Positions 1-64,000 of a DNA stretch of 64,000 nt are shown one piece after another (the first letter of the stretch is position 1; each line of letters begins with the position of its first letter). The stretch covers positions 558,001 to 622,000 of the forward strand of contig JALHOP010000001.1 in the NCBI GenBank assembly GCA_022842935.1, read 5' to 3'. The position numbers and the translations under genes were made by a program. The stretch comes from Myxococcota bacterium. GTDB lineage: Bacteria > Myxococcota > XYA12-FULL-58-9 > JALHOP01. The notes below the pieces were generated by a model that worked only from the letters and a program-made list of their open reading frames with translations, did no database searches and was not told the origin of the DNA.

Positions 1-360
1 AATCCCGTCGGTCTCGTATGCGCTCGCGAAGTACTTGGGCTTGCCAAGGACATGCGACTGCGGCGAGCGGGTGAACGAGTGGATGTTGTCTTTCTCCCAG
101 CGACACCCGGAGGCGCCGGCGAGGGCGAGCGAAGCACCCATGACCTGGACGAAGCGCCGACGTGAAACGCCACTCTCGGCATCGCCAACGTCGGTACCGA
201 ATTCGCGGGCCAAGGCGGCATCGAACTCTGCCGTGCCTTCGAGCTCGCTAAGGGAGCGCCAGAACTCGGTAACGCGCGTGTCGCTCGCCGCGACTGGGCT
301 CGCCTCATGGGGCGATGCGTTTTCTTCGGGGGCTTTGGCGACGATGGTGACGGTTTTCAT
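1..360 (-). CDS. actB: ActB, molybdopterin-oxidoreductase/iron-sulfur subunit of alternative complex III (5' part only)
   Basis: Only the first 120 residues are inside the window; the gene continues off the left edge. The protein starts at ATG 358-360. After a roughly 65-residue leader it carries a Tat-like segment (SRRRFVQVMGASLALAGASGC), the hallmark of the TAT-variant-translocated molybdopterin oxidoreductase family in quinol:cytochrome c oxidoreductase complexes. In this family the subunit is a large periplasmic protein carrying Fe-S clusters and usually lacking Mo cofactor. The start lies 5 nt downstream of the actA stop codon, so the two are co-transcribed and the rest of the act operon should lie to the left. 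The assignment relies on the leader and on the actA neighbour, because the catalytic part is not visible. Confidence 0.82.
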   Translation of the reverse strand, partial: MKTVTIVAKAPEENASPHEASPVAASDTRVTEFWRSLSELEGTAEFDAALAREFGTDVGDAESGVSRRRFVQVMGASLALAGASGCRWEKDNIHSFTRSPQSHVLGKPKYFASAYETDGI

Positions 361-365
361 CGATG

Positions 366-1013
366 CTACCTGTGACACGTCGAGCAGTCGGTTGGCGGAT
401 TGATGTTGTTCTTTTGGCGAATCTCGGCGCCCAGCTCGAGCTGGGGCCGCTCGGGGGTGTAGTCCATCACCGTGATGAGGTCCTGCGGTCGCAGGTGAGC
501 CTCCGGGTTACGATGACAATCAAGGCACCAGCCCATGCTCAGGGTGTGTTCCTGGGCGACGACTTCCATCTTGTCGATGCGGCCATGGCAGGAGACGCAG
601 CCAACGCCACGTTTGATGTGCGCCGAGTGGTTGAAATACACGTAGTCGGGGAGGTCGTGGACCTTCACCCAATCCACGGGCTCATCTTTCGCCCAGCTTT
701 CCCGAAGCGGCGCGAGCTTGGCGCTCTTCGTCTTCACCATGCCGTGACAGTTCATGCATGTCTCGGTCGTCGGCACGCTGGCGTGGGCGCCACTGCCGGC
801 GACGTGGCAATACCGGCAGTCGATTGCGAGTTTCCCGGCATGGAGAGCGTGGCTGTACGGAATGGGTTGTTCGGGTTGGTAGCCAACGTCCGTGGTCTTG
901 GGCGAGAAGCCCCAGGTCACGAGGCACGTCACGTAGACGAGCCCACCGGCGCCCAGCACGCCGACGAGGGGTCTGATCTTGTTGGTCCAAGGAGGGAAAT
1001 TGAAAGACGTCAC
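366..1013 (-). CDS. actA: ActA, pentaheme cytochrome c subunit of alternative complex III
   Basis: The protein of about 215 residues has one N-terminal membrane segment (near IRPLVGVLGAGGLVYVTCLV) followed by five CXXCH heme sites: CRYCH, CMNCH, CVSCH, CLDCH and CSTCH. Five hemes, a membrane anchor and an immediately following actB define ActA, which takes electrons in quinol oxidation by alternative complex III and passes them towards a periplasmic cytochrome or cytochrome oxidase. I prefer the GTG at 1013 (VTSFNFPPW) because a GGGGTGG stretch precedes it. An in-frame GTG at 1043 would add ten residues (NCSTPSGWP..) but has no visible ribosome-binding site. No other candidate family fits the five-heme pattern and neighbour. 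Confidence 0.9.
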   Translation of the reverse strand: MTSFNFPPWTNKIRPLVGVLGAGGLVYVTCLVTWGFSPKTTDVGYQPEQPIPYSHALHAGKLAIDCRYCHVAGSGAHASVPTTETCMNCHGMVKTKSAKLAPLRESWAKDEPVDWVKVHDLPDYVYFNHSAHIKRGVGCVSCHGRIDKMEVVAQEHTLSMGWCLDCHRNPEAHLRPQDLITVMDYTPERPQLELGAEIRQKNNINPPTDCSTCHR

Positions 1014-1242
1014 CGGCCACCCCGATGGAGTGCTGCAGTTCACGCGCTGATTCGCGGACGCCGCGCGAGGTGCGACTACACGAAAACGAATCGGCAGCGC
1101 AAGCCAGGATAACGCCTCTCAGATCGCGGTGTTTTGTCGCAGCTCCGGGTCATTGCGAACGCTTCTTAGTCGCAGGGTATCCGGCCTCGTGGTGCCCATG
1201 CGCTGCCCCACCTCGGACACTACGTTATAGCGAGCAGACCGC

Positions 1243-1704
1243 TCACTCGAGCCGGATGCTGGTACACTTGGCCTTCTTCATCCAAGCGGCAATAAAGTCG
1301 ATTTCGGCATCACTCGCCACCGCGATGCAGCCGAGCGTCCAGTCGGTGGCGACGTTCACCTCGCCAAGAAGCTCGGTACCCCGCGCTGGACCATGCACCC
1401 CGACATCGCTGCCGGTCATGCCTTTGGCGCGCTGCTCCTTGGTCGGGTAGCCCAGCAAAATAAAGGTGTGAAAGCTCGCCGAGTAACGTCCGGGTGTGAG
1501 CGGATAAACGCCGAGCGGCGTCTTGGCGTCGCCCTGGCGCTCCTTACCGATACCGCCCGAGCCGAGGGCCACCTTGTACTCAGCTTTCGGTTTGCCCTTC
1601 TCGCACAGCACCATCTGGTGGGCCCCGGTGTCGACGACGATCTCAGTCGCGTTTCCTTGGCAGCCAGCGGTGGCGATGAACAACGCAAGCGGAAGGATGG
1701 GCAC
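1243..1704 (-). CDS. L,D-transpeptidase (YkuD fold) lipoprotein
   Basis: The protein has 153 residues with a short signal ending in a lipobox-like LFIATAGC, so it is probably lipid-anchored in the periplasm. The body matches the YkuD fold: VHGPARG supplies the conserved His (about H104) and DWTLGCIAV supplies the catalytic Cys (C126). L,D-transpeptidases make 3-3 peptidoglycan crosslinks or attach proteins to the wall. The family Ser/Thr-H-G-C motif reads T-L-G-C here, so the usual His next to the Gly is replaced by Leu. The start is GTG 1704. It lies 25 nt downstream of the glycosyltransferase gene on the same strand and may share its transcript. Confidence 0.8.
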   Translation of the reverse strand: MPILPLALFIATAGCQGNATEIVVDTGAHQMVLCEKGKPKAEYKVALGSGGIGKERQGDAKTPLGVYPLTPGRYSASFHTFILLGYPTKEQRAKGMTGSDVGVHGPARGTELLGEVNVATDWTLGCIAVASDAEIDFIAAWMKKAKCTSIRLE

Positions 1705-1729
1705 GACCAGATTTTACCCCGGCACGCGC

Positions 1730-2986
1730 CTACGCGCCGGCTTGCTCGACGATCGCCATCGCGGCATCCATGGCTCCCCGTTCCGAGCGCACGCGACGAC
1801 CCATGGCTGCGGCGTGCTCCTGAAAACCCGCGCTGGTGCGGGCTAGTGCGATGGCCGCGGCGAGCCGACGCGCCGTTAGCTTCCGGCGTGGGATCGGGGC
1901 TGGCCCGAGACCAAGTTGGTGAACGCGGCGCGCCCAGAAGGGCTGGTCGCCATGAAACGGCACCACCACCGCAGGGATCCCCGCGCGTAGCGCCGCCGCA
2001 GTCGTGCCGGCGCCACCGTGATGCACGACGGCGCTGCAGCGCGGGTAGAGCCAGTCGTGCGCCATGGCACCGAGCGTCATCACGCCGCTCGTGACCATCT
2101 CGGTGCCCAAGCCGGCCCAGCCCGACAAGAGGACGAGGCGGACACCGGCGGTCCTGGCCGCTTCGATCGCCATCGCGCCGAGCTCTGTTGGCCTCTCCGT
2201 GCTCATGCTGCCAAAGCCGATGCAAACCGGCGGCGGGCCAGCGTCGAGGAATCTCTGGAGCTCGAGGGGTGGGGAGAAGCCACTCGGTTCCGCGGCGAAC
2301 CAAAAACCCGTGACGCGAACATCTGCTGGCCAATCGTTAGGCCTCGGCAGGAATGCCTCACTGAAACCGTAGAGAACCGGCCCCGGCAGTAGGCCGGGGT
2401 GCCCGCCGGGCAGAACCGAGGTGCGTGGTGCGCCCAAGACCTCGGCGCGCGCCTCGGTCGCGGCTGACCGCGCCGTCGACCACAACACCGCGCGGGTTAG
2501 CCGATGCCCGAGCCGACGCGACGCCGGTCCGAAGTCGAGCCATGGGCAAAGTGCCCCCGGGAACGACCCAGTCGTCGTGATGGGGACGTTGTAGGCCTGC
2601 ACGACCGGCACCCCGAGCTTCTTTGCCACGCCGTCCGCCGCGAGAGCGGCGGCGAAGCCGGTGACGATGACGTCGCTCCCCCGGCACGTGCTCAAGGCGA
2701 GCTCCGCGAGCGCATACGCAGAACGCCTTGCGATACCACTCAGCTCACGAAAGGAAGACCAGAGTCCGCCTCCCTCGATGGCGCGTGTCGTCCGCACCCG
2801 CTGCAGCTCGGCGGCGACGTTCATGGGGATGGTTGCGACGTCGAGACCGTGGCTAGTGACCAGCGCCGCGTGGTCGAGAGTCGTGAGCACGTTGCACTGG
2901 TGGCCAAGGGCCCTGAGCGCCTGCCCGAGAGCGATGTACGGCTGGACATCGCCGCGGCTGCCCGGGGCCAAGATGGTAACACGCAA
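1730..2986 (-). CDS. GT1-family glycosyltransferase (UDP-sugar:lipid/sterol type)
   Basis: The N-terminus RVTILAPGSRGDVQPY is the acceptor-domain start of the sterol-glucosyltransferase-like GT1 family. The C-terminal donor site is present as HHGGAGTTAAALRAG followed by PFHGDQPFWA. I choose the TTG at 2984-2986: the family normally starts at this residue, and a GGAG box sits seven bases upstream. A TTG further upstream at 3019 lies inside an operator palindrome and is unlikely. The predicted product has about 418 residues, is cytoplasmic or membrane-associated, and transfers a nucleotide-activated sugar to a lipophilic acceptor that cannot be read from sequence. It is divergent from the TetR gene at 3090 and is the likely target of that repressor. 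Confidence 0.87.
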   Translation of the reverse strand: MRVTILAPGSRGDVQPYIALGQALRALGHQCNVLTTLDHAALVTSHGLDVATIPMNVAAELQRVRTTRAIEGGGLWSSFRELSGIARRSAYALAELALSTCRGSDVIVTGFAAALAADGVAKKLGVPVVQAYNVPITTTGSFPGALCPWLDFGPASRRLGHRLTRAVLWSTARSAATEARAEVLGAPRTSVLPGGHPGLLPGPVLYGFSEAFLPRPNDWPADVRVTGFWFAAEPSGFSPPLELQRFLDAGPPPVCIGFGSMSTERPTELGAMAIEAARTAGVRLVLLSGWAGLGTEMVTSGVMTLGAMAHDWLYPRCSAVVHHGGAGTTAAALRAGIPAVVVPFHGDQPFWARRVHQLGLGPAPIPRRKLTARRLAAAIALARTSAGFQEHAAAMGRRVRSERGAMDAAMAIVEQAGA

Positions 2987-2999
2987 GCGATGACTCCGT

Positions 3000-3085
3000 A
3001 TTGCAACTTGAAGTTGCAATATGCGACGACCCCAGCGCTAGCGCAACTAGAAGTTGCTTTGACCTGCGGTTGCGACAGAAGTTGC
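3000..3085. promoter_or_regulatory. Cluster of palindromic operators between glycosyltransferase and tetR
   Basis: Two near-perfect dyads share the form GCAACT-NNN-AGTTGC: 3003-3017 (spacer TGA, with the dyad extending to 3000-3020) and 3043-3057 (spacer AGA). Their centres are 40 bp apart, about four helical turns. The 8-mer GAAGTTGC occurs three times, at 3010, 3050 and 3078, so a third half-site lies just before the tetR start. The first dyad abuts the ribosome-binding site of the glycosyltransferase gene. The layout is typical for a TetR-family repressor controlling itself and a divergent enzyme gene. Confidence 0.82.
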
Positions 3086-3089
3086 GGCC

Positions 3090-3680
3090 GTGCGTAGACG
3101 GCCACAGAAGGCGCGCGGCTCCACTGTCGTAAGGCGAGTGCTCGAGGTCACCCTCGAGGAGCTCGCTCGCGTTGGTGTCGCGCGCCTAAGCCTGCCGCGG
3201 GTCGCGGAGCTGGCCGCCATCAACAAGACCAGCCTCTACCGGCGCTGGCCGACGAAAGAAGCCCTTGTCGCAGCAGCGCTCGGACTCGCGGTGCCGGTCG
3301 AGAGCGAGCTGCCGGACCACGGCGATGTGGAGAGTGACCTCGCGGACCTCGCTTGCCGTTTAGCGTCCTTCATCGCGTCTCCCCCTGGGATGGGTGTCGT
3401 TCGGACCGTTTTCGCGGATGGCGATACGCCTCTTGCTCGTCAGCTAGGCGCGGCGATGCGCTCCGGACCGCCTCAGCGGACGCCTCGATTGGTGTTGGAA
3501 CGGTCGATCGCGAGAGGTGAGCTTCGCGAAGACACTGACCTCGACCTACTACTCCACACCATCGCGGGTGCCGTGTTGCACCGGATCTTCGTGGAGCGAC
3601 GCGCGGCGGACCGCCCCTGGGCGCGTCGCTTGGTCGCGCTACTCATCGCAGGCTCGAGGAAGCGACGCTCGCGTGGTTGA
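3090..3680 (+). CDS. TetR/AcrR-family transcriptional repressor
   Basis: The protein has 196 residues and starts at GTG 3090. The helix-turn-helix is clear at residues 30-60 (ARLSLPRVAELAAINKTSLYRRWPTKEALV), with the conserved SLYRRWPTKE segment. The remainder is a helical ligand-binding and dimer domain with the C-terminal pattern common in TetR_C proteins (LLHTIAGAVLHRIFVERR). It probably binds the GCAACTNNNAGTTGC sites directly upstream and represses both itself and the divergent glycosyltransferase. The inducer is unknown; a toxic hydrophobic compound that the glycosyltransferase would modify is a reasonable guess. Confidence 0.92.
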   Translation: MRRRPQKARGSTVVRRVLEVTLEELARVGVARLSLPRVAELAAINKTSLYRRWPTKEALVAAALGLAVPVESELPDHGDVESDLADLACRLASFIASPPGMGVVRTVFADGDTPLARQLGAAMRSGPPQRTPRLVLERSIARGELREDTDLDLLLHTIAGAVLHRIFVERRAADRPWARRLVALLIAGSRKRRSRG

Positions 3681-3699
3681 GGCAGCCGCGCCCGTCGTC

Positions 3700-4701
3700 T
3701 CAAGCCGCATGGCTCGGGCCGTAGCTCTTTGCGACGACCCAGCTCCATAGCCGGGCGCGCTCCTCGGGGGTGTCCGAGCGTCGTGTCGAAGCCATCCGGT
3801 GCAAGGTTCGCGGCCGGCGGTCGTGCCAGAATCGACCACTCTCACCTAACGCGCCGTCATCTGTCGTCGCGAGCCACACCAACGTGTCGGCGCCGTCCGC
3901 CGGTGTACGCAACAACGGACCCATGATGCGCTTGAAGACGGGAAGTGAGCGCGTGACGCCAGGCGTGTCGGCCCACCCTGGGTGCATCGCGTGCACCGCG
4001 ATACGGAGAGGGGCCAGCTTTTCGGCCCACAGCGCGGCGAGCGTCACCTGGGCGCGTTTGGCACGCGCGTAAGCTGTGACGCCGTTGTACGAGGCCGCGG
4101 GCATCTCGAGGTGCTCGACTGAAAGCGGCTCGCTGTACATTCCGCCCGAAGCGACCCAAAGCACGCGCGAGGGGGCCCCTGCCGTAAGGGCGGGCACGAG
4201 CAACGTCGTGAGCAAGGAGGGACCGATGACCTGGCTCGCGACGGTCTGCTCGATGCCTTGTGGGCTGGTTGCGTGCGTCGCATCGAGCGCGCCAGCGTTG
4301 TGAATGAGGACGTGAATCGCAGGATGGCGATGCGTGAGCACCGCAGCAGCTTGGCGGATGCCCACGAGATCGCCCGTGTCGGCCACGACGAAGTCGACCC
4401 TCGCGTTATCCGTGTCACGTCTTAGCCGGGCGCAGGTCGTCTCTGCCTTTGCACGGTCGCGCGCAACGATTGCGAGAGTCGCACCGGCGGCCGCAAACGA
4501 CTGCGCCGCAGCAAGACCGAGGCCCGATGTTCCGCCGGTCATGACGATGACCCGACCGTCGAGGCGACGCTGGGCGAGGGTCTCCCATTGGTCGAGTCGT
4601 CGGCGTAGCGCCGAGCCCACGCGCGTGAAGCTCCCGACGATACTCTGCTCGAGCAGACTGTCCACGGCATCGGCGGCGAAGCTCATAGAGCCTCTTCGCA
4701 T
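3700..4701 (-). CDS. Short-chain dehydrogenase/reductase (DHRS12-like SDR)
   Basis: The protein has 333 residues. The Rossmann cofactor motif TGGTSGLG is near residue 56, NAG follows in the central strand, and the active-site pattern is a Ser in the SGG stretch followed by YARAK (YxxxK). An N-terminal extension of about 45 residues precedes the domain, as in DHRS12/retinol-dehydrogenase-like SDRs. Its substrate cannot be assigned. It is convergent with tetR and lies 20 bp from its stop, so it is not obviously part of that regulon. The start is ATG 4701; a second in-frame ATG five codons later is also possible. Confidence 0.88.
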   Translation of the reverse strand: MRRGSMSFAADAVDSLLEQSIVGSFTRVGSALRRRLDQWETLAQRRLDGRVIVMTGGTSGLGLAAAQSFAAAGATLAIVARDRAKAETTCARLRRDTDNARVDFVVADTGDLVGIRQAAAVLTHRHPAIHVLIHNAGALDATHATSPQGIEQTVASQVIGPSLLTTLLVPALTAGAPSRVLWVASGGMYSEPLSVEHLEMPAASYNGVTAYARAKRAQVTLAALWAEKLAPLRIAVHAMHPGWADTPGVTRSLPVFKRIMGPLLRTPADGADTLVWLATTDDGALGESGRFWHDRRPRTLHRMASTRRSDTPEERARLWSWVVAKSYGPSHAA

Positions 4702-4800
4702 GCGCGCACGCCTTCATGGAAGGCTTGCGCGTGTGCCGATGCCGGGTTGCCCGACCGGCTCGACTACTACGTGCTGACGCGTGTGCGTCGCACTGCGGCT

Positions 4801-6165
4801 TCAGGAAGCATATAACACCTCCGAAGCGTTGTGTCTTACCCGGGTGAGACGCGGCACGATCCCGGCGACGCACCCGAGGCAGAACGCGCACAGACCAAGA
4901 AGCGCCGGCGAAAGCGCGGCAGCGAGGTGTCGTTCTGTGGCCGGCGCAAGCGTCGGGGCTTGTGACCACGGAACGTCGTGAGCCTGCGTTCCCGATGTGA
5001 TGCTCGGCAACATCCAATCCGCGAAGGCGGTTCGTAGCGCCTCCGTGCGGTCGCTGAACTCGAGAAATCGCCCGGTGTCTGTGCCCGCCAACACGTCGAG
5101 CGCTTCCCGTACGATCGTGCTCGGAGAAGCGAAGCGCAACAGCCCTGCAACCTCGTAGCGGACGCGGCGTCTCCTAGCGTGTTCTGCCTCGATCGGCGCC
5201 GTACGGCGCATCGTCTCGCGCTGCACGAGCGTGAAGCGCTCCGCGAAAGAGGTCTTGCTCTCATGGGAGCGAATGAGGTCCGGGTGGTCGCCGTAGTACT
5301 TGGCGAGCAGGCGTTCGCCGTCGATGTTGCGGACGTCGTCGCCACGGAGCGCATCGAGGAGATCGAAGCGCGACGGTAGGGGAGCCAAGCGCGTCACCGC
5401 GACGCTTGCGATACTCGGGACCAACACCGTGCATGCGACCCACGCGAAGATGAGCGTCGTCGCTGTGGTAGCACCCGAATGAACCCATACGTTGACGAGC
5501 GCGGCGAGCAGGCACCAGAAGGTGACCGTAGCGCCAACGAGGATCGTGTACGCGAGAAGGTGAGGGATGCCTGGGTAGACCGCTTCGATCTCCATGGTCA
5601 CGAGCGGAACGATGACCGTCACGGCGGCAACCGCGACGCCTCGTGTCGTCAGCTTGGCGGCGAGCACGCCAGCCAGGGACACAGGGTGCGCGAGGAGCAT
5701 CGCGAGCGTACCGGCATCGCGCTCCTCGCCAAGGAGGTCGCTGGTAAGCGCGATCACGAAGAGCGGCAACACGAAGACGATGACGAAGGCGAGGTCGAAG
5801 CGGCCGCTCGCTAGAGCAAGCGGGCTTTCGAGCTCGTAACGGTCGGACCTCTGGCGTGCCTTCGTGAGGATGCTGACTGTGTCTGTCGAAGGATAGATAT
5901 CCGATTGGCCAATCGAGAAGCTCGCCGATGCGAGCAGTGGGAGGGTGACCAGCGCGCCAGCCCGACCCCTCTCGTAGGTGGATTTCGCCTGGGCCGTCGC
6001 TCGCTCGTTTTCAGCTTTAGCGGTCGCGATCGTCGAGGCACGGACGCGTGTCCAGGCGACCCCACTCGAGGTTCCATAGGCCAAGAATACGGCGAGCACG
6101 GCGATCAGCGCCCAAAAGTAGGGCGAGCGAGCAAGCCTTCGTGTCTCATGCGCAAAGATCGTCAT
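4801..6165 (-). CDS. ABC-2 type permease, DUF3526/NosY-like (second permease of operon)
   Basis: The product has about 454 residues from ATG 6165 (MTIFAHETRRLARSPYFW). This ATG overlaps the upstream permease stop as ATGA, so translation is coupled. The profile is one N-terminal membrane segment, a large extracytoplasmic loop of about 150 residues, a cluster of hydrophobic segments (FVIVFVLPLFVIALTSDLL, then the conserved GEERDAGTLAMLLAHPVS), a second long polar loop and a final membrane helix. The EERDAGTLxxLLxxP motif is typical of ABC-2/NosY permeases. With the second permease and the ATPase it should form a heterodimeric ABC transporter. The substrate is unknown, but the candidate Zur box upstream of the operon points to a metal-related cargo. 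Confidence 0.88.
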   Translation of the reverse strand: MTIFAHETRRLARSPYFWALIAVLAVFLAYGTSSGVAWTRVRASTIATAKAENERATAQAKSTYERGRAGALVTLPLLASASFSIGQSDIYPSTDTVSILTKARQRSDRYELESPLALASGRFDLAFVIVFVLPLFVIALTSDLLGEERDAGTLAMLLAHPVSLAGVLAAKLTTRGVAVAAVTVIVPLVTMEIEAVYPGIPHLLAYTILVGATVTFWCLLAALVNVWVHSGATTATTLIFAWVACTVLVPSIASVAVTRLAPLPSRFDLLDALRGDDVRNIDGERLLAKYYGDHPDLIRSHESKTSFAERFTLVQRETMRRTAPIEAEHARRRRVRYEVAGLLRFASPSTIVREALDVLAGTDTGRFLEFSDRTEALRTAFADWMLPSITSGTQAHDVPWSQAPTLAPATERHLAAALSPALLGLCAFCLGCVAGIVPRLTRVRHNASEVLYAS

Positions 6166-7565
6166 AGTGGACTCACGCGGCGCACGGCCAGCACAGCGAA
6201 CGCAGAAGCGGCGGCGAGCCAGGCTGCGAGACCCAGGACGAGCGGCACTGCGGTTTCGATCGTGTCCGACAACGGGACAACGCCCGGCTGGAAGCGGGCG
6301 AGCGACCGCCATAGCTCGGAGCCCGCGCGCACGCCCGATTGTCCGGGCGTCGATCTCTGCGTGAGGTAGCCGTTCAGGAGTCGTTGTGTCTGGCGGCGAT
6401 ATTCTTCGGCCGAAAGTACGAAGGCGCGGTGCTGCGCGATGTCAGTGCCCGCGAGTGCCATGGAGATGGCGCGAACGCCCATGATCGGTGCAGCGATCAT
6501 GGAGAGGCGAAGCCACCGCGACTGCGCATCATAGGTGTCGAAGAGGGCGCCGTAGTGAGCGTCGAACACCTCGTTGGCGTGCTCCTCACCGTCTTGAAGC
6601 GCGATGCCGTCGAAGTTCACGGGAAGATCGTCGAGGCGGCGAACGTCGTACTGAGCGAGTACCTTCTGTTCCAGAGCCTTGGTGCGGGTACTGTTACCGT
6701 GGGCGTCCCCCAGCTCGGCGTCGACACTGGCCCAGAAGCTTGCAGCGCTTGGCGGTGGGTGCAGACGGTCGGCGAGGTCAGCGGCGACCTTGGGGACGAG
6801 GAACGTCGTGGTCACCCAGATCGCCAGACCTCCGACGAGCGCGCTACGGGTGTTACGAGAGACGGCGGACACCGCGAGGGTCACCGCCAAGACGGTCCCG
6901 TAGTAGAGGGTGTAGGTGACCGCGAGGACGCCTAGTCGCGCTCCCGTGTCGGCCCGGTCGGTGCTACCAAGTAGGATCGCGACGGCCGCGATAGCAGCCA
7001 GCGGCGCGAGTACCATGCACGAGCATCCCGCGATACCGAGGGCTTTTCCCAGCAGCAGAACGCGACGCGGCAGGTTGGCCGCGAGCAGCGACCGCAGGGT
7101 GCCTCGGTCCCGCTCCGAGGCGAAAGCCGTATAGCCAAGCAAAATAAGGAAGAGCGGAACCACTTGCTGGAGCACGAGCGTTAGGCTGAGCTCGCCGAAG
7201 CGGGCGAGGGATGGAGCGTCCTCGATGGGCCGATACTTCATTGGGTTCTGACTGTGCGCTTCGAGCCACACCGAGCGACCCAGGTAGGGGATGAGGCCAG
7301 GGTCGACGAACGCGAGGATGTCGTAGGCTGCGTTCACGTAGAGTCCGAAGTGCGCCGCCGTGTGCGGGTTGCGTTCGCCTTGCGACTCCCATTGAAGGCG
7401 ACTGCGTTCCTCCGCTTCGCGCAACTCGCGCGCGAAGGCCGCTTGCTTGTCGACGCCGATGATGAGCGCCGCCACGGCCAGCACGACGACGGCTCCGCCG
7501 ATGACCCGCACTCTCCCATCGCGCATGAGCTCGCGAGCTTCCTTCCAGGCGACAGCCGCGATCAT
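6162..7565 (-). CDS. ABC-2 type permease, DUF3526/NosY-like (first permease of operon)
   Basis: The product has 467 residues from ATG 7565, overlapping the ATPase stop as ATGA. The N-terminal helix (RVIGGAVVVLAVAALIIGVD) follows a charged MIAAVAWKEARELMRDG start typical of ABC-2 permeases. A large external loop comes next, then the multi-helix core starting with LTLVLQQVVPLFLILLGY and the family motif SERDRGTLRSLLAANLPR. It is clearly paralogous to the downstream permease in architecture. Both keep long extracytoplasmic loops, a layout seen in DUF3526 transporters that often accompany TonB-dependent metal or siderophore receptors. No receptor gene is present nearby. Confidence 0.88.
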   Translation of the reverse strand: MIAAVAWKEARELMRDGRVRVIGGAVVVLAVAALIIGVDKQAAFARELREAEERSRLQWESQGERNPHTAAHFGLYVNAAYDILAFVDPGLIPYLGRSVWLEAHSQNPMKYRPIEDAPSLARFGELSLTLVLQQVVPLFLILLGYTAFASERDRGTLRSLLAANLPRRVLLLGKALGIAGCSCMVLAPLAAIAAVAILLGSTDRADTGARLGVLAVTYTLYYGTVLAVTLAVSAVSRNTRSALVGGLAIWVTTTFLVPKVAADLADRLHPPPSAASFWASVDAELGDAHGNSTRTKALEQKVLAQYDVRRLDDLPVNFDGIALQDGEEHANEVFDAHYGALFDTYDAQSRWLRLSMIAAPIMGVRAISMALAGTDIAQHRAFVLSAEEYRRQTQRLLNGYLTQRSTPGQSGVRAGSELWRSLARFQPGVVPLSDTIETAVPLVLGLAAWLAAASAFAVLAVRRVSPL

Positions 7566-8272
7566 GCTGCTGCCCCCATGGTCGTCAGGTAAATGCGGTC
7601 TAGGTCCTGATGCTCGATGTCTTGCGTCGCGAGCTCACGCACGAGCTTTCCCTCACGCATGATCCCAACGCGGTGGCCGGTCTCCTTGGCGCGGAAGATG
7701 TCGTGGGTCGCCATGAGCACAGCCATGCCGCTCTCGCCGAGCTCACGAATGAGTCGTGACAGCTCATTGGCGGCCAGCGGGTCGAGCCCGGACAGGGGCT
7801 CATCGAGGATCAGGACCCTGGCCTTGCGCGCGAGGGCGACCGCGACGCCCACCTTCTGACGCATGCCCTTCGAGTAGCTGCTCGCGCGCTGATCGGCCGC
7901 AGCCGCAGACAGGCCGACCCGCTTGAGGGAAGCCGCGAGGCTTCGTCGGTCGGTCGCTCCAGTGCGGGAGAGCTTCGCGAAGAACTCGAGATTTTCGAGG
8001 CCCGACAGATGCCGGTAGAGCATCACCGTCTCGGGCACGTAAGCGATATGTCGGCGAGCCTCGGCCGGAGCATGCGTTACGTCGACGCCACAAACGCGGG
8101 CAGTCCCCGAGGTTGGCGCGGAGAAGCCGAGCAGGAGATTGATGGTTGTCGTCTTACCCGCGCCGTTCGCCCCGAGCAGACAGAAGATCTCTCCTGCGTC
8201 GATCTTGAGCGTCAGCGCGTCGAGGGCGCGACGCTCTCCGTACGACTTCGTAAGTCCCAACGCTTCGATCAC
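7562..8272 (-). CDS. ABC transporter ATP-binding protein of the ABC-2 operon
   Basis: The protein has about 236 residues with Walker A GANGAGKTT, signature YSKGMRQK (a variant of LSGGQ common in ABC-2 exporters), Walker B VLILDEP and a switch His in ATHD. I choose GTG 8272 as the start because a GGAGG box sits seven bases upstream. The TTG two codons earlier directly abuts that box. It is the first gene of a three-gene operon whose members overlap by four bases each. A TGCATCA-G-TGATGCA palindrome lies 34 bp upstream, so expression is probably zinc/Zur-controlled. Confidence 0.93.
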   Translation of the reverse strand: MIEALGLTKSYGERRALDALTLKIDAGEIFCLLGANGAGKTTTINLLLGFSAPTSGTARVCGVDVTHAPAEARRHIAYVPETVMLYRHLSGLENLEFFAKLSRTGATDRRSLAASLKRVGLSAAAADQRASSYSKGMRQKVGVAVALARKARVLILDEPLSGLDPLAANELSRLIRELGESGMAVLMATHDIFRAKETGHRVGIMREGKLVRELATQDIEHQDLDRIYLTTMGAAA

Positions 8273-8305
8273 AGACAACCCTCCTTGGGAGGTGCCTATA
8301 GATCT

Positions 8306-8326
8306 TAATGCATCAGTGATGCAATA
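8306..8326. promoter_or_regulatory. Candidate Zur-box palindrome upstream of the ABC operon
   Basis: A 15-bp perfect dyad TGCATCA-G-TGATGCA (8309-8323) extends to 21 bp with only one mismatched pair. It lies between the MerC-like stop and the ABC ATPase start. The same motif, with one change each, occurs at 10068-10088 and 18989-19003, both before metal-homeostasis genes. The nearest Fur-family regulator is at 8897. The assignment to Zur is inferred from context. Confidence 0.72.
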
Positions 8327-8338
8327 GCGGTTTGACCC

Positions 8339-8785
8339 TCAGGCGCGCGCGGCGCTAAGCCGACGGGCGCGCCGTAGACGCACTTGTTCGAGTAGCGCCG
8401 AAGCGAAGATCAGTCCGACGCCTGTCCACTCGGCGGCGTGCAGATCGCCAGAGAGATGAGCAAGAGCGACGAGGGCGGCGCCCGAAAGCGTGAGCGCGAG
8501 AGGCAGAGTGCGTTTGGTCTGCCGGGCTCGCCAAAGCGCTGTTGCGACCGAGCCCACGACCGCGACCGCGAGGAGTAGGTCGTGTCCCTCGGAGCCGAGC
8601 ACGACCCCGAAGCCAAGCAGAGAAAGAATCTTGGCGTACGTGGACAAGCAAAGAGGGCAAAGCGCGCAAGCGAGCATAGGCACGACACCAGCGACGATGC
8701 CGCTCCTGTCTATCTTGGTTGCTGGGCGCACTGTACTTTGTGCATCGCAGTTGCAATTGCCTGCGTGATGACGATGAATCAGCAT
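8339..8785 (-). CDS. MerC-like small membrane protein with His/Cys N-terminus
   Basis: I choose ATG 8785, giving 148 residues beginning MLIHRHHAGNCNCDAQ, a short His/Cys cluster that could bind metal. The body has four predicted membrane helices: a PMLACALCPLCLSTYAKIL helix carrying paired Cys, then GHDLLLAVAVVGSVATALW, TLPLALTLSGAALVALAHL and AEWTGVGLIFASALLEQV. The overall size, four helices and Cys-containing first helix match MerC-domain proteins, which in other proteobacteria sit with zur and COG0523 genes. It is divergent from the Fur-family gene across 111 bp. It might import or sense a thiophilic metal; mercury itself is not indicated, since no merA, merP or merR gene is present. Confidence 0.72.
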   Translation of the reverse strand: MLIHRHHAGNCNCDAQSTVRPATKIDRSGIVAGVVPMLACALCPLCLSTYAKILSLLGFGVVLGSEGHDLLLAVAVVGSVATALWRARQTKRTLPLALTLSGAALVALAHLSGDLHAAEWTGVGLIFASALLEQVRLRRARRLSAARA

Positions 8786-8896
8786 TGCGACGGTCCTAGA
8801 ATAAGGTCGTCGGTATTGCAATGTTTTAGGGTGGCTCGGCCGCCGCGGGTGGGGAGGGCTAGGCAGCGGCGGTCTGTTGGCGTAGTAGGAAGGCCA

Positions 8897-9331
8897 ATGG
8901 GTCGTCCAGCCAATCAAGATGCCCTGCGCACGCGCATCCGCGAGAATGGCCTACGTGTCACTGGCCCTCGGGTGGCGGTCTTGGGGAAGCTTGCGGCCGC
9001 GCAAGAGCCCATCACCCACGGCGACCTCGCCGACGACCTCGCGCGGGCGGGCCTAGATCGCGCAACGGTGTTCAGGAACCTTCGTGACCTTAGCGAAGCC
9101 GGACTCGTCGACCGGGTTGATCTGGGGGACCGGGTCTGGCGCTATCAGCTCCGCGACCTCGCCCGCGCCTCCCACGTCCATCCCCACTTCGTGTGTACGG
9201 ACTGTGGTACGATCGAGTGCCTCGAGGGCGTGGATATCAAGGTTCAGAAGCGGCAGCGGGTACCGAGGGCCGTTCGCGACGACCATGTCACGATTCACGT
9301 GAAGGGGCGCTGCGACGACTGCGCGGGCTAG
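8897..9331 (+). CDS. zur: Fur-family metalloregulator, probably Zur
   Basis: The ATG at 8897 is preceded by GGAAGG and gives a 144-residue protein. The winged-helix N-domain contains ITHGDLADDLARAGLDRATVFRNLRDLSEAGLV. The dimer domain contains SHVHPHFVCTDCGTIECL (a CxxC and His ligands) and ends in GRCDDC (the second structural CxxC). These features define the Fur superfamily. I call it Zur rather than Fur or PerR because its neighbours are DUF1826, COG0523 GTPases and a NiCoT/HupE-like permease, a set repeatedly tied to zinc limitation. The call is context-based: Fur-family specificity cannot be read from the sequence alone. The feoB end at 63833 is far away and argues little. Confidence 0.83.
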   Translation: MGRPANQDALRTRIRENGLRVTGPRVAVLGKLAAAQEPITHGDLADDLARAGLDRATVFRNLRDLSEAGLVDRVDLGDRVWRYQLRDLARASHVHPHFVCTDCGTIECLEGVDIKVQKRQRVPRAVRDDHVTIHVKGRCDDCAG

Positions 9332-9406
9332 CGCCAGCGGAACAGGGCACTAGCCGAGCGCGGGCGCGGAGAGCTCCTCCCGCGCGCCGATCTGGTCCCA
9401 ACGCAA

Positions 9407-9937
9407 CTAGCGCTTTGGCTTGGTTTTGACCTTGGCGGGCGTCGGCGCCGGTGTTGGCTCGGGAGCCGGCACAGGGGCTGAATGTGCGGCGAGCATCTCT
9501 TCGTGCTGCGTCTTCATGCGCTGATGTTCTTCCATCATCTTGTCGTGCTCGGACTTCATCGCCGCGTGCTCCGATTCGATCGTCGCATGCTCGGCGCGCA
9601 CCTGCTCAGTGGACTTGTTCTTGTGAGCGGTCTCGAGCTCCGCGTGTTTGGCGGCGAGATCGCCGTGCTTGGCGACCAGCTCGGTGTGCCGCTTCATGAG
9701 CTCTGCGTGCTCCGCCTCGAGGGCGTCGTGTGCGGCGTCCGGTGCTTCGCCTTTGGCGGCATCGTGCTCCGCCTGCCACTTCGCGTGCTCGGCTTCGAGC
9801 ATTGCGTGCGCTTTCTCCATCTCGGCGTGCGTGCTTTCGAGCTCACTGTGGGAGCTCGCGAGCTGCTGCTCGACAACCGGGTCGACCGTATTTTTGCAAG
9901 CAACGAGACCAAGGAGGGCCAAGAGGTAAATTCGCAT
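9407..9937 (-). CDS. Lipoprotein with a histidine-heptad coiled coil (candidate metal-binding rod)
   Basis: From ATG 9937 the 176-residue product starts MRIYLLALLGLVAC, a clean lipoprotein signal with the acylated Cys at 14. The rest is one charged helix in which His recurs every seven residues without exception inside three blocks: 30, 37, 44, 51, 58; then 70, 77, 84, 91, 98, 105; then 117, 124, 131, 138, 145, 152. That is 17 His, mostly preceded by Glu, Lys or Ala. A Pro/Ala tail with terminal lysines follows (residues 153-176). In a coiled coil this places a ladder of His on one face. The gene lies between zur and the DUF1826/COG0523 operon and shares an intergenic region with a candidate Zur box, so periplasmic zinc storage or sequestration is plausible. 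I do not recognise a named family. Confidence 0.8.
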   Translation of the reverse strand: MRIYLLALLGLVACKNTVDPVVEQQLASSHSELESTHAEMEKAHAMLEAEHAKWQAEHDAAKGEAPDAAHDALEAEHAELMKRHTELVAKHGDLAAKHAELETAHKNKSTEQVRAEHATIESEHAAMKSEHDKMMEEHQRMKTQHEEMLAAHSAPVPAPEPTPAPTPAKVKTKPKR

Positions 9938-10067
9938 GCCGAGGGCGTGCCACGGGTCGCGGTGTCTGTGCAAGCAAATGGGCTGGAAACGGATTCCAGG
10001 GACCGCAGCGATCGTCTTGGGTTGCTGCTGTCTTAATCTAAAAATGTTGCGTATGAACTATTGATGG

Positions 10068-10088
10068 TTGTGTATCAGTGATGCATAA
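10068..10088. promoter_or_regulatory. Candidate Zur-box palindrome before the DUF1826/COG0523 operon
   Basis: The core TGTATCA-G-TGATGCA (10071-10085) differs from the copy at 8309-8323 by one base and keeps outer TT/AA pairs. It ends 10 bp before the DUF1826 ATG and lies in the 160-bp region shared with the divergent His-heptad lipoprotein, so it could govern both. Confidence 0.72.
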
Positions 10089-10097
10089 AGCTCCGTC

Positions 10098-10757
10098 ATG
10101 GAGAGCCAGCAAATGGTGGCCAACCTCGCGCTGACACCTCGCCAGAGCTTTGCCGTCGTCGACGAGCTGACGGACCTCACGACGATTTACGGTGACGATA
10201 TCAACGTAGCGGTCTTTACGCGTGGGGCGACGGAGCTCGCGCGCTTGATGCCTGCCGTCGAGGTTGATGCCATCGATGTGCGGGTCAGGACGCGCGACGT
10301 TGCCGGCGCGGTCGCGGCGGCGATGACCTCAGGGGCCCTACAAAGCGGGGGCGATGCGCTCATCGCGGATATCGCGCTTCTCGCGGAGATATATCGCGAT
10401 CTAACGGGTTACGAAGAGCTGGGAGTCCGCCTGACGACGAGCGAGCGCCCGATGTGCCCGCGCTTTCATGTCGACAACGTGACCCTGCGCCTTCTCTGCA
10501 CGTACCTCGGCCCGGGGACCGAGTGGCTCGACGACGCTGACGTCGACCGACGCAAGCTCGGGCCCGGGGCCATGGGCCTTCCCGACTGCACCTCGGGCGT
10601 GATGCGCCCGGGTTCTGTGGTTCGGCGCATGAACGCGTTGGACATCGGCCTCTTCAAGGGCAAGGCCTGGGAGGGGTTCGAGGAGCGTGGCGCGGTGCAT
10701 CGCTCACCCGATGGCACCGGCAAGAGGCTCGTTCTTTCGATCGACGGCGTCGACTAG
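10098..10757 (+). CDS. DUF1826 family protein of the zinc-limitation operon
   Basis: The protein has 219 residues and is cytoplasmic with no signal. The conserved DUF1826 block is visible as [25 protein letters not shown] around residues 120-142, with a later HRS ([11 protein letters not shown]) near the C-terminus. The Cys and His residues in these blocks could form a metal site. The biochemical role of the family is not established. It typically sits next to a COG0523 GTPase under Zur control, as here: the GTPase begins 23 bp downstream. A candidate Zur box ends 10 bp before the start codon. No strong ribosome-binding site is seen. Confidence 0.82.
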
Positions 10758-10780
10758 CCATTCACAGGAGCAAGAAACAT

Positions 10781-11986
10781 ATGTCCAGCGGCGATACACG
10801 CTTACCAGTCACCGTTCTCTCCGGCTTCCTCGGTGCCGGAAAGACCACCCTGCTCAATCATGTGTTGAATAACCGCGAGGGACTCAAGGTCGCGGTCATC
10901 GTCAACGACATGAGTGAAGTGAACATCGACGCCCGCGTCGTCGAGACGGGCGCGGCGCTCAGCCGAGTCGACGAGAAGCTCGTCGAGATGCAGAACGGCT
11001 GCATCTGCTGCACGCTGCGCGAAGACCTGTTGCTGGAGGTGGGGCGTCTCGCTCGCTCGAAGCGCTTCGACTATCTGCTCATCGAGTCGACCGGCATCTC
11101 CGAGCCCATGCCCGTGGCAGAAACCTTCACGTTCGCCGACGCCTCGGGGGAGAGCCTCGGTGACATCGCGCGTCTCGATACGATGGTGACGGTGGTCGAC
11201 GCCTTGAACTTCATGCGCGATTGGAAGGCTGGGGACATGCTCCGCGATCGCGGAGCGGCGCTCGGCGACGATGACGAGCGAGGCGTCGTCGATCTGCTCG
11301 TCGAGCAAGTGGAGTTCGCTGACGTCATTGTCGTGAACAAAGCAGACATGGTTTCGGCTAGTGACCTTGCGTGTTTGCGCGCCATCCTCGCGAACTTGAA
11401 CCCCGAGGCCCATATCATCACGAGTACGCGCGGTGCGGTTGCGACCAGCGAAATTATTGGGACGGGGCGCTTCGATATGAGGGACGCCGAGCGCGCGCCC
11501 GGCTGGCTTGCCGAGGGGCGCGAAGGGGGCGCTTCGGAGTCTGCGACCTACGGCATTAGCAACTTCACCTATTCCGCGTGGCGGCCGTTTCATCCCAAAC
11601 GCTTCTGGAATCTCATCTCTCGGGAGTGGCCGGGTGTCGTTCGCTCCAAGGGCTTCTTCTGGCTCGCAACGCGTATGGAGCATTCGGGCCTGTGGTCGCA
11701 GGCTGGGGCGATGGCGACCCAGCAGGCGGCTGGACCCTGGTGGGCTTCGGTGCCGCGTGATGAGTGGCCGGAGGAGGCACGCGCGTATGTCGAGGCGCGT
11801 TGGCGGGAGCCCTTCGGAGACCGACGTCAAGAGATCGTGATCATCGGTCAGAAGATGAACGAGGCAAAGCTCCGCGCCTCGCTCGATGCTTGTTTGCTCA
11901 CCGACGCCGAGATGGCGCTCGGGCCAGCTGGGTGGGCCACCCTCGAAGATCCGTTCGACACATGGGTGGTCGAGGAGGCCGCTTAG
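10781..11986 (+). CDS. COG0523 GTPase, ZigA/ZNG1-type zinc metallochaperone
   Basis: The protein has 401 residues and starts at ATG 10781 after an AGGAG box. Walker A is [12 protein letters not shown], the metal-binding CxCC motif is in NGCICCTL, the switch region contains ESTGISEP and the base-recognition motif is VNKAD. The C-terminal half carries the CobW_C-type domain. COG0523 proteins use GTP hydrolysis to deliver metal to client proteins; the ZigA/ZNG1 subgroup acts during zinc limitation. Pairing with DUF1826 and a candidate Zur box supports that subgroup over cobalamin (CobW) or nitrile hydratase chaperones, whose pathways are absent here. A second paralogue lies at 19036. Confidence 0.92.
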
Positions 11987-12023
11987 TGGGCGACCTCCAG
12001 ACCAGGCGCCCAGGAGCCCGATC

Positions 12024-12650
12024 GTGAACGGACTTGATGTCCTGATCGTCGGTCTGGGTCTTGGGGCCCGGCACGCGATGGACGCGGACCATGTCGTAGT
12101 GGTCTCGACCTTGCTCTCGCATGAAGCTACGCCCTGGCGCGCCGCGCGGCTCGCCGTGCTCTGGGGAGCGGGTCACACGTTTGCGTTTCTAGGCCTCGGC
12201 ATCCTCGTAGTCGTTACGGGTCTGCAGGTCCCCCAGCCGTTCGAGCGGTTCGCCTCGGTCGCGGTGGCCTGCGCGCTGATCGGTGTTGGCGCCTGGCACA
12301 TCGCCCGCACCTTCGGACAACGCGTCGTCGATACCGTCGCGCGCCCTGTGGTGTTCCTGCGGCCGCTCGCCATGGGCGTTGTCCATGGGCTCGCCGGCTC
12401 TGCTGGCGTCGCGCTCGTGGCTGCCACGACCATGTCGTCACGTACCGCTGCCGCCAGCTACTTGGGTCTGGTCGCGCTCGGCACCGTGCTCGGCATGGTG
12501 GCGCTGACGCTGGTGATGGCGCGGCCGCTTGCGTGGACGATGCAGCGCGAGGGTGCCTTGAAGAAATGTATCGCTCTCTCGGCTGGCGGCATCGGTGTCT
12601 GTCTGGGTGTGTGGATTCTATACGGAGCGATTTCGCCCAGCCCCGCGTAG
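12024..12650 (+). CDS. NiCoT/HupE-like transition-metal permease
   Basis: I start it at GTG 12024, seven bases after AGGAG, giving 208 residues with about six hydrophobic helices. The first helix carries GARHAMDADHV, the HX4DH signature of nickel/cobalt transporters and related UreH/HupE-type permeases. A second His motif, MGVVHGLAGSAGV, lies in a later helix. The gene follows the COG0523 GTPase by about 37 bp and is likely in the same operon (DUF1826, GTPase, permease). In this context uptake of zinc or cobalt under zinc starvation is likelier than Ni supply for urease or hydrogenase, whose genes are absent. Direction and substrate are inferred. Confidence 0.83.
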   Translation: MNGLDVLIVGLGLGARHAMDADHVVVVSTLLSHEATPWRAARLAVLWGAGHTFAFLGLGILVVVTGLQVPQPFERFASVAVACALIGVGAWHIARTFGQRVVDTVARPVVFLRPLAMGVVHGLAGSAGVALVAATTMSSRTAAASYLGLVALGTVLGMVALTLVMARPLAWTMQREGALKKCIALSAGGIGVCLGVWILYGAISPSPA

Positions 12651-12670
12651 CAAGGTAGTCGTCGCCGCAC

Positions 12671-13840
12671 TCAAGACGGAACCGCTACGACCACAACGGA
12701 GGCGTTGTGCCAGCCGTCGAAGTTGCCGCTATAGCGGGCGATCTCGCCGTACGTCACGAACCCCGCAACGGGCAAGCCAGGGAAGACTTGCTGGATAGCC
12801 GAAAGCTCGCGAGGGAAAGCGTCTCCGAGGATACTGCCTCGGCAGACGCAGTCGAACACGAAGACACCGGCGGCTGCGCGTCCCTTCAGTCGCGACTTGG
12901 CTTCCAGCGCCGCGTTCTTTGCGGCGGTCAGGAGGCCTTGCTCGTCGGACTTCAGAATCGCCACCGTCGATCCTTCGGGGATAGGGGCGGCGCATGCGAA
13001 GCTTCCGTCGGTGTTGACTGCGAGTGGCGCGCGTGCCCGCCGGAATTCGTCGAACACGTAGATTCCCAGCTCGTTGTTGATGAGAAACGAAGCTGCGGTG
13101 CGGTTGTCCCACGTCTGCCCCTGCTGGCGCGCGAACGCCTTGTAGACGTCCAGGACGGGCTGGCCATCGAGCTCGCGAATGATGGTGCCCTTGGCTCTCG
13201 TCACGCGCATCATCTTGGTCGCGGCGGAGAAGCCGTGGTCGACTCCCACCGCCCACGGGTGCTGGCTATGGACATGCATCGTTACCACAGCGTCGCTCGC
13301 CACCTTGCTCGCCGTGCCGACCTGAGCTCGTACGAGCTTGCCGTCGTCGCCAGCCGCGCCACCGACGATCTGATGTCCGACGCCGAGATGGGATCGCAGC
13401 TCGTCGACCACGGCTTCCCCAGCGCCCGTCAAGGCATCAATGAGGGTCATCGACAGCGTCGGCCGCTTCTTTGGGTTCGTATCCATACCGGCGATGAGAG
13501 TTTCGGCTGCTCTCTCGGCGCCCATGCTGATGCGGTCAGCGAAGGTACAGGTGACATCCATACCGCTGTCCGCGATTGCGACCGCTGCGACGCTGCCTTT
13601 GGTGATACCGGCTTCGGTGATCTCGCCGGCCGTCGTGCAGCCCATGACTTGGGTCGAGCCAGGCAGAGCGTCGCCGGCTGCGCTCAGCACCCGGCCCAGC
13701 GGATAGCGGGATGACGCGAACAGGATGACGCACGTTGGCGTAACGCCCCCGAGGCCTGTGACCGCGCTCCGCACCGCGTCGCGGGCAGCAGCCGACGCGT
13801 CGGCATTGGTCGAACGACCAGTACGAAATAGGGCACCCAT
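12671..13840 (-). CDS. FIST N- and C-domain sensory protein
   Basis: The protein has about 389 residues. The N-terminal FIST domain spans roughly residues 5-200 (VILFASSRYPLGRVL, VMGCTTAGEITEAG, LIDALTGAGEAVVDEL, IVGGAAGDDG). The FIST_C domain follows and contains FVFDCVCRGSILG and ends PVAGFVTYGEIA. FIST domains are predicted to sense small ligands, probably amino acids, and are usually joined to signalling domains; here the protein stands alone. I favour ATG 13840 over the GTG six codons upstream because the domain begins directly after it. It is convergent with the metal operon and separated from it by 20 bp. Confidence 0.9.
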   Translation of the reverse strand: MGALFRTGRSTNADASAAARDAVRSAVTGLGGVTPTCVILFASSRYPLGRVLSAAGDALPGSTQVMGCTTAGEITEAGITKGSVAAVAIADSGMDVTCTFADRISMGAERAAETLIAGMDTNPKKRPTLSMTLIDALTGAGEAVVDELRSHLGVGHQIVGGAAGDDGKLVRAQVGTASKVASDAVVTMHVHSQHPWAVGVDHGFSAATKMMRVTRAKGTIIRELDGQPVLDVYKAFARQQGQTWDNRTAASFLINNELGIYVFDEFRRARAPLAVNTDGSFACAAPIPEGSTVAILKSDEQGLLTAAKNAALEAKSRLKGRAAAGVFVFDCVCRGSILGDAFPRELSAIQQVFPGLPVAGFVTYGEIARYSGNFDGWHNASVVVVAVPS

Positions 13841-13933
13841 TACGGAACAATGCGGCACAAAGTCGCGAAGAGGTTAACGAGGAGCAGCATCGATGCCAGG
13901 TGTCGCGAGGTGGTCAAGCGTGGGCGCGCACAT

Positions 13934-15241
13934 CTATTCAAGACCGGCACCGACGCGAAGAAGCTCCCAAGCGGCATCGGTTTTGAAACTATCGCAGTGA
14001 ATGCCGGACGTTTGCACCGTCCATGACTTTTCGCCAGCTAGCGCGCTGTAAATTGCCGCCTCACTAGCGACGACGTTCAGCGCGTCGTCGGCACCAATGG
14101 CCCCGAGGTTCGTCATGAAGTCGATACGATGCTCGTTCAGCGAGTCAGACGTGTGCAGCGGCGAGTCGAAGTCGCTTGCGTCGAAGGCTGGCTGAGGCGT
14201 CCCGTCGTCGCAGTCGCTCGAGCCACCCGTCGCGTTGGCGTGGAGATGATCGATGGTGCCCCGCACCGCCTCCATGATCAGGTTGGGATCCTTCCATTCG
14301 TAGGGCGAGCAGGTGCCGCCGTCTGGACCACACTCCGGTCCGCTCGTGCAGACGGTCGTTGGGTCGATGGTACAGCGACCCAACCCGACGTCCGTGCTGC
14401 CGCACGCGGCTTGGATCTTTGCCATTACCGGGCCGCCGGACACGAGCTGATAGCGCAAGATGACATCCAGACCGTGCCAGTGACGCGGGTAGTATGTTGC
14501 AATGCTTCCTCCGCTACAGCCGACCGTCGAAAGCTTGTCTGTCGCAAGGTTCAGGTACAGCCACTTCATGACCGCGGCTGGTCGCAGAGTGACGCCGTAG
14601 AGATTCTTCTCGAGCCTGGACTCGGCGAATGGGCGCGAAAACCAGCCGACGGCGGTATCGACTTCAGCGACCCACTTGGGCTCGACGTAGGTGCCTCCCG
14701 CGCTCTCGACCCGCTCCGGCAAATCGTCCTCGACGTATTCGGTGCCAGCCCCACCCTTGTGGAAGAGCACCACGCGGTCGCGCGCGCCATCTCTGGTGAA
14801 ACGCAACGTGCCGCCGAAGCCCCTGCCCTGACCATCCTCGTCCACAACGAAAGCGAGCTCGAGCTGGGCGCGCCCGCGCGCCACCGTCTCCGTGGTGCAT
14901 GCCCTCCAGTCGCTGCAAACGGCCGCGCACGACTGATAGCGCGTCGTTGTGGGCGACATCTCCATGAAATGGTTCCACGGGTCGACGGCTGGCGCGCAGA
15001 TCACGAGGTCTAGATTCCGCATCAGAACGGCGGCGATGGGGTCGACGACGGGGTCGGCGGGCGGCGGATCTGTGTCCTGGTCCTCGCTGACATCCCCATC
15101 AGCGTCGTCCACATCACTGCCATCGCTCGTCCCCAGGGCTTCGTCTCCTCCGTCATCTCCCGGTGGGGCGCTCGTCGCGGCGCACCCAAGTCCGAGCACG
15201 AAAAGCAATGAGAGCGCGCATCTAACTCGACGACATTGCAT
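13934..15241 (-). CDS. Secreted lipoprotein with a GCSGGS nucleophile-like motif, function unknown
   Basis: The ATG at 15241 gives a 435-residue protein with a signal ending LFVLGLGC and a long Asp/Glu-rich linker, so it is probably an outer-surface lipoprotein. The folded part starts near residue 75 and is Cys-rich, with many Cys in paired spacing. STVGCSGGSIATYYP resembles the nucleophile elbow of alpha/beta hydrolases or pectin-acetylesterase/Notum-like enzymes (G-x-S-x-G variants). The other catalytic residues are not clear, and I do not assign a reaction. It begins 2 bp after the stop of the serine-hydrolase gene and forms an operon with it. Confidence 0.6.
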   Translation of the reverse strand: MQCRRVRCALSLLFVLGLGCAATSAPPGDDGGDEALGTSDGSDVDDADGDVSEDQDTDPPPADPVVDPIAAVLMRNLDLVICAPAVDPWNHFMEMSPTTTRYQSCAAVCSDWRACTTETVARGRAQLELAFVVDEDGQGRGFGGTLRFTRDGARDRVVLFHKGGAGTEYVEDDLPERVESAGGTYVEPKWVAEVDTAVGWFSRPFAESRLEKNLYGVTLRPAAVMKWLYLNLATDKLSTVGCSGGSIATYYPRHWHGLDVILRYQLVSGGPVMAKIQAACGSTDVGLGRCTIDPTTVCTSGPECGPDGGTCSPYEWKDPNLIMEAVRGTIDHLHANATGGSSDCDDGTPQPAFDASDFDSPLHTSDSLNEHRIDFMTNLGAIGADDALNVVASEAAIYSALAGEKSWTVQTSGIHCDSFKTDAAWELLRVGAGLE

Positions 15242-15243
15242 CG

Positions 15244-16401
15244 CTACTCTAACCCCGCGAGCTCGATGACCAGTGGTTCGATCGACACGTAGAAGTCGTA
15301 GCCGCCATCGCGGAAAGATCCCAACGGCCCTTGCTGCGATACGATACCGTAAATGCCCTGACCGAAGTCGAGAAATGGGTAGGCACCGTAAGCTCCGGGG
15401 CTCGAGTAGCGCTGACGGCTCGCGCAACTTGCTAGCCAGTTAGGGCTTCGGCACTCGATCCAGTTGCCGAGCGCGTAGTGCCAACCCTCTCCGATGCCCT
15501 GCACTGGCGACGCCACGATCTCGACGCCTGCCGCGGTCCGGTCAGCAAACAGTTCCGCGCGTAGCGCGGGTGTGAGTAGCGAGCCCTGGAACAGACTTCG
15601 TAGGAACTCCATGTAGTCGTTGCCCGTCCAGTGCATGCCACCGGCAAGCCGCGGATTGGTGATGCTGGGCAGATCGTAGTCACGCCCCGGAAACAATCCG
15701 GTGAGCGCCTTCCACTCATCGAACACTTCGCTCCATGAAGTCACGCCCCGCGCCTCGTGTGCCATCAGACCAGCCACCTGCATGTGACTGCTGCTGTAGT
15801 AGAACTCACTACCCGGAACGATGGTGGGCGGACCGAGCTCGTAGATGCTCTCAACACATTCGGCGAAGTTTGAGAACGGCAAGTTCACGCAGAACGGCTC
15901 CTCGTGGAGCCCCGACGTGAAGGAGAGCAACTGGCGGAGAGTGACCTGACTGCGGCCGTCCGCAGGATCTGCGGTCCAGAAAGCGATGAAGTCTTGCGGG
16001 TGACTGTCCAGGGTCAAGTAGCCGCGTTCCACCAGGCTCAGGATGACGACGCTGGTGACCAGCTTCGATGTCGACGCCGACTCATACTCTGTGGCCGAGG
16101 TCGAGCTTCCTCGGCCGTGCTCGAAGAACGTCCCACTCGGACGGCCGACGATCAGAGTAAAATCGACCTGAGAAGCATACCCGTCGATACGAGCGGCAAG
16201 CTCTGACGTCAGCTCCGCGACGCGCGTTGCTGGGCCCGCGTCTGCGCCGTCGTCACCGTCCGCGGGGCTGTCATCGGAATCGCCGTTTCGGCTCTCGCCG
16301 CTGTCATCGGCATCTTCGAGCGACGGTGGTGAGTCTGTAGACTGTGCACAGCCAGCGCTGAAAAGCAGAGCGGCGAGCGCGAGGGGACGGGTGGGTCGCA
16401 T
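15244..16401 (-). CDS. Beta-lactamase-like serine hydrolase lipoprotein
   Basis: The protein has 385 residues with a lipobox (LLFSAGC) and an acidic linker of about 35 residues. The catalytic domain shows the class C beta-lactamase/esterase fold: ESASTSKLV contains the SxxK motif and YYSSSHMQVAG supplies the YxS/N motif. Homologues include beta-lactamases, D-Ala-D-Ala peptidases and esterases; the substrate cannot be told from sequence. The lipid anchor and the adjacent hydrolase-like lipoprotein suggest an extracellular degradative role rather than antibiotic resistance. Confidence 0.85.
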   Translation of the reverse strand: MRPTRPLALAALLFSAGCAQSTDSPPSLEDADDSGESRNGDSDDSPADGDDGADAGPATRVAELTSELAARIDGYASQVDFTLIVGRPSGTFFEHGRGSSTSATEYESASTSKLVTSVVILSLVERGYLTLDSHPQDFIAFWTADPADGRSQVTLRQLLSFTSGLHEEPFCVNLPFSNFAECVESIYELGPPTIVPGSEFYYSSSHMQVAGLMAHEARGVTSWSEVFDEWKALTGLFPGRDYDLPSITNPRLAGGMHWTGNDYMEFLRSLFQGSLLTPALRAELFADRTAAGVEIVASPVQGIGEGWHYALGNWIECRSPNWLASCASRQRYSSPGAYGAYPFLDFGQGIYGIVSQQGPLGSFRDGGYDFYVSIEPLVIELAGLE

Positions 16402-16658
16402 GGAGCATATTAACCGGCATGCGTGTTAGAAGTTGCGGCGTTCGAACACCCGCGCGACGGTTTTTTCCTGCATGCGCCCAAGACCGGGTTCCCGCGCCGC
16501 AAGGTGACTGGCCCGTACAGCCGAAGTCGGCCCCCCGTGCGGTCACTTACGTGAGCTAGCGCAGCGGCCCGTCCGTTCGGGCTCCGCCGAGATCGCCCGC
16601 GAAGCTATCGATGGGTAAACCCAGCGCCTGTCCAATACTCACCCAGAGAATCGCGACC

Positions 16659-17636
16659 TTACTTCACAACGAGCGGTGCCCGGTTGAGCACGACCCGCCC
16701 CTTGGGCGCTTCCATCACGTAGCGGATCTCGTAGACTCCAGCTTGCTGCGGCGCGGTGAGCGAGCCTGTGGCCCCTTGCGATGTGTAGAAATACGACAAC
16801 TCGCCGGAGGTCGGCTCGTGTCCCTTGGGGACGAGATCGACATAGTCGCCCACGCGCTGCGGACCCGCCCACGTGACCTCGAAGGTCGCCCCCTTACTCG
16901 TCGCCACGGGCGTCTTCAGCGTCGCGACAGGCATCGACACCTTGAGCGCGGCTGTCGCGAGCACCTTGCGTCCCGTCGGACCCTCGAGCACGTAGCGAAT
17001 CGCGTAGTCGCCCGCGCCCCCTGGGGCAGTAAGCTTCGCAGGGGTTCCCGCGCTCGTATACGCGTAGCTGATCTCGCCGCTGGTTGCCGCAGCGCCAGCC
17101 GGCACGATGTCGATGTAGTCGCCTTCCCCTTGCGGACCGGTCCATTCGACCGCAAGCGCCTCCGCGGCGCCGGCCTCCGCAGGAGCCTTGACCGTCGCGG
17201 CGGCGGCCGTCACCTGGAGGGGAGCGGTCGCCTTCACCAGGCGGGTCGACCCCATGTCGAGCACGTAGCGGACGTCGTAGTCGCCAGGTGTCGTGGGCAC
17301 GCGCAGCTCAGCCCGCCCGAGCCCGTCGCGCACGTACTGATAGGTGATTTCGCCGCTGGTGCCGGTGAACTGCCGCGGCACGAGGTCGATATAGTCCGAG
17401 GTGTTGGCTGGACCGTTCCAAACGATCGCGACCTTAGAACCCGCTATCGCGGATGGCGGGACGGTCATGGTGACGGGGCCATCGACGGGAGGACCCGCGT
17501 TGAGCTTCACCGTCGCGGATGCCGTCGGCTGTGTCGTTGGGGCCGTGTCATCGGTAGGGCGCGTCGACTTGGAGCCACATCCGACGAGCAACGCTGTGCA
17601 CATCGCGACCGACCCTATTGATTGTAACGTTTTCAT
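16659..17636 (-). CDS. Lipoprotein with three tandem Ig-like repeats
   Basis: The ATG at 17636, after an AGGAG box, gives 325 residues. The lipobox is LLVGC. Three repeats of about 90 residues follow, each with the landmarks W-x-GP, DYIDLVP or DYIDIVP, TSGE-(I/L)-(T/S)Y-x-Y, then G-x-Y-(D/A/E)-(V/I)-RYV. The spacing suggests all-beta Ig-like domains. Similar repeats occur in proteobacterial cell-surface and vWA proteins, where their ligand is unknown. Conservation between repeats 2 and 3 is strongest, implying a recent duplication. There is no catalytic motif, so a binding or scaffolding role in the envelope is likely. Confidence 0.75.
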   Translation of the reverse strand: MKTLQSIGSVAMCTALLVGCGSKSTRPTDDTAPTTQPTASATVKLNAGPPVDGPVTMTVPPSAIAGSKVAIVWNGPANTSDYIDLVPRQFTGTSGEITYQYVRDGLGRAELRVPTTPGDYDVRYVLDMGSTRLVKATAPLQVTAAAATVKAPAEAGAAEALAVEWTGPQGEGDYIDIVPAGAAATSGEISYAYTSAGTPAKLTAPGGAGDYAIRYVLEGPTGRKVLATAALKVSMPVATLKTPVATSKGATFEVTWAGPQRVGDYVDLVPKGHEPTSGELSYFYTSQGATGSLTAPQQAGVYEIRYVMEAPKGRVVLNRAPLVVK

Positions 17637-17755
17637 GTTTCGCTCCTGCGTTCGTCGCGGTTCGCTGGCGGTGTTATACCTTTTTCCCGCTCGCGAAAAG
17701 GCGTCGCCGCCGGTCGCTGGAAGGTGTCGGCGTTGCTCAAGCGACGCACGTAAGC

Positions 17756-18676
17756 TCAAGTTGGCTCACGCTTGGCCGTCGGCGAGCCAAGCTGCTCGAG
17801 GGGCACCGGCCACTGCACTTCGATCGTCAGGTGCGTGAGCTCGAAGCGCGCCAGTGCCTCGCGATAGCGACTTGCATCACAGGGTGCATCCGTAGCGATG
17901 GTTGCGACACAACTCCTGGCCGCCCCGCCGAGCGACCAGACGCGTAGGTCGCGGACCTTGGCGTGGCTCACGCTCTCGAGCTCACGCCGTATGTCCTCTT
18001 CGAATGAAGTACCGGCGCTGGCATCGACCAGCTCGAGGACCGTCGAACGCAGAAGGCCCACCCCCCAGGCAGCAATCACGAGACCTCCGAGAATGCCCGA
18101 TATCGCGTCGAGCCACGCCCACCCGAGGTAGCGACCGGCGAGGAGTGCCCCGATCGCCAAGGCGCTGGTGAAGGTATCGGCGACGACGTGGAGAAATGCT
18201 GCGCGGTGGTTGTGGTCGTGGTGTGCGTCATGATCATCGTCGTCATGGGCATGGAGCACCAAGACGCTTACGACATTGACGACGAGTCCAAGGACCGCCA
18301 CCGGTAACGACTTCACGAAATCGATAGACGGCTGAGCGATGAGTCGGGCGCCGGACTCGACGACCATTGCGAGTGCAACGAAGCTCAGCGCGATGGCGCT
18401 CGTATACGCGGACAGAGCCTGGACCTTGCCTGTACCGAACACGAACGCGCGGTGCCCCGCGAATCGACGTGTGACCCAATAAGCCGCGCTCGCGAGGCCA
18501 AGTGCGCCGACGTGGGTCGCCATGTGCCAACCATCGGCCAGGAGGGCCATCGAGCCGGTGAGGTAGCCAACGGCGATCTCCGCCACCATCGTTACTGCGG
18601 TGATGGCGACCACGAGCTGAACGCCACGCTCTCGGCGCTTGGGCGTCGAAATCTCAACGTGTGCGCGCATGGCCAT
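17756..18676 (-). CDS. dmeF: DmeF-like cation diffusion facilitator (Co/Ni/Zn efflux)
   Basis: The protein has 306 residues starting at ATG 18676, overlapping the regulator stop as TAATG. Six helices are visible. Helix 2 contains ADGWHMATHVGAL and helix 5 contains HVVADTFTSALAI, the two metal-binding positions of CDF exporters. The loop between helices 4 and 5 is His/Asp rich (HAHDDDDHDAHHDHNH). A cytoplasmic C-terminal domain follows. CDF proteins exchange divalent cations for protons at the inner membrane. The HVxADTxTSxLAI signature and coupling to a DmeR/RcnR-type repressor point to the DmeF subgroup (cobalt and nickel export); zinc is the main alternative. Confidence 0.9.
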   Translation of the reverse strand: MAMRAHVEISTPKRRERGVQLVVAITAVTMVAEIAVGYLTGSMALLADGWHMATHVGALGLASAAYWVTRRFAGHRAFVFGTGKVQALSAYTSAIALSFVALAMVVESGARLIAQPSIDFVKSLPVAVLGLVVNVVSVLVLHAHDDDDHDAHHDHNHRAAFLHVVADTFTSALAIGALLAGRYLGWAWLDAISGILGGLVIAAWGVGLLRSTVLELVDASAGTSFEEDIRRELESVSHAKVRDLRVWSLGGAARSCVATIATDAPCDASRYREALARFELTHLTIEVQWPVPLEQLGSPTAKREPT

Positions 18677-18948
18677 TATCCCACGAACTGCCGGATGACG
18701 CGTACCAGCTCGTTTGCGGCGGCGGACCGTTCGCGGCCGCTGATACCGGGTGCGGCCAGGTGGTGTTCGAGATGGTCGCACAAGACCTCGGCCGCGAGCG
18801 CGTTGATGGCACCACGCGCCGCCGCGATGGTCCGCACGACCTCCTCACACCCGTGTTCGGCGATGAGGGCACGCTCGACGGCCTCGATCTGGCCTTTTAC
18901 GCGCCTCACGCGCGCGACGAGCTTCTTCTTGTGATGAACCGTGTGCAT
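18676..18948 (-). CDS. dmeR: DmeR/RcnR-type Ni/Co-sensing repressor (CsoR superfamily)
   Basis: ATG 18948 gives a 90-residue all-helical protein beginning MHTVHHKKKLVARVRRVKGQ. The metal ligands of RcnR (His3, Cys35, His60, His64) line up as H2, C34, H59 and H63, exactly shifted by one. This is strong evidence for nickel or cobalt sensing rather than copper (CsoR) or formaldehyde (FrmR). The protein should bind the G/C-tract palindrome at 18956-18975 and release it on metal binding, inducing the overlapping exporter gene. A start further upstream is possible in frame but would run through the operator. Confidence 0.93.
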   Translation of the reverse strand: MHTVHHKKKLVARVRRVKGQIEAVERALIAEHGCEEVVRTIAAARGAINALAAEVLCDHLEHHLAAPGISGRERSAAANELVRVIRQFVG

Positions 18949-18955
18949 GGCCGAG

Positions 18956-18975
18956 ACATACCCCAGGGGGTATGT
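18956..18975. promoter_or_regulatory. DmeR/RcnR-type operator
   Basis: This is a perfect 20-bp inverted repeat, ACATACCCC-AG-GGGGTATGT, with the AT-flanked G/C tract typical of RcnR, InrS and DmeR operators. It begins 8 bp upstream of the dmeR start codon, so the bound repressor would block the dmeRF transcript and its translation start. Confidence 0.88.
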
Positions 18976-18988
18976 TGGGTTCCAATAT

Positions 18989-19003
18989 TGCAACAATGAT
19001 GCA
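18989..19003. promoter_or_regulatory. Candidate Zur-box before the second COG0523 gene
   Basis: TGCAACA-A-TGATGCA differs from the 8309-8323 palindrome by one base in the left arm plus the central base. Flanking bases are not symmetric, so this is the weakest of the three copies. It ends 32 bp before the GTPase start codon and lies 13 bp from the DmeR operator in the same 87-bp divergent region. Confidence 0.62.
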
Positions 19004-19035
19004 TGTGTTGTACTAGCGCATCAATCGAGGACTGC

Positions 19036-20376
19036 ATGAAGAAGATCCCTGTTACTGTGCTCACTGGATTTCTCGGCTCGGGGAAAACGACGCTGCTGAA
19101 CCGAATCCTCACCGAGAACCACGGTCAACGCATCGCGGTCATCGAGAACGAGTTTGGCGAGATCGGCATCGATCAGGCGCTCGTTATCAACGCTGACGAG
19201 GAGGTCTTCGAGATGAACAATGGGTGCATCTGCTGCACCGTGCGCGGCGACCTCATCCGAATCCTTGGCAACCTGATGAAGCGCCGTGACAAGTTCGACC
19301 GTATCCTCGTCGAGACGACAGGACTCGCCGACCCAGGTCCTGTGGCGCAGACCTTCTTCGTCGATGATGACCTCAAAGAGCTGTTCACGCTCGATGGCAT
19401 CGTCACCCTCGTCGACGCCAAACACGTGCACTTGCACATCGACCAGTCGAGTGAGTGCAAGGAGCAGATCGCCTTCGCCGATGTGCTCATTCTCAACAAG
19501 ACCGACCTCGTGAGCCCGGCGGAGCTCGACGCGCTCGAGCGGCGGGTGACCGGGATGAACGCGATGGCCAAGGTGTTGCGCGCGGAGAACGCAGATGTAC
19601 CCCTCGCGCAGGTCCTCGATGTTGGCGGTTTCGATCTCGAGCGCGCGGTATCCATGAAGCCCACATTCCTGGAGCCCGAGTATCCGTTCGAGTGGGCAGG
19701 CACGTTCGAGCTCGGTGAAGGGCGCTACGAGCTCGTGCTCGACGAGGGACCAGATCCCAGCATGGACCTCGCCATCACTTTGCTGGACCAAGTCGAGCGA
19801 GCCGAATCACCTGCTGCGTGCGAGCGCGCCGTGCGGGTCTGGTCCAAAGAAGCGCCGGTCGTAGCACCCGGCGGTAGCATCGATGCGGGAGCGATCGCGC
19901 ATCTGCGTTTGGCTCTCGACGCGGCGGGCGTGAAGCGTTTTGCGGTGCGCGTACCGCGCTCTGGGCGCGTCGGTATTTACACGCAGCACCTGCCCGCCGA
20001 ATTTCAGATGCGCCTGCTCGAGCGCGGCGAGGTGCGCTCGCCCGTGAGCGAGCGTGAGGTCACGCCTGGTCACACGCACGATGACGAAGTGACATCTGTC
20101 GGGCTCCATCTCGACGGAGCGCTCGACGGCAAGAAGCTCAACGAATGGGTGTCGCGGCTGCTGAGCGAGAAGGGCACCGACATCTTTCGCATGAAGGGCA
20201 TCCTCAACATCGAAGGGGCAAGCAGTCGCTTCGTTGTGCAGGGCGTTCACATGCTCGTGACGGGGCGCGAAGACCGACCTTGGGACGCGCAGCCACGTGC
20301 AAGTGATCTCGTGTTCATCGGACGCCATCTCGATCGCCAAGCACTCGAGCGCGGCTTCGAGCGGTGTTTGGCGTGA
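19036..20376 (+). CDS. Second COG0523 GTPase (CobW-domain metallochaperone)
   Basis: ATG 19036 follows a GAGG box and starts [22 protein letters not shown]; upstream in-frame codons are unlikely. The protein has 446 residues. It contains the CxCC motif [24 protein letters not shown] and a full CobW_C domain. A short His/Asp insert (PGHTHDDE) precedes the C-terminal domain and may bind metal. It is longer than the paralogue at 10781 and has a different partner (WD40 protein, GTGA overlap), suggesting a separate client or metal. Both a DmeR-type operator and a candidate Zur box lie in its upstream region. Confidence 0.92.
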
Positions 20377-21404
20377 CGTCGACCACGAAGCAGGGGCCTT
20401 CCGAGCTCGCGGTGTTATGGCAGAGCGAGGTCGGCGACTATGTGGCCGCAGCGGCCATCGTCGTTGACGGTGAGCTTGCAGTGCTTGGGCTCGGTGACGG
20501 CGCGATCGTGGGTATCGACCTTGGCACGGGACGCGAACGCTTCCGACGCCAGGCGCATTTTGGCGGTGTTCTGTGCGTGAGCCCGTCGCCAACGGGTGGC
20601 CAGTTTGCCACCTGCGGGAGTGATCCAGCTGCCAAGGTCTGGACGTCCGACGGCGAGCTGGTTCGGGGGCTACCCGGCAGCGGCACTGCATGGGTCGAGC
20701 ACGTCGCGTGGTCGCCGACCGGACGACATCTCGCCACGGCTGCGGGTCGCTCGGTTCGCGTCTGGGATGCGGAGGGAAGAATCGTTGCCGAGCCCGAAGC
20801 CGTCGAGAGCACGGTCACGGCCCTCGCGTGGCGTCCGGACGGTACCGCGATCGCGGCGACGTGTTATGGCGGAGTGCGGTTCTGGTCGGTTGAAGCCAGC
20901 GCGGTGCCGCTTCATCTCGCGTGGAAGGGCTCGCTGCTTTCGGTCGCCTGGAGTCCCGATGCGAAGATCATCGCGTGTGCGAGCCAAGATCGGTCGGTGC
21001 ACTTCTGGCGCCTGGACGCGCAAGCAGATTCAGAGATGAGCGGCTATCCGCTGAAGCCCAAGGCGCTCGCATGGGACAGCGAGTCGAGGCTCCTCGCGAC
21101 GTCCGGGGATATCGCGGCTACTCTTTGGGATTTCCGCGGCAAAGGTCCCGAGGGCTCGACGCCCATCCAGCTGCACGCTCATACGGGCGCCATCACGTGC
21201 CTCGCTTTCAGCCCCCGCAAGGGGTTCCTCGCGAGCGGAGCGAAGGACGCCGCCGTCGTACTCTGGGAGCCCCGCCGACAACCGCGACCGATCCGCCATG
21301 CGAAGCTCCGCGGGGAAATCACGACGCTGTCGTGGCATCCGCGAAAGCGAGGCCTTCTCGCGACCGATGATCGCGGGACGACCTGCTTTCTCGAGACGCT
21401 CTGA
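20373..21404 (+). CDS. WD40-repeat protein coupled to the COG0523 GTPase
   Basis: The GTG at 20373 overlaps the GTPase stop as GTGA, giving 343 residues. Seven or so WD40 blades are recognisable by recurring pairs such as [91 protein letters not shown] and [23 protein letters not shown]. There is no signal peptide, so the propeller is cytoplasmic and probably acts as a docking platform for the GTPase or its client. No enzymatic residues are visible. Strict translational coupling implies stoichiometric production with the GTPase. Confidence 0.9.
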
Positions 21405-21417
21405 ACCGACGGCCGAG

Positions 21418-23556
21418 CTAAGTGCGTCGGCGAAGGCTCGTCGGCGGCGCGGGAGCTGGTTCCGAGGCCGGCGGAGTTGGAGTTGGAGCTGGAGCTGGAG
21501 TTGGAGTTGGAGTTGGAGTTGGAGCCGGCGGTGGTGGCGGCGCTGGCGGAGGCGGGGCCTCGACACCGACCGCGGACCAGGCGCGCGCGACCAGCTGGGC
21601 TTCAGCGGAGTCTGGCCCGTGCAGGTCGTTGGCGGCGCGGATCGTCGCCTCACGCGCCTGCGCGAAGTTGGTGAACGGGGTAAAGTAGGTGGTGTGGGCT
21701 CGGTAGAAGATATGTAGAGCCTTCTCCATGCCGAGACCTTGCTCGATCGTCTGGCGCGAGGTCGGGTTCGTACCGCCGTTGGCGAGCAGGTAGAACCAGT
21801 TGTTCGCGATGCCTGAATTGAGGTGGACGCCGCCGTTGTCCGCCCATCCGCGATAGCGGGTGCTATAGTGGTCGCGCGAGTAGAACTCGCTCGTGCCCTG
21901 TCGGTCGCGCGTCGGATCGTTCATGTAGCGGAGCGCGTCGCCTGCAACCCCGGGCGTCCAGGTGTCCTCACCGATCAGGTAGTCGGATGGAATCCCTTGG
22001 TCGCGCTGTTCCGGCGGACGATTGGCGTTGCGAAGGAACCAGCTAAAGCCGGCGCTGCCGATGATGTCGGACGCACCCTCGTTGAGCGCACCAGACTCGC
22101 CGCGGTAGATCAAGCCACTGGTATGTGAGGTGAGGCCGTGCGTGGGTTCGTGGCCGGCCACGTCTTTGTCGACGAGTGGGCCGGCGGTGCGGCCATCGCC
22201 GTTCCCGAACCACATGACGCCGTTGTAGTAGAACGCGTTGACCATGCGGTTGCCGACGTGGACGACCGACCGGCCGGGCATGCCGCTACCGTCGATCCCG
22301 GAGCGCTGGAAGAACTCGCGCAGGAAGTCGTCATAGCGAGCCGCAGCAAAGTGCGCGTCGACGGCGGGCCGCGCGCGCGGATCGTCGCCTGGGGTCGCCC
22401 ATGCGTTGTCCGAATCGGTTAGCGGAACCGCTCCCGCGGGGAAGCCTTCCGCGTCGAACTGACCCGTATTCGTGCGGCCGCGGGCGTCGCGGGTTTCCGT
22501 GTCCCGACGTGTCGGATCGCGAAGCACATAAAGGCCATCCGCTGTACGCCGTGCTGTCGCGAGGGGCACATTGCCGGAGAAGATCGAGGTCCCCAGGCCG
22601 TGCGCAGGGGTAAACGCTGGGGGCGGAGGGGGTGCGGGTTCTGTTGGAGTTGGTGCTGGCTCGGTTGCTGGGACCGGAGTGGGTGCTGGCGTCGGCCCGG
22701 TTGGCGGGGTTTCTGCGGCCTGGCGCTCGAGCACTAGCGACAGACGCCCGCTCATGCATGGACAGTTCGCTCCGTGCTGGTGGCCAGGCACGAAACCATG
22801 GATCTCGTTGAAGTCGAACAACGTGCGGTTCGTTTGCGCGTCGACGAAATAGTGCATGTGACGCGGCCAATCGCCACTTAGGCCTGTGAGCTTGACGTGC
22901 CACGCGAGGCGAAACTCTCCGTCGTCGTTGCGCACGACGACGAGCTCGGGCTGACCGACGCGCTCGGGCTCGGTCTGGCCAAACGAAGCGCGCGCGGTGA
23001 CGAGCGCTTGCTCGGCCGTCACGGTCGGAGTGATGTCCAGGTTGAGGCCAGCGATCGGCTGCGCGTTCGTCAGATCGCGCATGTTGCCGTCGCGCCCCAT
23101 GTGCGTGACGACCTGCTCTCCGAACACCGGGATGCCTTGGTAGAACCTCTGCATCCGGACGTGGGTCTCACCGAGCTGGTCACGGAAAACCAGCGCGGGC
23201 TGAAAGCTATGGGGAGAGCGACCAAAGCCGACACCGGTCAGCTGGCGCAGCACGCGTTGCGATTCGGCAACGGCCCTCTCCGCGTCGGCGACCGAAATAT
23301 TGTTGGTACGATAGGCAGCGGCTTGATCGGGCGGGGTGGCCGCGTCGCTTTGCGGGGTGCGCACGGTTCGTCGCGGAGTCGCGCTTGGTGGGGGTAGGGG
23401 CCCAGGGGAGGTCGGCGCCTGAGTGACGGTAGGACGCGAGGCCTCCGGCAGCTCGGCAAGGACGATTGGGGCGGGGAGCTGCGGCGAGGGCTCTACTCCG
23501 CTCAGGATCTGAGGCGGAAGGGACAGCGGCGCTGTCAGGCCTACGGGGTCAGCCAT
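21418..23556 (-). CDS. M4 (thermolysin-like) zinc metalloprotease without a recognisable signal peptide
   Basis: The protein has 712 residues. An FTP/PepSY-type propeptide region (about residues 60-270) precedes the catalytic domain. The zinc ligands are in HEPTH (H469, E470, H473) and NEGASD (E493). The spacing of 24 and 20 residues equals that of thermolysin. The Pro/Thr/Ala-rich segments at about 285-320 and 680-710 are linkers; the last is encoded by a hexanucleotide repeat. The N-terminus (MADPVGLTAPLSLPPQ) shows no Sec or Tat signal, although family members are exported. It lies downstream of, and convergent with, the WD40 gene. Confidence 0.92.
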   Translation of the reverse strand: MADPVGLTAPLSLPPQILSGVEPSPQLPAPIVLAELPEASRPTVTQAPTSPGPLPPPSATPRRTVRTPQSDAATPPDQAAAYRTNNISVADAERAVAESQRVLRQLTGVGFGRSPHSFQPALVFRDQLGETHVRMQRFYQGIPVFGEQVVTHMGRDGNMRDLTNAQPIAGLNLDITPTVTAEQALVTARASFGQTEPERVGQPELVVVRNDDGEFRLAWHVKLTGLSGDWPRHMHYFVDAQTNRTLFDFNEIHGFVPGHQHGANCPCMSGRLSLVLERQAAETPPTGPTPAPTPVPATEPAPTPTEPAPPPPPAFTPAHGLGTSIFSGNVPLATARRTADGLYVLRDPTRRDTETRDARGRTNTGQFDAEGFPAGAVPLTDSDNAWATPGDDPRARPAVDAHFAAARYDDFLREFFQRSGIDGSGMPGRSVVHVGNRMVNAFYYNGVMWFGNGDGRTAGPLVDKDVAGHEPTHGLTSHTSGLIYRGESGALNEGASDIIGSAGFSWFLRNANRPPEQRDQGIPSDYLIGEDTWTPGVAGDALRYMNDPTRDRQGTSEFYSRDHYSTRYRGWADNGGVHLNSGIANNWFYLLANGGTNPTSRQTIEQGLGMEKALHIFYRAHTTYFTPFTNFAQAREATIRAANDLHGPDSAEAQLVARAWSAVGVEAPPPPAPPPPPAPTPTPTPTPAPAPTPTPPASEPAPAPPTSLRRRT
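21473..21526. repeat. Hexanucleotide tandem repeat in the protease tail
   Basis: Nine consecutive GGAGTT/GGAGCT/GGAGCC units, read on the plus strand, encode the alternating Pro-Thr/Pro-Ala linker near the C-terminus of the M4 protease. Copy number could vary by slippage without breaking the frame. Confidence 0.85.
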
Positions 23557-23778
23557 GGGATCGTCCTAGTTTCTTAGTGGGGAGCGACGCAGCGCCGAGT
23601 CGGCACGCATCGGGGAGTCGGAATTATCGTTGGCGCCGTCGGGATGTTTCGACCAACTGACATTGCGGCGCGCCACGCCGGCACCTGGCGCGCCGTCGAC
23701 CCCGCTGGCGCGCTGATTTCTTGCCCCCACGTCCAAGGGCTCCGGGCATGGTATGGCTCTTCCTTGGAGGCTCGCCCC

Positions 23779-25395
23779 ATGGCTTCGTATCCTCGCGCGT
23801 TTTCGTGCTGGTCACTTGTGGTGTCTGTTTTGGCCGTCGCCGGTTGCGCCGACGATGGTACCGACGGAAAGAACGGCACTGATGGTCGCGATGGCTCGAG
23901 CTGGCTTACCGCTGCGGTACCCGCAGATCCCGTTGATTGTCCGAGCGGTGGGACGTCGCTGCAGGTCGGTCCCGATACGGATGCAGATGGTCTACTCGAC
24001 GCAAGCGAGGTCAGCTCGACGGCGGTCGTTTGCAACGGGGATGATGGCGACGCTACAGCCGTCTGGCTGACTGCTGCGGAAGATGCCGATCCGGCGACCT
24101 GCCCCTGGGGTGGCACGGTGCTGCACTTCGGCAAAGATCGCGACGGGAGCGAAGTCCTCGAGCCAGGCGAATACTTGAGCTCGCGCTCGGTATGCGGCAC
24201 CCCCATCGCGCCGAGCACGGTGGCCACGAACTGGACCGGTCTGGGGGACGACGCGCTTTGGTCGAACGGCGCCAATTGGGACCGGGGTACGCCACCTTCT
24301 CCGGGCGAGAGCGTGGTCTTTAGCACCACCGCAGCGCGTCTCCAGAGCTTCAACGACCTGCCGCGTTTGTTCGCGGTGAACGACCTGTTCGTCGGTGGCG
24401 GGCACACGATTTCGGGGAATCAGCTCACGGTGCTCGGCTCCGTGGCGAGCGGAGGCGTAGGAGGCACAGTGACAGTCGGGCTTCCCCTCTTCATGCGTGG
24501 CGACGGTATTTCTGCCTTCGACGTCCCGGGCGTCGACGTTGATCTGGTGATTTCTGGTTCGATCGACGGGCCGCCGCCTTACCAATTGAACAAAGAAGGC
24601 TCTGGTACGGTCGCGTTGTCGGGCCGCAACATCTACACCGGCTCCACCGTGGTGGTGGAGGGTCGGCTCATCGCACAAGGCGGTGACGCGCTCCCCGATG
24701 GCCAAGGGCTTGCGTGCTTGAGCGGTGTCATCGAAATCTCAGCCGCGGGGGAAACCATCGCTAACCTCAACATGAGTTGTACGCTTCGCCTCGTTGGCGA
24801 CTTCGTCCATGTACAGACGGGCTTCCTCGCCGAGCTTTCCGGCCCGATGGAGGGAAGCGGCACATACATCAAGCGCGGTCCAGGGGACTTCCGTCTAACG
24901 GGGACGGGCGCGACCTACACTGGAACCTTGCGCGTTGAGGAAGGCGCGTTGTTGGTCGATGGCGACTACGGGGGAGTTCCGGTCGTTGTCGAGCCAGGAG
25001 CAAGGCTCGGCGGCCAGGGGACGGTGGGCGCGGCCGAGCTGCGCGCCGGCGCGACTCTCAGTCCGGGGGCAAGCCTCCCCGCGATCCTCACCGCGTCCGC
25101 GGATGTCACGTTGACGCCAGGCGCGACTTTCAGGGCTCTCCTGATCGGCACGACCGCAGGCAGCGGCTACCCAAGGCTCGCGTCGCTCGGCGTCGTCGAC
25201 CTCGCGGACGCAACGCTGGACCTCGAGGTGGATTTCACTCCAGCTGCGGGTGACACGTTCACGATCGTTCAGGCCTCGGGCGGACTCACCGGGACCTTCG
25301 CCGGACTTGCCGACGGGGCAATCTTGAGCAGCGACGGTTTCAGCTTCACTGTCGATTACACGCCGAGCTCGGTGGTTCTCACCAGGCTGCCCTAG
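23779..25395 (+). CDS. Lipoprotein with DUF7151-like and autotransporter-type beta repeats
   Basis: ATG 23779 after TTGGAGG gives 538 residues with the lipobox LAVAGC. Two DUF7151-like units follow (WLTAAVPADPVDCPSGG..., WLTAAEDADPATCPWGG...), each with paired Cys and an acidic D-x-D-x-DG stretch that looks Ca-binding-like. From about residue 155 the sequence has beta-helix features, with NWTG..WSNGANWDRG and autotransporter-associated strand repeats such as GSGTVALSGRNIYTGSTVVVEGRL and GPGDFRLTGTGATYTGTLRVEEGAL. No C-terminal beta-barrel is seen, so it is a surface lipoprotein rather than a classic autotransporter. A binding or adhesion role is likely. Confidence 0.78.
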   Translation: MASYPRAFSCWSLVVSVLAVAGCADDGTDGKNGTDGRDGSSWLTAAVPADPVDCPSGGTSLQVGPDTDADGLLDASEVSSTAVVCNGDDGDATAVWLTAAEDADPATCPWGGTVLHFGKDRDGSEVLEPGEYLSSRSVCGTPIAPSTVATNWTGLGDDALWSNGANWDRGTPPSPGESVVFSTTAARLQSFNDLPRLFAVNDLFVGGGHTISGNQLTVLGSVASGGVGGTVTVGLPLFMRGDGISAFDVPGVDVDLVISGSIDGPPPYQLNKEGSGTVALSGRNIYTGSTVVVEGRLIAQGGDALPDGQGLACLSGVIEISAAGETIANLNMSCTLRLVGDFVHVQTGFLAELSGPMEGSGTYIKRGPGDFRLTGTGATYTGTLRVEEGALLVDGDYGGVPVVVEPGARLGGQGTVGAAELRAGATLSPGASLPAILTASADVTLTPGATFRALLIGTTAGSGYPRLASLGVVDLADATLDLEVDFTPAAGDTFTIVQASGGLTGTFAGLADGAILSSDGFSFTVDYTPSSVVLTRLP

Positions 25396-25497
25396 CAACC
25401 CCGCGCGACTCGCTCGAACGGTAGGCGAGCCCGTGTCGCTAGGGCTTCCGCGAGCCCGTGCGTGACCGACATTGCGCACGGCGCGCCGAGCTCAACG

Positions 25498-28400
25498 CTA
25501 CGCGCGCTCGATGCGATCCGCTGCCATGACGAGGCCGGCGAGACCGGGCGTCGAGCTGGCCAGAGGCGCAAGCTCTCTCCTCACGTTCTCTTGGAGCCGC
25601 GTCGCCATCTCACCGCCCAGCCCTCCGTTCTGCATCACGGTGGCGGCCATCTGTGCCCAGTGCTTGCGCAGGCGGTCGCGCAGCGCGAAGTGTGCCGGCG
25701 AGTCGACCTCTTCGGCTTGGCCTGCGACCTGGGCTTGTTGCTTGGACAAGCCTGCGAGGCCAGTGGCCGACCCCAGCGTGAAATACGTCCTGGCCACGTC
25801 ACCGAGCGGCTGCTCACCGCGGCTCGCGAGGTGCGCGATCCAAGCGATGTCCATGGCGGACTCGACGAATGCGAGACTAGCGATGTTCGCCGCCAGTTCA
25901 TCGCCAGCGCCTGCGTTCGTGTAGTCCGCTTTCGCGGCGCTTGCGGACGCCATGTCTTCCGCCGGAACGACCTCGGCTGCGCGGGTAAGGAGGGCTTGGA
26001 TCGAGGGCCCGAGTGGCTCGGCGAGAGCCAGGTCACGACGCAACAGCCAGCTCGCGACCTTCTCGATGGCGTCCTCGATTGCAAGGCGCATGCGGTATTC
26101 TACTTCGGTCGACACCTTGGTCTCGACGCTCGCGATCTGACGCTTCAGAGTGTTCGCGTTGAGGAGCTTCGATGCGCGAGCGTATGCGACGAGGATATCC
26201 GAGGCGGTCCGCCCGGTACGCAGCGTGGTCTCCGCTAGCCAACTCGCGCCCGCGTCACCAGCCACCCCATTCACGAGAATAGTGCGGGCGATGTTGATGC
26301 CCAGGGGGTGCTCGCGAACCGCCGCGGCCAGCTTCTCCACGATCACCGGCGGGAAATACGCGGCGAGCTCACCCGACAGCTGGTCGAGCAGGAGACGACT
26401 CTCCTTGGCGAGCTCGTTTCGCATGTCTTGTTTGGCGAGCTGCAACATGACCGACAGCTCGGGGCGGGTCATCCCCTCGTTGCGCTGCAGGCGCTGCGCG
26501 AAGATGCGCTCGCCCGGGAGGTGCATGTCACGGCGCTTGAACGGGATGCGGTCCGACAGGAACGCGACCGCGCGCTGGAAACGATTGATGTTCTGCTTGC
26601 TGCGGATCTCATCGAGCGAGATGCCGCGGCTCTGGATCCAGTTGTTGTGTAGCACCGCGAGGTCGACCTCGACGCGCACTCGCTCCATGAGCTCGTCGCG
26701 CGCTTCGCGGGTCATGCCGCCCGCGGCGATCATGCGCTCGAAGAGGATCTTGAGGTTGACCTCGTGGTCCGAGAGGTCCACGCCAGCCGAGTTATCGATG
26801 GCGTCCGTATTCAGGCGCACGCCGCGACTCGCGAGCTCGATGCGACCCTCCTGCGTGATACCCAGGTTGCCACCCTCGGAGACGACGCGCGCTCGGATCT
26901 CGGTTGCGTCGACGCGCACGACGTCGTTCGTGGCGTCGCCGACATCGATGTGCGTTTCGTGGCTCGCCTTGATGTAGTTGCCGATGCCTCCGTTCCACCA
27001 GAGGTCGACAGGCGCGCGCAGGATGGCCTGCACGACTTCGTTGCCAGACAACGCTTCAGCGGTTACTCCGAGCGCGGTTCGGACTTCGGGCGACAGCGCG
27101 ATGGACTTGGCGCGACGTGGATGGACGCCACCGCCCGCGCTAATCATGTTCGCCGGGTAGTCTTCCCAGCTCGAGCCTGGCGTCTCAAAGAGCTTCTTGC
27201 GAACGCCGAACGAGGCTTCGGGATCGGGGTTCGGGTCAAGGAAGATGTTGCGATGATCGAACGCCGCGATGAGCTGCATTTTGCGCGATAGCAACATGCC
27301 GTTGCCGAAAACGTCGCCGCTCATGTCGCCGATGCCGACCACGCGGATGCGGTCAGCCTCGGGGTTGATGTTCATCTCTTTGAAGTGCCGCTTGACGCAC
27401 TCCCAGGCGCCGCGCGCGGTGATGCCTTCCTTTTTGTGGTCGTAACCCTTCGAGCCACCCGAGGCGAAAGCGTCACCGAGCCAAAAGCCACGCTCGAGAG
27501 CGATGGAGTTCGCCGTATCGGAGAGGTGGGCCGTGCCTTTGTCCGCTGCGACGACCAAATAGTGGTCCTTGTCCTCGTAGCAGAGCACGCGGGGAGGAGT
27601 GACCTTGTCGTTGCCAACCAAGTTGTCGGTGACGTCGAGGAGTCCGCCAATGAAGATCTTGTAAAGCTCGTCGGCCGCCTTACGCCGCTCAGCTGCGCCC
27701 TGCGGCGGTTCCTTGAGAATGAACGCTCCTTTTGCGCCCCTTGGCACGATGAGCACGTTCTTCAGATTCTGCGTGGCCATGAGGCCGAGCACTTCGGTTC
27801 GATAGTCGTTGCGGCGATCGCTCCAGCGGATACCGCCGCGTGCGACCGGTCCCATGCGCAGATGAAGTCCCGCGACGAGGGGATGATGCACGAGGATCTC
27901 CCGGTAGGGACGCGGATCCGGCATGCGCGTGACCTTCTCGGGAATGAACTTGAGGACGATGTGATGCTCTCGCGCCTCGTCGCGACGGTAGAAGTTGGTG
28001 CGCACGGTGGCGTCGATGAGATTGGCGAAGGTACGCAGGACTTGGTCGCTCGTAAGGTCACTGACGCCCTCGAGCAAGATGTCGATGCTTCGTCGCGCAC
28101 GCGCCAGAACCTCCATGCGCTTATCATCGACGACGGTCGGCGAGAGGCCCTCGAAGTCTGGGTCGAACTTGGCGCGGAATAGTTCCGACAGCGCCTTCAC
28201 CACTTCTGGGTGGCGCAACAAGATGTCGCGAATCGCGGTCTCGCCGTGCGCGAGACCAATCTGCTTGGCGTAGTGTGAATACGCGCGGATCAACGCTGTC
28301 GTGCTGTAGGTGATATCTGCACGCAATAGAAGACGATTGAGCTGATCGTTGTCCATGGCGCCTGTGACCACGGCCTTGATCGCGGAGCGCAGGCGATTGC

Positions 28401-30306
28401 GGCGCTGCACGAGGTCGTTCTCGGCGCCCGTTCCTTGACCCGTCGGTTGCGGCGCATCGGCCCAGCGGATGCGGAACGTCGAGACGATACGCTCCTTCTT
28501 GCCAGGAGCGCGCACCGTCGTTGGGAACTGGTCGATGACGATCAACCCGAAGTTGTCGAGGATCGGCATGATGTTCGACAGGAACAAGGTCTGCGACTCG
28601 TAGAGGCGCAGGCGTGTGATGCTCGCTTGCTCGTCGACCTTCTCGCGATAGATGTCGCAGTCGAAGGGGTTCTGGTCGGACAGCGCTTCGAGGAGCTCGA
28701 TGTCGCTAACGGCGCGGGAGATACTCGTCTCCTCTTGATACCGTGGCGAGAAGGCGTTGGCGTAGAGCTCGTGCAGGCGGCGCGCGTCGGACACACCGTG
28801 GCGCTTACGCAGCTCGTCGTACAGACGCTCTGCCCAGGGGCTCGCCATCTGCTCGATCTCGTTGCGCAACGCCGTCTCTTCGGCCTCGGAGAGCGTCTGC
28901 ACGCCGGAGAGGTAGAAGTGAAAGCTGACTGCTTCTCCGTCACCGGCATAGACGCCGTCGTCGACTGCCGAAGCCTTGAAGCGCTCTTTGAGTAGCTGCT
29001 TGATGTGCGCGCGCAACTCGTCGTCGTAGTGCGTGCGTGGCAGCGCGACAAACGCGAACATCGTGCTCTGTACGGCGTCGGCGGTGAAGTGGACCGAGAT
29101 GCGACGTTCGTTCTCGGCGCTCATGATGCGATCGACGAGGGCGCGGATGTCGTCGATCGACAAGCCGAAGATGTACTCGAGGGGCAGCGCGTTGAAGGCG
29201 TTACGCGCGCTACGGTAGAGGTGCGAGCCGCGCTGAGCGCCCAGCAGGGTGTAGAGCTCCGTTACCTTGCGGTCGAGGCGCGGAATGTCGGTGCGCGCGA
29301 CGGCGAGTCCCTGGAAGCTGAACATACCCTCTACGACGATGATGCCTGTTGCATGATGACGCTCGTCGAACGCCTGCAACACGACGTGGTTGAGTCGTCC
29401 CGCGCGGTAGACCCACGACTCGGATCCGCTTTTGCGGAGGTTTAAGTATGGGGTGTCGCCACCAAGCGCGCGCTTGTCTCCGTCTTCGAGCTTGAGGCCG
29501 CGCCAATCGTCGAAACGACCGCTGCCGTAGGCCTGCTGCTTCGGCTCCGCACCGTTCTGGGCCGCACCAGCCGGGACCATGCGCGTACCGACGATGACGA
29601 AGTGTTCGTCGAGCATCCAGCGCAGCATGCGCGCGTCTTCTTCGAGCTTCGCGCGCATCTCGCTCTTGTCGCGTGCAAGGGCTTCGAAGCGTTCGGCCGT
29701 GGTCTCGAGGACGCCACGCATCGCCTGGAAGTCGCTGATGCAAACCTGGAGAGCAGATAGGCGGCCATTGACGTAGTTCTCGATCTCGTCGCGACGCTTC
29801 AATAGGTCGTCGGCCTCGATCTCGACCCAGATGACCGATTCGACTGGTGAGCCCGCGATGCCGACGCCGTTCACCGCGCCTTGGTCGTCGCGACGGATAG
29901 GGACCACGGTGTTGATGGTGCGGTAGGTCCGCAAACCCAGATGGTCGATGGCGAGGCGGGTCGTGCTGTACGTGAACTGCATGTCCGGCATGCAGACGAT
30001 GAGGACGCCACGGCGCTGGCTCGATTGATCTGGCTGTGTGACGCGCACGCGGATCTCGTCGCGTTTGCGTTGGCTGATGCCGTGGAACAGGTGCTCGAGG
30101 TCCGGTAGCAGCTCGGCTGGCGGATGGCGCTCGAGGTAGCGAGCGTCGATCGAGCGCGAGACGAAGCGGGCGAAGACGCGGAACAAGTCCTCGTGACGAC
30201 CGATGAGGTGCGGCTCGTAGATGTCGATGGCCGAGATCAGCGTCTCGACGCGATCGGCGGAGCGAGGTTTAGCAGGGTTGGTGGTGGTCGTGGTGGTCGA
30301 GCTCAT
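25498..30306 (-). CDS. gdhB: Large NAD-specific glutamate dehydrogenase (GDH-180 class)
   Basis: The protein has 1602 residues, the size of the bacterial 180-kDa NAD-GDH class. It starts at ATG 30306. The N-terminal regulatory half is followed by the catalytic core, recognised by VARGGIRWSDRRNDYRTEVLGLMATQNLKNV, then PRGAKGAFILK (substrate-binding Lys region) and later NAD-binding and C-terminal helical parts (GIGDMSGDVFGNGML, FLDPNPDP, NWIQSRGI). It oxidises L-glutamate to 2-oxoglutarate and ammonia with NAD, a catabolic role in amino-acid-using bacteria. No frame breaks are seen. It stands alone, with 102 bp to the convergent neighbour and 280 bp to the divergent one. Confidence 0.96.
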   Translation of the reverse strand: MSSTTTTTTNPAKPRSADRVETLISAIDIYEPHLIGRHEDLFRVFARFVSRSIDARYLERHPPAELLPDLEHLFHGISQRKRDEIRVRVTQPDQSSQRRGVLIVCMPDMQFTYSTTRLAIDHLGLRTYRTINTVVPIRRDDQGAVNGVGIAGSPVESVIWVEIEADDLLKRRDEIENYVNGRLSALQVCISDFQAMRGVLETTAERFEALARDKSEMRAKLEEDARMLRWMLDEHFVIVGTRMVPAGAAQNGAEPKQQAYGSGRFDDWRGLKLEDGDKRALGGDTPYLNLRKSGSESWVYRAGRLNHVVLQAFDERHHATGIIVVEGMFSFQGLAVARTDIPRLDRKVTELYTLLGAQRGSHLYRSARNAFNALPLEYIFGLSIDDIRALVDRIMSAENERRISVHFTADAVQSTMFAFVALPRTHYDDELRAHIKQLLKERFKASAVDDGVYAGDGEAVSFHFYLSGVQTLSEAEETALRNEIEQMASPWAERLYDELRKRHGVSDARRLHELYANAFSPRYQEETSISRAVSDIELLEALSDQNPFDCDIYREKVDEQASITRLRLYESQTLFLSNIMPILDNFGLIVIDQFPTTVRAPGKKERIVSTFRIRWADAPQPTGQGTGAENDLVQRRNRLRSAIKAVVTGAMDNDQLNRLLLRADITYSTTALIRAYSHYAKQIGLAHGETAIRDILLRHPEVVKALSELFRAKFDPDFEGLSPTVVDDKRMEVLARARRSIDILLEGVSDLTSDQVLRTFANLIDATVRTNFYRRDEAREHHIVLKFIPEKVTRMPDPRPYREILVHHPLVAGLHLRMGPVARGGIRWSDRRNDYRTEVLGLMATQNLKNVLIVPRGAKGAFILKEPPQGAAERRKAADELYKIFIGGLLDVTDNLVGNDKVTPPRVLCYEDKDHYLVVAADKGTAHLSDTANSIALERGFWLGDAFASGGSKGYDHKKEGITARGAWECVKRHFKEMNINPEADRIRVVGIGDMSGDVFGNGMLLSRKMQLIAAFDHRNIFLDPNPDPEASFGVRKKLFETPGSSWEDYPANMISAGGGVHPRRAKSIALSPEVRTALGVTAEALSGNEVVQAILRAPVDLWWNGGIGNYIKASHETHIDVGDATNDVVRVDATEIRARVVSEGGNLGITQEGRIELASRGVRLNTDAIDNSAGVDLSDHEVNLKILFERMIAAGGMTREARDELMERVRVEVDLAVLHNNWIQSRGISLDEIRSKQNINRFQRAVAFLSDRIPFKRRDMHLPGERIFAQRLQRNEGMTRPELSVMLQLAKQDMRNELAKESRLLLDQLSGELAAYFPPVIVEKLAAAVREHPLGINIARTILVNGVAGDAGASWLAETTLRTGRTASDILVAYARASKLLNANTLKRQIASVETKVSTEVEYRMRLAIEDAIEKVASWLLRRDLALAEPLGPSIQALLTRAAEVVPAEDMASASAAKADYTNAGAGDELAANIASLAFVESAMDIAWIAHLASRGEQPLGDVARTYFTLGSATGLAGLSKQQAQVAGQAEEVDSPAHFALRDRLRKHWAQMAATVMQNGGLGGEMATRLQENVRRELAPLASSTPGLAGLVMAADRIERA

Positions 30307-30586
30307 AGGGCGCCGTTCCTTCTGAAAACGTGCGCGCGGTCTACCACGACAGGTGCCGGGCCGTAAGAGCGGTCAGGTGGGCGTTTGCAGGTGTGTTCGG
30401 CGCACCGCGTCACGCGTGTTGCGGCGCGCAACTGACGTTATTCGGCACATCGCGCCGCCTCGAGACATGTGGGTCTGTGCCGATCCGAGCCGCGCGACGG
30501 GATATTGGCACGCGCGAGCCACGGCACGCCACTTGTAACTGTCGACTTCGCCCTCGCGTGAGGTGTGTGAAAGCGGAGTCGTAGGC

Positions 30587-32395
30587 ATGGCCCCCAATGT
30601 AGTTGCGAGACTGACAGTGGTAGCGGTGATGACGCTCGCGGCCCCGCGTGTTGCGGGCGCGCAGGTGAGTGTCGTTGATGTGGAAACGCGCCTCGCTGGC
30701 GGTGTACCGGCTTTCGGACGAGGCTTCTGCGGGCAGTTTACCAAGGGCAACGGCAATCACGCGGTCGACTCGCTCGACGACGCGGTGAACCTTCTCGACG
30801 ACTTGTCGGGTGCGCCGCATCGAACCAATCCTGATCGCACCTTCTTCGACATCGTACCCATCGCCGACTTGCACGACGGTCAAGACGCGAGCACCGGGCG
30901 GCAGAGTGGCTTCAACGGCTTTTTTCCGTGGAGCGACCCAAGCGATCACTGGACTTCAGCAACCTGCCAGAGCCACGGCGGCGGCAGTGTCGGCGCCAAC
31001 CGTTTCGCGATGCGACTGCGTGGTGACCTGCTCGTGCCGTCCGCTGGAACGTACACGTTTGCTCTGCGCACCGATGATGGCTACAGCCTGCGTATCGGTG
31101 GCGCTACCATCGTCGAGACGACGGCCATCCGTGCAACCGCGATCGACACCCATCGTGTGAGCTTCCCCGAGGCAGGTCGCTACCCGATCGAGTTGCTCTA
31201 CTTCGAAAACGACGTGCATGCGGTCTTCGAGGTCTACGTCGCCGCCTCGGAGGTTTCGTTCGTGAGCAACAGCGACAACGCCGCGGTAGCCGCGAGCGGC
31301 GGTGTCGACCTCGTGGGCCGCACCTACGCCACGTTACCCGCCGCGTTCGCGGTGTTGTCGAGCGCGCACGTCGACCTGCCCACCTGGGTCGCCGAGTCCG
31401 ACGACGACTGTCGTGACTATGTCGATCAGCCGAGCACCATCTGCACCATGCCGGCTAGCGCCGCGGCCGTAAGCTGCGGCAACGGTCGTATCGACGCCTA
31501 TAGTGATGCTGGCTCGGAAGCTTGTGACGATGGCAACAAGGTCGATGGCGACGGCTGCTCTGCCGTCTGTTTGCTCGAAGCGGGCTACCTCTGCACGCGT
31601 CTGCCAAGCGTGTGCAGCACCGACATCGATGGAGATGGAGTCAGCAACGACGACGAGAGCAACCTCGGCTCGGATCCTTACGCGAACGATACCGACGGGG
31701 ACGGAGTGGACGACGCCGATGAGATCGGCAGCGACCCCGGCAATCCGCTGGACAGCGATGGTGACGGCACCCCCGACGTGACCGACGACGACAGCGACAA
31801 CGACGGTGTTCCCGACGTCACCGATACGGACGACACCGACGGCCCGACGGGGGACCTGGACGGTGATGGGATCACCAACGACGCCGATGCAGACGACACC
31901 GACGGCCCAACGGGGGACCTGGACGGTGATGGGATCACCAACGACGCCGACGCGGACGACACGGATGGCCCGACAGGCGACGTCGACGGCGACGGCGACC
32001 CCAACGGCACGGACCTCGACAACAGCGACGGTCCGAGCGGTGACCGCGATGGCGACGGCGTGCCGAACGACGTCGACTCGGACAACAACGACGGCCCGAC
32101 CGGCGACCTCGATGGCGATGGGGTTCCCAACGGTGCCGATGTCACGCCCGCTGGCGAAGGTGGTAGCGGTTCGGGCGGCGGCGCGAACGTCGACGGTGGT
32201 GGCGATGCCGCGGGCGCTGGAGGCAAGCCCGCCAGCGTTCAAGACACGGCCAGCGACGACCTCGCGGGGGAAGAGCTTGGTCTTGGCCTGAGCGGCGCCG
32301 GCGGCTGCGCGGCGACCTCGCCATCGGGGCTCACGCCTTTCGCCATGCTCGCTATGGGCCTGGTCTTGGTGCGTCGCCAGCGCTCGCTTCGCTAG
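30587..32395 (+). CDS. Secreted PA14 / Cys-rich / TSP type 3 surface protein with MYXO-CTERM-like tail
   Basis: ATG 30587 after GGAG gives 602 residues with a Sec signal ending near VAGAQ. A PA14-like beta domain covers about residues 20-235 (YTFALRTDDGYSLRIGG). A Myxococcus Cys-rich repeat follows (CGNGRIDAYSDAGSEACDDGN..CSAVC). A calcium-binding TSP type 3 stretch with many D-x-DGDG repeats runs to about residue 525. A Gly/Ser linker leads to the C-terminal GGCAATSPSG, a hydrophobic helix and RRQRS. The Cys, helix, Arg order matches MYXO-CTERM sorting tails, so it is probably processed and lipid-anchored on the surface. Carbohydrate binding by PA14 is plausible. Confidence 0.83.
   Translation: MAPNVVARLTVVAVMTLAAPRVAGAQVSVVDVETRLAGGVPAFGRGFCGQFTKGNGNHAVDSLDDAVNLLDDLSGAPHRTNPDRTFFDIVPIADLHDGQDASTGRQSGFNGFFPWSDPSDHWTSATCQSHGGGSVGANRFAMRLRGDLLVPSAGTYTFALRTDDGYSLRIGGATIVETTAIRATAIDTHRVSFPEAGRYPIELLYFENDVHAVFEVYVAASEVSFVSNSDNAAVAASGGVDLVGRTYATLPAAFAVLSSAHVDLPTWVAESDDDCRDYVDQPSTICTMPASAAAVSCGNGRIDAYSDAGSEACDDGNKVDGDGCSAVCLLEAGYLCTRLPSVCSTDIDGDGVSNDDESNLGSDPYANDTDGDGVDDADEIGSDPGNPLDSDGDGTPDVTDDDSDNDGVPDVTDTDDTDGPTGDLDGDGITNDADADDTDGPTGDLDGDGITNDADADDTDGPTGDVDGDGDPNGTDLDNSDGPSGDRDGDGVPNDVDSDNNDGPTGDLDGDGVPNGADVTPAGEGGSGSGGGANVDGGGDAAGAGGKPASVQDTASDDLAGEELGLGLSGAGGCAATSPSGLTPFAMLAMGLVLVRRQRSLR
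31829..31954. repeat. Two near-identical 63-bp units in the TSP type 3 region
   Basis: Two consecutive 63-bp copies encode the 21-residue unit beginning DDTDGPTGDLDGDG. The copies differ at only a few third positions, indicating recent duplication or gene conversion. Further, more diverged copies continue downstream. Confidence 0.8.
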
Positions 32396-32405
32396 GCGCG
32401 TGCGC

Positions 32406-33983
32406 TTAGCCGAGGCGAACCCAGGCGCTGGGCTCGAGCCTCTCGAGCTCACCGCCGAGGAGGCTCTGGACGCGGGAGGTGAGCGCGGGCCACACGGCTT
32501 CGTCGCTCGCCCACAATACCGTGCTCGCGGCGTCGTCGATCGTGTCGACAGCAACCGCGATGCGGGCTGCGATCGGAAAGAGGGCACGGTCGAGAGCTGC
32601 GGTGTCCATCGTCACGGAAGCGCCCGCGATATTGACCTCGAGCTCGGAGTCCTCGGCGTTACGCGCGAGCTCGACCTGCTTGGCAAGAGCCTGGCGCAGC
32701 GACGGATCATCATCGACATCGATGCCGTGCTCCTTGAGCAACGCTTTGGCGGTCGCAACTTGGACCGCCGCGTCGGCGTCCCATATTCCGCAGTCGCCCG
32801 CTGCGACGTGGGTCTCGCGTCTTCCATCGCGGACGAGACCTATACGCGTCTCCACGGCGCTCACGCCGATGACGACTGCGTTGTCCTGGCTTACCCGCGA
32901 CGCTAACGCCACGACGTCGTCGACGAGCTGCAGGCTGTCGTAGCGAGCGAAGGTCGCACGGAGCTCGGCGTCAATAGCGGCCGAGCGACTTACCGGTAGG
33001 ATGACCCGGAAGCTGGGCGCTCTGCCGGCGTGGTCAGCGTAGGCTTGTAGGGTGTGGCGCGCCGCCGCCGCCGCGATCTCGGTGAGGGCGACTGGCGTCC
33101 CATGGACGGCGAGCGCAGGACGGCCTTGTTCGTCAGCGACGAGGCTAAGGCCAAGCTTACTGGCGAAAAGCTGGACGCGCGCGCTACGACGCGTGTCCGC
33201 CCAGGCGAACAACCCTGGGACGGCAAGGCCCTCGCTTCCGATCGCTAGGGTGCCACTCGTCATCCCGAGCGTCAGCGCCAACTTGCGCTCGTCGAAACGG
33301 TCGGTCGGTTTGCCGTCGTTTGGCATCGAAAGAGCAGCAAGGATGCTGGGACCTGCGAGATCGAAAATGACGTCCGCCGCGCCGCGTTCGGTTGTCGCAT
33401 GCGGCGCGACCGAGGATGCGGCGCCCTGTTGCGACTCGGGAGCCAATGCGCCGCTCACCTCGCTCGCACGCTGCTCCGCAACGAACACGTCTTCGCTGTG
33501 CTCGGAGAGACCCGCAAGGAGACTCTCTTCTTCGTCGGCGCCGAGCTCGGCGAGGACGGTCTTACCCGCTCGCGTGGCGGGTGCCTTCGGCTTCGTGGTC
33601 GCCGCCACCACTTTGCGGGGGGCGCGATCACCTTCGCCGCGTGTCTTGACGATATGGGTGACGAGATCTTCGGACAGCGGGTCGAGGTCGACGAACTCGA
33701 TGCCCATCCCGGGAGGCTCGTCTGGTTCCTTGGCCTCCGCTACGCCGCGAGCCCAGCGTACGACGCCAGTGCCGCGGAAGATGCGGCTCTCGTCCTTCAG
33801 CCGGTACTCGAAGCGGACGCGACTACCCACCGGCGCTGGGTCACGGGCGCGGATGAACAAGCCCGTGCGCGAAACGTTGATCGAGAAGCGCTCGACGAAC
33901 GTATCGCGGTCTGGGTACTGGAGCTGCACCTTCAGCGTCACATCGACGCGTTGGTTCCCCCGTTTTTGCGCGGAGTCGGTCAC
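32406..33983 (-). CDS. PilZ domain fused to a degenerate Hsp70/actin-like domain
   Basis: The protein has 525 residues from GTG 33983. Residues 1-110 are a PilZ domain: R8-x3-R12 and N36-x-S-x-x-G41 match the two c-di-GMP motifs. After a low-complexity linker, residues about 215-525 resemble the nucleotide-binding domain of Hsp70. RVILPVSRSAAIDAELRATFARYDSLQLVDDVVALA fits the DnaK segment before the EPTAAALAY helix. VVIGVSAVETRIGLV followed by GDCGIWDADAAV and then DDDPSLRQALAKQVELARNAEDSELEVNI fits the DnaK region from phosphate 2 through the lobe II helices. The DxGxGT phosphate loops are degraded, so ATP hydrolysis is doubtful. It may pass a c-di-GMP signal through a pseudo-chaperone fold. 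Confidence 0.72.
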   Translation of the reverse strand: MTDSAQKRGNQRVDVTLKVQLQYPDRDTFVERFSINVSRTGLFIRARDPAPVGSRVRFEYRLKDESRIFRGTGVVRWARGVAEAKEPDEPPGMGIEFVDLDPLSEDLVTHIVKTRGEGDRAPRKVVAATTKPKAPATRAGKTVLAELGADEEESLLAGLSEHSEDVFVAEQRASEVSGALAPESQQGAASSVAPHATTERGAADVIFDLAGPSILAALSMPNDGKPTDRFDERKLALTLGMTSGTLAIGSEGLAVPGLFAWADTRRSARVQLFASKLGLSLVADEQGRPALAVHGTPVALTEIAAAAARHTLQAYADHAGRAPSFRVILPVSRSAAIDAELRATFARYDSLQLVDDVVALASRVSQDNAVVIGVSAVETRIGLVRDGRRETHVAAGDCGIWDADAAVQVATAKALLKEHGIDVDDDPSLRQALAKQVELARNAEDSELEVNIAGASVTMDTAALDRALFPIAARIAVAVDTIDDAASTVLWASDEAVWPALTSRVQSLLGGELERLEPSAWVRLG

Positions 33984-33997
33984 GAGCGTCTAGATTG

Positions 33998-34660
33998 TCA
34001 GTCGACGAGCTTGTAGTCGAGCTGAACTTCCTTCTTCTTGCGTAGAACCTTCACCTTGGCCTGGCCGTCGCGCGCCGCGTGAAGCGCGCTCGACACGTCC
34101 GCCGCTGACGCCACGGGGTGCTCGTCGATGGCGACGATCACGTCCGCATTCTGCAGCCCCAGCTGCGCAGCCAGGGACTTCGGCTTGATGAGCCGAATCA
34201 CGACGCCGCCTGGCGCCGGCGCGAGCTTCGGTGCCCGCCCTGGAATCTGGAGCGCCGACAGCTCGCGCGCGAGCCAAGCTCGACGGACCACATAACTGTC
34301 GCCGTTCACGCTGACGCCGCCTGGGTCGACGCCGAGCGTCGCGTCCACGGCGTACCAAGCGATGGTGTCGACGTCCCTGCCGCCCGCTGCCGGTCGGGGG
34401 ACGGCCGCGGCTGTCGTTGGGGCTGGGGCTGGGGGCGGGTCGGCGGCGCGACTTGCCTGGCTATTGGCGAGCTCGCGTTGAAGCACCGACAACTGATCTT
34501 CGATGCCCTTCAGACGGTCGCCGTCTGCCGAGCTCGTTTCTCCGCCGCCGCGCGACAGCTGCGCGACGCGTGCTTCGAGGTTCGCGATGCGTGCATCAGA
34601 CGCACCACTGCAAGAGGCGCCGCACGCCGCCATGGAGACCACTACGAGGGCTCTTCGCAT
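33998..34660 (-). CDS. PDZ-domain lipoprotein
   Basis: ATG 34660 gives 220 residues. The N-terminus is a short signal with Cys at MAAC or GASC, so lipidation is likely. A coiled coil (ARIANLEARVAQL..LKGIEDQLSVLQRELANS) and a Pro/Ala linker follow. The C-terminal 75 residues form a PDZ domain, with PGGVVIRLIKPKSLAAQLGLQNADVIVAIDEHPVASAADV, of the type found in GspC of type II secretion and in HtrA. There is no protease domain. It lies 14 bp from the PilZ gene on the same strand and may be co-transcribed with it. Scaffolding in the periplasm is a reasonable guess. Confidence 0.75.
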   Translation of the reverse strand: MRRALVVVSMAACGASCSGASDARIANLEARVAQLSRGGGETSSADGDRLKGIEDQLSVLQRELANSQASRAADPPPAPAPTTAAAVPRPAAGGRDVDTIAWYAVDATLGVDPGGVSVNGDSYVVRRAWLARELSALQIPGRAPKLAPAPGGVVIRLIKPKSLAAQLGLQNADVIVAIDEHPVASAADVSSALHAARDGQAKVKVLRKKKEVQLDYKLVD

Positions 34661-34719
34661 GGCGGAATCGTACGTGGGCACGCCGGGTCGATGCAAAAAC
34701 GCGGCGCGTCGCCGCGCTG

Positions 34720-37638
34720 CTAGCCGCCCTGGACCAACTGCGCAAGCCGCTCGTAGACCGCGCTTAGCTTGCTGGGATCGGTCCCGCCCGCTTGGGCGAG
34801 CTCTGGCTTACCCCCACCGCGGCCGCCGACCAACGGCGCCAGCTCGGCAACGAGCTTACCGGCCTGGAAGCGGCTCGTCAGGTCCTTGGTGACCGCGATG
34901 AGCAGCGCTGCCTTGCCGTCCGCCTCGGCGCCGAGGCAAACGATGCCGCTCGGCACCTTGCTGCGCAGGTCATCTGCCAGATCGCGCAACCCCTTGGCGT
35001 CGACGTTTCCAACACTGGTCGCGAGTACGCGGACCCCGCCGATGTCGCGAGCGAGCGCGAGTAGGTCACCACTCTGTGACTTGAGCTGCGTTCGCTTGAG
35101 CTCGGCAAGGCGCTTGTCGTTTTCGCGGCCCGCCTGCGACACGTCGCTGAAGGCACGTGCGATGCCGCCCTTGTCGACGGCCGCGACGTTCTTGAGTACC
35201 GCGTCTGTGTCGTTGTTGCGCGCGTTCGCGAGCTGTACGAGCGCTCGCCACAGGTCGCGCAGACCGCGTGCTTCCTCGAGGCCGTATCCCTTGGGAAGGG
35301 TAGGGGCGCGAACCGCGATGGTGTCGACGCGCACCGGGGTGCCTCCGGCCTGCTCGACCTCTCGCGCTAGCTCGGCTGCAGTGCGAACCGCCTTGGCGAT
35401 GGCGAGCAGAATCGGCTCGTCGTCGTCTGCTTTGGCGGGCACTCGTCCCGCCAGCAAATCGGCGGCGGCCGCGAGACGGCGGTAGGTTTTCGCGGTTGTC
35501 TCGAGAGCGGTCGTGCCACTGACGGCTTCGATACGGCGCACACCGCTAGCTACTGCTTCTTCTCCGGTGACCAGGACCATGCCGAGCTCGCCAGTGCGCG
35601 AAGCGTGCGTACCGCCGCAGAACTCGACCGACTTGCCCATGGTGACAACGCGCACCACGTCACCGTATTTCTCACCGAAGAGCATCATCGCCCCGCGCGT
35701 CGCCGCCTCTTCGAACGGGAGGACCTCGGTGACTACGGAGTAGTCAGCTTTGACGCGGGCGTTTGCATCGTCTTCTACGGTGCGTAGCTGGGCGGCCGTC
35801 GGCGCTTCGAAGTGCGAGTAGTCGAAGCGCAAGTGCGTGTCGTCGACCAACGAACCGGCCTGCTTGACGTGGTCGCCCAAAACGTCGCGGAGGGCGCCGT
35901 GCAGCAAGTGCGTCGCCGAGTGATGGACCCGGATCTCCTTACGTCGACCGCCATCGTAGCCGGCGTAGACGGTATCTCCGACCGACAGCTTGCCGCCTTG
36001 CATACGCGCACGCGATACGTGCAGACCATCGGCCGGCTTCTGTGTGTCGTGCACCTCGGCGCGCGCACCCCCGGCGCCCTCGATGCGTCCGCTATCACCG
36101 ACCTGACCACCAGACTCACCGTAAAATGGCGTCGGGGAGATGACGATCTCGAACTCGCCCTCGGAGACGCTCTCGACCGAGACGCCGTTCTGAACGAGTG
36201 CCTTCACGACCGTCTGCGTCCGCGGATTCTCTTCGACGACGTAGCCGACGAACTCCGACGGGCCGAGCTTCTGGCGCAGATCCTTGTAGATACCGGCGAC
36301 ACCGGCAACGCCGAGATCGCCCGCGCGTGAACGCTCTTGCTGGGCACTCATCGCCTGCTCGAAGCCGGCGACGTCGACGCTCATGCCACGCTCGGCGGCG
36401 ATTACTTCGGTGAGGTCACGCGGAAAGCCATACGTGTCGTAGAGCTTGAAGACCGCGTCGCCGGGCAAAACCTTCTTGCCGCCAGCCCGCGTCGTTTCCA
36501 TCGCATCCTCGAGCAGCTTCAAGCCCGTATCGAGCGTGCGACGGAAGCTACGCTCCTCGAGGTCAGCGACCTTGCCGATCAATGTGCGTGCGCTGATGAG
36601 CTCGGGGTAGGCCTCGCCCATCACCTCGACGACCTTGTCGCAAGCCTTCTCGAAGAAAACGTCGGCGAAGCCGAGGCGCTTACCGTGACGGATGGCGCGC
36701 CGCATGATGCGCCGCATGACGTAGCCGCGGCCCTCGTTCGAGGGCTGCACACCGTCGGCAACCAAGAAGGCGGTGGCACGCGCGTGGTCCGCGATGACGC
36801 GCATCGACACGTCGTCCTCGGAGTCGCTCTTGGTGTAAGCCTTGCCGACGCCCTGCGAGACGTTCTCGAGAATCGGCATGAACAGGTCGGTGTGGTAGTT
36901 CGAATCCACGCCTTGGAGCAGACGACAGAGACGCTCGAGTCCCATGCCGGTGTCGACCGAGGGCTTGGGTAACGGCGTCAGTACTCCGTTTTGGCGGTCG
37001 AACTGCATGAATACGTTGTTCCAGAACTCGATGATGCGACCGTTGTCGAAGTCTTCGGGCTTGACTGGACCCGAACCGGTGTCGAAATAGATCTCGGTAC
37101 ACGGTCCGCATGGTCCGCTATCGCCCATCGCCCAGAAGTTGTCTTCGCCCATCGCCACGATGCGCTCGTCGGGCAGGCCGGAGATCTTCTTCCATAGGCT
37201 GCGGGCCTCGTCGTCGGCGGGAACCCCCGGCGCGCCCTTGTAGATGGTCACCCAGATGCGCGAGCGGTCGAGCCCGAGCTCCTTGACCGACAGGTTCCAC
37301 GCAAGCTCGATAGCTTGCTCCTTGAAATAGTCGCCGAAGGAGAAGTTACCGAGCATCTCGAAGAAGGTGTGGTGGCGCGTGGTGCGACCGACCGCCTCGA
37401 GATCGTTGTGTTTGCCCGAGACGCGCATGCACTTCTGGGCGGTGGCGGCGCGCGTGTATGGACGCTTGTCCTGGCCGGTAAACACGTCCTTGAACTGGAC
37501 CATGCCAGCGTTGGTGAACATGAGCGTGGCGTCGCCTTGGGGGACGAGCGGCGACGACTTCACGACCTGGTGGCCGTGCTTGGCAAAATAGTCGAGGAAG
37601 CCGCGGCGCACCGCGGCGGCTTGTGACGAGGTAGGCAT
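34720..37638 (-). CDS. alaS: Alanine-tRNA ligase
   Basis: The protein has 972 residues from ATG 37638. Class II catalytic motifs are clear (HHTFFEMLGNFSFGDYFK; MFTNAGMVQFKDVF). The editing domain carries the zinc-binding HSATHLL and CGGTHASRTG. The C-terminal domain ends with GGRGGGKPELAQAGG. It charges tRNA-Ala and deacylates mischarged Ser and Gly. The start overlaps the stop of a 60-residue upstream gene as TGATG, so its translation is probably coupled to that gene. Confidence 0.98.
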   Translation of the reverse strand: MPTSSQAAAVRRGFLDYFAKHGHQVVKSSPLVPQGDATLMFTNAGMVQFKDVFTGQDKRPYTRAATAQKCMRVSGKHNDLEAVGRTTRHHTFFEMLGNFSFGDYFKEQAIELAWNLSVKELGLDRSRIWVTIYKGAPGVPADDEARSLWKKISGLPDERIVAMGEDNFWAMGDSGPCGPCTEIYFDTGSGPVKPEDFDNGRIIEFWNNVFMQFDRQNGVLTPLPKPSVDTGMGLERLCRLLQGVDSNYHTDLFMPILENVSQGVGKAYTKSDSEDDVSMRVIADHARATAFLVADGVQPSNEGRGYVMRRIMRRAIRHGKRLGFADVFFEKACDKVVEVMGEAYPELISARTLIGKVADLEERSFRRTLDTGLKLLEDAMETTRAGGKKVLPGDAVFKLYDTYGFPRDLTEVIAAERGMSVDVAGFEQAMSAQQERSRAGDLGVAGVAGIYKDLRQKLGPSEFVGYVVEENPRTQTVVKALVQNGVSVESVSEGEFEIVISPTPFYGESGGQVGDSGRIEGAGGARAEVHDTQKPADGLHVSRARMQGGKLSVGDTVYAGYDGGRRKEIRVHHSATHLLHGALRDVLGDHVKQAGSLVDDTHLRFDYSHFEAPTAAQLRTVEDDANARVKADYSVVTEVLPFEEAATRGAMMLFGEKYGDVVRVVTMGKSVEFCGGTHASRTGELGMVLVTGEEAVASGVRRIEAVSGTTALETTAKTYRRLAAAADLLAGRVPAKADDDEPILLAIAKAVRTAAELAREVEQAGGTPVRVDTIAVRAPTLPKGYGLEEARGLRDLWRALVQLANARNNDTDAVLKNVAAVDKGGIARAFSDVSQAGRENDKRLAELKRTQLKSQSGDLLALARDIGGVRVLATSVGNVDAKGLRDLADDLRSKVPSGIVCLGAEADGKAALLIAVTKDLTSRFQAGKLVAELAPLVGGRGGGKPELAQAGGTDPSKLSAVYERLAQLVQGG

Positions 37639-37820
37639 CACTTGTCGATCTTGTCCTTGGGGACGTTGTAGTAGTGCCCGTCTGCAGCGCGAACCAGGAT
37701 GCTGTTCGCCCACTCCTGGATGACCTTCACCTCGTCGCCCGGCTTGAACGTGGTCGTTTCGATATCAGCGTCCGTGGTGGTCTGAAACTTGAGGGTTAGG
37801 GCCTCTTTGATCTTCGCCAT
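37638..37820 (-). CDS. Small conserved-looking protein upstream of and overlapping alaS
   Basis: The product has 60 residues from ATG 37820, beginning MAKIKEALTLKFQTTTDAD. Its second half (GDEVKVIQEWANSILVRAADGHYYNVPKD) has the strand pattern and GDxVxV start of small SH3/KOW-like barrels. There is no signal or membrane helix. The last base of its stop is the first base of the alaS ATG, so ribosomes finishing it could restart on alaS. Function is unknown; nucleic-acid binding or autoregulation of alaS are possibilities. Confidence 0.72.
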   Translation of the reverse strand: MAKIKEALTLKFQTTTDADIETTTFKPGDEVKVIQEWANSILVRAADGHYYNVPKDKIDK

Positions 37821-37890
37821 GGGGTTGGCTACATGCCACGGCGTGTGGCCGACTCGCAACGCAGCAGGTCGCACGGTAGACTTCAACCGC

Positions 37891-38430
37891 ATGCGGCCCA
37901 AGCACCTGCTCCTCGTCGCCTACGTCTTGGCATTGAGCCGCCCGGCGCAGGCCACCGTGCTCTGGGATTTGTCGCTTGAGGAGCGTATCGCCCGCGCTGA
38001 CGCGGTGTTCGCGGGGACCGTCAAGGAGGTCAAGGCTGTCGAAGCACCGGATGGCATGATCTTCACTGAAGCCACTCTCGACGTCCAGCGCACGATCTAT
38101 GGCCCGCCCCAGTCGACGGTCACCGTCACACAGTTCGGCGGCACCATCGGCGAGCGCTCGGTGATTGTCGCCGGTACCGTTCCGATGGCCGTCGGTGAGT
38201 CGCTCATCGTCATTGTTCGTCGTGACCGGCTTGGGCGGCTGCAACTCGTGAGCATGGGGCTCGGTGCGTTCCGTGTAAGCGGTCGCGAGGCACGCCAGCA
38301 CATCGACGTGCCGTTGATGCGTCGAGACGGGCGTATGGTCGAGTCGCCCGTCGAGGCGCGTCTCGACATCGATCGTATCGAGGCGGTGGCCCGCGACGTT
38401 AGCCGGACGCTCGAGCGAGTCCCGCGGTGA
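37891..38430 (+). CDS. Exported protein paired with a matrixin-like protease
   Basis: ATG 37891 gives 179 residues with a signal peptide ending near RPAQA. The mature part is mostly beta (ADAVFAGTVKEVKAVEAPDGMIFTEATLDVQRTIYGPP; VTVTQFGGTIGERSVIVAGTVPMAVGESLIVIVRRD), resembling the small beta-barrel domains in secreted myxobacterial proteins. It overlaps the protease gene as GTGA, so the two are made together. A role as inhibitor, chaperone or partner of the protease is possible but unproven. I do not recognise a family name with certainty. Confidence 0.72.
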   Translation: MRPKHLLLVAYVLALSRPAQATVLWDLSLEERIARADAVFAGTVKEVKAVEAPDGMIFTEATLDVQRTIYGPPQSTVTVTQFGGTIGERSVIVAGTVPMAVGESLIVIVRRDRLGRLQLVSMGLGAFRVSGREARQHIDVPLMRRDGRMVESPVEARLDIDRIEAVARDVSRTLERVPR

Positions 38431-39830
38431 GCGGCGCCTGGCTTTTTCTCGCGCCCCTCTTGTGCGGCTTCACCGTCGACCGCAAACCTGGGTCGTCGCC
38501 GCCAGCGCCGATCGTGTGGCCCACCACCAACTTGAGCTTTCGGATCGACCGCGGCGGGGTCAGCACAGTGACCGACGACTCCGATCTCGCGGCGGTCTAC
38601 CAGGCCTTCGCGGCATGGAACGCGGTCAGCTGCTCTCCGTTCACCTTCAGCGATGCCGGCGCGACCAACGGCCCGCCGGGCTTCGACGATATCAACAGCA
38701 TCAACTTCATAGGCGACGAAGGCCAATGGAACTGGCCGGATGGCGCTTTAGGTTACGCCGCCCGCGAGCAAGTCGGCGGCGTATGGACTGAGGTCGATGT
38801 TCTCATCGATGATTTTACCTACGCGTGGTCAACAACCGGGGCGTTGCGGTCGCCGGATCTGCAGGGTGTCCTCACGCACGAGCTGGGGCACGCGCTCGGT
38901 CTTTATCACAGCGCGATACCAGCGGCGACGATGTACTATGTCGTGTCGCGCGGCCGCACCAACAACCGCACCCTGAGCGCCGATGATATTGCCGGTCTCT
39001 GTTACCTCTATCCGGCTGCTTCGGTTCCTTGCGAGACCAACGCTGACTGCCCTGCCTTCAGCCCGTTTTATGGAGCGAACGCCACCACTGTCTGTTCCGG
39101 CGGATCGTGCGTGGTTGGCCAGCGGCCCTACGGCGAAGACTGCTACGCTGATGCCCAGTGCCTTGGGGGGATGTGCCGACGCTTCAAGGGCGCGCCCTCG
39201 TACGACCCTGGTGTCTGCACGCAGGCGTGCCCCTGCCCGGGCGGCGATGTCTGCGCGAGCGGGATCTGTGCGCCGCGTTTCGCGGATTGCGCGGATAGCT
39301 GCGGCAGCACCGCACCGCCAGCGAATGACACGTGCGGTACCGACGTCGACGGCAACCACGTATGCCTCCAGGCGTGTGTTCAGCCTTCGAACTGCCAGCC
39401 CGACGAGATCTGTTTCGAGCCGGTGAGCGCTGACGACGCTGGCCTTTGCAGGCGCCCTGGTCCCGGCGCTATCGGGACGCCCTGCGCAAATCCAAGCGAC
39501 TGTGTGACCCTGCTTTGCGGTGTGGACCTCGACGGCGTCGCGCGCTGCGCGGACCCCGGTGACCCGCCGGAGCCACCCCCGGACACGGGCGGCCAACCCG
39601 ATGGCGGGGCGCCAGATGGCGGTGCCGCCGATGGCGGTGATGCGGCCGGCGCTGATGGTGGCGACTCGTTCGGTGCTGACCCAGCCACGGATGACGAATC
39701 TAGGGGCCCAATGGGGACGGTCGATGGCGGCTGCGCCGCGTCGACACCGAGCTTTGCCCTAGTGATGGGGGCGATTGTGGTCGCACTTTTCGTTGTCCGA
39801 AGAGCCCCAGTGGCCCGTAAGATCTGCTAG
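38427..39830 (+). CDS. Matrixin-like (M10-type) zinc metalloprotease with MYXO-CTERM-like tail
   Basis: The protein has 467 residues from GTG 38427. The zinc site HELGHALGLYH is at residues 151-161 (HExxHxxGxxH), followed by a Met-turn (ATMYY). A Cys-rich region (about residues 200-375) with repeated C-x-x-x-x-C spacings resembles Myxococcus Cys-rich modules. A Pro/Gly/Asp linker leads to a C-terminal GGCAASTPSF, a hydrophobic helix and VVRRAPVARK. The tail is nearly the same as that of the PA14 protein at 30587, implying a common sorting enzyme. The N-terminus MSGAWLFLAPLLCGF is a short signal peptide. It is probably surface-anchored and degrades extracellular protein. Confidence 0.86.
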   Translation: MSGAWLFLAPLLCGFTVDRKPGSSPPAPIVWPTTNLSFRIDRGGVSTVTDDSDLAAVYQAFAAWNAVSCSPFTFSDAGATNGPPGFDDINSINFIGDEGQWNWPDGALGYAAREQVGGVWTEVDVLIDDFTYAWSTTGALRSPDLQGVLTHELGHALGLYHSAIPAATMYYVVSRGRTNNRTLSADDIAGLCYLYPAASVPCETNADCPAFSPFYGANATTVCSGGSCVVGQRPYGEDCYADAQCLGGMCRRFKGAPSYDPGVCTQACPCPGGDVCASGICAPRFADCADSCGSTAPPANDTCGTDVDGNHVCLQACVQPSNCQPDEICFEPVSADDAGLCRRPGPGAIGTPCANPSDCVTLLCGVDLDGVARCADPGDPPEPPPDTGGQPDGGAPDGGAADGGDAAGADGGDSFGADPATDDESRGPMGTVDGGCAASTPSFALVMGAIVVALFVVRRAPVARKIC

Positions 39831-39850
39831 AGGCCGACCGAGTCGTCGCA

Positions 39851-40429
39851 ATGACCAAATCGAAGGGACCATCGTTCGTCGAGCGCGTCCGCGAGGACGC
39901 GAGTCGCTACCTGCAAGAGCTCCTCGTCGAGAACGAGCGGCTACGTGCCGACTTCGTCACGGTTCAAGAGGAGATCAGCGGTCTCGCGAATCTCTTCGTC
40001 GCCGTCTCGAGCATCACCGGTACGCGGGACCGCGCGAAGATCCTGTCTGCCATTGAAGAGGTCGTGGTCAACATCGTCGGCTCCGAGGAGGTCGCCATTT
40101 TCGCTCGCGAGGGGGGCGGCCTGCGTCTCATTTCGTCGGTCGGTGTTGCCACCGACGCGCTTGAGCGCCTCGACCTCGGTGGGGTGCTTGGACGCGTTGC
40201 CCAGTCGGGTGAGGCCTATATCCCTCTCGCGGATGGCACGCCCCGCGAGACCTGCGCCGGTCATCCCGTCAATGCTTGCGTGCCGCTGACGGTCGACGGC
40301 GATGTGATTGGTGTCATCGCCGTCTTCCGGTTGCTGCAGCAGAAGCCCAGGCTCACGGAGAGCGACGTCGAGCTCCTGCGGTTGCTTGGCACGCACGGTG
40401 GCAATTCGCTCGCCTGCGCAAAGCCATAA
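39851..40429 (+). CDS. GAF-domain protein
   Basis: The protein has 192 residues. A short coiled coil (SRYLQELLVENERLRADFVTVQEEIS) precedes a GAF domain (LFVAVSSITGTRDRAKILSAIEEVVVNIVGSEEVAIF ... GGVLGRVAQSGEAYIP ... ACVPLTVDGDVIGVIAVF). No output domain is present, so it is likely a partner of another signalling protein. A single Cys in the ligand region (ETCAGHPVNAC) might sense redox or a cofactor. It starts 20 bp after the metalloprotease stop. Confidence 0.85.
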   Translation: MTKSKGPSFVERVREDASRYLQELLVENERLRADFVTVQEEISGLANLFVAVSSITGTRDRAKILSAIEEVVVNIVGSEEVAIFAREGGGLRLISSVGVATDALERLDLGGVLGRVAQSGEAYIPLADGTPRETCAGHPVNACVPLTVDGDVIGVIAVFRLLQQKPRLTESDVELLRLLGTHGGNSLACAKP

Positions 40430-40446
40430 CGTGCGATCGCGATCGC

Positions 40447-40746
40447 CTAGGACGTCTTCTCGGCCTTGCGCTTCTTGTGCTCGATCTGGTCGAGGCGCTT
40501 GGCGATCGTTTTGAGCTTGGCGTCGAGCTCCGCCACGTCTCGCGTGGTGACGATTTGCAGAGAAGCCAGGATCCGGCCAACGACGTCTTCGACGCGGCGC
40601 TCGACCTCGTCACGCTTTTCGTGAATGAAGCTCGCCGCCGTCCGCACCAAGCTGGCTTCGGTGTCGAGTAACGCCTTCGCCTGCTTCTGGACCTGCTGCA
40701 ACCACTCTTCGGCACGCTCGCGCGCCACATTCGCTGTCAGAGCCAT
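40447..40746 (-). CDS. Phasin-like / PhaF-type coiled-coil protein
   Basis: ATG 40746 with a GGAGG box eight bases upstream gives 99 residues. The sequence is almost entirely amphipathic helix (RERAEEWLQQVQKQAKALLDTEASLVRTAASFIHEKRDEVERRVEDVVGRIL ... LDAKLKTIAKRLDQIEHKKRK), ending in a Lys-rich tail. This matches small poly(hydroxyalkanoate) granule-associated proteins. No PHA synthase is in the window, so the function is provisional. It is convergent with the GAF gene. Confidence 0.62.
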   Translation of the reverse strand: MALTANVARERAEEWLQQVQKQAKALLDTEASLVRTAASFIHEKRDEVERRVEDVVGRILASLQIVTTRDVAELDAKLKTIAKRLDQIEHKKRKAEKTS

Positions 40747-41224
40747 CGGATAGCCTCCACGTTCTTCGGTCGAGAGTTTCATCTAACGAACACCAATCTA
40801 ACGCGCTGCGTTAAAAAAAGGAAGAGGGGAGGTTGCATGTTTTGAAGAGCGTGATGACTATTCGAACCGACGGGGTGACTGAGTGGGTAAGTAGGTGCGT
40901 GTGGGTGTGGCTTTGCGCTTCCCACCGGTAGGTGGGGCGTATATGGAGGCGCCCGGTCGTGGCGAAGCAACTTTGGTCCTGGCGCTGCCGAGAACAAAGT
41001 CGTCACGGATACTGGGTGGGGTTTCGCCCATCCGGAGAAGAGCAGGCTGCCCAATAGCGTCCAACGCTAATGCCTGCGGGAAACGGTGCTCAAGAGAAGG
41101 TCCCAATGAGCTCCGTACGGCGCAACCGCTCCAGGCTGCGCAACGTAACCAAGGCTGTTCGATGTGATGCGCCCTCCTAGGTGTGTGCATAGGCGTAGCA
41201 CTCGAATCGTCCATAGGTGGTAGA
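40747..41224. other. 478-bp region without a supported gene, holding one inverted repeat
   Basis: No open frame here has a convincing start, codon pattern or recognisable product. A perfect dyad TAACGC-GCT-GCGTTA lies at 40799-40813, about 55 bp upstream of the phasin-like start, next to two copies of ATCTAACG and a run of seven A. It could be an operator for that gene. The stretch 40860-40960 is unusually G/T rich on the plus strand. I could not fit tRNA, tmRNA, 6S or RNase P RNA to it, but an unknown small RNA cannot be excluded. Confidence 0.5.
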
Positions 41225-42409
41225 ATGAAGAATGAAGTCACACATGCACCTGCATCGAAGAAGCGCTCGGCCAAGGCCGATCGCTCCGACGTTGCACGGA
41301 GCCTGCGCCGTCAAGGGCGTGATCTTCATTCGAATCCCTACGCCTCCTCTGCTTGGGGCAATAATGCAGCGCTGCGCGACACTGTCGTAGAAGCGCGTAA
41401 TCTCACGCACGACACCCTTCTCGACGTGCAACCCCTCATGCCGATGGCTGCCGAGGACGACGTCACGGCCCTCGACATACCCGCCGTCGCTCGCCCAGCC
41501 GCGCGGCCCTCCAAAGACAAAAAACGCATGTCGGCAAAGAAGTTACGGCCGGCTCCGGCGCTTGACCACACGCCCCGCCGCATCAAGGCGCACACGGTCG
41601 CGAACCCAGCCGTCACCGGGGTTGCCCGTGCCCGCTTCGCCAAAGCGCAGACAGTCACTGCGATGGCGAACACGCCCGCAGGGTCGCTCACGCAGCGCAT
41701 GATGTCGCCTCGGGCCCTTCGGCGGGTGGCGATGGCTGCGATCGCGATCGTCGCCGTGCTCCACCCGACGACGCGCGCCGTCGCCGAAAACGTCGTCAAC
41801 GGCCTCAGCGAGGCCACCCCGGGGGTTGCCCTCAGCGATCCGCGTGATCCGAAGGAGTTCGTTTCGGACCTCGCGATCGTCATGCCGCGGCCCACGATCG
41901 TTTTGACGCGCCAGGACGCGGTGGCTCAGGAGCTCCTAAAGTTCTCGCGTACCATGTCCACCCAAGACGTGCTCCGCACAGCTCAAGCGATTAGCGAAGA
42001 GGCCGAGCGCCTGGGTTACGACCCGTTGTTGCTCCTCGCTCTCATCCACATCGAGTCGTTCTACGATCATCTTGCGCTTTCGCCCGTCGGCGCTGAAGGG
42101 CTCATGCAGCTGATGCCACCAACCGCCGAGTGGATGGCTGGCCGCCTTCAGCTTCGCTGGGATGAAGGCCACACCTTCGACCCGGTGCTAAACGTGCGTC
42201 TCGGCAGCCAGTATCTGGCGTATCTGCACCGCGAGTTCGGTCGTATGGACTATGCGCTTACCGCCTACAATCGGGGCCCACACGCCACCCGGTATCTGGT
42301 GGACCGTTTCGGTCGCCTACCGCCCCCCATCTACGACTTCTATGCCGCCAAGGTGCTCGGCCACTACGAGAAGCTGAAGGCGATGTACGGCAAGTTGCCG
42401 ATGGGATGA
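41225..42409 (+). CDS. Membrane-anchored lytic transglycosylase (SLT family)
   Basis: ATG 41225 gives 394 residues. A basic, disordered N-terminal part of about 155 residues precedes one membrane helix (RRVAMAAIAIVAVLHPTT). The C-terminal SLT domain has catalytic E277 in IHIESFYDHLALSPVGAEGLMQLMPPTAEWM and the later NVRLGSQYLAYLHREFG and ALTAYNRGP motifs. It cleaves peptidoglycan in the periplasm, making anhydro-muropeptides. The long cytoplasmic tail is unusual for the family and offers a site for regulation. The Hsp90/transglutaminase gene starts 13 bp downstream on the same strand, so they probably share a transcript. Confidence 0.9.
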   Translation: MKNEVTHAPASKKRSAKADRSDVARSLRRQGRDLHSNPYASSAWGNNAALRDTVVEARNLTHDTLLDVQPLMPMAAEDDVTALDIPAVARPAARPSKDKKRMSAKKLRPAPALDHTPRRIKAHTVANPAVTGVARARFAKAQTVTAMANTPAGSLTQRMMSPRALRRVAMAAIAIVAVLHPTTRAVAENVVNGLSEATPGVALSDPRDPKEFVSDLAIVMPRPTIVLTRQDAVAQELLKFSRTMSTQDVLRTAQAISEEAERLGYDPLLLLALIHIESFYDHLALSPVGAEGLMQLMPPTAEWMAGRLQLRWDEGHTFDPVLNVRLGSQYLAYLHREFGRMDYALTAYNRGPHATRYLVDRFGRLPPPIYDFYAAKVLGHYEKLKAMYGKLPMG

Positions 42410-42422
42410 TATCCTTCGCTTT

Positions 42423-45400
42423 GTGAAGGCCTTCGCGAGCTTCCGAGAGCGCGCCCTCCACGAGAGCCTGCGCTACGGCGATGACCCTTACGTGTTTTTG
42501 CGCGAGCTCGTGCAAAACGCGCGGGACGCTGGCGCACGCATCGTGCGAGTCGACGTGGCTGTTGAGTCAGGTCGCGCACGGGTCAGCTTCGAGGATGACG
42601 GCAGCGGGATGACCTTCAAGCACGCGAAGGGCTATCTCTTCCGCCTTTACGCGAGCAGCAAAGAGAATGAGACCGACGCGGCTGGACACTTCGGTGTTGG
42701 CTTCTGGTCAGTGCTGCGGTGGTCGCCAGAGAGCCTACGCATCGAGTCGCGTACAGGCCTCGCCGAAAGCGCGACCGAGTCCTGGGGCGTCGAGCTGGAC
42801 GCGACCCTATCGAAGGTCACCGACGTCCGGTGCTCCTTGGCGTCTTGTGGGACGCGCATCGTCATGGAGCGTGTCATCCACGACGACGAACTCACGACAC
42901 TCGCACAAACGGTGCGCGAGCGCCTTGCCTACTATTGTCGGTACGTGCGGGTGCGCGGCGGCAAGGAGCGCCTCCAGCTCGTCTGCAATGGCGAACGTGT
43001 CGACCGCGAGCTCGACGTTGCCTCCGTCATGGAAGGCAGCGGCAGTCAGGCCACGCTGGCCATGAGCTTCTCGAGCGCCGGGGCATCCGGAATCGTCGCG
43101 CTGGCCGCATCGCCAAAGGTGCAGCTTTACGCCCGTGGCTTACTCGTGAGCGAAGCGACCGTCCTCGATGAGCTCGACGGCGCGACCAGCGGGCGTCGTG
43201 ACGGCTACGGTACAAGTGGACTCGCGCCGGTGGTCGTACTCAACTCCGATCGGCTCGACGTCGTCTTGTCGCGTCGTAAGGCGCGCGACGGTCGTGAGCT
43301 CCGCCGCCTCATGCGACTGGCGCGGGCGCGGCTCGATCGCCTCGTCAGCCACGCGGTCGACGGCGTGGTCGAGCGGAGCTTCCTCGACAAGACCAGCGAT
43401 GCAATGGCGAGCGGTGTGCGCGCGCTGGGGGGAGGGCTTGCGGTCGCGGTACTGGCGGTTTGGCTACTCGTCATCGCGGCTGGCGCGTTGGCCGCGCTGC
43501 TGTTGTGGCGCGGACCGCGAGAAGCGGCGGGCGAGCGGACCGTTATCACGGTTGTCCGCGGGTCGACCGTAGCAACGACCGAGAGCTACCGCGACGAGCC
43601 CCCACCTGTGGTTGGGTCTGGCGATGTCGCGGCGCTTACGGGCGGGGCGCGTCCAATCGGCAACATCGTCGGCTATGGCGGAGCGATCGTCGATGTGCCC
43701 GACAGCTACGGGCCGACATGGAGCTTTGGCTACCGCGGCCCGTCGCGTGTGTTCTTCAAGGCCCTTACGCTCGACCGCTATGAAGCAACGCACGGATTCG
43801 TGCGGCGCGAGCTACCCGTCACCGGAGACTATCGCGGTGTCGCTTGCGGTCGCGGCGTCCGCGCCTGTGTCGACGTTGTCACTCAAGTCGTCGCGAACGA
43901 CACCCCCTTCGTGCTACCGGTGCCGACCGGCTATGCGGTCGTGGACCAGAGCGTCACTGTCGACGGTACGCCCCAAGAGCTTGCTACGAACGCGGTCGGC
44001 GAAGCTCTGTTGCTACTCGAGTCCGGACGTCGCGGCACGTTGCGTTACCAGGTTGCGCCTGCGACCGCTCCCGCGGAAACCCCACCCCTCCCAGCGCCTC
44101 TGTCCTTTGGGGAGCCTTGGGATGGAATGCTCGCGCGTGCCGTTAGGCTCCCACTACAGCGACGTGTCGAGATGGTCACGAGCTTCGTTCGTGACACCGT
44201 CCGCTATGACGTCACCCCGGTGACCGCGTCGATGTTCGCACATGCGCATGGTGACTGGCACAGCCGCGTGATCGCCGTGGGCGCCGGAGACTGTGACGTC
44301 AAGAACGGCTTGAATGCCCTCCTCCTACGTCAGCTCGGCGTCGACGCGCGTCTGGCAATAGGCATTGCTGGCGAAGATGGCGCGGCGCGGCCAAGTCTGC
44401 ACGCGTGGACCGAATACTTCGCTGGCGGCCGCTGGCACGTCATCGATGCTACGGGGCAGCCCGCTGCCTTCGACCCGGTCGCGGAGCGAGCCAAGGAGCT
44501 CGAGATGCGCCGAGCGACGGGCGACCCCGCCGTGCTCGCGGTTGGTGTGCCCAGCGCCGCCGAAGCGCCTGCGCGACGTCGCTCCGATGCTCGGCGCGAG
44601 CGCCGAACGGTCGCTACGCCCGACCCGTCGACCCGTGCCGAGCCGCCGCAGACGATGCCGGTCGCCGAGACCATCCGCGCGCCGCAGCCGAGCCTCGGCA
44701 TGCCGTCGACCCCCTCCGTCACACCGGCCCCTGGAGTCGTACCGCACGCAGCTGCCTTTGCGCCGCGCCATCGGTGGCTCGTGCGCCTCGACGCCGTTGT
44801 CGACCGCGTCTATGCATGGTCGCGGATGGTGCCTCCGCGCGTCTATTGGTTGGCCGTCGCTGGGTTGGCGCTTGCCGCGAGTGTCGTGCTCGTCGCGCGC
44901 CGGCGCGTGCGCGAGCGCCTGGTCAACGATGGGCCGCAAGACGCCCGCCGCGAAGCGCTCGCCAAGATGGTCCACGATATGTTGACTCAGCCTCACGCCT
45001 GGCGCGGCGTGGGAAGGGCTTGGCACCAGCGCTTGCTGCCAGTCCTTTCTGGGCGACCCATGAGTCTCGAGGAAGCGTTGCGACGTGCCCGCGATAACGT
45101 CTTGTTCGTATCGCGTTCGCGTTCCCGGTTGGCCAATGCCGCTGCGCGTTGCGGGACACCGGTGCTCGACGCGGCGGATCCGTTTTTCGGTAGGGTCGTT
45201 GTTCCTCTATTACGGACAGTAGACCTCGATAGCATCGAGCCGTTGCTCGATACCCGCGACACGCCGACGTCGTCGCTCCGCGGTTTGAGCCGCGCCAATG
45301 CGGTGCTCGCCGATGCCCAGGCCGACGTCTGCTTCGTGCTGGCGGAGGCGCTCCAAGACACCCCGCTGCGTGACGTCGACCTGACCCGCGCGCGTCTCCC

Positions 45401-45620
45401 CAAGAGTGTGCGGGCGCCACGTCGCTTCATCGCTGTGTCGCCTAGCCACCGCGAGGTGCGGGCACGCCTCGAGAAGCTCGAGCGCGACCCTGAGCGTGGT
45501 GTATTCATCTGGCTCGACTGGTCGGTCGAGCGGAGCGAGCTCCTCGCGGATCACACGGCCCGCGTGCGTGAATGCGCCGCCATGTATGCAGTCGATGTGC
45601 TGGGTTCGGGTGAGCGATGA
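42423..45620 (+). CDS. Hsp90-type ATPase fused across the membrane to a transglutaminase domain
   Basis: The protein has 1065 residues from GTG 42423. Residues 1-330 match Hsp90/HtpG: ELVQNARDA (E28, N32), DDGSGM (D58), LYASSK, GHFGVGFWSV (88-97) and CGTRIVME. A middle-domain-like part follows, with LYARGLLVSE and VVLNSDRLDVVLSRRK. All ATP-site residues are kept. A membrane helix is at about 337-360. The external segment contains a transglutaminase/papain-like domain with GDCDVKNGLNALLL (C624), LHAWTEY (H660) and VIDAT (D675), an intact Cys-His-Asp triad. A Pro-rich linker and a second helix (about 806-828) precede a 235-residue cytoplasmic tail of unknown fold. Predicted topology is ATPase inside, transglutaminase outside, tail inside. 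I know of no named family with this order. Confidence 0.85.
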   Translation: MKAFASFRERALHESLRYGDDPYVFLRELVQNARDAGARIVRVDVAVESGRARVSFEDDGSGMTFKHAKGYLFRLYASSKENETDAAGHFGVGFWSVLRWSPESLRIESRTGLAESATESWGVELDATLSKVTDVRCSLASCGTRIVMERVIHDDELTTLAQTVRERLAYYCRYVRVRGGKERLQLVCNGERVDRELDVASVMEGSGSQATLAMSFSSAGASGIVALAASPKVQLYARGLLVSEATVLDELDGATSGRRDGYGTSGLAPVVVLNSDRLDVVLSRRKARDGRELRRLMRLARARLDRLVSHAVDGVVERSFLDKTSDAMASGVRALGGGLAVAVLAVWLLVIAAGALAALLLWRGPREAAGERTVITVVRGSTVATTESYRDEPPPVVGSGDVAALTGGARPIGNIVGYGGAIVDVPDSYGPTWSFGYRGPSRVFFKALTLDRYEATHGFVRRELPVTGDYRGVACGRGVRACVDVVTQVVANDTPFVLPVPTGYAVVDQSVTVDGTPQELATNAVGEALLLLESGRRGTLRYQVAPATAPAETPPLPAPLSFGEPWDGMLARAVRLPLQRRVEMVTSFVRDTVRYDVTPVTASMFAHAHGDWHSRVIAVGAGDCDVKNGLNALLLRQLGVDARLAIGIAGEDGAARPSLHAWTEYFAGGRWHVIDATGQPAAFDPVAERAKELEMRRATGDPAVLAVGVPSAAEAPARRRSDARRERRTVATPDPSTRAEPPQTMPVAETIRAPQPSLGMPSTPSVTPAPGVVPHAAAFAPRHRWLVRLDAVVDRVYAWSRMVPPRVYWLAVAGLALAASVVLVARRRVRERLVNDGPQDARREALAKMVHDMLTQPHAWRGVGRAWHQRLLPVLSGRPMSLEEALRRARDNVLFVSRSRSRLANAAARCGTPVLDAADPFFGRVVVPLLRTVDLDSIEPLLDTRDTPTSSLRGLSRANAVLADAQADVCFVLAEALQDTPLRDVDLTRARLPKSVRAPRRFIAVSPSHREVRARLEKLERDPERGVFIWLDWSVERSELLADHTARVRECAAMYAVDVLGSGER

Positions 45621-47173
45621 CGACGCGCGATGCTCGCGAGCTCCTTTCGATCGATGTCACCGCCGAGGTCAGGAAGCTCGGCACGCAGCAGCTCGCCACC
45701 CCCGTCGACATCGTCGCTGCGGCGGCTCGCATGACCATCGAGTGTGGCGCGCACGCCGTTGACGTCATGACGATGCGCTCCGGCACCAAGATCACGGCGC
45801 GAGGCGCCCGCATGCCGGTCGACGTCCAGGCTCAGCTTGCTTGCATCCTTGACGTCGAGCGCAGCAGCGACGTTCGCCATGCCGCTCTCGTTGCTTGGGA
45901 GAATGACCACCGCCTCGAGTGGCTCGCCGTGGTGTGTGCTGGCGACGTGGAGCTACGCGCGCAATCCGAGGAGGGCACCGACGTGATCGACGTGCGCGAC
46001 GCAGCCGGCCGTCATCGACGTACCAACGACACCGGCGAGCCGCACATGACCGTCTTTCTGCGCCGCGTTCGTACTGGGGGCGAACTCGAGCAGCTCACTC
46101 GTGTGTTCGCCTTCGCGAGGTTGCCGGTGACGGTCGACGGTCATCGTGTGAGCTTCGGTCTCGAGCTGCCGGAGGCTCTCATCGCGGTGCCGATCGCCGG
46201 TGCCAACTTCAACGGCGCCGTCGGCCTACCGCGGGAGCCGAGCGTCGCGCGAACGACTCTCGTACGTTCCGAGGTGGTCGACCGCGACGTGGTCACGAGC
46301 GCCGCGCGCGGCCGCGTGCACGTCGCCGTCGTGAGCGCGCGCGCGCGATTGCCGGATACGAGTGTGATCGAGCGTACCGTCATCGCGGCACGCGACCAGC
46401 TCTACGACGAGCTCAAGGCGCGCTACGCAAAGCTCACCGGTGATGAGCGCGCTGCCGCGGCGGAGCTGCTCTTTCGCAGCTGCGAAGAGCGCGGCGATAC
46501 GAGCTTTCTCGACGATGCACGCATCATCGCGACGACGCGCGGCGACTTCGTGACACTGGCGACGTTGCGCGGCATGGCACGCGACGGAGTCTTGCTGGCC
46601 GCGGAGCCCGACCAGGTTGTCGACGCCGACCTACGAGACATTAGCTTACCCATCTTGAGCGCTCGCGAGCGTGCCTTCATCACGCGTTTCGTGGGCCTGC
46701 GCTGTGTGACGCCCACGTACCGTAGCGCCGATGCGCCCTGGCGCCGCTTACGTCGCTGGCTGCGCGAAAGGCTGTACTCCGCGGGCAAGAACTTCGCGCG
46801 GCGCGGGCTAGGCTTGGGCGAGGGAACGATGCTCGATGACGAGGAGCTTCAAGCCGACGAGCGTGTTTTCATGAGGGCGCTCGCCGAGCTCGTCGGCGGT
46901 GGTCGTTTCCGCGTGCCGGGCACCTCACTCGGCGAGCGTGTACAAATCGTGCCGACGTCCCGTGGTCGTCTGCCTGTCGCCCTGCGTCGTCGTCGTGACC
47001 ACTGCTTCGTCGCGGTGCCTCTCCGCAGTCAGCGTGGTGCGCGCCTCGTCCGCATGGTGGCTCGGGACCCCACCACCTTGATCATCGCCACCACCCTGGT
47101 GTTCGGCGGTCAGGATGGCTATGGCCGCGAGCGCGGCAGAGCACGGGCGGCCCTCGTCAAGAACACACCGTGA
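45617..47173 (+). CDS. Degenerate Hsp90/sacsin-like partner protein
   Basis: The protein has 518 residues and overlaps the previous gene as ATGA. There is no signal or membrane helix. The order of its first 200 residues mirrors the N-domain of its neighbour: DIVAAAARMTIECGAHAVDV in place of the N-box helix, then strands, then TVFLRRVRTGGELEQLTRVFAFARLPVTVDGHRVSF in place of RIVMERVIHDDEL..VRVRGG. The ATP-binding Glu/Asn, DxGxG and GxFGxGF are missing. A later part (LFRSCEERGDTSFLDDARIIATTRGDFVTLATL) resembles sacsin-type Hsp90 regions. It is probably a non-catalytic subunit that pairs with the ATPase. The resemblance is pattern-level and should be tested by structure prediction. Confidence 0.65.
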   Translation: MTTRDARELLSIDVTAEVRKLGTQQLATPVDIVAAAARMTIECGAHAVDVMTMRSGTKITARGARMPVDVQAQLACILDVERSSDVRHAALVAWENDHRLEWLAVVCAGDVELRAQSEEGTDVIDVRDAAGRHRRTNDTGEPHMTVFLRRVRTGGELEQLTRVFAFARLPVTVDGHRVSFGLELPEALIAVPIAGANFNGAVGLPREPSVARTTLVRSEVVDRDVVTSAARGRVHVAVVSARARLPDTSVIERTVIAARDQLYDELKARYAKLTGDERAAAAELLFRSCEERGDTSFLDDARIIATTRGDFVTLATLRGMARDGVLLAAEPDQVVDADLRDISLPILSARERAFITRFVGLRCVTPTYRSADAPWRRLRRWLRERLYSAGKNFARRGLGLGEGTMLDDEELQADERVFMRALAELVGGGRFRVPGTSLGERVQIVPTSRGRLPVALRRRRDHCFVAVPLRSQRGARLVRMVARDPTTLIIATTLVFGGQDGYGRERGRARAALVKNTP

Positions 47174-47203
47174 GCTCATGGGGACGTGGCTGGCCAGGTC
47201 TCG

Positions 47204-47656
47204 TCACGAGCCGGTTTTCGCTCGCAGCGCCGCCGCAGCATAGCCACTGCGGGAAGCGTTCTTTTCCACTTGGTCGAGTACCTCGCGCTCGCGCAAGTAG
47301 ACGTATCCGGTACAAACTTGGCTGTCGTGTTCCCACACCCCTCCTTTGTCGAACTGTGCTTCGAGGGTTCGTACGACGGCTATCTCGTAGTCCGCGATAG
47401 AGAACACCCAGCGCTCACGCATCGCGACACCCATGCTCTCATCCGCGCGGGTCACCGCTTCGATGCGCCCGTTCTCTCGGGCAACGATGGTCCAACCTTC
47501 GTGGCGGAGGAGCTGTTCGACCGCGGCCGTGAGCTCCGTCTGGACCTGGGGCAGGGTGAGTGTCGGGGAGACATATCGCTTGGCGCCGTCGTACTCACCG
47601 GTCGTTGCGCAAGCGGCCGAGCCCACGATGATGATGCTGGCGAGAAGAGAGCGCAT
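47204..47656 (-). CDS. Small lipoprotein, function unknown
   Basis: ATG 47656 gives 150 residues with a clear lipoprotein signal (IIIVGSAAC). The mature part has one helix-rich segment (LTLPQVQTELTAAVEQLLRHEGWTIVARENGRIEAVTRADESMG) followed by strands (RWVFSIADYEIAVVRTLEAQF), a pattern common in small bacterial outer-membrane lipoproteins. It is convergent with the Hsp90-partner gene and 30 bp away. I do not recognise a family. Confidence 0.7.
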   Translation of the reverse strand: MRSLLASIIIVGSAACATTGEYDGAKRYVSPTLTLPQVQTELTAAVEQLLRHEGWTIVARENGRIEAVTRADESMGVAMRERWVFSIADYEIAVVRTLEAQFDKGGVWEHDSQVCTGYVYLREREVLDQVEKNASRSGYAAAALRAKTGS

Positions 47657-47950
47657 GGGTCGAACCTCGAGCAAGCGCACGAGCAGCGTCGCGGCGTGGC
47701 GAGACCCACGTAGTTCAATCGCCGTGCCGCGCCGGCGCCCGTTCGAGCTGGCGATCCGAGGCTGATTAGCGCGGGCGTCCCGCGGGTGCTTTTGACCCAG
47801 AGGCGCAGAGCAGCAGAAGCGCTCCGTTATTGCACACCGAAAAATTGTTACTTCAGTTTTCGCCGAGCCCGTCGATGACGATTCGGGGGATATTCGACGG
47901 ACGGCGCGCGAGCGTGCTCAGGCACGCGGCGTTTCGAATTCGTGCTGGCG
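47657..47950. other. 294-bp region without a supported gene
   Basis: It lies between two minus-strand genes. It contains one AT-richer patch (about 47825-47865). No conserved motif, operator dyad or RNA fold stood out. Confidence 0.5.
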
Positions 47951-48871
47951 TTAGTCTTTGCCGAACTTGTCGAAAGCCTCTTCGAAGCCCGGGTTGAGCT
48001 CGTCAAACTTCCTCTCGCCGATCGCTTCGCTCGCCGCGGTCATGTTGAAACTGCCGATGGTGGTCGTGCCGATCGGATCGCCGGGCATCGCGAACACCCG
48101 CACCACGTCGGTCTTCTTTTCGCTGAAGCCGGCAGTGCTCGTGTAGCGGGCGATGACAGCGACGTGCATTCCCGTCAGCGAGTGAAAAGCTTCGACCTCG
48201 GCGGTAATGGTGCGCCCGGGAGTCGCACCGACACGCATGGCGCCCAGCCAAACATTGCGCTGGTCGTAGAGGCGCACGACTGGGGTCATGCCCAAGGCGC
48301 CTCCCGCCTCGCCGCGAATGAGGATGCGCATCTTGTTGGATTCGGCCCGCACCTTATCGCCCGGATCGATGGCCATACGGATGCTGCTCTTCTCCATGTT
48401 GAGACGATGGCTGCGGAGCTCGGAGCGGGTTGCAACGGCCGCCCATGCTTCGGCGGGGCGTGCCGCCTGCCATTCTGGAGCGGAAGAGGGGGGCCCCTGG
48501 CGGAAGGTCTCGGCCACCCTGTCGGTTGCAGTATCCAGCAGGCGGATGACCTCGTAGCTCGTGGTGCGACCAGCCCGTGACTCGCGCACCGTCACTGCGA
48601 TCGCGGCGAAAGCTTCGTTGCGGGAGAAGCCAAGGAGCTTCGCGGACTCTTCGCGGTACACCGGCCCTTCGCTTGGCGTATCGGCAGGGTCGTCCGGGTG
48701 CTCGGCTTTGGGGCTTGCGAAGCGGGCTTTCTGACGGTTGGAAGCAGGTTTGGCTGCGACGGGTTTGGCTTTGCCGACATGCTCCACCCACAGACCGGAT
48801 GTGGGTTTTGCACCCACCAGGGCAGGGGTCGCGATGATGATAAGAGCTAGGAGGCGTGCGTCGGCGCACAT
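47951..48871 (-). CDS. Exported protein of unknown function
   Basis: The protein has 306 residues from ATG 48871 with a signal peptide (MCADARLLALIIIATPALVGA). The central part is helix-poor and Ala-rich. The end contains alternating strands (NKMRILIRGEAGGALGMTPVVRLYDQRNVWLGAMRVG; ITAEVEAFHSLTGMHVAVIARYTSTAGFSEKKTDVVRVFAMPGDP), consistent with a beta-sandwich. No catalytic motif is evident. It is divergent from the diguanylate cyclase gene across 111 bp. Confidence 0.65.
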   Translation of the reverse strand: MCADARLLALIIIATPALVGAKPTSGLWVEHVGKAKPVAAKPASNRQKARFASPKAEHPDDPADTPSEGPVYREESAKLLGFSRNEAFAAIAVTVRESRAGRTTSYEVIRLLDTATDRVAETFRQGPPSSAPEWQAARPAEAWAAVATRSELRSHRLNMEKSSIRMAIDPGDKVRAESNKMRILIRGEAGGALGMTPVVRLYDQRNVWLGAMRVGATPGRTITAEVEAFHSLTGMHVAVIARYTSTAGFSEKKTDVVRVFAMPGDPIGTTTIGSFNMTAASEAIGERKFDELNPGFEEAFDKFGKD

Positions 48872-48982
48872 AGATTACCCCATGATCGACTTATGGATAT
48901 TGTCGGTCGTGGGGAGGCGATGGTTGCGTCCGTCGCGCAGGTTTCGCTCAGGCGAGCTTTGGGTTCGGGTGACGGTTAGGTC

Positions 48983-50911
48983 GTGAATGCCGTGACCACC
49001 ATGGAGAGGCTCCGGGGCCTGGCCAGGAAGGCGGCCGAGGGTGCGGCCATGCCGCGCGCAGGCTTTGTGTTGCTCGGCGTTATCGCAGTCGCCGGGTGGC
49101 TTGCCGTCATCGGGTTCTCGCTAGACCCGTACCCCTGGTTTCGGCCCTGGACGATGACCTGGGAGCTGGGCGCATGTTTTGCGCTCGGGGCGCTCGCTCG
49201 GACACTCGCTTTTCGCGTCTTTCGCGCCGTTCGCATCGCGCTCGACTCAGCCTTCTACGTCGCTGTCACGTTCATCTGGGGCGCCGTTCCAGCGGCTTGG
49301 CTCATCGTGTTGATCATCACGGCAGATGCTGCTTTTCGCGTCTTGCGGGGCACGACCGGCGCCACCAGCGGCAAGCGTCGTCTCTGGTTGTCGCTCCTCG
49401 AGCTCACACAGACGGGCTCGCTGCCAGCGCTCGTCTTGTTGCTGCTGTCGGCGGCGTTCGGCATCGATGAAGCCCAGCCCTACACCGACCGCGAGCTGAT
49501 CGTATGGGTACCGATCTTCTCGCTCGCGTTTCTGGTGGTTCACTACTTCCTCGCTGGCGGCGCGCACTGGTTTCAAGGCGCCCGCTCGGCTCGGCTCTTT
49601 CGGGGGTTCTTCTTTCGCGTCGTCGTCGCCGAGCTGACGCTCGTGCCGCTGTCGCTCGCCATGGTGCTCGACTACCTGCACCACGGAATGTTTTTCTTCC
49701 TCCTGCTCGGCTGTACCGCGCTGCTCTTCAACTGGATCTTCCGGCGCGCGGTGATCACGAGCGAGAAGCTCGACGAACGCGCCTCCGAGCTCGCAACCAT
49801 CAACAACGTGGGCCGCATCCTTTCGTCGAGTCTCGAGCGGCGTACGCTGATCATGAATATCGCGAGCGAGACGGTGCGCCTCGTCGGTAGCGCGTCGCGC
49901 TTCGTGTTGGGCGTCTACGACGCACGCCACGAGAACATCGTGGTCGACGTCTTCCTGCGGGGCGAAGCGCTCGCTGTCGAACGGCGCGCGCAGGGCGGCC
50001 GGGCACGCGTGGAGCCCGTGCAGCGGGGCATCGTTCCCCGTGGTCACGGGCTCACCGGCTGGGTGATGCAGAATCGCCGGCCGCTTCTTCTGTCGAACGT
50101 CCCCGAGGTTGGTGCGAGCTACGTCACCGACCCGGCCGAGCTGCCACCCTGCGCCTCATGGCTAGGAGTTCCTCTCATCATCTACGACGAGGTCTTCGGG
50201 GTCATGGCGGTCGAGAGCGATGCCGCTTACGCGTACACGGCCGACCACCTTCGCACTCTGATGATCATTGCGGACCATGCGGCGGTCGCCCTCGAGAACG
50301 CGCGTCTTTACGAGCTCGCCACCGTCGACGGCCTGACCGGCTTGTATGTGCGCCGCTATTTCGACCAGCGCTTGAACGAGGAGTGGCGACGGGTCACGCG
50401 TTACGGCCAGGAATTCGCGATTGGCATCCTCGACCTCGACCACTTCAAGAAGCTCAATGACACCTACGGACACCAGGCGGGCGACCAGGTGTTGCGGGGG
50501 GCCGCCACCGTCCTCCGCGACAATATGCGTGGCGCCGATATTGCCGGCCGCTATGGCGGAGAAGAGTTCGCGTTCATCTTGCCTCGCACCACGATCGCCG
50601 AGGCGAAGCACATGGCCGAGCGAATCCGCGGTGACATCGAAGCGATGCGCGTGGTTGTGAACGGCGAGCGCTTGCATGTCACATGCTCGATCGGCGTTGC
50701 GGGCTATCCAGAGTGCGGTGCCGCCGACGGCGTTGCGTTGCTCGCTTTCGCGGACCAGGCGCTGTATGACGCCAAGTCACAAGGTCGCAATCGTGTCGTC
50801 GCCGCTCCTCACACCGAGCTCGTCCCTCCCCGCGGCGTGAGCACCGAAGAGCGCCTACGTGCCGAGGCGGTCACGCAGGAGATCGTCAAGCCGGCGCATA
50901 GAGCGCGTTAA
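48983..50911 (+). CDS. Diguanylate cyclase with membrane sensor and GAF domain
   Basis: The protein has 642 residues from GTG 48983. About seven membrane helices fill residues 25-255, a GAF domain follows (NNVGRILSSSLERRTLIMNIASE ... VPRGHGLTGWVMQNRRPLLLSNV), and then a GGDEF domain. The active site GRYGGEEF is intact. The inhibitory I-site RGAD sits the expected five residues before GGEEF. It should make c-di-GMP under product inhibition. A cognate PilZ protein is encoded at 32406 in this window. Confidence 0.94.
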   Translation: MNAVTTMERLRGLARKAAEGAAMPRAGFVLLGVIAVAGWLAVIGFSLDPYPWFRPWTMTWELGACFALGALARTLAFRVFRAVRIALDSAFYVAVTFIWGAVPAAWLIVLIITADAAFRVLRGTTGATSGKRRLWLSLLELTQTGSLPALVLLLLSAAFGIDEAQPYTDRELIVWVPIFSLAFLVVHYFLAGGAHWFQGARSARLFRGFFFRVVVAELTLVPLSLAMVLDYLHHGMFFFLLLGCTALLFNWIFRRAVITSEKLDERASELATINNVGRILSSSLERRTLIMNIASETVRLVGSASRFVLGVYDARHENIVVDVFLRGEALAVERRAQGGRARVEPVQRGIVPRGHGLTGWVMQNRRPLLLSNVPEVGASYVTDPAELPPCASWLGVPLIIYDEVFGVMAVESDAAYAYTADHLRTLMIIADHAAVALENARLYELATVDGLTGLYVRRYFDQRLNEEWRRVTRYGQEFAIGILDLDHFKKLNDTYGHQAGDQVLRGAATVLRDNMRGADIAGRYGGEEFAFILPRTTIAEAKHMAERIRGDIEAMRVVVNGERLHVTCSIGVAGYPECGAADGVALLAFADQALYDAKSQGRNRVVAAPHTELVPPRGVSTEERLRAEAVTQEIVKPAHRAR

Positions 50912-51018
50912 GCGGGTCCGCGGCCGAGCGTCTTCGCCGCCCTCGCTGGTCCTTAACATCGCGGCCTGCACCGTGTATTGCGCGGTTGGCGCCGCTGCTC
51001 CACATTGCCGGATCTTCG

Positions 51019-53679
51019 ATGAACGATAGCAAGAAAGACACCCCCAAAGAGCCCGAAGTCAGCGCCAAGCCGACGTCGATGGTTCGCCTCTCTGACCAGC
51101 CGCCGCCTGTGCTCCCTGCCATCGTGCTCGATGACCTCGTGCCCTTTCCTGGTCCCGTCGTCCCGGTCGTGCTCGATGACCCGATGCGCCGTGACGCGGT
51201 GCTGCACGCCAAGTCGAACGCGGGCTTCTTTTTCTTGGTGAACCGCCACCGCATTGGCGAGAGCGCCCGCCAGACCGTACCCCAGGTGGTGCTCTCCGAT
51301 ACCCGCATGGCGAGCGACGGACGTCCCGAGCTCACGACCGCGGACACGCAAGAAATGCTCGACGCCGCAGACGCGCTCGACGAAGACGTGACGCCCGAGG
51401 TCGAAGAGGCGTCCCTTCCCAAGCGCGAGCCAGAGATCGCGCGCAAGCTGCGCGTCGGCGACCTTGCGCCCGTTGGGATTGTCGCCCGGGTGTTGCGTGT
51501 CTTCAAGCTACCCGACGACCGCACCTCGGCCCTCGTGCACTTGATGAAACGCGCGCAGCCCGAGAGCATCCTGCGCACCGAGCCGTTTCCCATCGTGCGC
51601 GTGACCTATCCAATCGAGATCGTCGTCGCAGACGAGCAGTTTCAGGCTCTGTCGCGGCAACTGAAGATCCAGCTTCAGGCGTTCTTCGAGGCTCACACGC
51701 AGGCCTCCGACGAGCTCAAGCAGGCGGTATTGTCGATCGACGACGCAAGCTCGCTCACCGATTTCGTTGCCCAGCACCTCGCGCGCGACATCGTCGAGCG
51801 CTTGCAGTTCTTGACCGAGCTCGATCTCACCAAGCGACTGCACAAGGCGCTCGAAGTCACTGTGCGCGAGCTCGACTTGCTCAACGTAGGCAACCGTATC
51901 TCGCAGGAGATCCGTGAGAAGGTCGAGAAGACGCAGCGAGAGTTTTTGCTTCGCGAGCAGCTCAAGGCCATCCGAACGGAGCTCGGCGAAGAAAAAGACG
52001 TCGGTGTCGCCACCATCGACGAGCTCAAGAAGAAGCTCGACGCTGCTGGCTTGTCCGCTGAAGCGAAGGCCCGCGCCGATGACGAGATGAAGAGGCTCGC
52101 GAGCATTCCCACGGAGTCGCCCGAGCACAACGTCATCCGCTCGTATCTCGACACCATTGCCGCTTTGCCTTGGTCGAAGACCAGCACCGACTCGCGTGAT
52201 ATCAAACGGGCGCGCGAGATCCTCGACGAAGACCATTACGGCCTGCAAGAGGTGAAAGACCGCATCATCGAGTTCCTCGCGGTTCGCCAGCTCAAACCAG
52301 ACTCGCGTGGAACGATGCTTTGTTTCGCGGGGCCGCCAGGCGTCGGCAAGACGTCCCTCGGTCAGAGCATTGCGCGCTCGCTTGGTCGCCAGTTTTTCCG
52401 CTTCAGCGTTGGTGGCATGCGCGATGAGGCCGAGATCAAGGGTCACCGCCGCACGTATATCGGCGCCATGCCCGGCCGCATCTTGCAGGGCTTGAAGCAG
52501 GTCGCCACCAAGAACCCGGTCTTCATGCTCGATGAAATCGACAAGATGGGTCACGACTGGCGTGGCGATCCGTCGAGCGCCATGCTCGAAGTGCTGGATC
52601 CGGCACAGAACGCCGCCTTTCTCGATCACTATCTCGATTTGCCGTTCGACCTCTCGAGCGTCATGTTCATCGCCACGGCCAACGTGAAGAGTGAGATCCC
52701 AGGGCCGTTGCTCGACCGCATGGAGGTCATCGACCTGCCCGGCTACATCCCGAGCGAAAAGCTCGAGATCGGCATGCGTTACCTGGTACCGCGTCAACGC
52801 AAAGAACACGGGATTCCGGCCGCGCAGCTGCGAATTGGCAAGACAGCCGTTCAGCGCATCATCGCCGAGTACACCTACGAGGCCGGTGTTCGCGAGCTCG
52901 AGCGCCAGATCGGAAAGATCTGTCGCAAACGAGCGACGCAGATCGTACAGAAGAAGAACAGTACTGGTGTGTCCGTTTCAGCGGAGGACGTGCCCGGGTG
53001 GCTCGGACCACCCAAGCTGCACGACGAGCGCCTTACCAAAGGCCCGGTGCCCGGTGTCGTGCTGGGTCTTGCGTGGACGCAGACCGGCGGTGACGTGCTG
53101 TTCATCGAAGCGGCGATGATGGAAGGCAAGGGCACGGTCAGTGTTACGGGGCAACTTGGCGAGGTCATGAACGAGTCTGCGCGTCTTGCGGTCTCATATG
53201 TGCGCAGCCACGCAAAAGAGCTCGGCATCGACATCGAGGTCTTCAAGAAGCGCGACATCCACATTCACTTCCCGGCGGGTGCTGTGAAGAAGGACGGCCC
53301 GTCCGCCGGCATCACCGTAACGACCGCGGTTGTCTCGCTGCTGACCGGCAGGACGATCCGCCCGCGGCTTGCGATGACCGGGGAGATGACCCTTCGCGGC
53401 GAAGTGCTCCCGGTGGGTGGCATCCGCGAGAAGGTCGTGGCGGCGAGGCGCTTCGGAGTTCGCACCGTTGTGCTGCCCGAACGCAACAAGGCGGACGTCG
53501 AGGAGATCCCCATCGAGGTTCGTGAGAAGGTCGAGTTCATTTTTGCGTCGCGCTACGAGCAGGTGCTCGAGGCCGCGTTCGCGAAGTCTCTCGGCATGGT
53601 CAAGAAGAGCCGTCGGCCCGAAAGCGTTGCGACGCTGAAGCGGACGAGCACGCGGGCGCGCGCCCGTCGCGGAAGGTGA
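51019..53679 (+). CDS. lon: Lon ATP-dependent protease
   Basis: The ATG at 51019 gives 886 residues. The N-terminal LON substrate domain carries an acidic insert (TTADTQEMLDAADALDED). The AAA+ core has Walker A GPPGVGKTS (about residue 437), Walker B VFMLDEIDK and a sensor region with FIATAN. The protease domain has catalytic Ser762 in KDGPSAGI and Lys805 in GGIREK. The spacing of 43 residues is as in known Lon proteases. It degrades misfolded and regulatory proteins in the cytoplasm. hisS starts 2 bp after its stop. Confidence 0.97.
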   Translation: MNDSKKDTPKEPEVSAKPTSMVRLSDQPPPVLPAIVLDDLVPFPGPVVPVVLDDPMRRDAVLHAKSNAGFFFLVNRHRIGESARQTVPQVVLSDTRMASDGRPELTTADTQEMLDAADALDEDVTPEVEEASLPKREPEIARKLRVGDLAPVGIVARVLRVFKLPDDRTSALVHLMKRAQPESILRTEPFPIVRVTYPIEIVVADEQFQALSRQLKIQLQAFFEAHTQASDELKQAVLSIDDASSLTDFVAQHLARDIVERLQFLTELDLTKRLHKALEVTVRELDLLNVGNRISQEIREKVEKTQREFLLREQLKAIRTELGEEKDVGVATIDELKKKLDAAGLSAEAKARADDEMKRLASIPTESPEHNVIRSYLDTIAALPWSKTSTDSRDIKRAREILDEDHYGLQEVKDRIIEFLAVRQLKPDSRGTMLCFAGPPGVGKTSLGQSIARSLGRQFFRFSVGGMRDEAEIKGHRRTYIGAMPGRILQGLKQVATKNPVFMLDEIDKMGHDWRGDPSSAMLEVLDPAQNAAFLDHYLDLPFDLSSVMFIATANVKSEIPGPLLDRMEVIDLPGYIPSEKLEIGMRYLVPRQRKEHGIPAAQLRIGKTAVQRIIAEYTYEAGVRELERQIGKICRKRATQIVQKKNSTGVSVSAEDVPGWLGPPKLHDERLTKGPVPGVVLGLAWTQTGGDVLFIEAAMMEGKGTVSVTGQLGEVMNESARLAVSYVRSHAKELGIDIEVFKKRDIHIHFPAGAVKKDGPSAGITVTTAVVSLLTGRTIRPRLAMTGEMTLRGEVLPVGGIREKVVAARRFGVRTVVLPERNKADVEEIPIEVREKVEFIFASRYEQVLEAAFAKSLGMVKKSRRPESVATLKRTSTRARARRGR

Positions 53680-53680
53680 C

Positions 53681-54964
53681 ATGAGCGAGATCCTCCACGC
53701 CGTCAAAGGCATGAACGACGTGCTTCCCGAGACGGCCGAGGCGTTTCTCTCGACTGCCGTCTGGGACAAGGTCATCGATACCGCCCGCCGCGTCATCGAG
53801 GGCTATGGTTACCGACAGGTCCTCATCCCTATCGTCGAAGAGACCGCGCTGTTCGCTCGTGGGATCGGTGAGGGCACCGACATCGTATCGAAGGAGATGT
53901 ATACGTTCAGCGATCGCGGCGAGCGCTCGCTGACCTTGCGCCCAGAGGGCACCGCAGGCTGCGTGCGGGCCTTCATCGAGCACGGCTTCGCCAAGACCGA
54001 CCCGGTGCAGAAGTGGTGGTACATCGGCCCGATGTTCCGGGCCGAACGGCCGCAGAAAGGCCGCTATCGGCAGTTCTACCAGATCGGCGCCGAGCTCTAT
54101 GGCGCCTCCGATCCTGCCGCCGACGCCGAAGTCATCGTCATGATGTGGCGCATTTGCCAGGCGCTCGGCCTCAAGGACGTCACGCCTCGTGTGAACACGC
54201 TCGGCGACAAGGAGAGCCGCGACCGCTATCGCGACGTGTTGCGTGGATACATGCGCGCAAACGTCGACACGCTCTGCGATGCTTGCAAAGCGCGCATCGA
54301 GACGAACCCACTGCGCTTCCTCGATTGCAAGAACCCTGCATGCAAAGAGGTCGCGCGCAAAGCCCCCGACATCATGGAGTCGCTCTCGGCGCAGTCGCGC
54401 GCACACTTCGACAAGGTGACCACCTATCTTCGTGATTGCGGGCTCGCGTACGTGCGTGACGCGGCGTTGGTGCGTGGCCTCGACTACTACAGTGAGACCA
54501 CCTTCGAGCTCACCACCAGCGCACTGGGCGCCCAGGACGCTGTGGGTGGAGGTGGGCGCTACGACGGTCTCATCGAGGAGCTCGGAGGCACACCCACACC
54601 CGCGATCGGCTTCGCCATGGGTGTCGAGCGCCTCGCTCTGCTGGTCGCGGCAACTCAGCAGGTAGCCTCCGGCCCGCACCTGTTCATCGCGCCAATGGCT
54701 GGAGCCGAGTCATTCGCCCTGCAACTCGCCGACGCCGTGCGTACTGGTGGCCCCTATCGGGTGGAGGTCGACGTCACTGGCCGTAAGCTCAAGGGACAGA
54801 TGCGCCGCGCCGATAAGGTAGGCGCCCGCTTTGCCTTGGTCCTGGGTGAAGACGAGATCGCGCGCCGCCATGGGAATCTGAAGGACCTCAGGGTATCCTC
54901 CACCAGTGATGTTGCGTTGACCGGTGACGCAATTTGCGCTGCATTGGCAAAGCTCATCGCTTGA
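53681..54964 (+). CDS. hisS: Histidine-tRNA ligase
   Basis: The protein has 427 residues. Class II motifs are visible: motif 2 (YIGPMFRAERPQKGRYRQFYQIGAE), the His A motif RGLDYYSETTFE and motif 3 GGGGRYDGLIEELGG..AIGFAMGVERL. The HisRS C-terminal anticodon-binding domain follows. An internal Cys-rich segment (CDACKARIETNPLRFLDCKN) is found in many bacterial HisRS. It lies directly behind lon and in front of the tlpA-like gene, with 17 bp between. Confidence 0.97.
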   Translation: MSEILHAVKGMNDVLPETAEAFLSTAVWDKVIDTARRVIEGYGYRQVLIPIVEETALFARGIGEGTDIVSKEMYTFSDRGERSLTLRPEGTAGCVRAFIEHGFAKTDPVQKWWYIGPMFRAERPQKGRYRQFYQIGAELYGASDPAADAEVIVMMWRICQALGLKDVTPRVNTLGDKESRDRYRDVLRGYMRANVDTLCDACKARIETNPLRFLDCKNPACKEVARKAPDIMESLSAQSRAHFDKVTTYLRDCGLAYVRDAALVRGLDYYSETTFELTTSALGAQDAVGGGGRYDGLIEELGGTPTPAIGFAMGVERLALLVAATQQVASGPHLFIAPMAGAESFALQLADAVRTGGPYRVEVDVTGRKLKGQMRRADKVGARFALVLGEDEIARRHGNLKDLRVSSTSDVALTGDAICAALAKLIA

Positions 54965-54981
54965 TCCCGTAAAAGGTGCCC

Positions 54982-55890
54982 ATGATCTCCCCCTCCCGTC
55001 TCTTGGTTCTCGCGTGTGCTCTCTGCATGGCGCCGGCGTCAGCCGACGCCGCCCCCAAGAAGGCCAAGGCGCCCGCCAAGGCATCGCCCGCTAAAACGGA
55101 CGAAGGCAAAGACGCCGAAAAGGCACCCGAGGCACCACCTCCGGCGCCAGCCGCCGAGCAGCCAGTGCTGTCGACCGCCGGTTCCCGCGAGAAGTTCGAC
55201 GTCGGCGAGGCCGCGCCGACCTTCGCTTTGCGCGCGGTCAACCCAGAGGTCATCGGAGAGAATCTGGTCGCGGTCGACCGCTACTTCGGTGCCGACGCAA
55301 AACAGCCCAAGAAGGCCGTGTTGATCTCGTTTTTCGCCACGTGGTGTGAGCCCTGCAAGAAGGAGATGCCGTTCCTCGCCGCGCTGTACGACACCTACAA
55401 GGACAAGGGCCTCATGGTTCTCTCCGTGTCGATCGATCGCGAGGCCGACCAGATCGATGTCATCAAGACGCTCGCGACCAACGCGAATACGAAATATCCG
55501 GTCCTCTCCGACCGGTTCAACATCGTAGCCAAGCGCTACATGGTCGCGAAGCTTCCGCTCGTCTACGTGATGAGCCCCGACGGCAAGGTCGCGTTCTCGC
55601 GGGTGGGCTTCACCGAAGACACGCCTCGTGCGCTCGCCGACGAAGTCCGTAAGCTCATTGGCGAGTCGGCGGCGCCGATGCCCGACACGCTCACCCGATT
55701 TTTGGGTGGTGTGCCGGCGGTAGCAGACGCTGGCAAGACGGACCCCACCGTGGCGACCGCAACCGTGAACAAGACGACGACCGTGTCGGGCTCGAGCACG
55801 ACGGCGACTGAACCAGTGAAGACCGATGGCAGCGATGCAGCAACCACCAAAGGCAAGAAGGCAAAACCCAAGAAGGGGAAGCGTAAGTAA
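54982..55890 (+). CDS. TlpA-like periplasmic thioredoxin
   Basis: The ATG at 54982 is preceded by AAAAGG and gives 302 residues with a signal peptide (LLVLACALCMAPASADA). A Lys/Ala/Pro-rich linker leads to the thioredoxin domain, with FFATWCEPCKKEMPF (C122, C125) and the cis-Pro in KLPLVYVMSPDG. A Thr/Lys-rich tail ends it. The redox role is thiol reduction in the periplasm, as in cytochrome c maturation. The DsbD-like gene begins about 38 bp downstream and would supply electrons. Confidence 0.9.
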   Translation: MISPSRLLVLACALCMAPASADAAPKKAKAPAKASPAKTDEGKDAEKAPEAPPPAPAAEQPVLSTAGSREKFDVGEAAPTFALRAVNPEVIGENLVAVDRYFGADAKQPKKAVLISFFATWCEPCKKEMPFLAALYDTYKDKGLMVLSVSIDREADQIDVIKTLATNANTKYPVLSDRFNIVAKRYMVAKLPLVYVMSPDGKVAFSRVGFTEDTPRALADEVRKLIGESAAPMPDTLTRFLGGVPAVADAGKTDPTVATATVNKTTTVSGSSTTATEPVKTDGSDAATTKGKKAKPKKGKRK

Positions 55891-55927
55891 CTTCCTCCGC
55901 GCGGCTCGCGCGACTCCGGCGTTGCGG

Positions 55928-57280
55928 GTGTCTTCGACGCGCTCGTTCGCGGCGTCGCGGCTCGGTGCCATGTGCGCTGCGTCGTTGATCGTCTTGGCGT
56001 TCACGCGTGTTGCCCACGCGGCGGACGCCGGTGTGCCTATCGCCGAACGCATCGCGGCGTTGCTTGGCGACCTGCTCTCAGGAGAGCGTAGTAGTCTTGC
56101 GATCGCGGTCGCCTGGGTGGGCGGCGTCCTCACCGCGTTTACGCCGTGCGTTTATCCGCTCTACCCGATCACCGTGCGCTACTTCGCCGGTGGCAAGCCC
56201 GAACAGAGCGCCACCGGCAAGGTCGTGAGCTACGCGGCGGTCTACGTGCTAGGCATGACGGTGCTCTACGCCGCGCTCGGTACGTCCTTCGCGGCTTTGG
56301 GCGTCGTCTTTGGGCGCGCGCTTGGCTCGCCCTGGGTGACCGGGACCATGGCGCTCGTCTCGTTCGCGATGGCGATCTCGTTGCTGGGCGCCTTCAACAT
56401 CCAGCTGCCTTCGTCGGTCTCGAGCAGGCTCGGCCACCTGGGTAGCCGCACCTATCGGGGTGCGCTCGCTATGGGACTCGTGTCCGGACTCATCGCGGCT
56501 CCCTGCACGGGCCCGGTGCTCGCGGTCATTCTCACGCTCATCGCCAAGAACGGCGCGATTGGCTTCGGCTTCGCGCTGATGGTGGCGTTCGGCTTCGGGG
56601 TTGGTACCCCTCTGCTCGTCATCGCCGCGTCCGCGCATCATTTGTCGCGTTTGCCAAAGAGCGGCCCCTGGATGACGGCGATCAAGGCCGCGCTGGCCAG
56701 CGCCATGGTCCTCGTGGCGGCTTATTTTGCCGCTCTCGCCTCGAAGCAGGTGGGGGCCGCGCTCGCCATGGTGCCGGCGTGGGTCGGCCAGGTGGCTGGG
56801 GTTGCGGGCCTCGTGCTCTTCGTCCTGCTCGTCATGCGCAAAATCCCAGAGTCGGTAGGGCAGCTGGGGGCGGTCGCCGGGCTATCGGTCGGCTTGATTG
56901 CCGCCGCCCTGGGCGGTGCGCATGCGGCGACGACGATCGCGTGGACCAACTCGCACGCGGACGCAATCACGCGAGCGCGCGCCGATGGCAAAGCCGTGAT
57001 GATCGATTTCACTGCCGAGTGGTGTACCGGCTGCAAGGAGCTCGACGCCCACACGTTCCCGGACCCGCGGGTCGCCGCGGAAGCCGAACGTTTCGTTGCC
57101 GCAAAGCTCGACGCCACCGAGCCGGACGCAGCCATGAACGACCTGTTTGCCCGCTACGGCGTCATGGGCCTGCCAACCGTGATCTTCATCGACTCGAACG
57201 GCAAAGTGCTCGAAACGCCTCGTGTGACCGGCTTTACGCCTCCGGAGAGGTTTCTCGCGCTCATGCGGCAGGTTCCCTGA
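55928..57280 (+). CDS. dsbD: DsbD-like thiol:disulfide interchange protein
   Basis: The eight-helix transmembrane domain carries the redox Cys pair in FTPCVYPLYP and AAPCTGPV. The C-terminal thioredoxin domain has EWCTGCKEL. It transfers electrons from cytoplasmic thioredoxin to periplasmic partners such as the TlpA-like protein encoded just upstream. The N-terminal DsbD-alpha domain is missing, so it is closer to the short CcdA/ScsB-like type with a C-terminal thioredoxin. The start is uncertain: GTG 55928 gives a good signal peptide n-region, ATG 55970 is the conservative choice. Confidence 0.88.
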   Translation: MSSTRSFAASRLGAMCAASLIVLAFTRVAHAADAGVPIAERIAALLGDLLSGERSSLAIAVAWVGGVLTAFTPCVYPLYPITVRYFAGGKPEQSATGKVVSYAAVYVLGMTVLYAALGTSFAALGVVFGRALGSPWVTGTMALVSFAMAISLLGAFNIQLPSSVSSRLGHLGSRTYRGALAMGLVSGLIAAPCTGPVLAVILTLIAKNGAIGFGFALMVAFGFGVGTPLLVIAASAHHLSRLPKSGPWMTAIKAALASAMVLVAAYFAALASKQVGAALAMVPAWVGQVAGVAGLVLFVLLVMRKIPESVGQLGAVAGLSVGLIAAALGGAHAATTIAWTNSHADAITRARADGKAVMIDFTAEWCTGCKELDAHTFPDPRVAAEAERFVAAKLDATEPDAAMNDLFARYGVMGLPTVIFIDSNGKVLETPRVTGFTPPERFLALMRQVP

Positions 57281-57382
57281 CGCAATGCGCTAGGCAAGCG
57301 CTGTCTCGGCTGCACCCCTAACGCCCCGTATTGTCGAGCAACTCGGCCTCTTGCGTGCCGACAAGATCGAACCGGCACACGC

Positions 57383-58798
57383 ATGACCTTTCGATCCACG
57401 CCAGCCGTCCAGCTGCGGACGGAGAGGCCTACCCTCATTTCTGGGTTTGGCCAGGGGTCCGCCCCGCGGACGCACGTGCTGCAGGCAGGGGAGACCTTGC
57501 GCCAAGTCGCACAGCTTTATGGCGTGACGGGCGAGGCACTTCTGGCCGCAAACCCGCACCTCGATTTTCAGAACGGTATCTACGCTGGCCTCGTCATCAA
57601 CATCCCTGCGGCACCGGCCGCTGCGAGCCGGGTCACGCCGCGCTCCTTCGACGTCCCCGACGCTGCCTACGCACCGCGGCCCGGAGTGCCGGCCGCGCCG
57701 GGGTTGGCCGCTCCGACAGCTCCCGGTGTGCAGCTGGGGCGGGCACCCGCGCGCACCTTCTTCAGCGACCCCAACACGCAGGCGCTGCCGCCGCAGCCCA
57801 TGACCTGGCCACACCCCGAGCGCCCGCTCAAGCTCGGCGCCCGCAACCCCGAGGTCGAAATCATTCAGCGCGCGTTGTGCCGCATCGGCTACGTGCTGCG
57901 CGTCGACGGAGAGCTCGGTGGTGCGACAGACGCCGCTATTCGCCACTTCCAGCAGCTCGTTGGGCTTGCACCCGATGGGACGATGACCCCACAGACATGG
58001 TCGCGCCTGCGTAGCGCCATGGAAGCGATTCGCCAGCCACAGCAGGTCCTGGTCAGCGCGAACCGCGCGCTATTCACCACGAGCGACGAGCGCAACGCCT
58101 ACGACATCCTGCTCGCGCTCGCTTACGACGAGCCCGGTAGCGCCGCGTCCTCGGACATGGGCCTGCGTGAGCTCTTGCGCGTCATGCGCCTGCAGGTGAG
58201 CACACCGGTCAACATCACGCCCGAGCTGGTGACGGCGTTTGCCCGGCGAGCCATCGAGGTCGGCTTACCGCTCTCGGCCGAGTCGCTCGCACCGCTCGAC
58301 CCGATGCGCCTGGACACCTCCAGCGATCGACTCAACTACAACCAAGCGCGCGCCGTGAGTGAGCTGTTCATCCGCATGTTGCGCGGCTCGCGCATCAACG
58401 ACACGACCTACGATCGGCTCATCGTCCGATACGCGAGGCAATACAACCTCGAGCCCGAGCTCGTTAAGGCTATCATGGCCATCGAGTCGGACTTCAGTCC
58501 CAACCTGAGCTCGAGCGCCGGCGCGCGCGGCCTCATGCAGGTCATGCCCGACACCGCGGCATTCGTGGGCATGACGAGCACGACCGACCCCGAGCAGAAT
58601 ATCCATGCAGGCGTGCGCTACCTCGCGTATCTCGCGCAGCGCTTTCAGGGTGACCTCGTGTATATGGCGGCGGGCTACAACTCGGGTCCGAATCGCGTCG
58701 CTCGCAACGGTGGCGTGCCGCCCATCCAGGAGACCTACGACTACGTGCGACGATTCTTGGCGCACTTCTCCTACTATCGGCAGCGCCGCGTTCAATAG
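57383..58798 (+). CDS. LysM / PG-binding / lytic transglycosylase protein without signal peptide
   Basis: The protein has 471 residues. A LysM domain (THVLQAGETLRQVAQLYGVTGEALLAANPHLDF) is at about 30-75, a PG_binding_1 domain (NPEVEIIQRALCRIGYVLRVDGELGGATDAAIRHFQQLVGL) at about 155-215 and a C-terminal SLT domain at about 350-470, with catalytic E368 in MAIESDFSPNLSSSAGARGLMQVMP. It should cleave peptidoglycan. The N-terminus (MTFRSTPAVQLRTERPTL) shows no Sec or Tat signal, unexpected for a wall enzyme, so a non-Sec export route or lysis release may apply. Confidence 0.9.
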   Translation: MTFRSTPAVQLRTERPTLISGFGQGSAPRTHVLQAGETLRQVAQLYGVTGEALLAANPHLDFQNGIYAGLVINIPAAPAAASRVTPRSFDVPDAAYAPRPGVPAAPGLAAPTAPGVQLGRAPARTFFSDPNTQALPPQPMTWPHPERPLKLGARNPEVEIIQRALCRIGYVLRVDGELGGATDAAIRHFQQLVGLAPDGTMTPQTWSRLRSAMEAIRQPQQVLVSANRALFTTSDERNAYDILLALAYDEPGSAASSDMGLRELLRVMRLQVSTPVNITPELVTAFARRAIEVGLPLSAESLAPLDPMRLDTSSDRLNYNQARAVSELFIRMLRGSRINDTTYDRLIVRYARQYNLEPELVKAIMAIESDFSPNLSSSAGARGLMQVMPDTAAFVGMTSTTDPEQNIHAGVRYLAYLAQRFQGDLVYMAAGYNSGPNRVARNGGVPPIQETYDYVRRFLAHFSYYRQRRVQ

Positions 58799-58934
58799 GC
58801 TTGTGCCGGGTTTTTGACTGACCGACCGCTTTTTGCTCTCGGTCCGTTTTCGCGGTCAAAGCGAGCAGAAAAATTGTGCAGTCGCGGACCTTGCTGTTGA
58901 ATAGGCCCACACAGCACCACAGCGAGGGAGTCGA

Positions 58935-59108
58935 ATGGCCAAGTCGTCGAGCTTCACCACGTATCAGCAGTTCCACAACGAGATGCTCCGCACCAAGGCG
59001 GGTCCGTTGGTCTCGGCCGTCGAAGACATGGCCGACGAAATGTTCCAGCTCGATTTCGAAGCCGAGTTCGAGAGCATGTGGGATAGCGCTGACGGCGACG
59101 ACGATTGA
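58935..59108 (+). CDS. 57-residue acidic small protein
   Basis: ATG 58935 follows GAGGGAG by four bases, a very good ribosome-binding site. The product starts MAKSSSFTTYQQFHNEML and ends in a strongly acidic SADGDDD. A predicted helix (LVSAVEDMADEMFQLDFEAEFESMW) makes up its second half. Codon use is like that of its neighbours. It is too short for most gene finders. Function is unknown; an anti-sigma or adaptor role cannot be judged. Confidence 0.72.
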   Translation: MAKSSSFTTYQQFHNEMLRTKAGPLVSAVEDMADEMFQLDFEAEFESMWDSADGDDD

Positions 59109-59190
59109 TCGAGCTGCCGGTCGACCATGAAACTCCGCCTTGCGCGAGGTTTCAACCGGTGTTCGACCTTGTGCTATACACAGAGCACCC

Positions 59191-60072
59191 ATGACAGACA
59201 TCTGGAGCGGCGTCAGCGTCAACTTGAGCTCGACGTCCAGCGGCGGCGAGTGGCTCTACCGGGTCGGCCAAGAGGTTCGCGGCCCGGTTGCTTTCGAATC
59301 GGTCGTGAGCAAGCTGCTGGCTGGCGAGCTGACTCCCAAGACCCAGGTGGCGCGCGAGGGTGGTGATTGGCACCCCATCGCTCAGGTCGCGGCTTTCGAG
59401 CCGCACGTCCTCATTTACCAGAAGCAAGCGAGCAAGAAAGCCCGCAAGGTCGCCCGCACCATCGCCCTCATCCTGGGCGTCATCGTGCTCATCGCCGCGG
59501 GTATCGCCGGCTACTGGCTCTGGCTCGAAAACGAGCACAAGAAAGTGCTCGCCGAGGTCGCCCGCGTGCGCTCGGAGACCGACCTCGAGCGCCAGCGTCG
59601 CATTCTCGAGTCGGGCTCGAAGATGGGCCTCGTCGCCCTCGTGTCGCTAGGCACCGAGTCGGATGTCAAAATCAAGGGCACGCGCAAGCCCGGCACCACG
59701 AGCACCAAGCACAAAGGTGGCTCGACCACCGGCACCACGGGAAGCTCGCCAGGGCCCACCGAAGAAGAGATGGTGCTCTCGTGTAAGCTGTCGCAGAACG
59801 ACATCTTCGGGACGCTCAAGAAACATCTCGCGAAGATCAACGTCTGTGTCGAAGACGAGAAGGGGCGCGACGCCGCGAACCTGCCGTCACAGCTCGAGCT
59901 CGAGTTCGTGGTGAAGCCCACTGGCAAGGTCGTCGACTTCCACATCAACGATCGTCACTACCGCACCGGGCCCATGAACAACTGCATGATCAAGGCGTTC
60001 AATACGATCAGCTTCCCCGAGACCGACGGCACCAACTGTCCGGTCACCATCCCCATCAAGATCGGCGGTTAG
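59191..60072 (+). CDS. GYF-domain membrane protein with TonB/AgmX-like C-terminus
   Basis: ATG 59191 gives 293 residues. A GYF_2 domain (EWLYRVGQEVRGPVAFESVVSKLLAGELTPKTQVAREGGDWHPI) is at about 18-65, a membrane helix at about 87-112 (IALILGVIVLIAAGIAGYWLWL), then a short coiled coil and a Gly/Thr linker. The C-terminal domain (LPSQLELEFVVKPTGKVVDFHINDRHY ... CMIKAFNTISFPETDG) resembles the TonB_C-like ends of AgmX/PglI gliding-motility proteins of myxobacteria. It places a cytoplasmic GYF module and a periplasmic domain on either side of the inner membrane, so force transduction or motility is possible. Confidence 0.8.
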   Translation: MTDIWSGVSVNLSSTSSGGEWLYRVGQEVRGPVAFESVVSKLLAGELTPKTQVAREGGDWHPIAQVAAFEPHVLIYQKQASKKARKVARTIALILGVIVLIAAGIAGYWLWLENEHKKVLAEVARVRSETDLERQRRILESGSKMGLVALVSLGTESDVKIKGTRKPGTTSTKHKGGSTTGTTGSSPGPTEEEMVLSCKLSQNDIFGTLKKHLAKINVCVEDEKGRDAANLPSQLELEFVVKPTGKVVDFHINDRHYRTGPMNNCMIKAFNTISFPETDGTNCPVTIPIKIGG

Positions 60073-60103
60073 CCGGTTGAGCACTTTCCGGTTGCTCGAG
60101 CCG

Positions 60104-63100
60104 CTAGCCAGCGCGAATGCGCGCGAGCTCTAGCTCGGCGGCTGCCTTGAGTGTCGATTCGGCGGTGGAGAGCGCGCGCTCGAGCGCTTGGGTGGCCTGC
60201 CTGGGCCGCTGCAAGCGATGCAGCGCGACGCCGGTGGCGTAGAGACGAACGGGATCGTCTTCGTCCCGCAAGCGCCGTGTCCCCATCGGTCGCGTCGAGC
60301 GCAGGGTTTGCAGCGCAAGTCTGGGATCCGCGTGAGCCAACACGCGTAGTAGAGCCGGCGGCACATAGTGCGCGTCGCGATGGTCGCGCGCGATCACCGA
60401 CGCGATGTGAGTCGCAAAAGGGCGAGCGGCGACCTCTTCCCGCGCTTGCAGCAGCAAGTGCGACAGGTAGACGATGGTGACGCGGGAAAGGTCGAGGTGG
60501 GCGATATGCGGCACGAGGGCGGCGGCTATGGCAGGGCGCTTTTTGACCTCGGCGAGCTCGAAGATCGGCGAGAGCACGATGTCGGTGAGCGGCATCGCGG
60601 TGGCGATGAGGTGGGCTGCCTCGGCGGGCGGTTTATGCGCGAGAGCTTGGCGTAGCACCGACCCATCGGCGAGCGCTGGGTGGCGCTCCGCGATGTCGAC
60701 CGCGCCGTCGTCATACCACTCGGGAGCCACGAGCTTACTGACGTGACCGCCGCTTGCGACGGGCGCTCCTATCTTGCCCGCCAGGGCATGGATGAACACG
60801 CGCATCGCGTCGGTAACGCCCGCCGTATGGTCGTGTGCGTAGAAGTGGAAGGCGATGAGCGCGCCCTCATCTGTCAGAGCGATCAGCACGCGACCCAGGA
60901 CACTCCCTGACGCGTCGCGCGCGAAGACGACGCGCTTGTTGATGTCGCAAGCGTTGGCGACGACCGAGAAGAAGTTCACGTCGCCAGGCGACAGGCATGT
61001 GCCGAAGTGCGCACCCATGCGGAAAATCTCGAGTGGGTCGGTCGCGATACCAACGAGCATCGGACGATTCTTTGTCCCCATCATGTGCTCGGGAGGGTCA
61101 GGATCGATCCAGGGAGACACGTTGAGGCCCCGAGCGACCATTCTCTCGAGAAAGCGCTCGTTGCGAGGTGCCGTGCGCATGTCCCAGGGGCGCGGGTCGA
61201 GGCGTCTGCGCAGCAACTGCGCCGCGAGCGCGCGTATCGGCTGCTTGAGCTTGGCGAGCTCGATGAGGGTCTGGCCGATGTCACGGTCCGTGAGCCACTC
61301 TGGAGGTGGCGCCGCTCCAATGAGCCTCTCGAGCGCCTTCGCCATCGCGGAGTCCACCTGCGCGGACAGGTAAGTCAGGAACCGCCGCATCCCCGCTTCG
61401 CGCAGTTTGCGCGAGAGACGATCGATGGTGGCGCGCGAGAGAGGACGTGGCCTCCACGCCTCGAGCTTTGCCCGGCGAGCGGCTTGCGCGGGGGTTGGTT
61501 GGGCGATGGCGCGCAGGCCTGCGAGCTCTCGGGCGAGTTTGTTCTTGCCGAGAATCCGCTCCGCCGTCTGTTCCGCGTCGCTGTCGATATCGGCGATGTA
61601 GGTCAGGGCGGGCTGCAGCTCTTCGGGGTGCTCGAGTAACCAGTCGCGTGCGCGGCAGCCAGCTGGTGCCTCACTGACGCGCAGTCCCAACGCCCGGACG
61701 AGTGCGAGACGTTCCGCGATGGCGATGAGCGCGTCGTAGTGACCGGCGGCCAGCAAGTCGAGGAGCATCGCCTTGCCGATGAGCGGCGTAAGGTCGCTCG
61801 TCAGGAGCTTCACCCGCTGGTGATCGTCGGCCTGGAGAGTGCGCAAGACCTGCGTGAAGCGCTCGGGTGCCGCGTCCGTCAAAGCGGCCGCGACTGTCAT
61901 GCCGTTGAAGGAGATGTGCTCATCCCACATGGGTGACGCGCGCAGCGCTTCGAGCGCCGAACCCACGCGCGCAGCGGGCAGTGTGAGCACGAGGTTCATC
62001 AAGTGCTCGGCGGCTTCCTGGTCGAAAGGCTCGGACTGGGCTTCGAGCACCGTGAAGAACGTGTCGATGTTCGATCGGGCCGTCTTGGGCGCCAAGAGGT
62101 CGAAATCGAAAGCGGCGGGGCGCTCGAGCGGCGCGTCCGAGCGCAAGATCGGCAGCCATGGCGTGTACGCGTGTGCGCCGCGCTTGCGAACGAGAAGGCC
62201 GAACCTGCGGATCACCTGTCGCAGCGCCGCGCGCATACGCGGCAGGTTGGTATCGATGTTCGCCCAGTAGGCAGCGGCAGCAAAGCGCAGGTCGCCATCG
62301 GTCGGAGACTCGGGCCAGTCACGCATGGCCGCGTGGATGGTCTCGAACAGCTCGCCATTCTCCGCGGCCGCGAGCCGCATGACCAAATTCTTGAGGGTAA
62401 CGCCGCGAACGGGGCGGGGCATCGTCTTGGTGAGGGTGTCGAGGCGTTTGCGCGCACGACCAATGTCGACACCGGGGTCCTGTACCTTGTCGAGGACGGT
62501 CACGCGTTCTTTGGCCCGCTCGTAGCGCGGATACCACGACTCCCAGCGTGAAAGGTGTGACGACGCGGCGACGAGATTGAAGGCGTCGAAGATACGCCGC
62601 CGCATGGGTTGGTCGACGCGAGCGATGGCCTCGACGAGCTCCTCCAACTCGGCGACCAAGGCGGGCGCGGTGTCCTTTGTGGCCTTGGTCCGCGGCCGTT
62701 CGAGGCCCTGTCCATAGACCTGGCGATGGGTGAGCCATGCAAGAAGGTTCGCGGTCCGACCGTCGCGCTCCTCGAACGCGGCGTGCGTGAACCGGACCAC
62801 GAGTGGCAAGGTGGCCCCAAGCTGGCGCCACCGCAGCAGTGGGGCACGGTGCGCTTCGAGCCAGCGAAGGAGTCGTGTGAGCGTCCGAGGTTCGACCCAT
62901 TGGCTCCAAGCCAACGCCGCTGCGATGTCCCCGAGGTCGCTCTCGAGCAGGGTTCGAATGTGAGTCGCCAAAGCGGACGGCCAGCGCCCGGAGACAAGCA
63001 GCGGCTTGCGCGTCAGGTCCAGTCCCTCGGTGAGTAGGGGTTTGACCGCGTCGATGAGCGCCAGCTGCCTTTCCGCCCAAGCCCCTTCGTCACCGACGAC

Positions 63101-63274
63101 CTTTCGCAATGCTGCGTGGTGTTCGGCCAGCAGACGCCGGACACACAATGTCGCACGGTGGAGGTCGCGACCGTCCACTGAGCGCGCCGCCGCTGGGGCG
63201 CCAAGGCCCACGACATGCCAAGCACCTTGCATGGGAAAACCCGCCGTCCAGCCGAGGTCACGTCGGATGCGCAT
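60104..63274 (-). CDS. 1056-residue helical-repeat protein with a conserved C-terminal core, function unknown
   Basis: I start it at ATG 63274, which has an AGG nearby; a longer frame to 63322 exists. Residues 1-650 look like irregular alpha-helical repeats, with many Leu/Ala pairs and no signal or membrane helix. Residues about 770-880 form a distinctive core with GTCLSPGDVNFFSVVANACDINKRVVFARD, GSVLGRVLIALTDEGALIAFHFY and later GGHVSKLVAPEWYDDG. The remaining C-terminus is helical with TPR-like ends (ATQALERALSTAESTLKAAAELELARI). I do not recognise a named family, and catalytic residues cannot be assigned; the NKxVxxRD core is the best handle for a search. Confidence 0.72.
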   Translation of the reverse strand: MRIRRDLGWTAGFPMQGAWHVVGLGAPAAARSVDGRDLHRATLCVRRLLAEHHAALRKVVGDEGAWAERQLALIDAVKPLLTEGLDLTRKPLLVSGRWPSALATHIRTLLESDLGDIAAALAWSQWVEPRTLTRLLRWLEAHRAPLLRWRQLGATLPLVVRFTHAAFEERDGRTANLLAWLTHRQVYGQGLERPRTKATKDTAPALVAELEELVEAIARVDQPMRRRIFDAFNLVAASSHLSRWESWYPRYERAKERVTVLDKVQDPGVDIGRARKRLDTLTKTMPRPVRGVTLKNLVMRLAAAENGELFETIHAAMRDWPESPTDGDLRFAAAAYWANIDTNLPRMRAALRQVIRRFGLLVRKRGAHAYTPWLPILRSDAPLERPAAFDFDLLAPKTARSNIDTFFTVLEAQSEPFDQEAAEHLMNLVLTLPAARVGSALEALRASPMWDEHISFNGMTVAAALTDAAPERFTQVLRTLQADDHQRVKLLTSDLTPLIGKAMLLDLLAAGHYDALIAIAERLALVRALGLRVSEAPAGCRARDWLLEHPEELQPALTYIADIDSDAEQTAERILGKNKLARELAGLRAIAQPTPAQAARRAKLEAWRPRPLSRATIDRLSRKLREAGMRRFLTYLSAQVDSAMAKALERLIGAAPPPEWLTDRDIGQTLIELAKLKQPIRALAAQLLRRRLDPRPWDMRTAPRNERFLERMVARGLNVSPWIDPDPPEHMMGTKNRPMLVGIATDPLEIFRMGAHFGTCLSPGDVNFFSVVANACDINKRVVFARDASGSVLGRVLIALTDEGALIAFHFYAHDHTAGVTDAMRVFIHALAGKIGAPVASGGHVSKLVAPEWYDDGAVDIAERHPALADGSVLRQALAHKPPAEAAHLIATAMPLTDIVLSPIFELAEVKKRPAIAAALVPHIAHLDLSRVTIVYLSHLLLQAREEVAARPFATHIASVIARDHRDAHYVPPALLRVLAHADPRLALQTLRSTRPMGTRRLRDEDDPVRLYATGVALHRLQRPRQATQALERALSTAESTLKAAAELELARIRAG

Positions 63275-63331
63275 GCGCACCTGACCAACGGCTTCACGAT
63301 TCTTCGCGCGTTGGGTTTGCACTGGGCGGCG

Positions 63332-63622
63332 CTAGCGCTTGCCGGTATCGACCTCGAGAACGAGGTCGCCGTCGCGGACATAGCCGAGCTCGCCGCGAAT
63401 GACGCGCTCTTGCACCTCAGGTCGGCTGCGCACGGCGGCAACCTCGGCGCGGAGCTGCTGCACGCGTTGTTCGCGCGCGTCGTTGGTCTCGGTGAGCTGA
63501 ACGAGATCGGCCCGAACCCGCGTACGCTTACGCCAACCATCCGATGACAGCAGCGTGTGCGCCATGAGAACGAACGCAAAGAGCAGGAGCCCCGCAGCGA
63601 GCAGCAAGCGACGAGCGGTCAT
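63332..63622 (-). CDS. FtsB/DivIC-like septum formation initiator
   Basis: The protein has 96 residues from ATG 63622. One membrane helix (RRLLLAAGLLLFAFVLMAHTLL) is followed by a coiled coil (RVRADLVQLTETNDAREQRVQQLRAEVAAVRSRPEVQERVIR) and a short end (ELGYVRDGDLVLEV), the classic FtsB/DivIC layout, including the terminal (R/K)xELGYxxxGExxxE-like motif. It would act with FtsL and FtsQ in cell division. It lies 10 bp downstream of the FeoB-associated gene on the same strand, an unusual partner. Confidence 0.85.
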   Translation of the reverse strand: MTARRLLLAAGLLLFAFVLMAHTLLSSDGWRKRTRVRADLVQLTETNDAREQRVQQLRAEVAAVRSRPEVQERVIRGELGYVRDGDLVLEVDTGKR

Positions 63623-63632
63623 TGGCGCGAAG

Positions 63633-63833
63633 TTACCGATTGCCGCGTGAGCCGGCAAGGAAAGGACGATCTTTGCCGCCAAGTTGAACCAGGTCGCCCG
63701 TAGGCCGCGTTGGTCCGCAGGCGCCACAGGCTTTGGTGCACGCTTCGCCGCGCCGATAAATGGACCTCGCTAGCGCCGCCGCGAGGGTGACAGCGATACT
63801 CACGATGGCGATGTCGAGCCAGGCCGGCATCAT
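63633..63833 (-). CDS. FeoB-associated small Cys-containing membrane protein
   Basis: The product has 66 residues and begins at the ATG overlapping the feoB stop (TGATG). One membrane helix (WLDIAIVSIAVTLAAALA) is followed by a Cys cluster (GEACTKACGACGP). This layout matches the small Cys-rich proteins encoded directly behind feoB in many bacteria, thought to assist ferrous iron uptake. The overlap means it is made with FeoB. Confidence 0.8.
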   Translation of the reverse strand: MMPAWLDIAIVSIAVTLAAALARSIYRRGEACTKACGACGPTRPTGDLVQLGGKDRPFLAGSRGNR

Positions 63834-64000
63834 CAGAACCCCAACGCACGTCCGCCTTGATAGACGAGGAGGCTTGCCAAGTAGGCGAGCGTGTTCATGT
63901 AGATTAGCTGCGCGATAGGCCAACGCCAGCTGTTCGTCTCGCGCTTCACGGTCGCCACGGTGGAGAGACACTGCATGGCGAGCACGAAGAACACCATGAG
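63833..64000 (-). CDS. feoB: FeoB ferrous iron transporter (C-terminal end only)
   Basis: The last 55 residues lie at the right edge. The sequence FVLAMQCLSTVATVKRETNSW is the highly conserved C-terminal signature of FeoB, followed by the final membrane helix and QGGRALGF. FeoB couples a GTPase domain to Fe(II) uptake. The rest of the gene, and probably feoA, lie beyond the window. The stop overlaps the start of the small Cys-rich gene. Confidence 0.92.
   Translation of the reverse strand, partial: LMVFFVLAMQCLSTVATVKRETNSWRWPIAQLIYMNTLAYLASLLVYQGGRALGF

Follow-up and report, generated by a model that had tools for sequence, protein, structure and literature searches.

The window analysed here, a stretch of 64,000 nucleotides from the genome of a Myxococcota bacterium, contains two overlapping genes, which we refer to as gene A and gene B; all positions given for them are on the forward (+) strand of the window. 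Gene A (42423..45620) encodes a protein of 1065 amino acids (aa) that reads, from its N-terminus, as an Hsp90-like N-M region, a first membrane segment (TM1), a predicted extracytoplasmic transglutaminase-type domain, a second membrane segment (TM2) and an Hsp90-like C-half. Gene B (45617..47173) encodes 518 aa with the N-M-C layout of a putative pseudo-Hsp90. An earlier analysis of the DNA without database searches (the sequence-only reading) had proposed these two open reading frames (ORFs) with an ATGA overlap, and we confirmed both at these coordinates, the stop of A and the start of B sharing 4 nt at 45617-45620. Pfam searches assigned HATPase_c_3 (PF13589; aa 26-112, 3.5e-10) and Transglut_core (PF01841; aa 580-676, 1.8e-9) to A, and no match was obtained for B in Pfam, PADLOC or NCBIfam.

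The GHKL/Hsp90 N-domain of A (aa 1-180; 42423..42962), which also matches HtpG, had been said to keep every landmark of the Hsp90 ATP site. This held across the family: E28 (42504-42506), N32 (42516-42518), D58 (42594-42596), G60, G62 and G88/G91/G93 were invariant in 60/60 A homologs, as were D35, S78 and K80, and T144 of the GT motif was a threonine in 54/58. Here and below, counts include only the homologs that span the position (60 for the ATP site, 57 for R284 and 53 for the catalytic triad). The proposed Hsp90-like middle region also proved real. When aa 1-330 of A were compared by hhalign with the HtpG of other Myxococcota, they aligned with a probability of 98.9 (E 2.1e-17). Within the middle domain (aa ~185-315; 42975..43367), R284 (43272-43274), which lies in 'LDVVLSRRKARDGRELRRL', was aligned onto 'LPLNVSRELLQDSQVVRAI' of HtpG, the catalytic-Arg 'SRE' loop, and is conserved in 57/57 homologs. 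The AF2 model of A is of moderate quality (mean pLDDT 67.7) and matched the fold of TRAP1 in Foldseek (1.1e-14). The HSP90 family profile PF00183 matched nothing in the window's genome (97% complete), A and B included, and many other Myxococcota are likewise without an HSP90-family match. A suggested likeness to sacsin stood for the GHKL domain only, where the sacsin-like ATPase model NF047352 scored 50.5 bits against a cut-off of 50; the SACS model scored under its cut-off, and the N-M region is nearer to HtpG/TRAP1. Judged from these alignments, aa 1-330 of A is an Hsp90-type N-M region with the middle-domain catalytic Arg, and ATPase activity is predicted for it.

As had been proposed, two predicted membrane crossings flank the enzyme domain at conserved positions. 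TM1 (aa 343-361; 43449..43505) has a hydropathy of 2.8 and TM2 (aa 807-825; 44841..44897) one of 2.29; the AF2 model shows long helices at 336-362 and 805-830, and nearly all complete A homologs have hydrophobic segments at about 330-360 and 670-830. This topology is thus predicted from hydropathy together with a model of moderate confidence. Between the two segments lies the transglutaminase core (44160..44450), for which PF01841 was matched in 11/11 cases. A comparison of the external region with Pseudomonas aeruginosa TgpA (6g49) gave a match for this core only (2e-5). Homology to TgpA over the whole external region was considered but is not supported, the upstream part scoring -1.1 bits. 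The triad described by the sequence-only reading, C624 (44292-44294), H660 (44400-44402) and D675 (44445-44447), was intact in 53/53 homologs. Together with the ATP-site residues invariant in 60/60, this indicates that selection acts on the two active sites within one protein.

The cytoplasmic tail that had been noted at the end of A is present (aa 835-1065; 44925..45617), but it is not a generic tail, as hhalign shows its homology to B in the C-half of the latter (E 1e-6, prob 91). The N-M region of A in turn matched the N-half of B (E 6.6e-15, prob 98.4). No hhalign match to B was obtained for the external insert (E 0.11). As homology to B is seen before and after the insert, A is best taken as an Hsp90-like N-M-C protein that carries a TM-enzyme-TM unit between M and C. 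Independent support for this reading comes from Myxococcota GHKL proteins of ~520 aa, which align to the profile of A over 22-237 and 735-930, with the transglutaminase part missing in between. By profile, the A tail compared with the HtpG C-domain at a probability of only 5, and dimerisation through the C-domain is thus suggested by the homology to B and by the fold match of B. On these sequence comparisons, A and B are best explained as diverged paralogs of a single Hsp90-like protein.

B had been described as a second, degenerate Hsp90 fold, and the structural model agrees with this. Its AF2 model has a mean pLDDT of 83.7 and its top Foldseek match was full-length Hsc82 (6.6e-15). Over 653 columns the TM score was ~0.45 and the rmsd 20 A, which means that the domains of B match those of Hsc82 but are arranged differently. 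Loss of the ATP residues from the degenerate GHKL domain (aa 28-173; 45698..46135) was borne out in part. The Mg-binding Asn is gone everywhere (0/49 B homologs), but other residues persist in some lineages: the N-box Glu is kept in 33/49 and the G1 Asp in 25/49, and 13 B homologs retain Glu, Asp and glycines. In the window's own B, Asn, Glu and Asp are all lost, with A35 (45719-45721) and M39 (45731-45733) standing at the positions of E28 and N32 of A. The middle-domain Arg loop showed no conservation across B homologs. Judged from its residues, B is a pseudo-ATPase whose decay is graded across lineages and far advanced in that of the window.

When a 58-genome sample of the phylum was searched, full-length relatives of A were found in 11 further genomes, some of them split over contigs, and a profile search for full-length B found it in 13/195 genomes of the phylum, the window's genome counted. 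When GTDB species genomes were scanned with a profile, 59 loci with A were obtained (L087-L145), all from metagenome-assembled genomes (MAGs) to judge from the titles, and some of their contigs are identical to those of the 58-genome sample. A single-sequence query (P0001) had no matches on the GTDB contigs, for which the profile (A3) was required. By the same titles, the MAGs belong to Myxococcota/Deltaproteobacteria, Candidatus Aminicenantes, other Acidobacteria (Holophagae, Vicinamibacteria), Fermentibacteria and Eisenbacteria, with one Chrysiogenales MAG. The sequence-only reading had turned on whether the two genes occur together in other genomes. Of the 49 loci that leave room for B, 48 have it immediately after A. 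In ten of the 11 loci without B, A lies at or near a contig end; the other, L098 of Aminicenantes, is the sole locus with room (1.6 kb) and no adjacent B, and the frames there show none. The frames at 3561-5157 of L098 resemble a small toxin-antitoxin pair. A start codon from which B would overlap A by 4 or 8 nt was present in 43/47 intact pairs, a count that leaves out L142, where A is broken into two frames. The distance matrices of A and B were correlated with r=0.96 over 45 pairs, and none of 2000 permutations exceeded 0.19. This shows co-inheritance of A and B, which may merely follow species history.

We also searched the surroundings of the pair across loci. No universal third gene was found, and none of the neighbours names a substrate; those that recur are limited to lineages and differ between phyla. 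In Aminicenantes-type loci an MBL-fold hydrolase is encoded upstream of the pair and DUF3014 is encoded downstream of it. At 38427-39830 the window encodes a metalloprotease of the matrixin type (M10), whose C-terminal part is Cys-rich and Gly/Asp-rich, and it is conserved near A in genomes of the same order. In one family, a gene of 510-640 aa with no Pfam match adjoins A at its start or overlaps it there (L034 3472-5010, L036 5000-6544 and L038 6534-8459). We also considered that A-B replaces HtpG, which is encoded in 3/13 pair-bearing genomes compared to about 81/182 others. This difference is confounded by phylogeny and the claim was therefore dropped.

Hsp90 is an ATP-clamped dimer with a large motion at the hinge between M and C. 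In A, which appears to retain the ATPase, the TM hairpin with the transglutaminase-type cysteine enzyme is placed at this M-C hinge, and B retains the fold but has lost its ATP chemistry. Most likely, the translationally coupled A and B form an asymmetric Hsp90-like heterodimer at the inner face of the membrane. As A binds and hydrolyses ATP, the dimer would open and close and, with the TM hairpin at the hinge, ATP-driven closure would shift the two membrane helices relative to each other. This shift may in turn gate or drive the external enzyme, a putative cysteine amidotransferase or peptidase that would transfer or hydrolyse amides in proteins or peptides of the envelope. The sequence-only reading, which had suggested a chaperone-driven switch over an external protein-crosslinking or peptidase-like activity, is supported in part. 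We infer the heterodimer, its orientation, the coupling and the substrate, and give this reading as a whole a probability of roughly 0.55. That the pair is an asymmetric membrane-embedded Hsp90, with one active and one pseudo-subunit, in which cytoplasmic ATP controls an enzyme on the far side, we regard as about an even bet. We know of no described system with a naturally heterodimeric Hsp90 or with an ATP-powered extracytoplasmic cysteine enzyme.

The likeness of the external core of A to TgpA (6g49, 2e-5) would also suit an envelope chaperone or assembly machine, a possible if rather doubtful alternative in which membrane proteins are the clients. The Hsp90 pair would fold or insert them, and the main role of the transglutaminase-type domain would be to bind or process the client as it emerges. 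A-B would then parallel the MoxR-DUF58-TgpA operon, with a chaperone as its basis. The window's genome encodes a TgpA_N protein (PF11992) on another contig (C15), preceded by overlapping ORFs with the sizes and order of MoxR and DUF58. At 4736-8939 of this locus (L161) the overlapping ORFs are of 353, 360 and 688 aa, the last with TgpA_N, and the trio fits MoxR-DUF58-TgpA by size and order, the first two assignments being putative. With such a candidate set in the same genome, A-B would be a second, parallel unit. An SLT lytic transglycosylase directly upstream of A in three genomes of the window's order is also in line with an envelope machine. However, MoxR and DUF58 were absent among the conserved neighbours of A-B, these neighbours vary by phylum, and no significant match to TgpA was obtained in the half of the external region that lies upstream.

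In A, a GHKL ATPase and an external domain are parts of one protein and are joined through two TM helices, as in sensor kinases. Such a layout would suit signalling from outside to inside, in which the external domain senses peptides or damage to the envelope and, in response, the Hsp90 cycle changes along with its clients in the cytoplasm. We consider this improbable, as the triad complete in 53/53 homologs goes beyond the needs of a sensor that only binds, and no regulator gene is consistently adjacent. Transglutaminase-like and Hsp90-like domains are both known, separately, from predicted conflict systems (PMC3710099; PMC8195603), and PADLOC models for TmtA match the GHKL domain of A. The TmtA match covers about 90 of 1486 positions in a generic domain, however, with no match over the whole protein. 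No match to A-B was found on plasmids, and viral contigs gave matches to the GHKL segment only. The surroundings of the pair are of a housekeeping kind in L120 and L136, with a dxr-type cluster upstream and an L9-type gene downstream (names read from the sequences), and synteny around the pair is shared in 12 Aminicenantes-type loci. An anti-phage or conflict system is thus highly improbable, and judged from this context a defence role of A-B is unlikely.

There is no ATP in the extracytoplasmic space. The asymmetric membrane Hsp90 that we favour, if real, would therefore represent a novel means of powering or gating chemistry in the envelope, its chaperone cycle being linked to an enzyme across the membrane. 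As one of its subunits would be naturally dead, the pair would also offer a test of the old question of cooperation between the two Hsp90 ATP sites. The uneven loss in B across phyla, in which Asn is always gone and other ATP residues persist in some lineages, records the evolution of a pseudo-ATPase.

Compared to known systems, A and B share with Hsp90 (HtpG/TRAP1) the overall fold and, in A, the ATP site of the N-domain and the catalytic Arg of the middle domain. They differ in that PF00183 matches neither, A is predicted to be membrane-embedded with an enzyme inserted between M and C, and the Hsp90 homodimer would be replaced by two unequal subunits. The periplasmic part of TgpA (PA2873) has transglutaminase activity in vitro, and TM helices hold the TgpA core outside the inner membrane (PMC3507681). 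A shares such a TM-anchored core, predicted to lie outside the inner membrane, but has two TM helices and lacks the DUF3488/TgpA_N multi-TM region; PF11992 matches only the other protein, on C15. In contrast to the MoxR-DUF58-TgpA operon, the ATPase of A is of Hsp90 type and in the same chain, not a separate MoxR. Sacsin and the bacterial sacsin-like ATPases share the N-terminal ATP-binding domain, but no DnaJ or HEPN domain was found in A with Pfam, and its N-M region fits HtpG/TRAP1 better. The ~520-aa GHKL proteins of Myxococcota are followed, in the adjacent gene, by a giant partner of about 1,230-2,340 aa (L047 4218-5894, L048, L049 6607-12848, L079, L080 3195-10303, L082 and L084-L086). 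Their ATPase matches both ends of A and the partner, which has almost no Pfam matches, matches B repeatedly, but the TM-transglutaminase insert is missing. The Hsp90-like GHKL protein and its partner form a second two-gene unit in Myxococcota, apparently undescribed. For A-B itself, the suggestion of an undescribed system agrees with our searches, in which no account of the fusion or the pair was found in family libraries or in literature lying mostly outside subscription papers and preprints. Within the literature and families searched, the domains are thus known but the architecture and the pairing of A with B are new, and there is a considerable probability that the entire system is of a categorically new kind.
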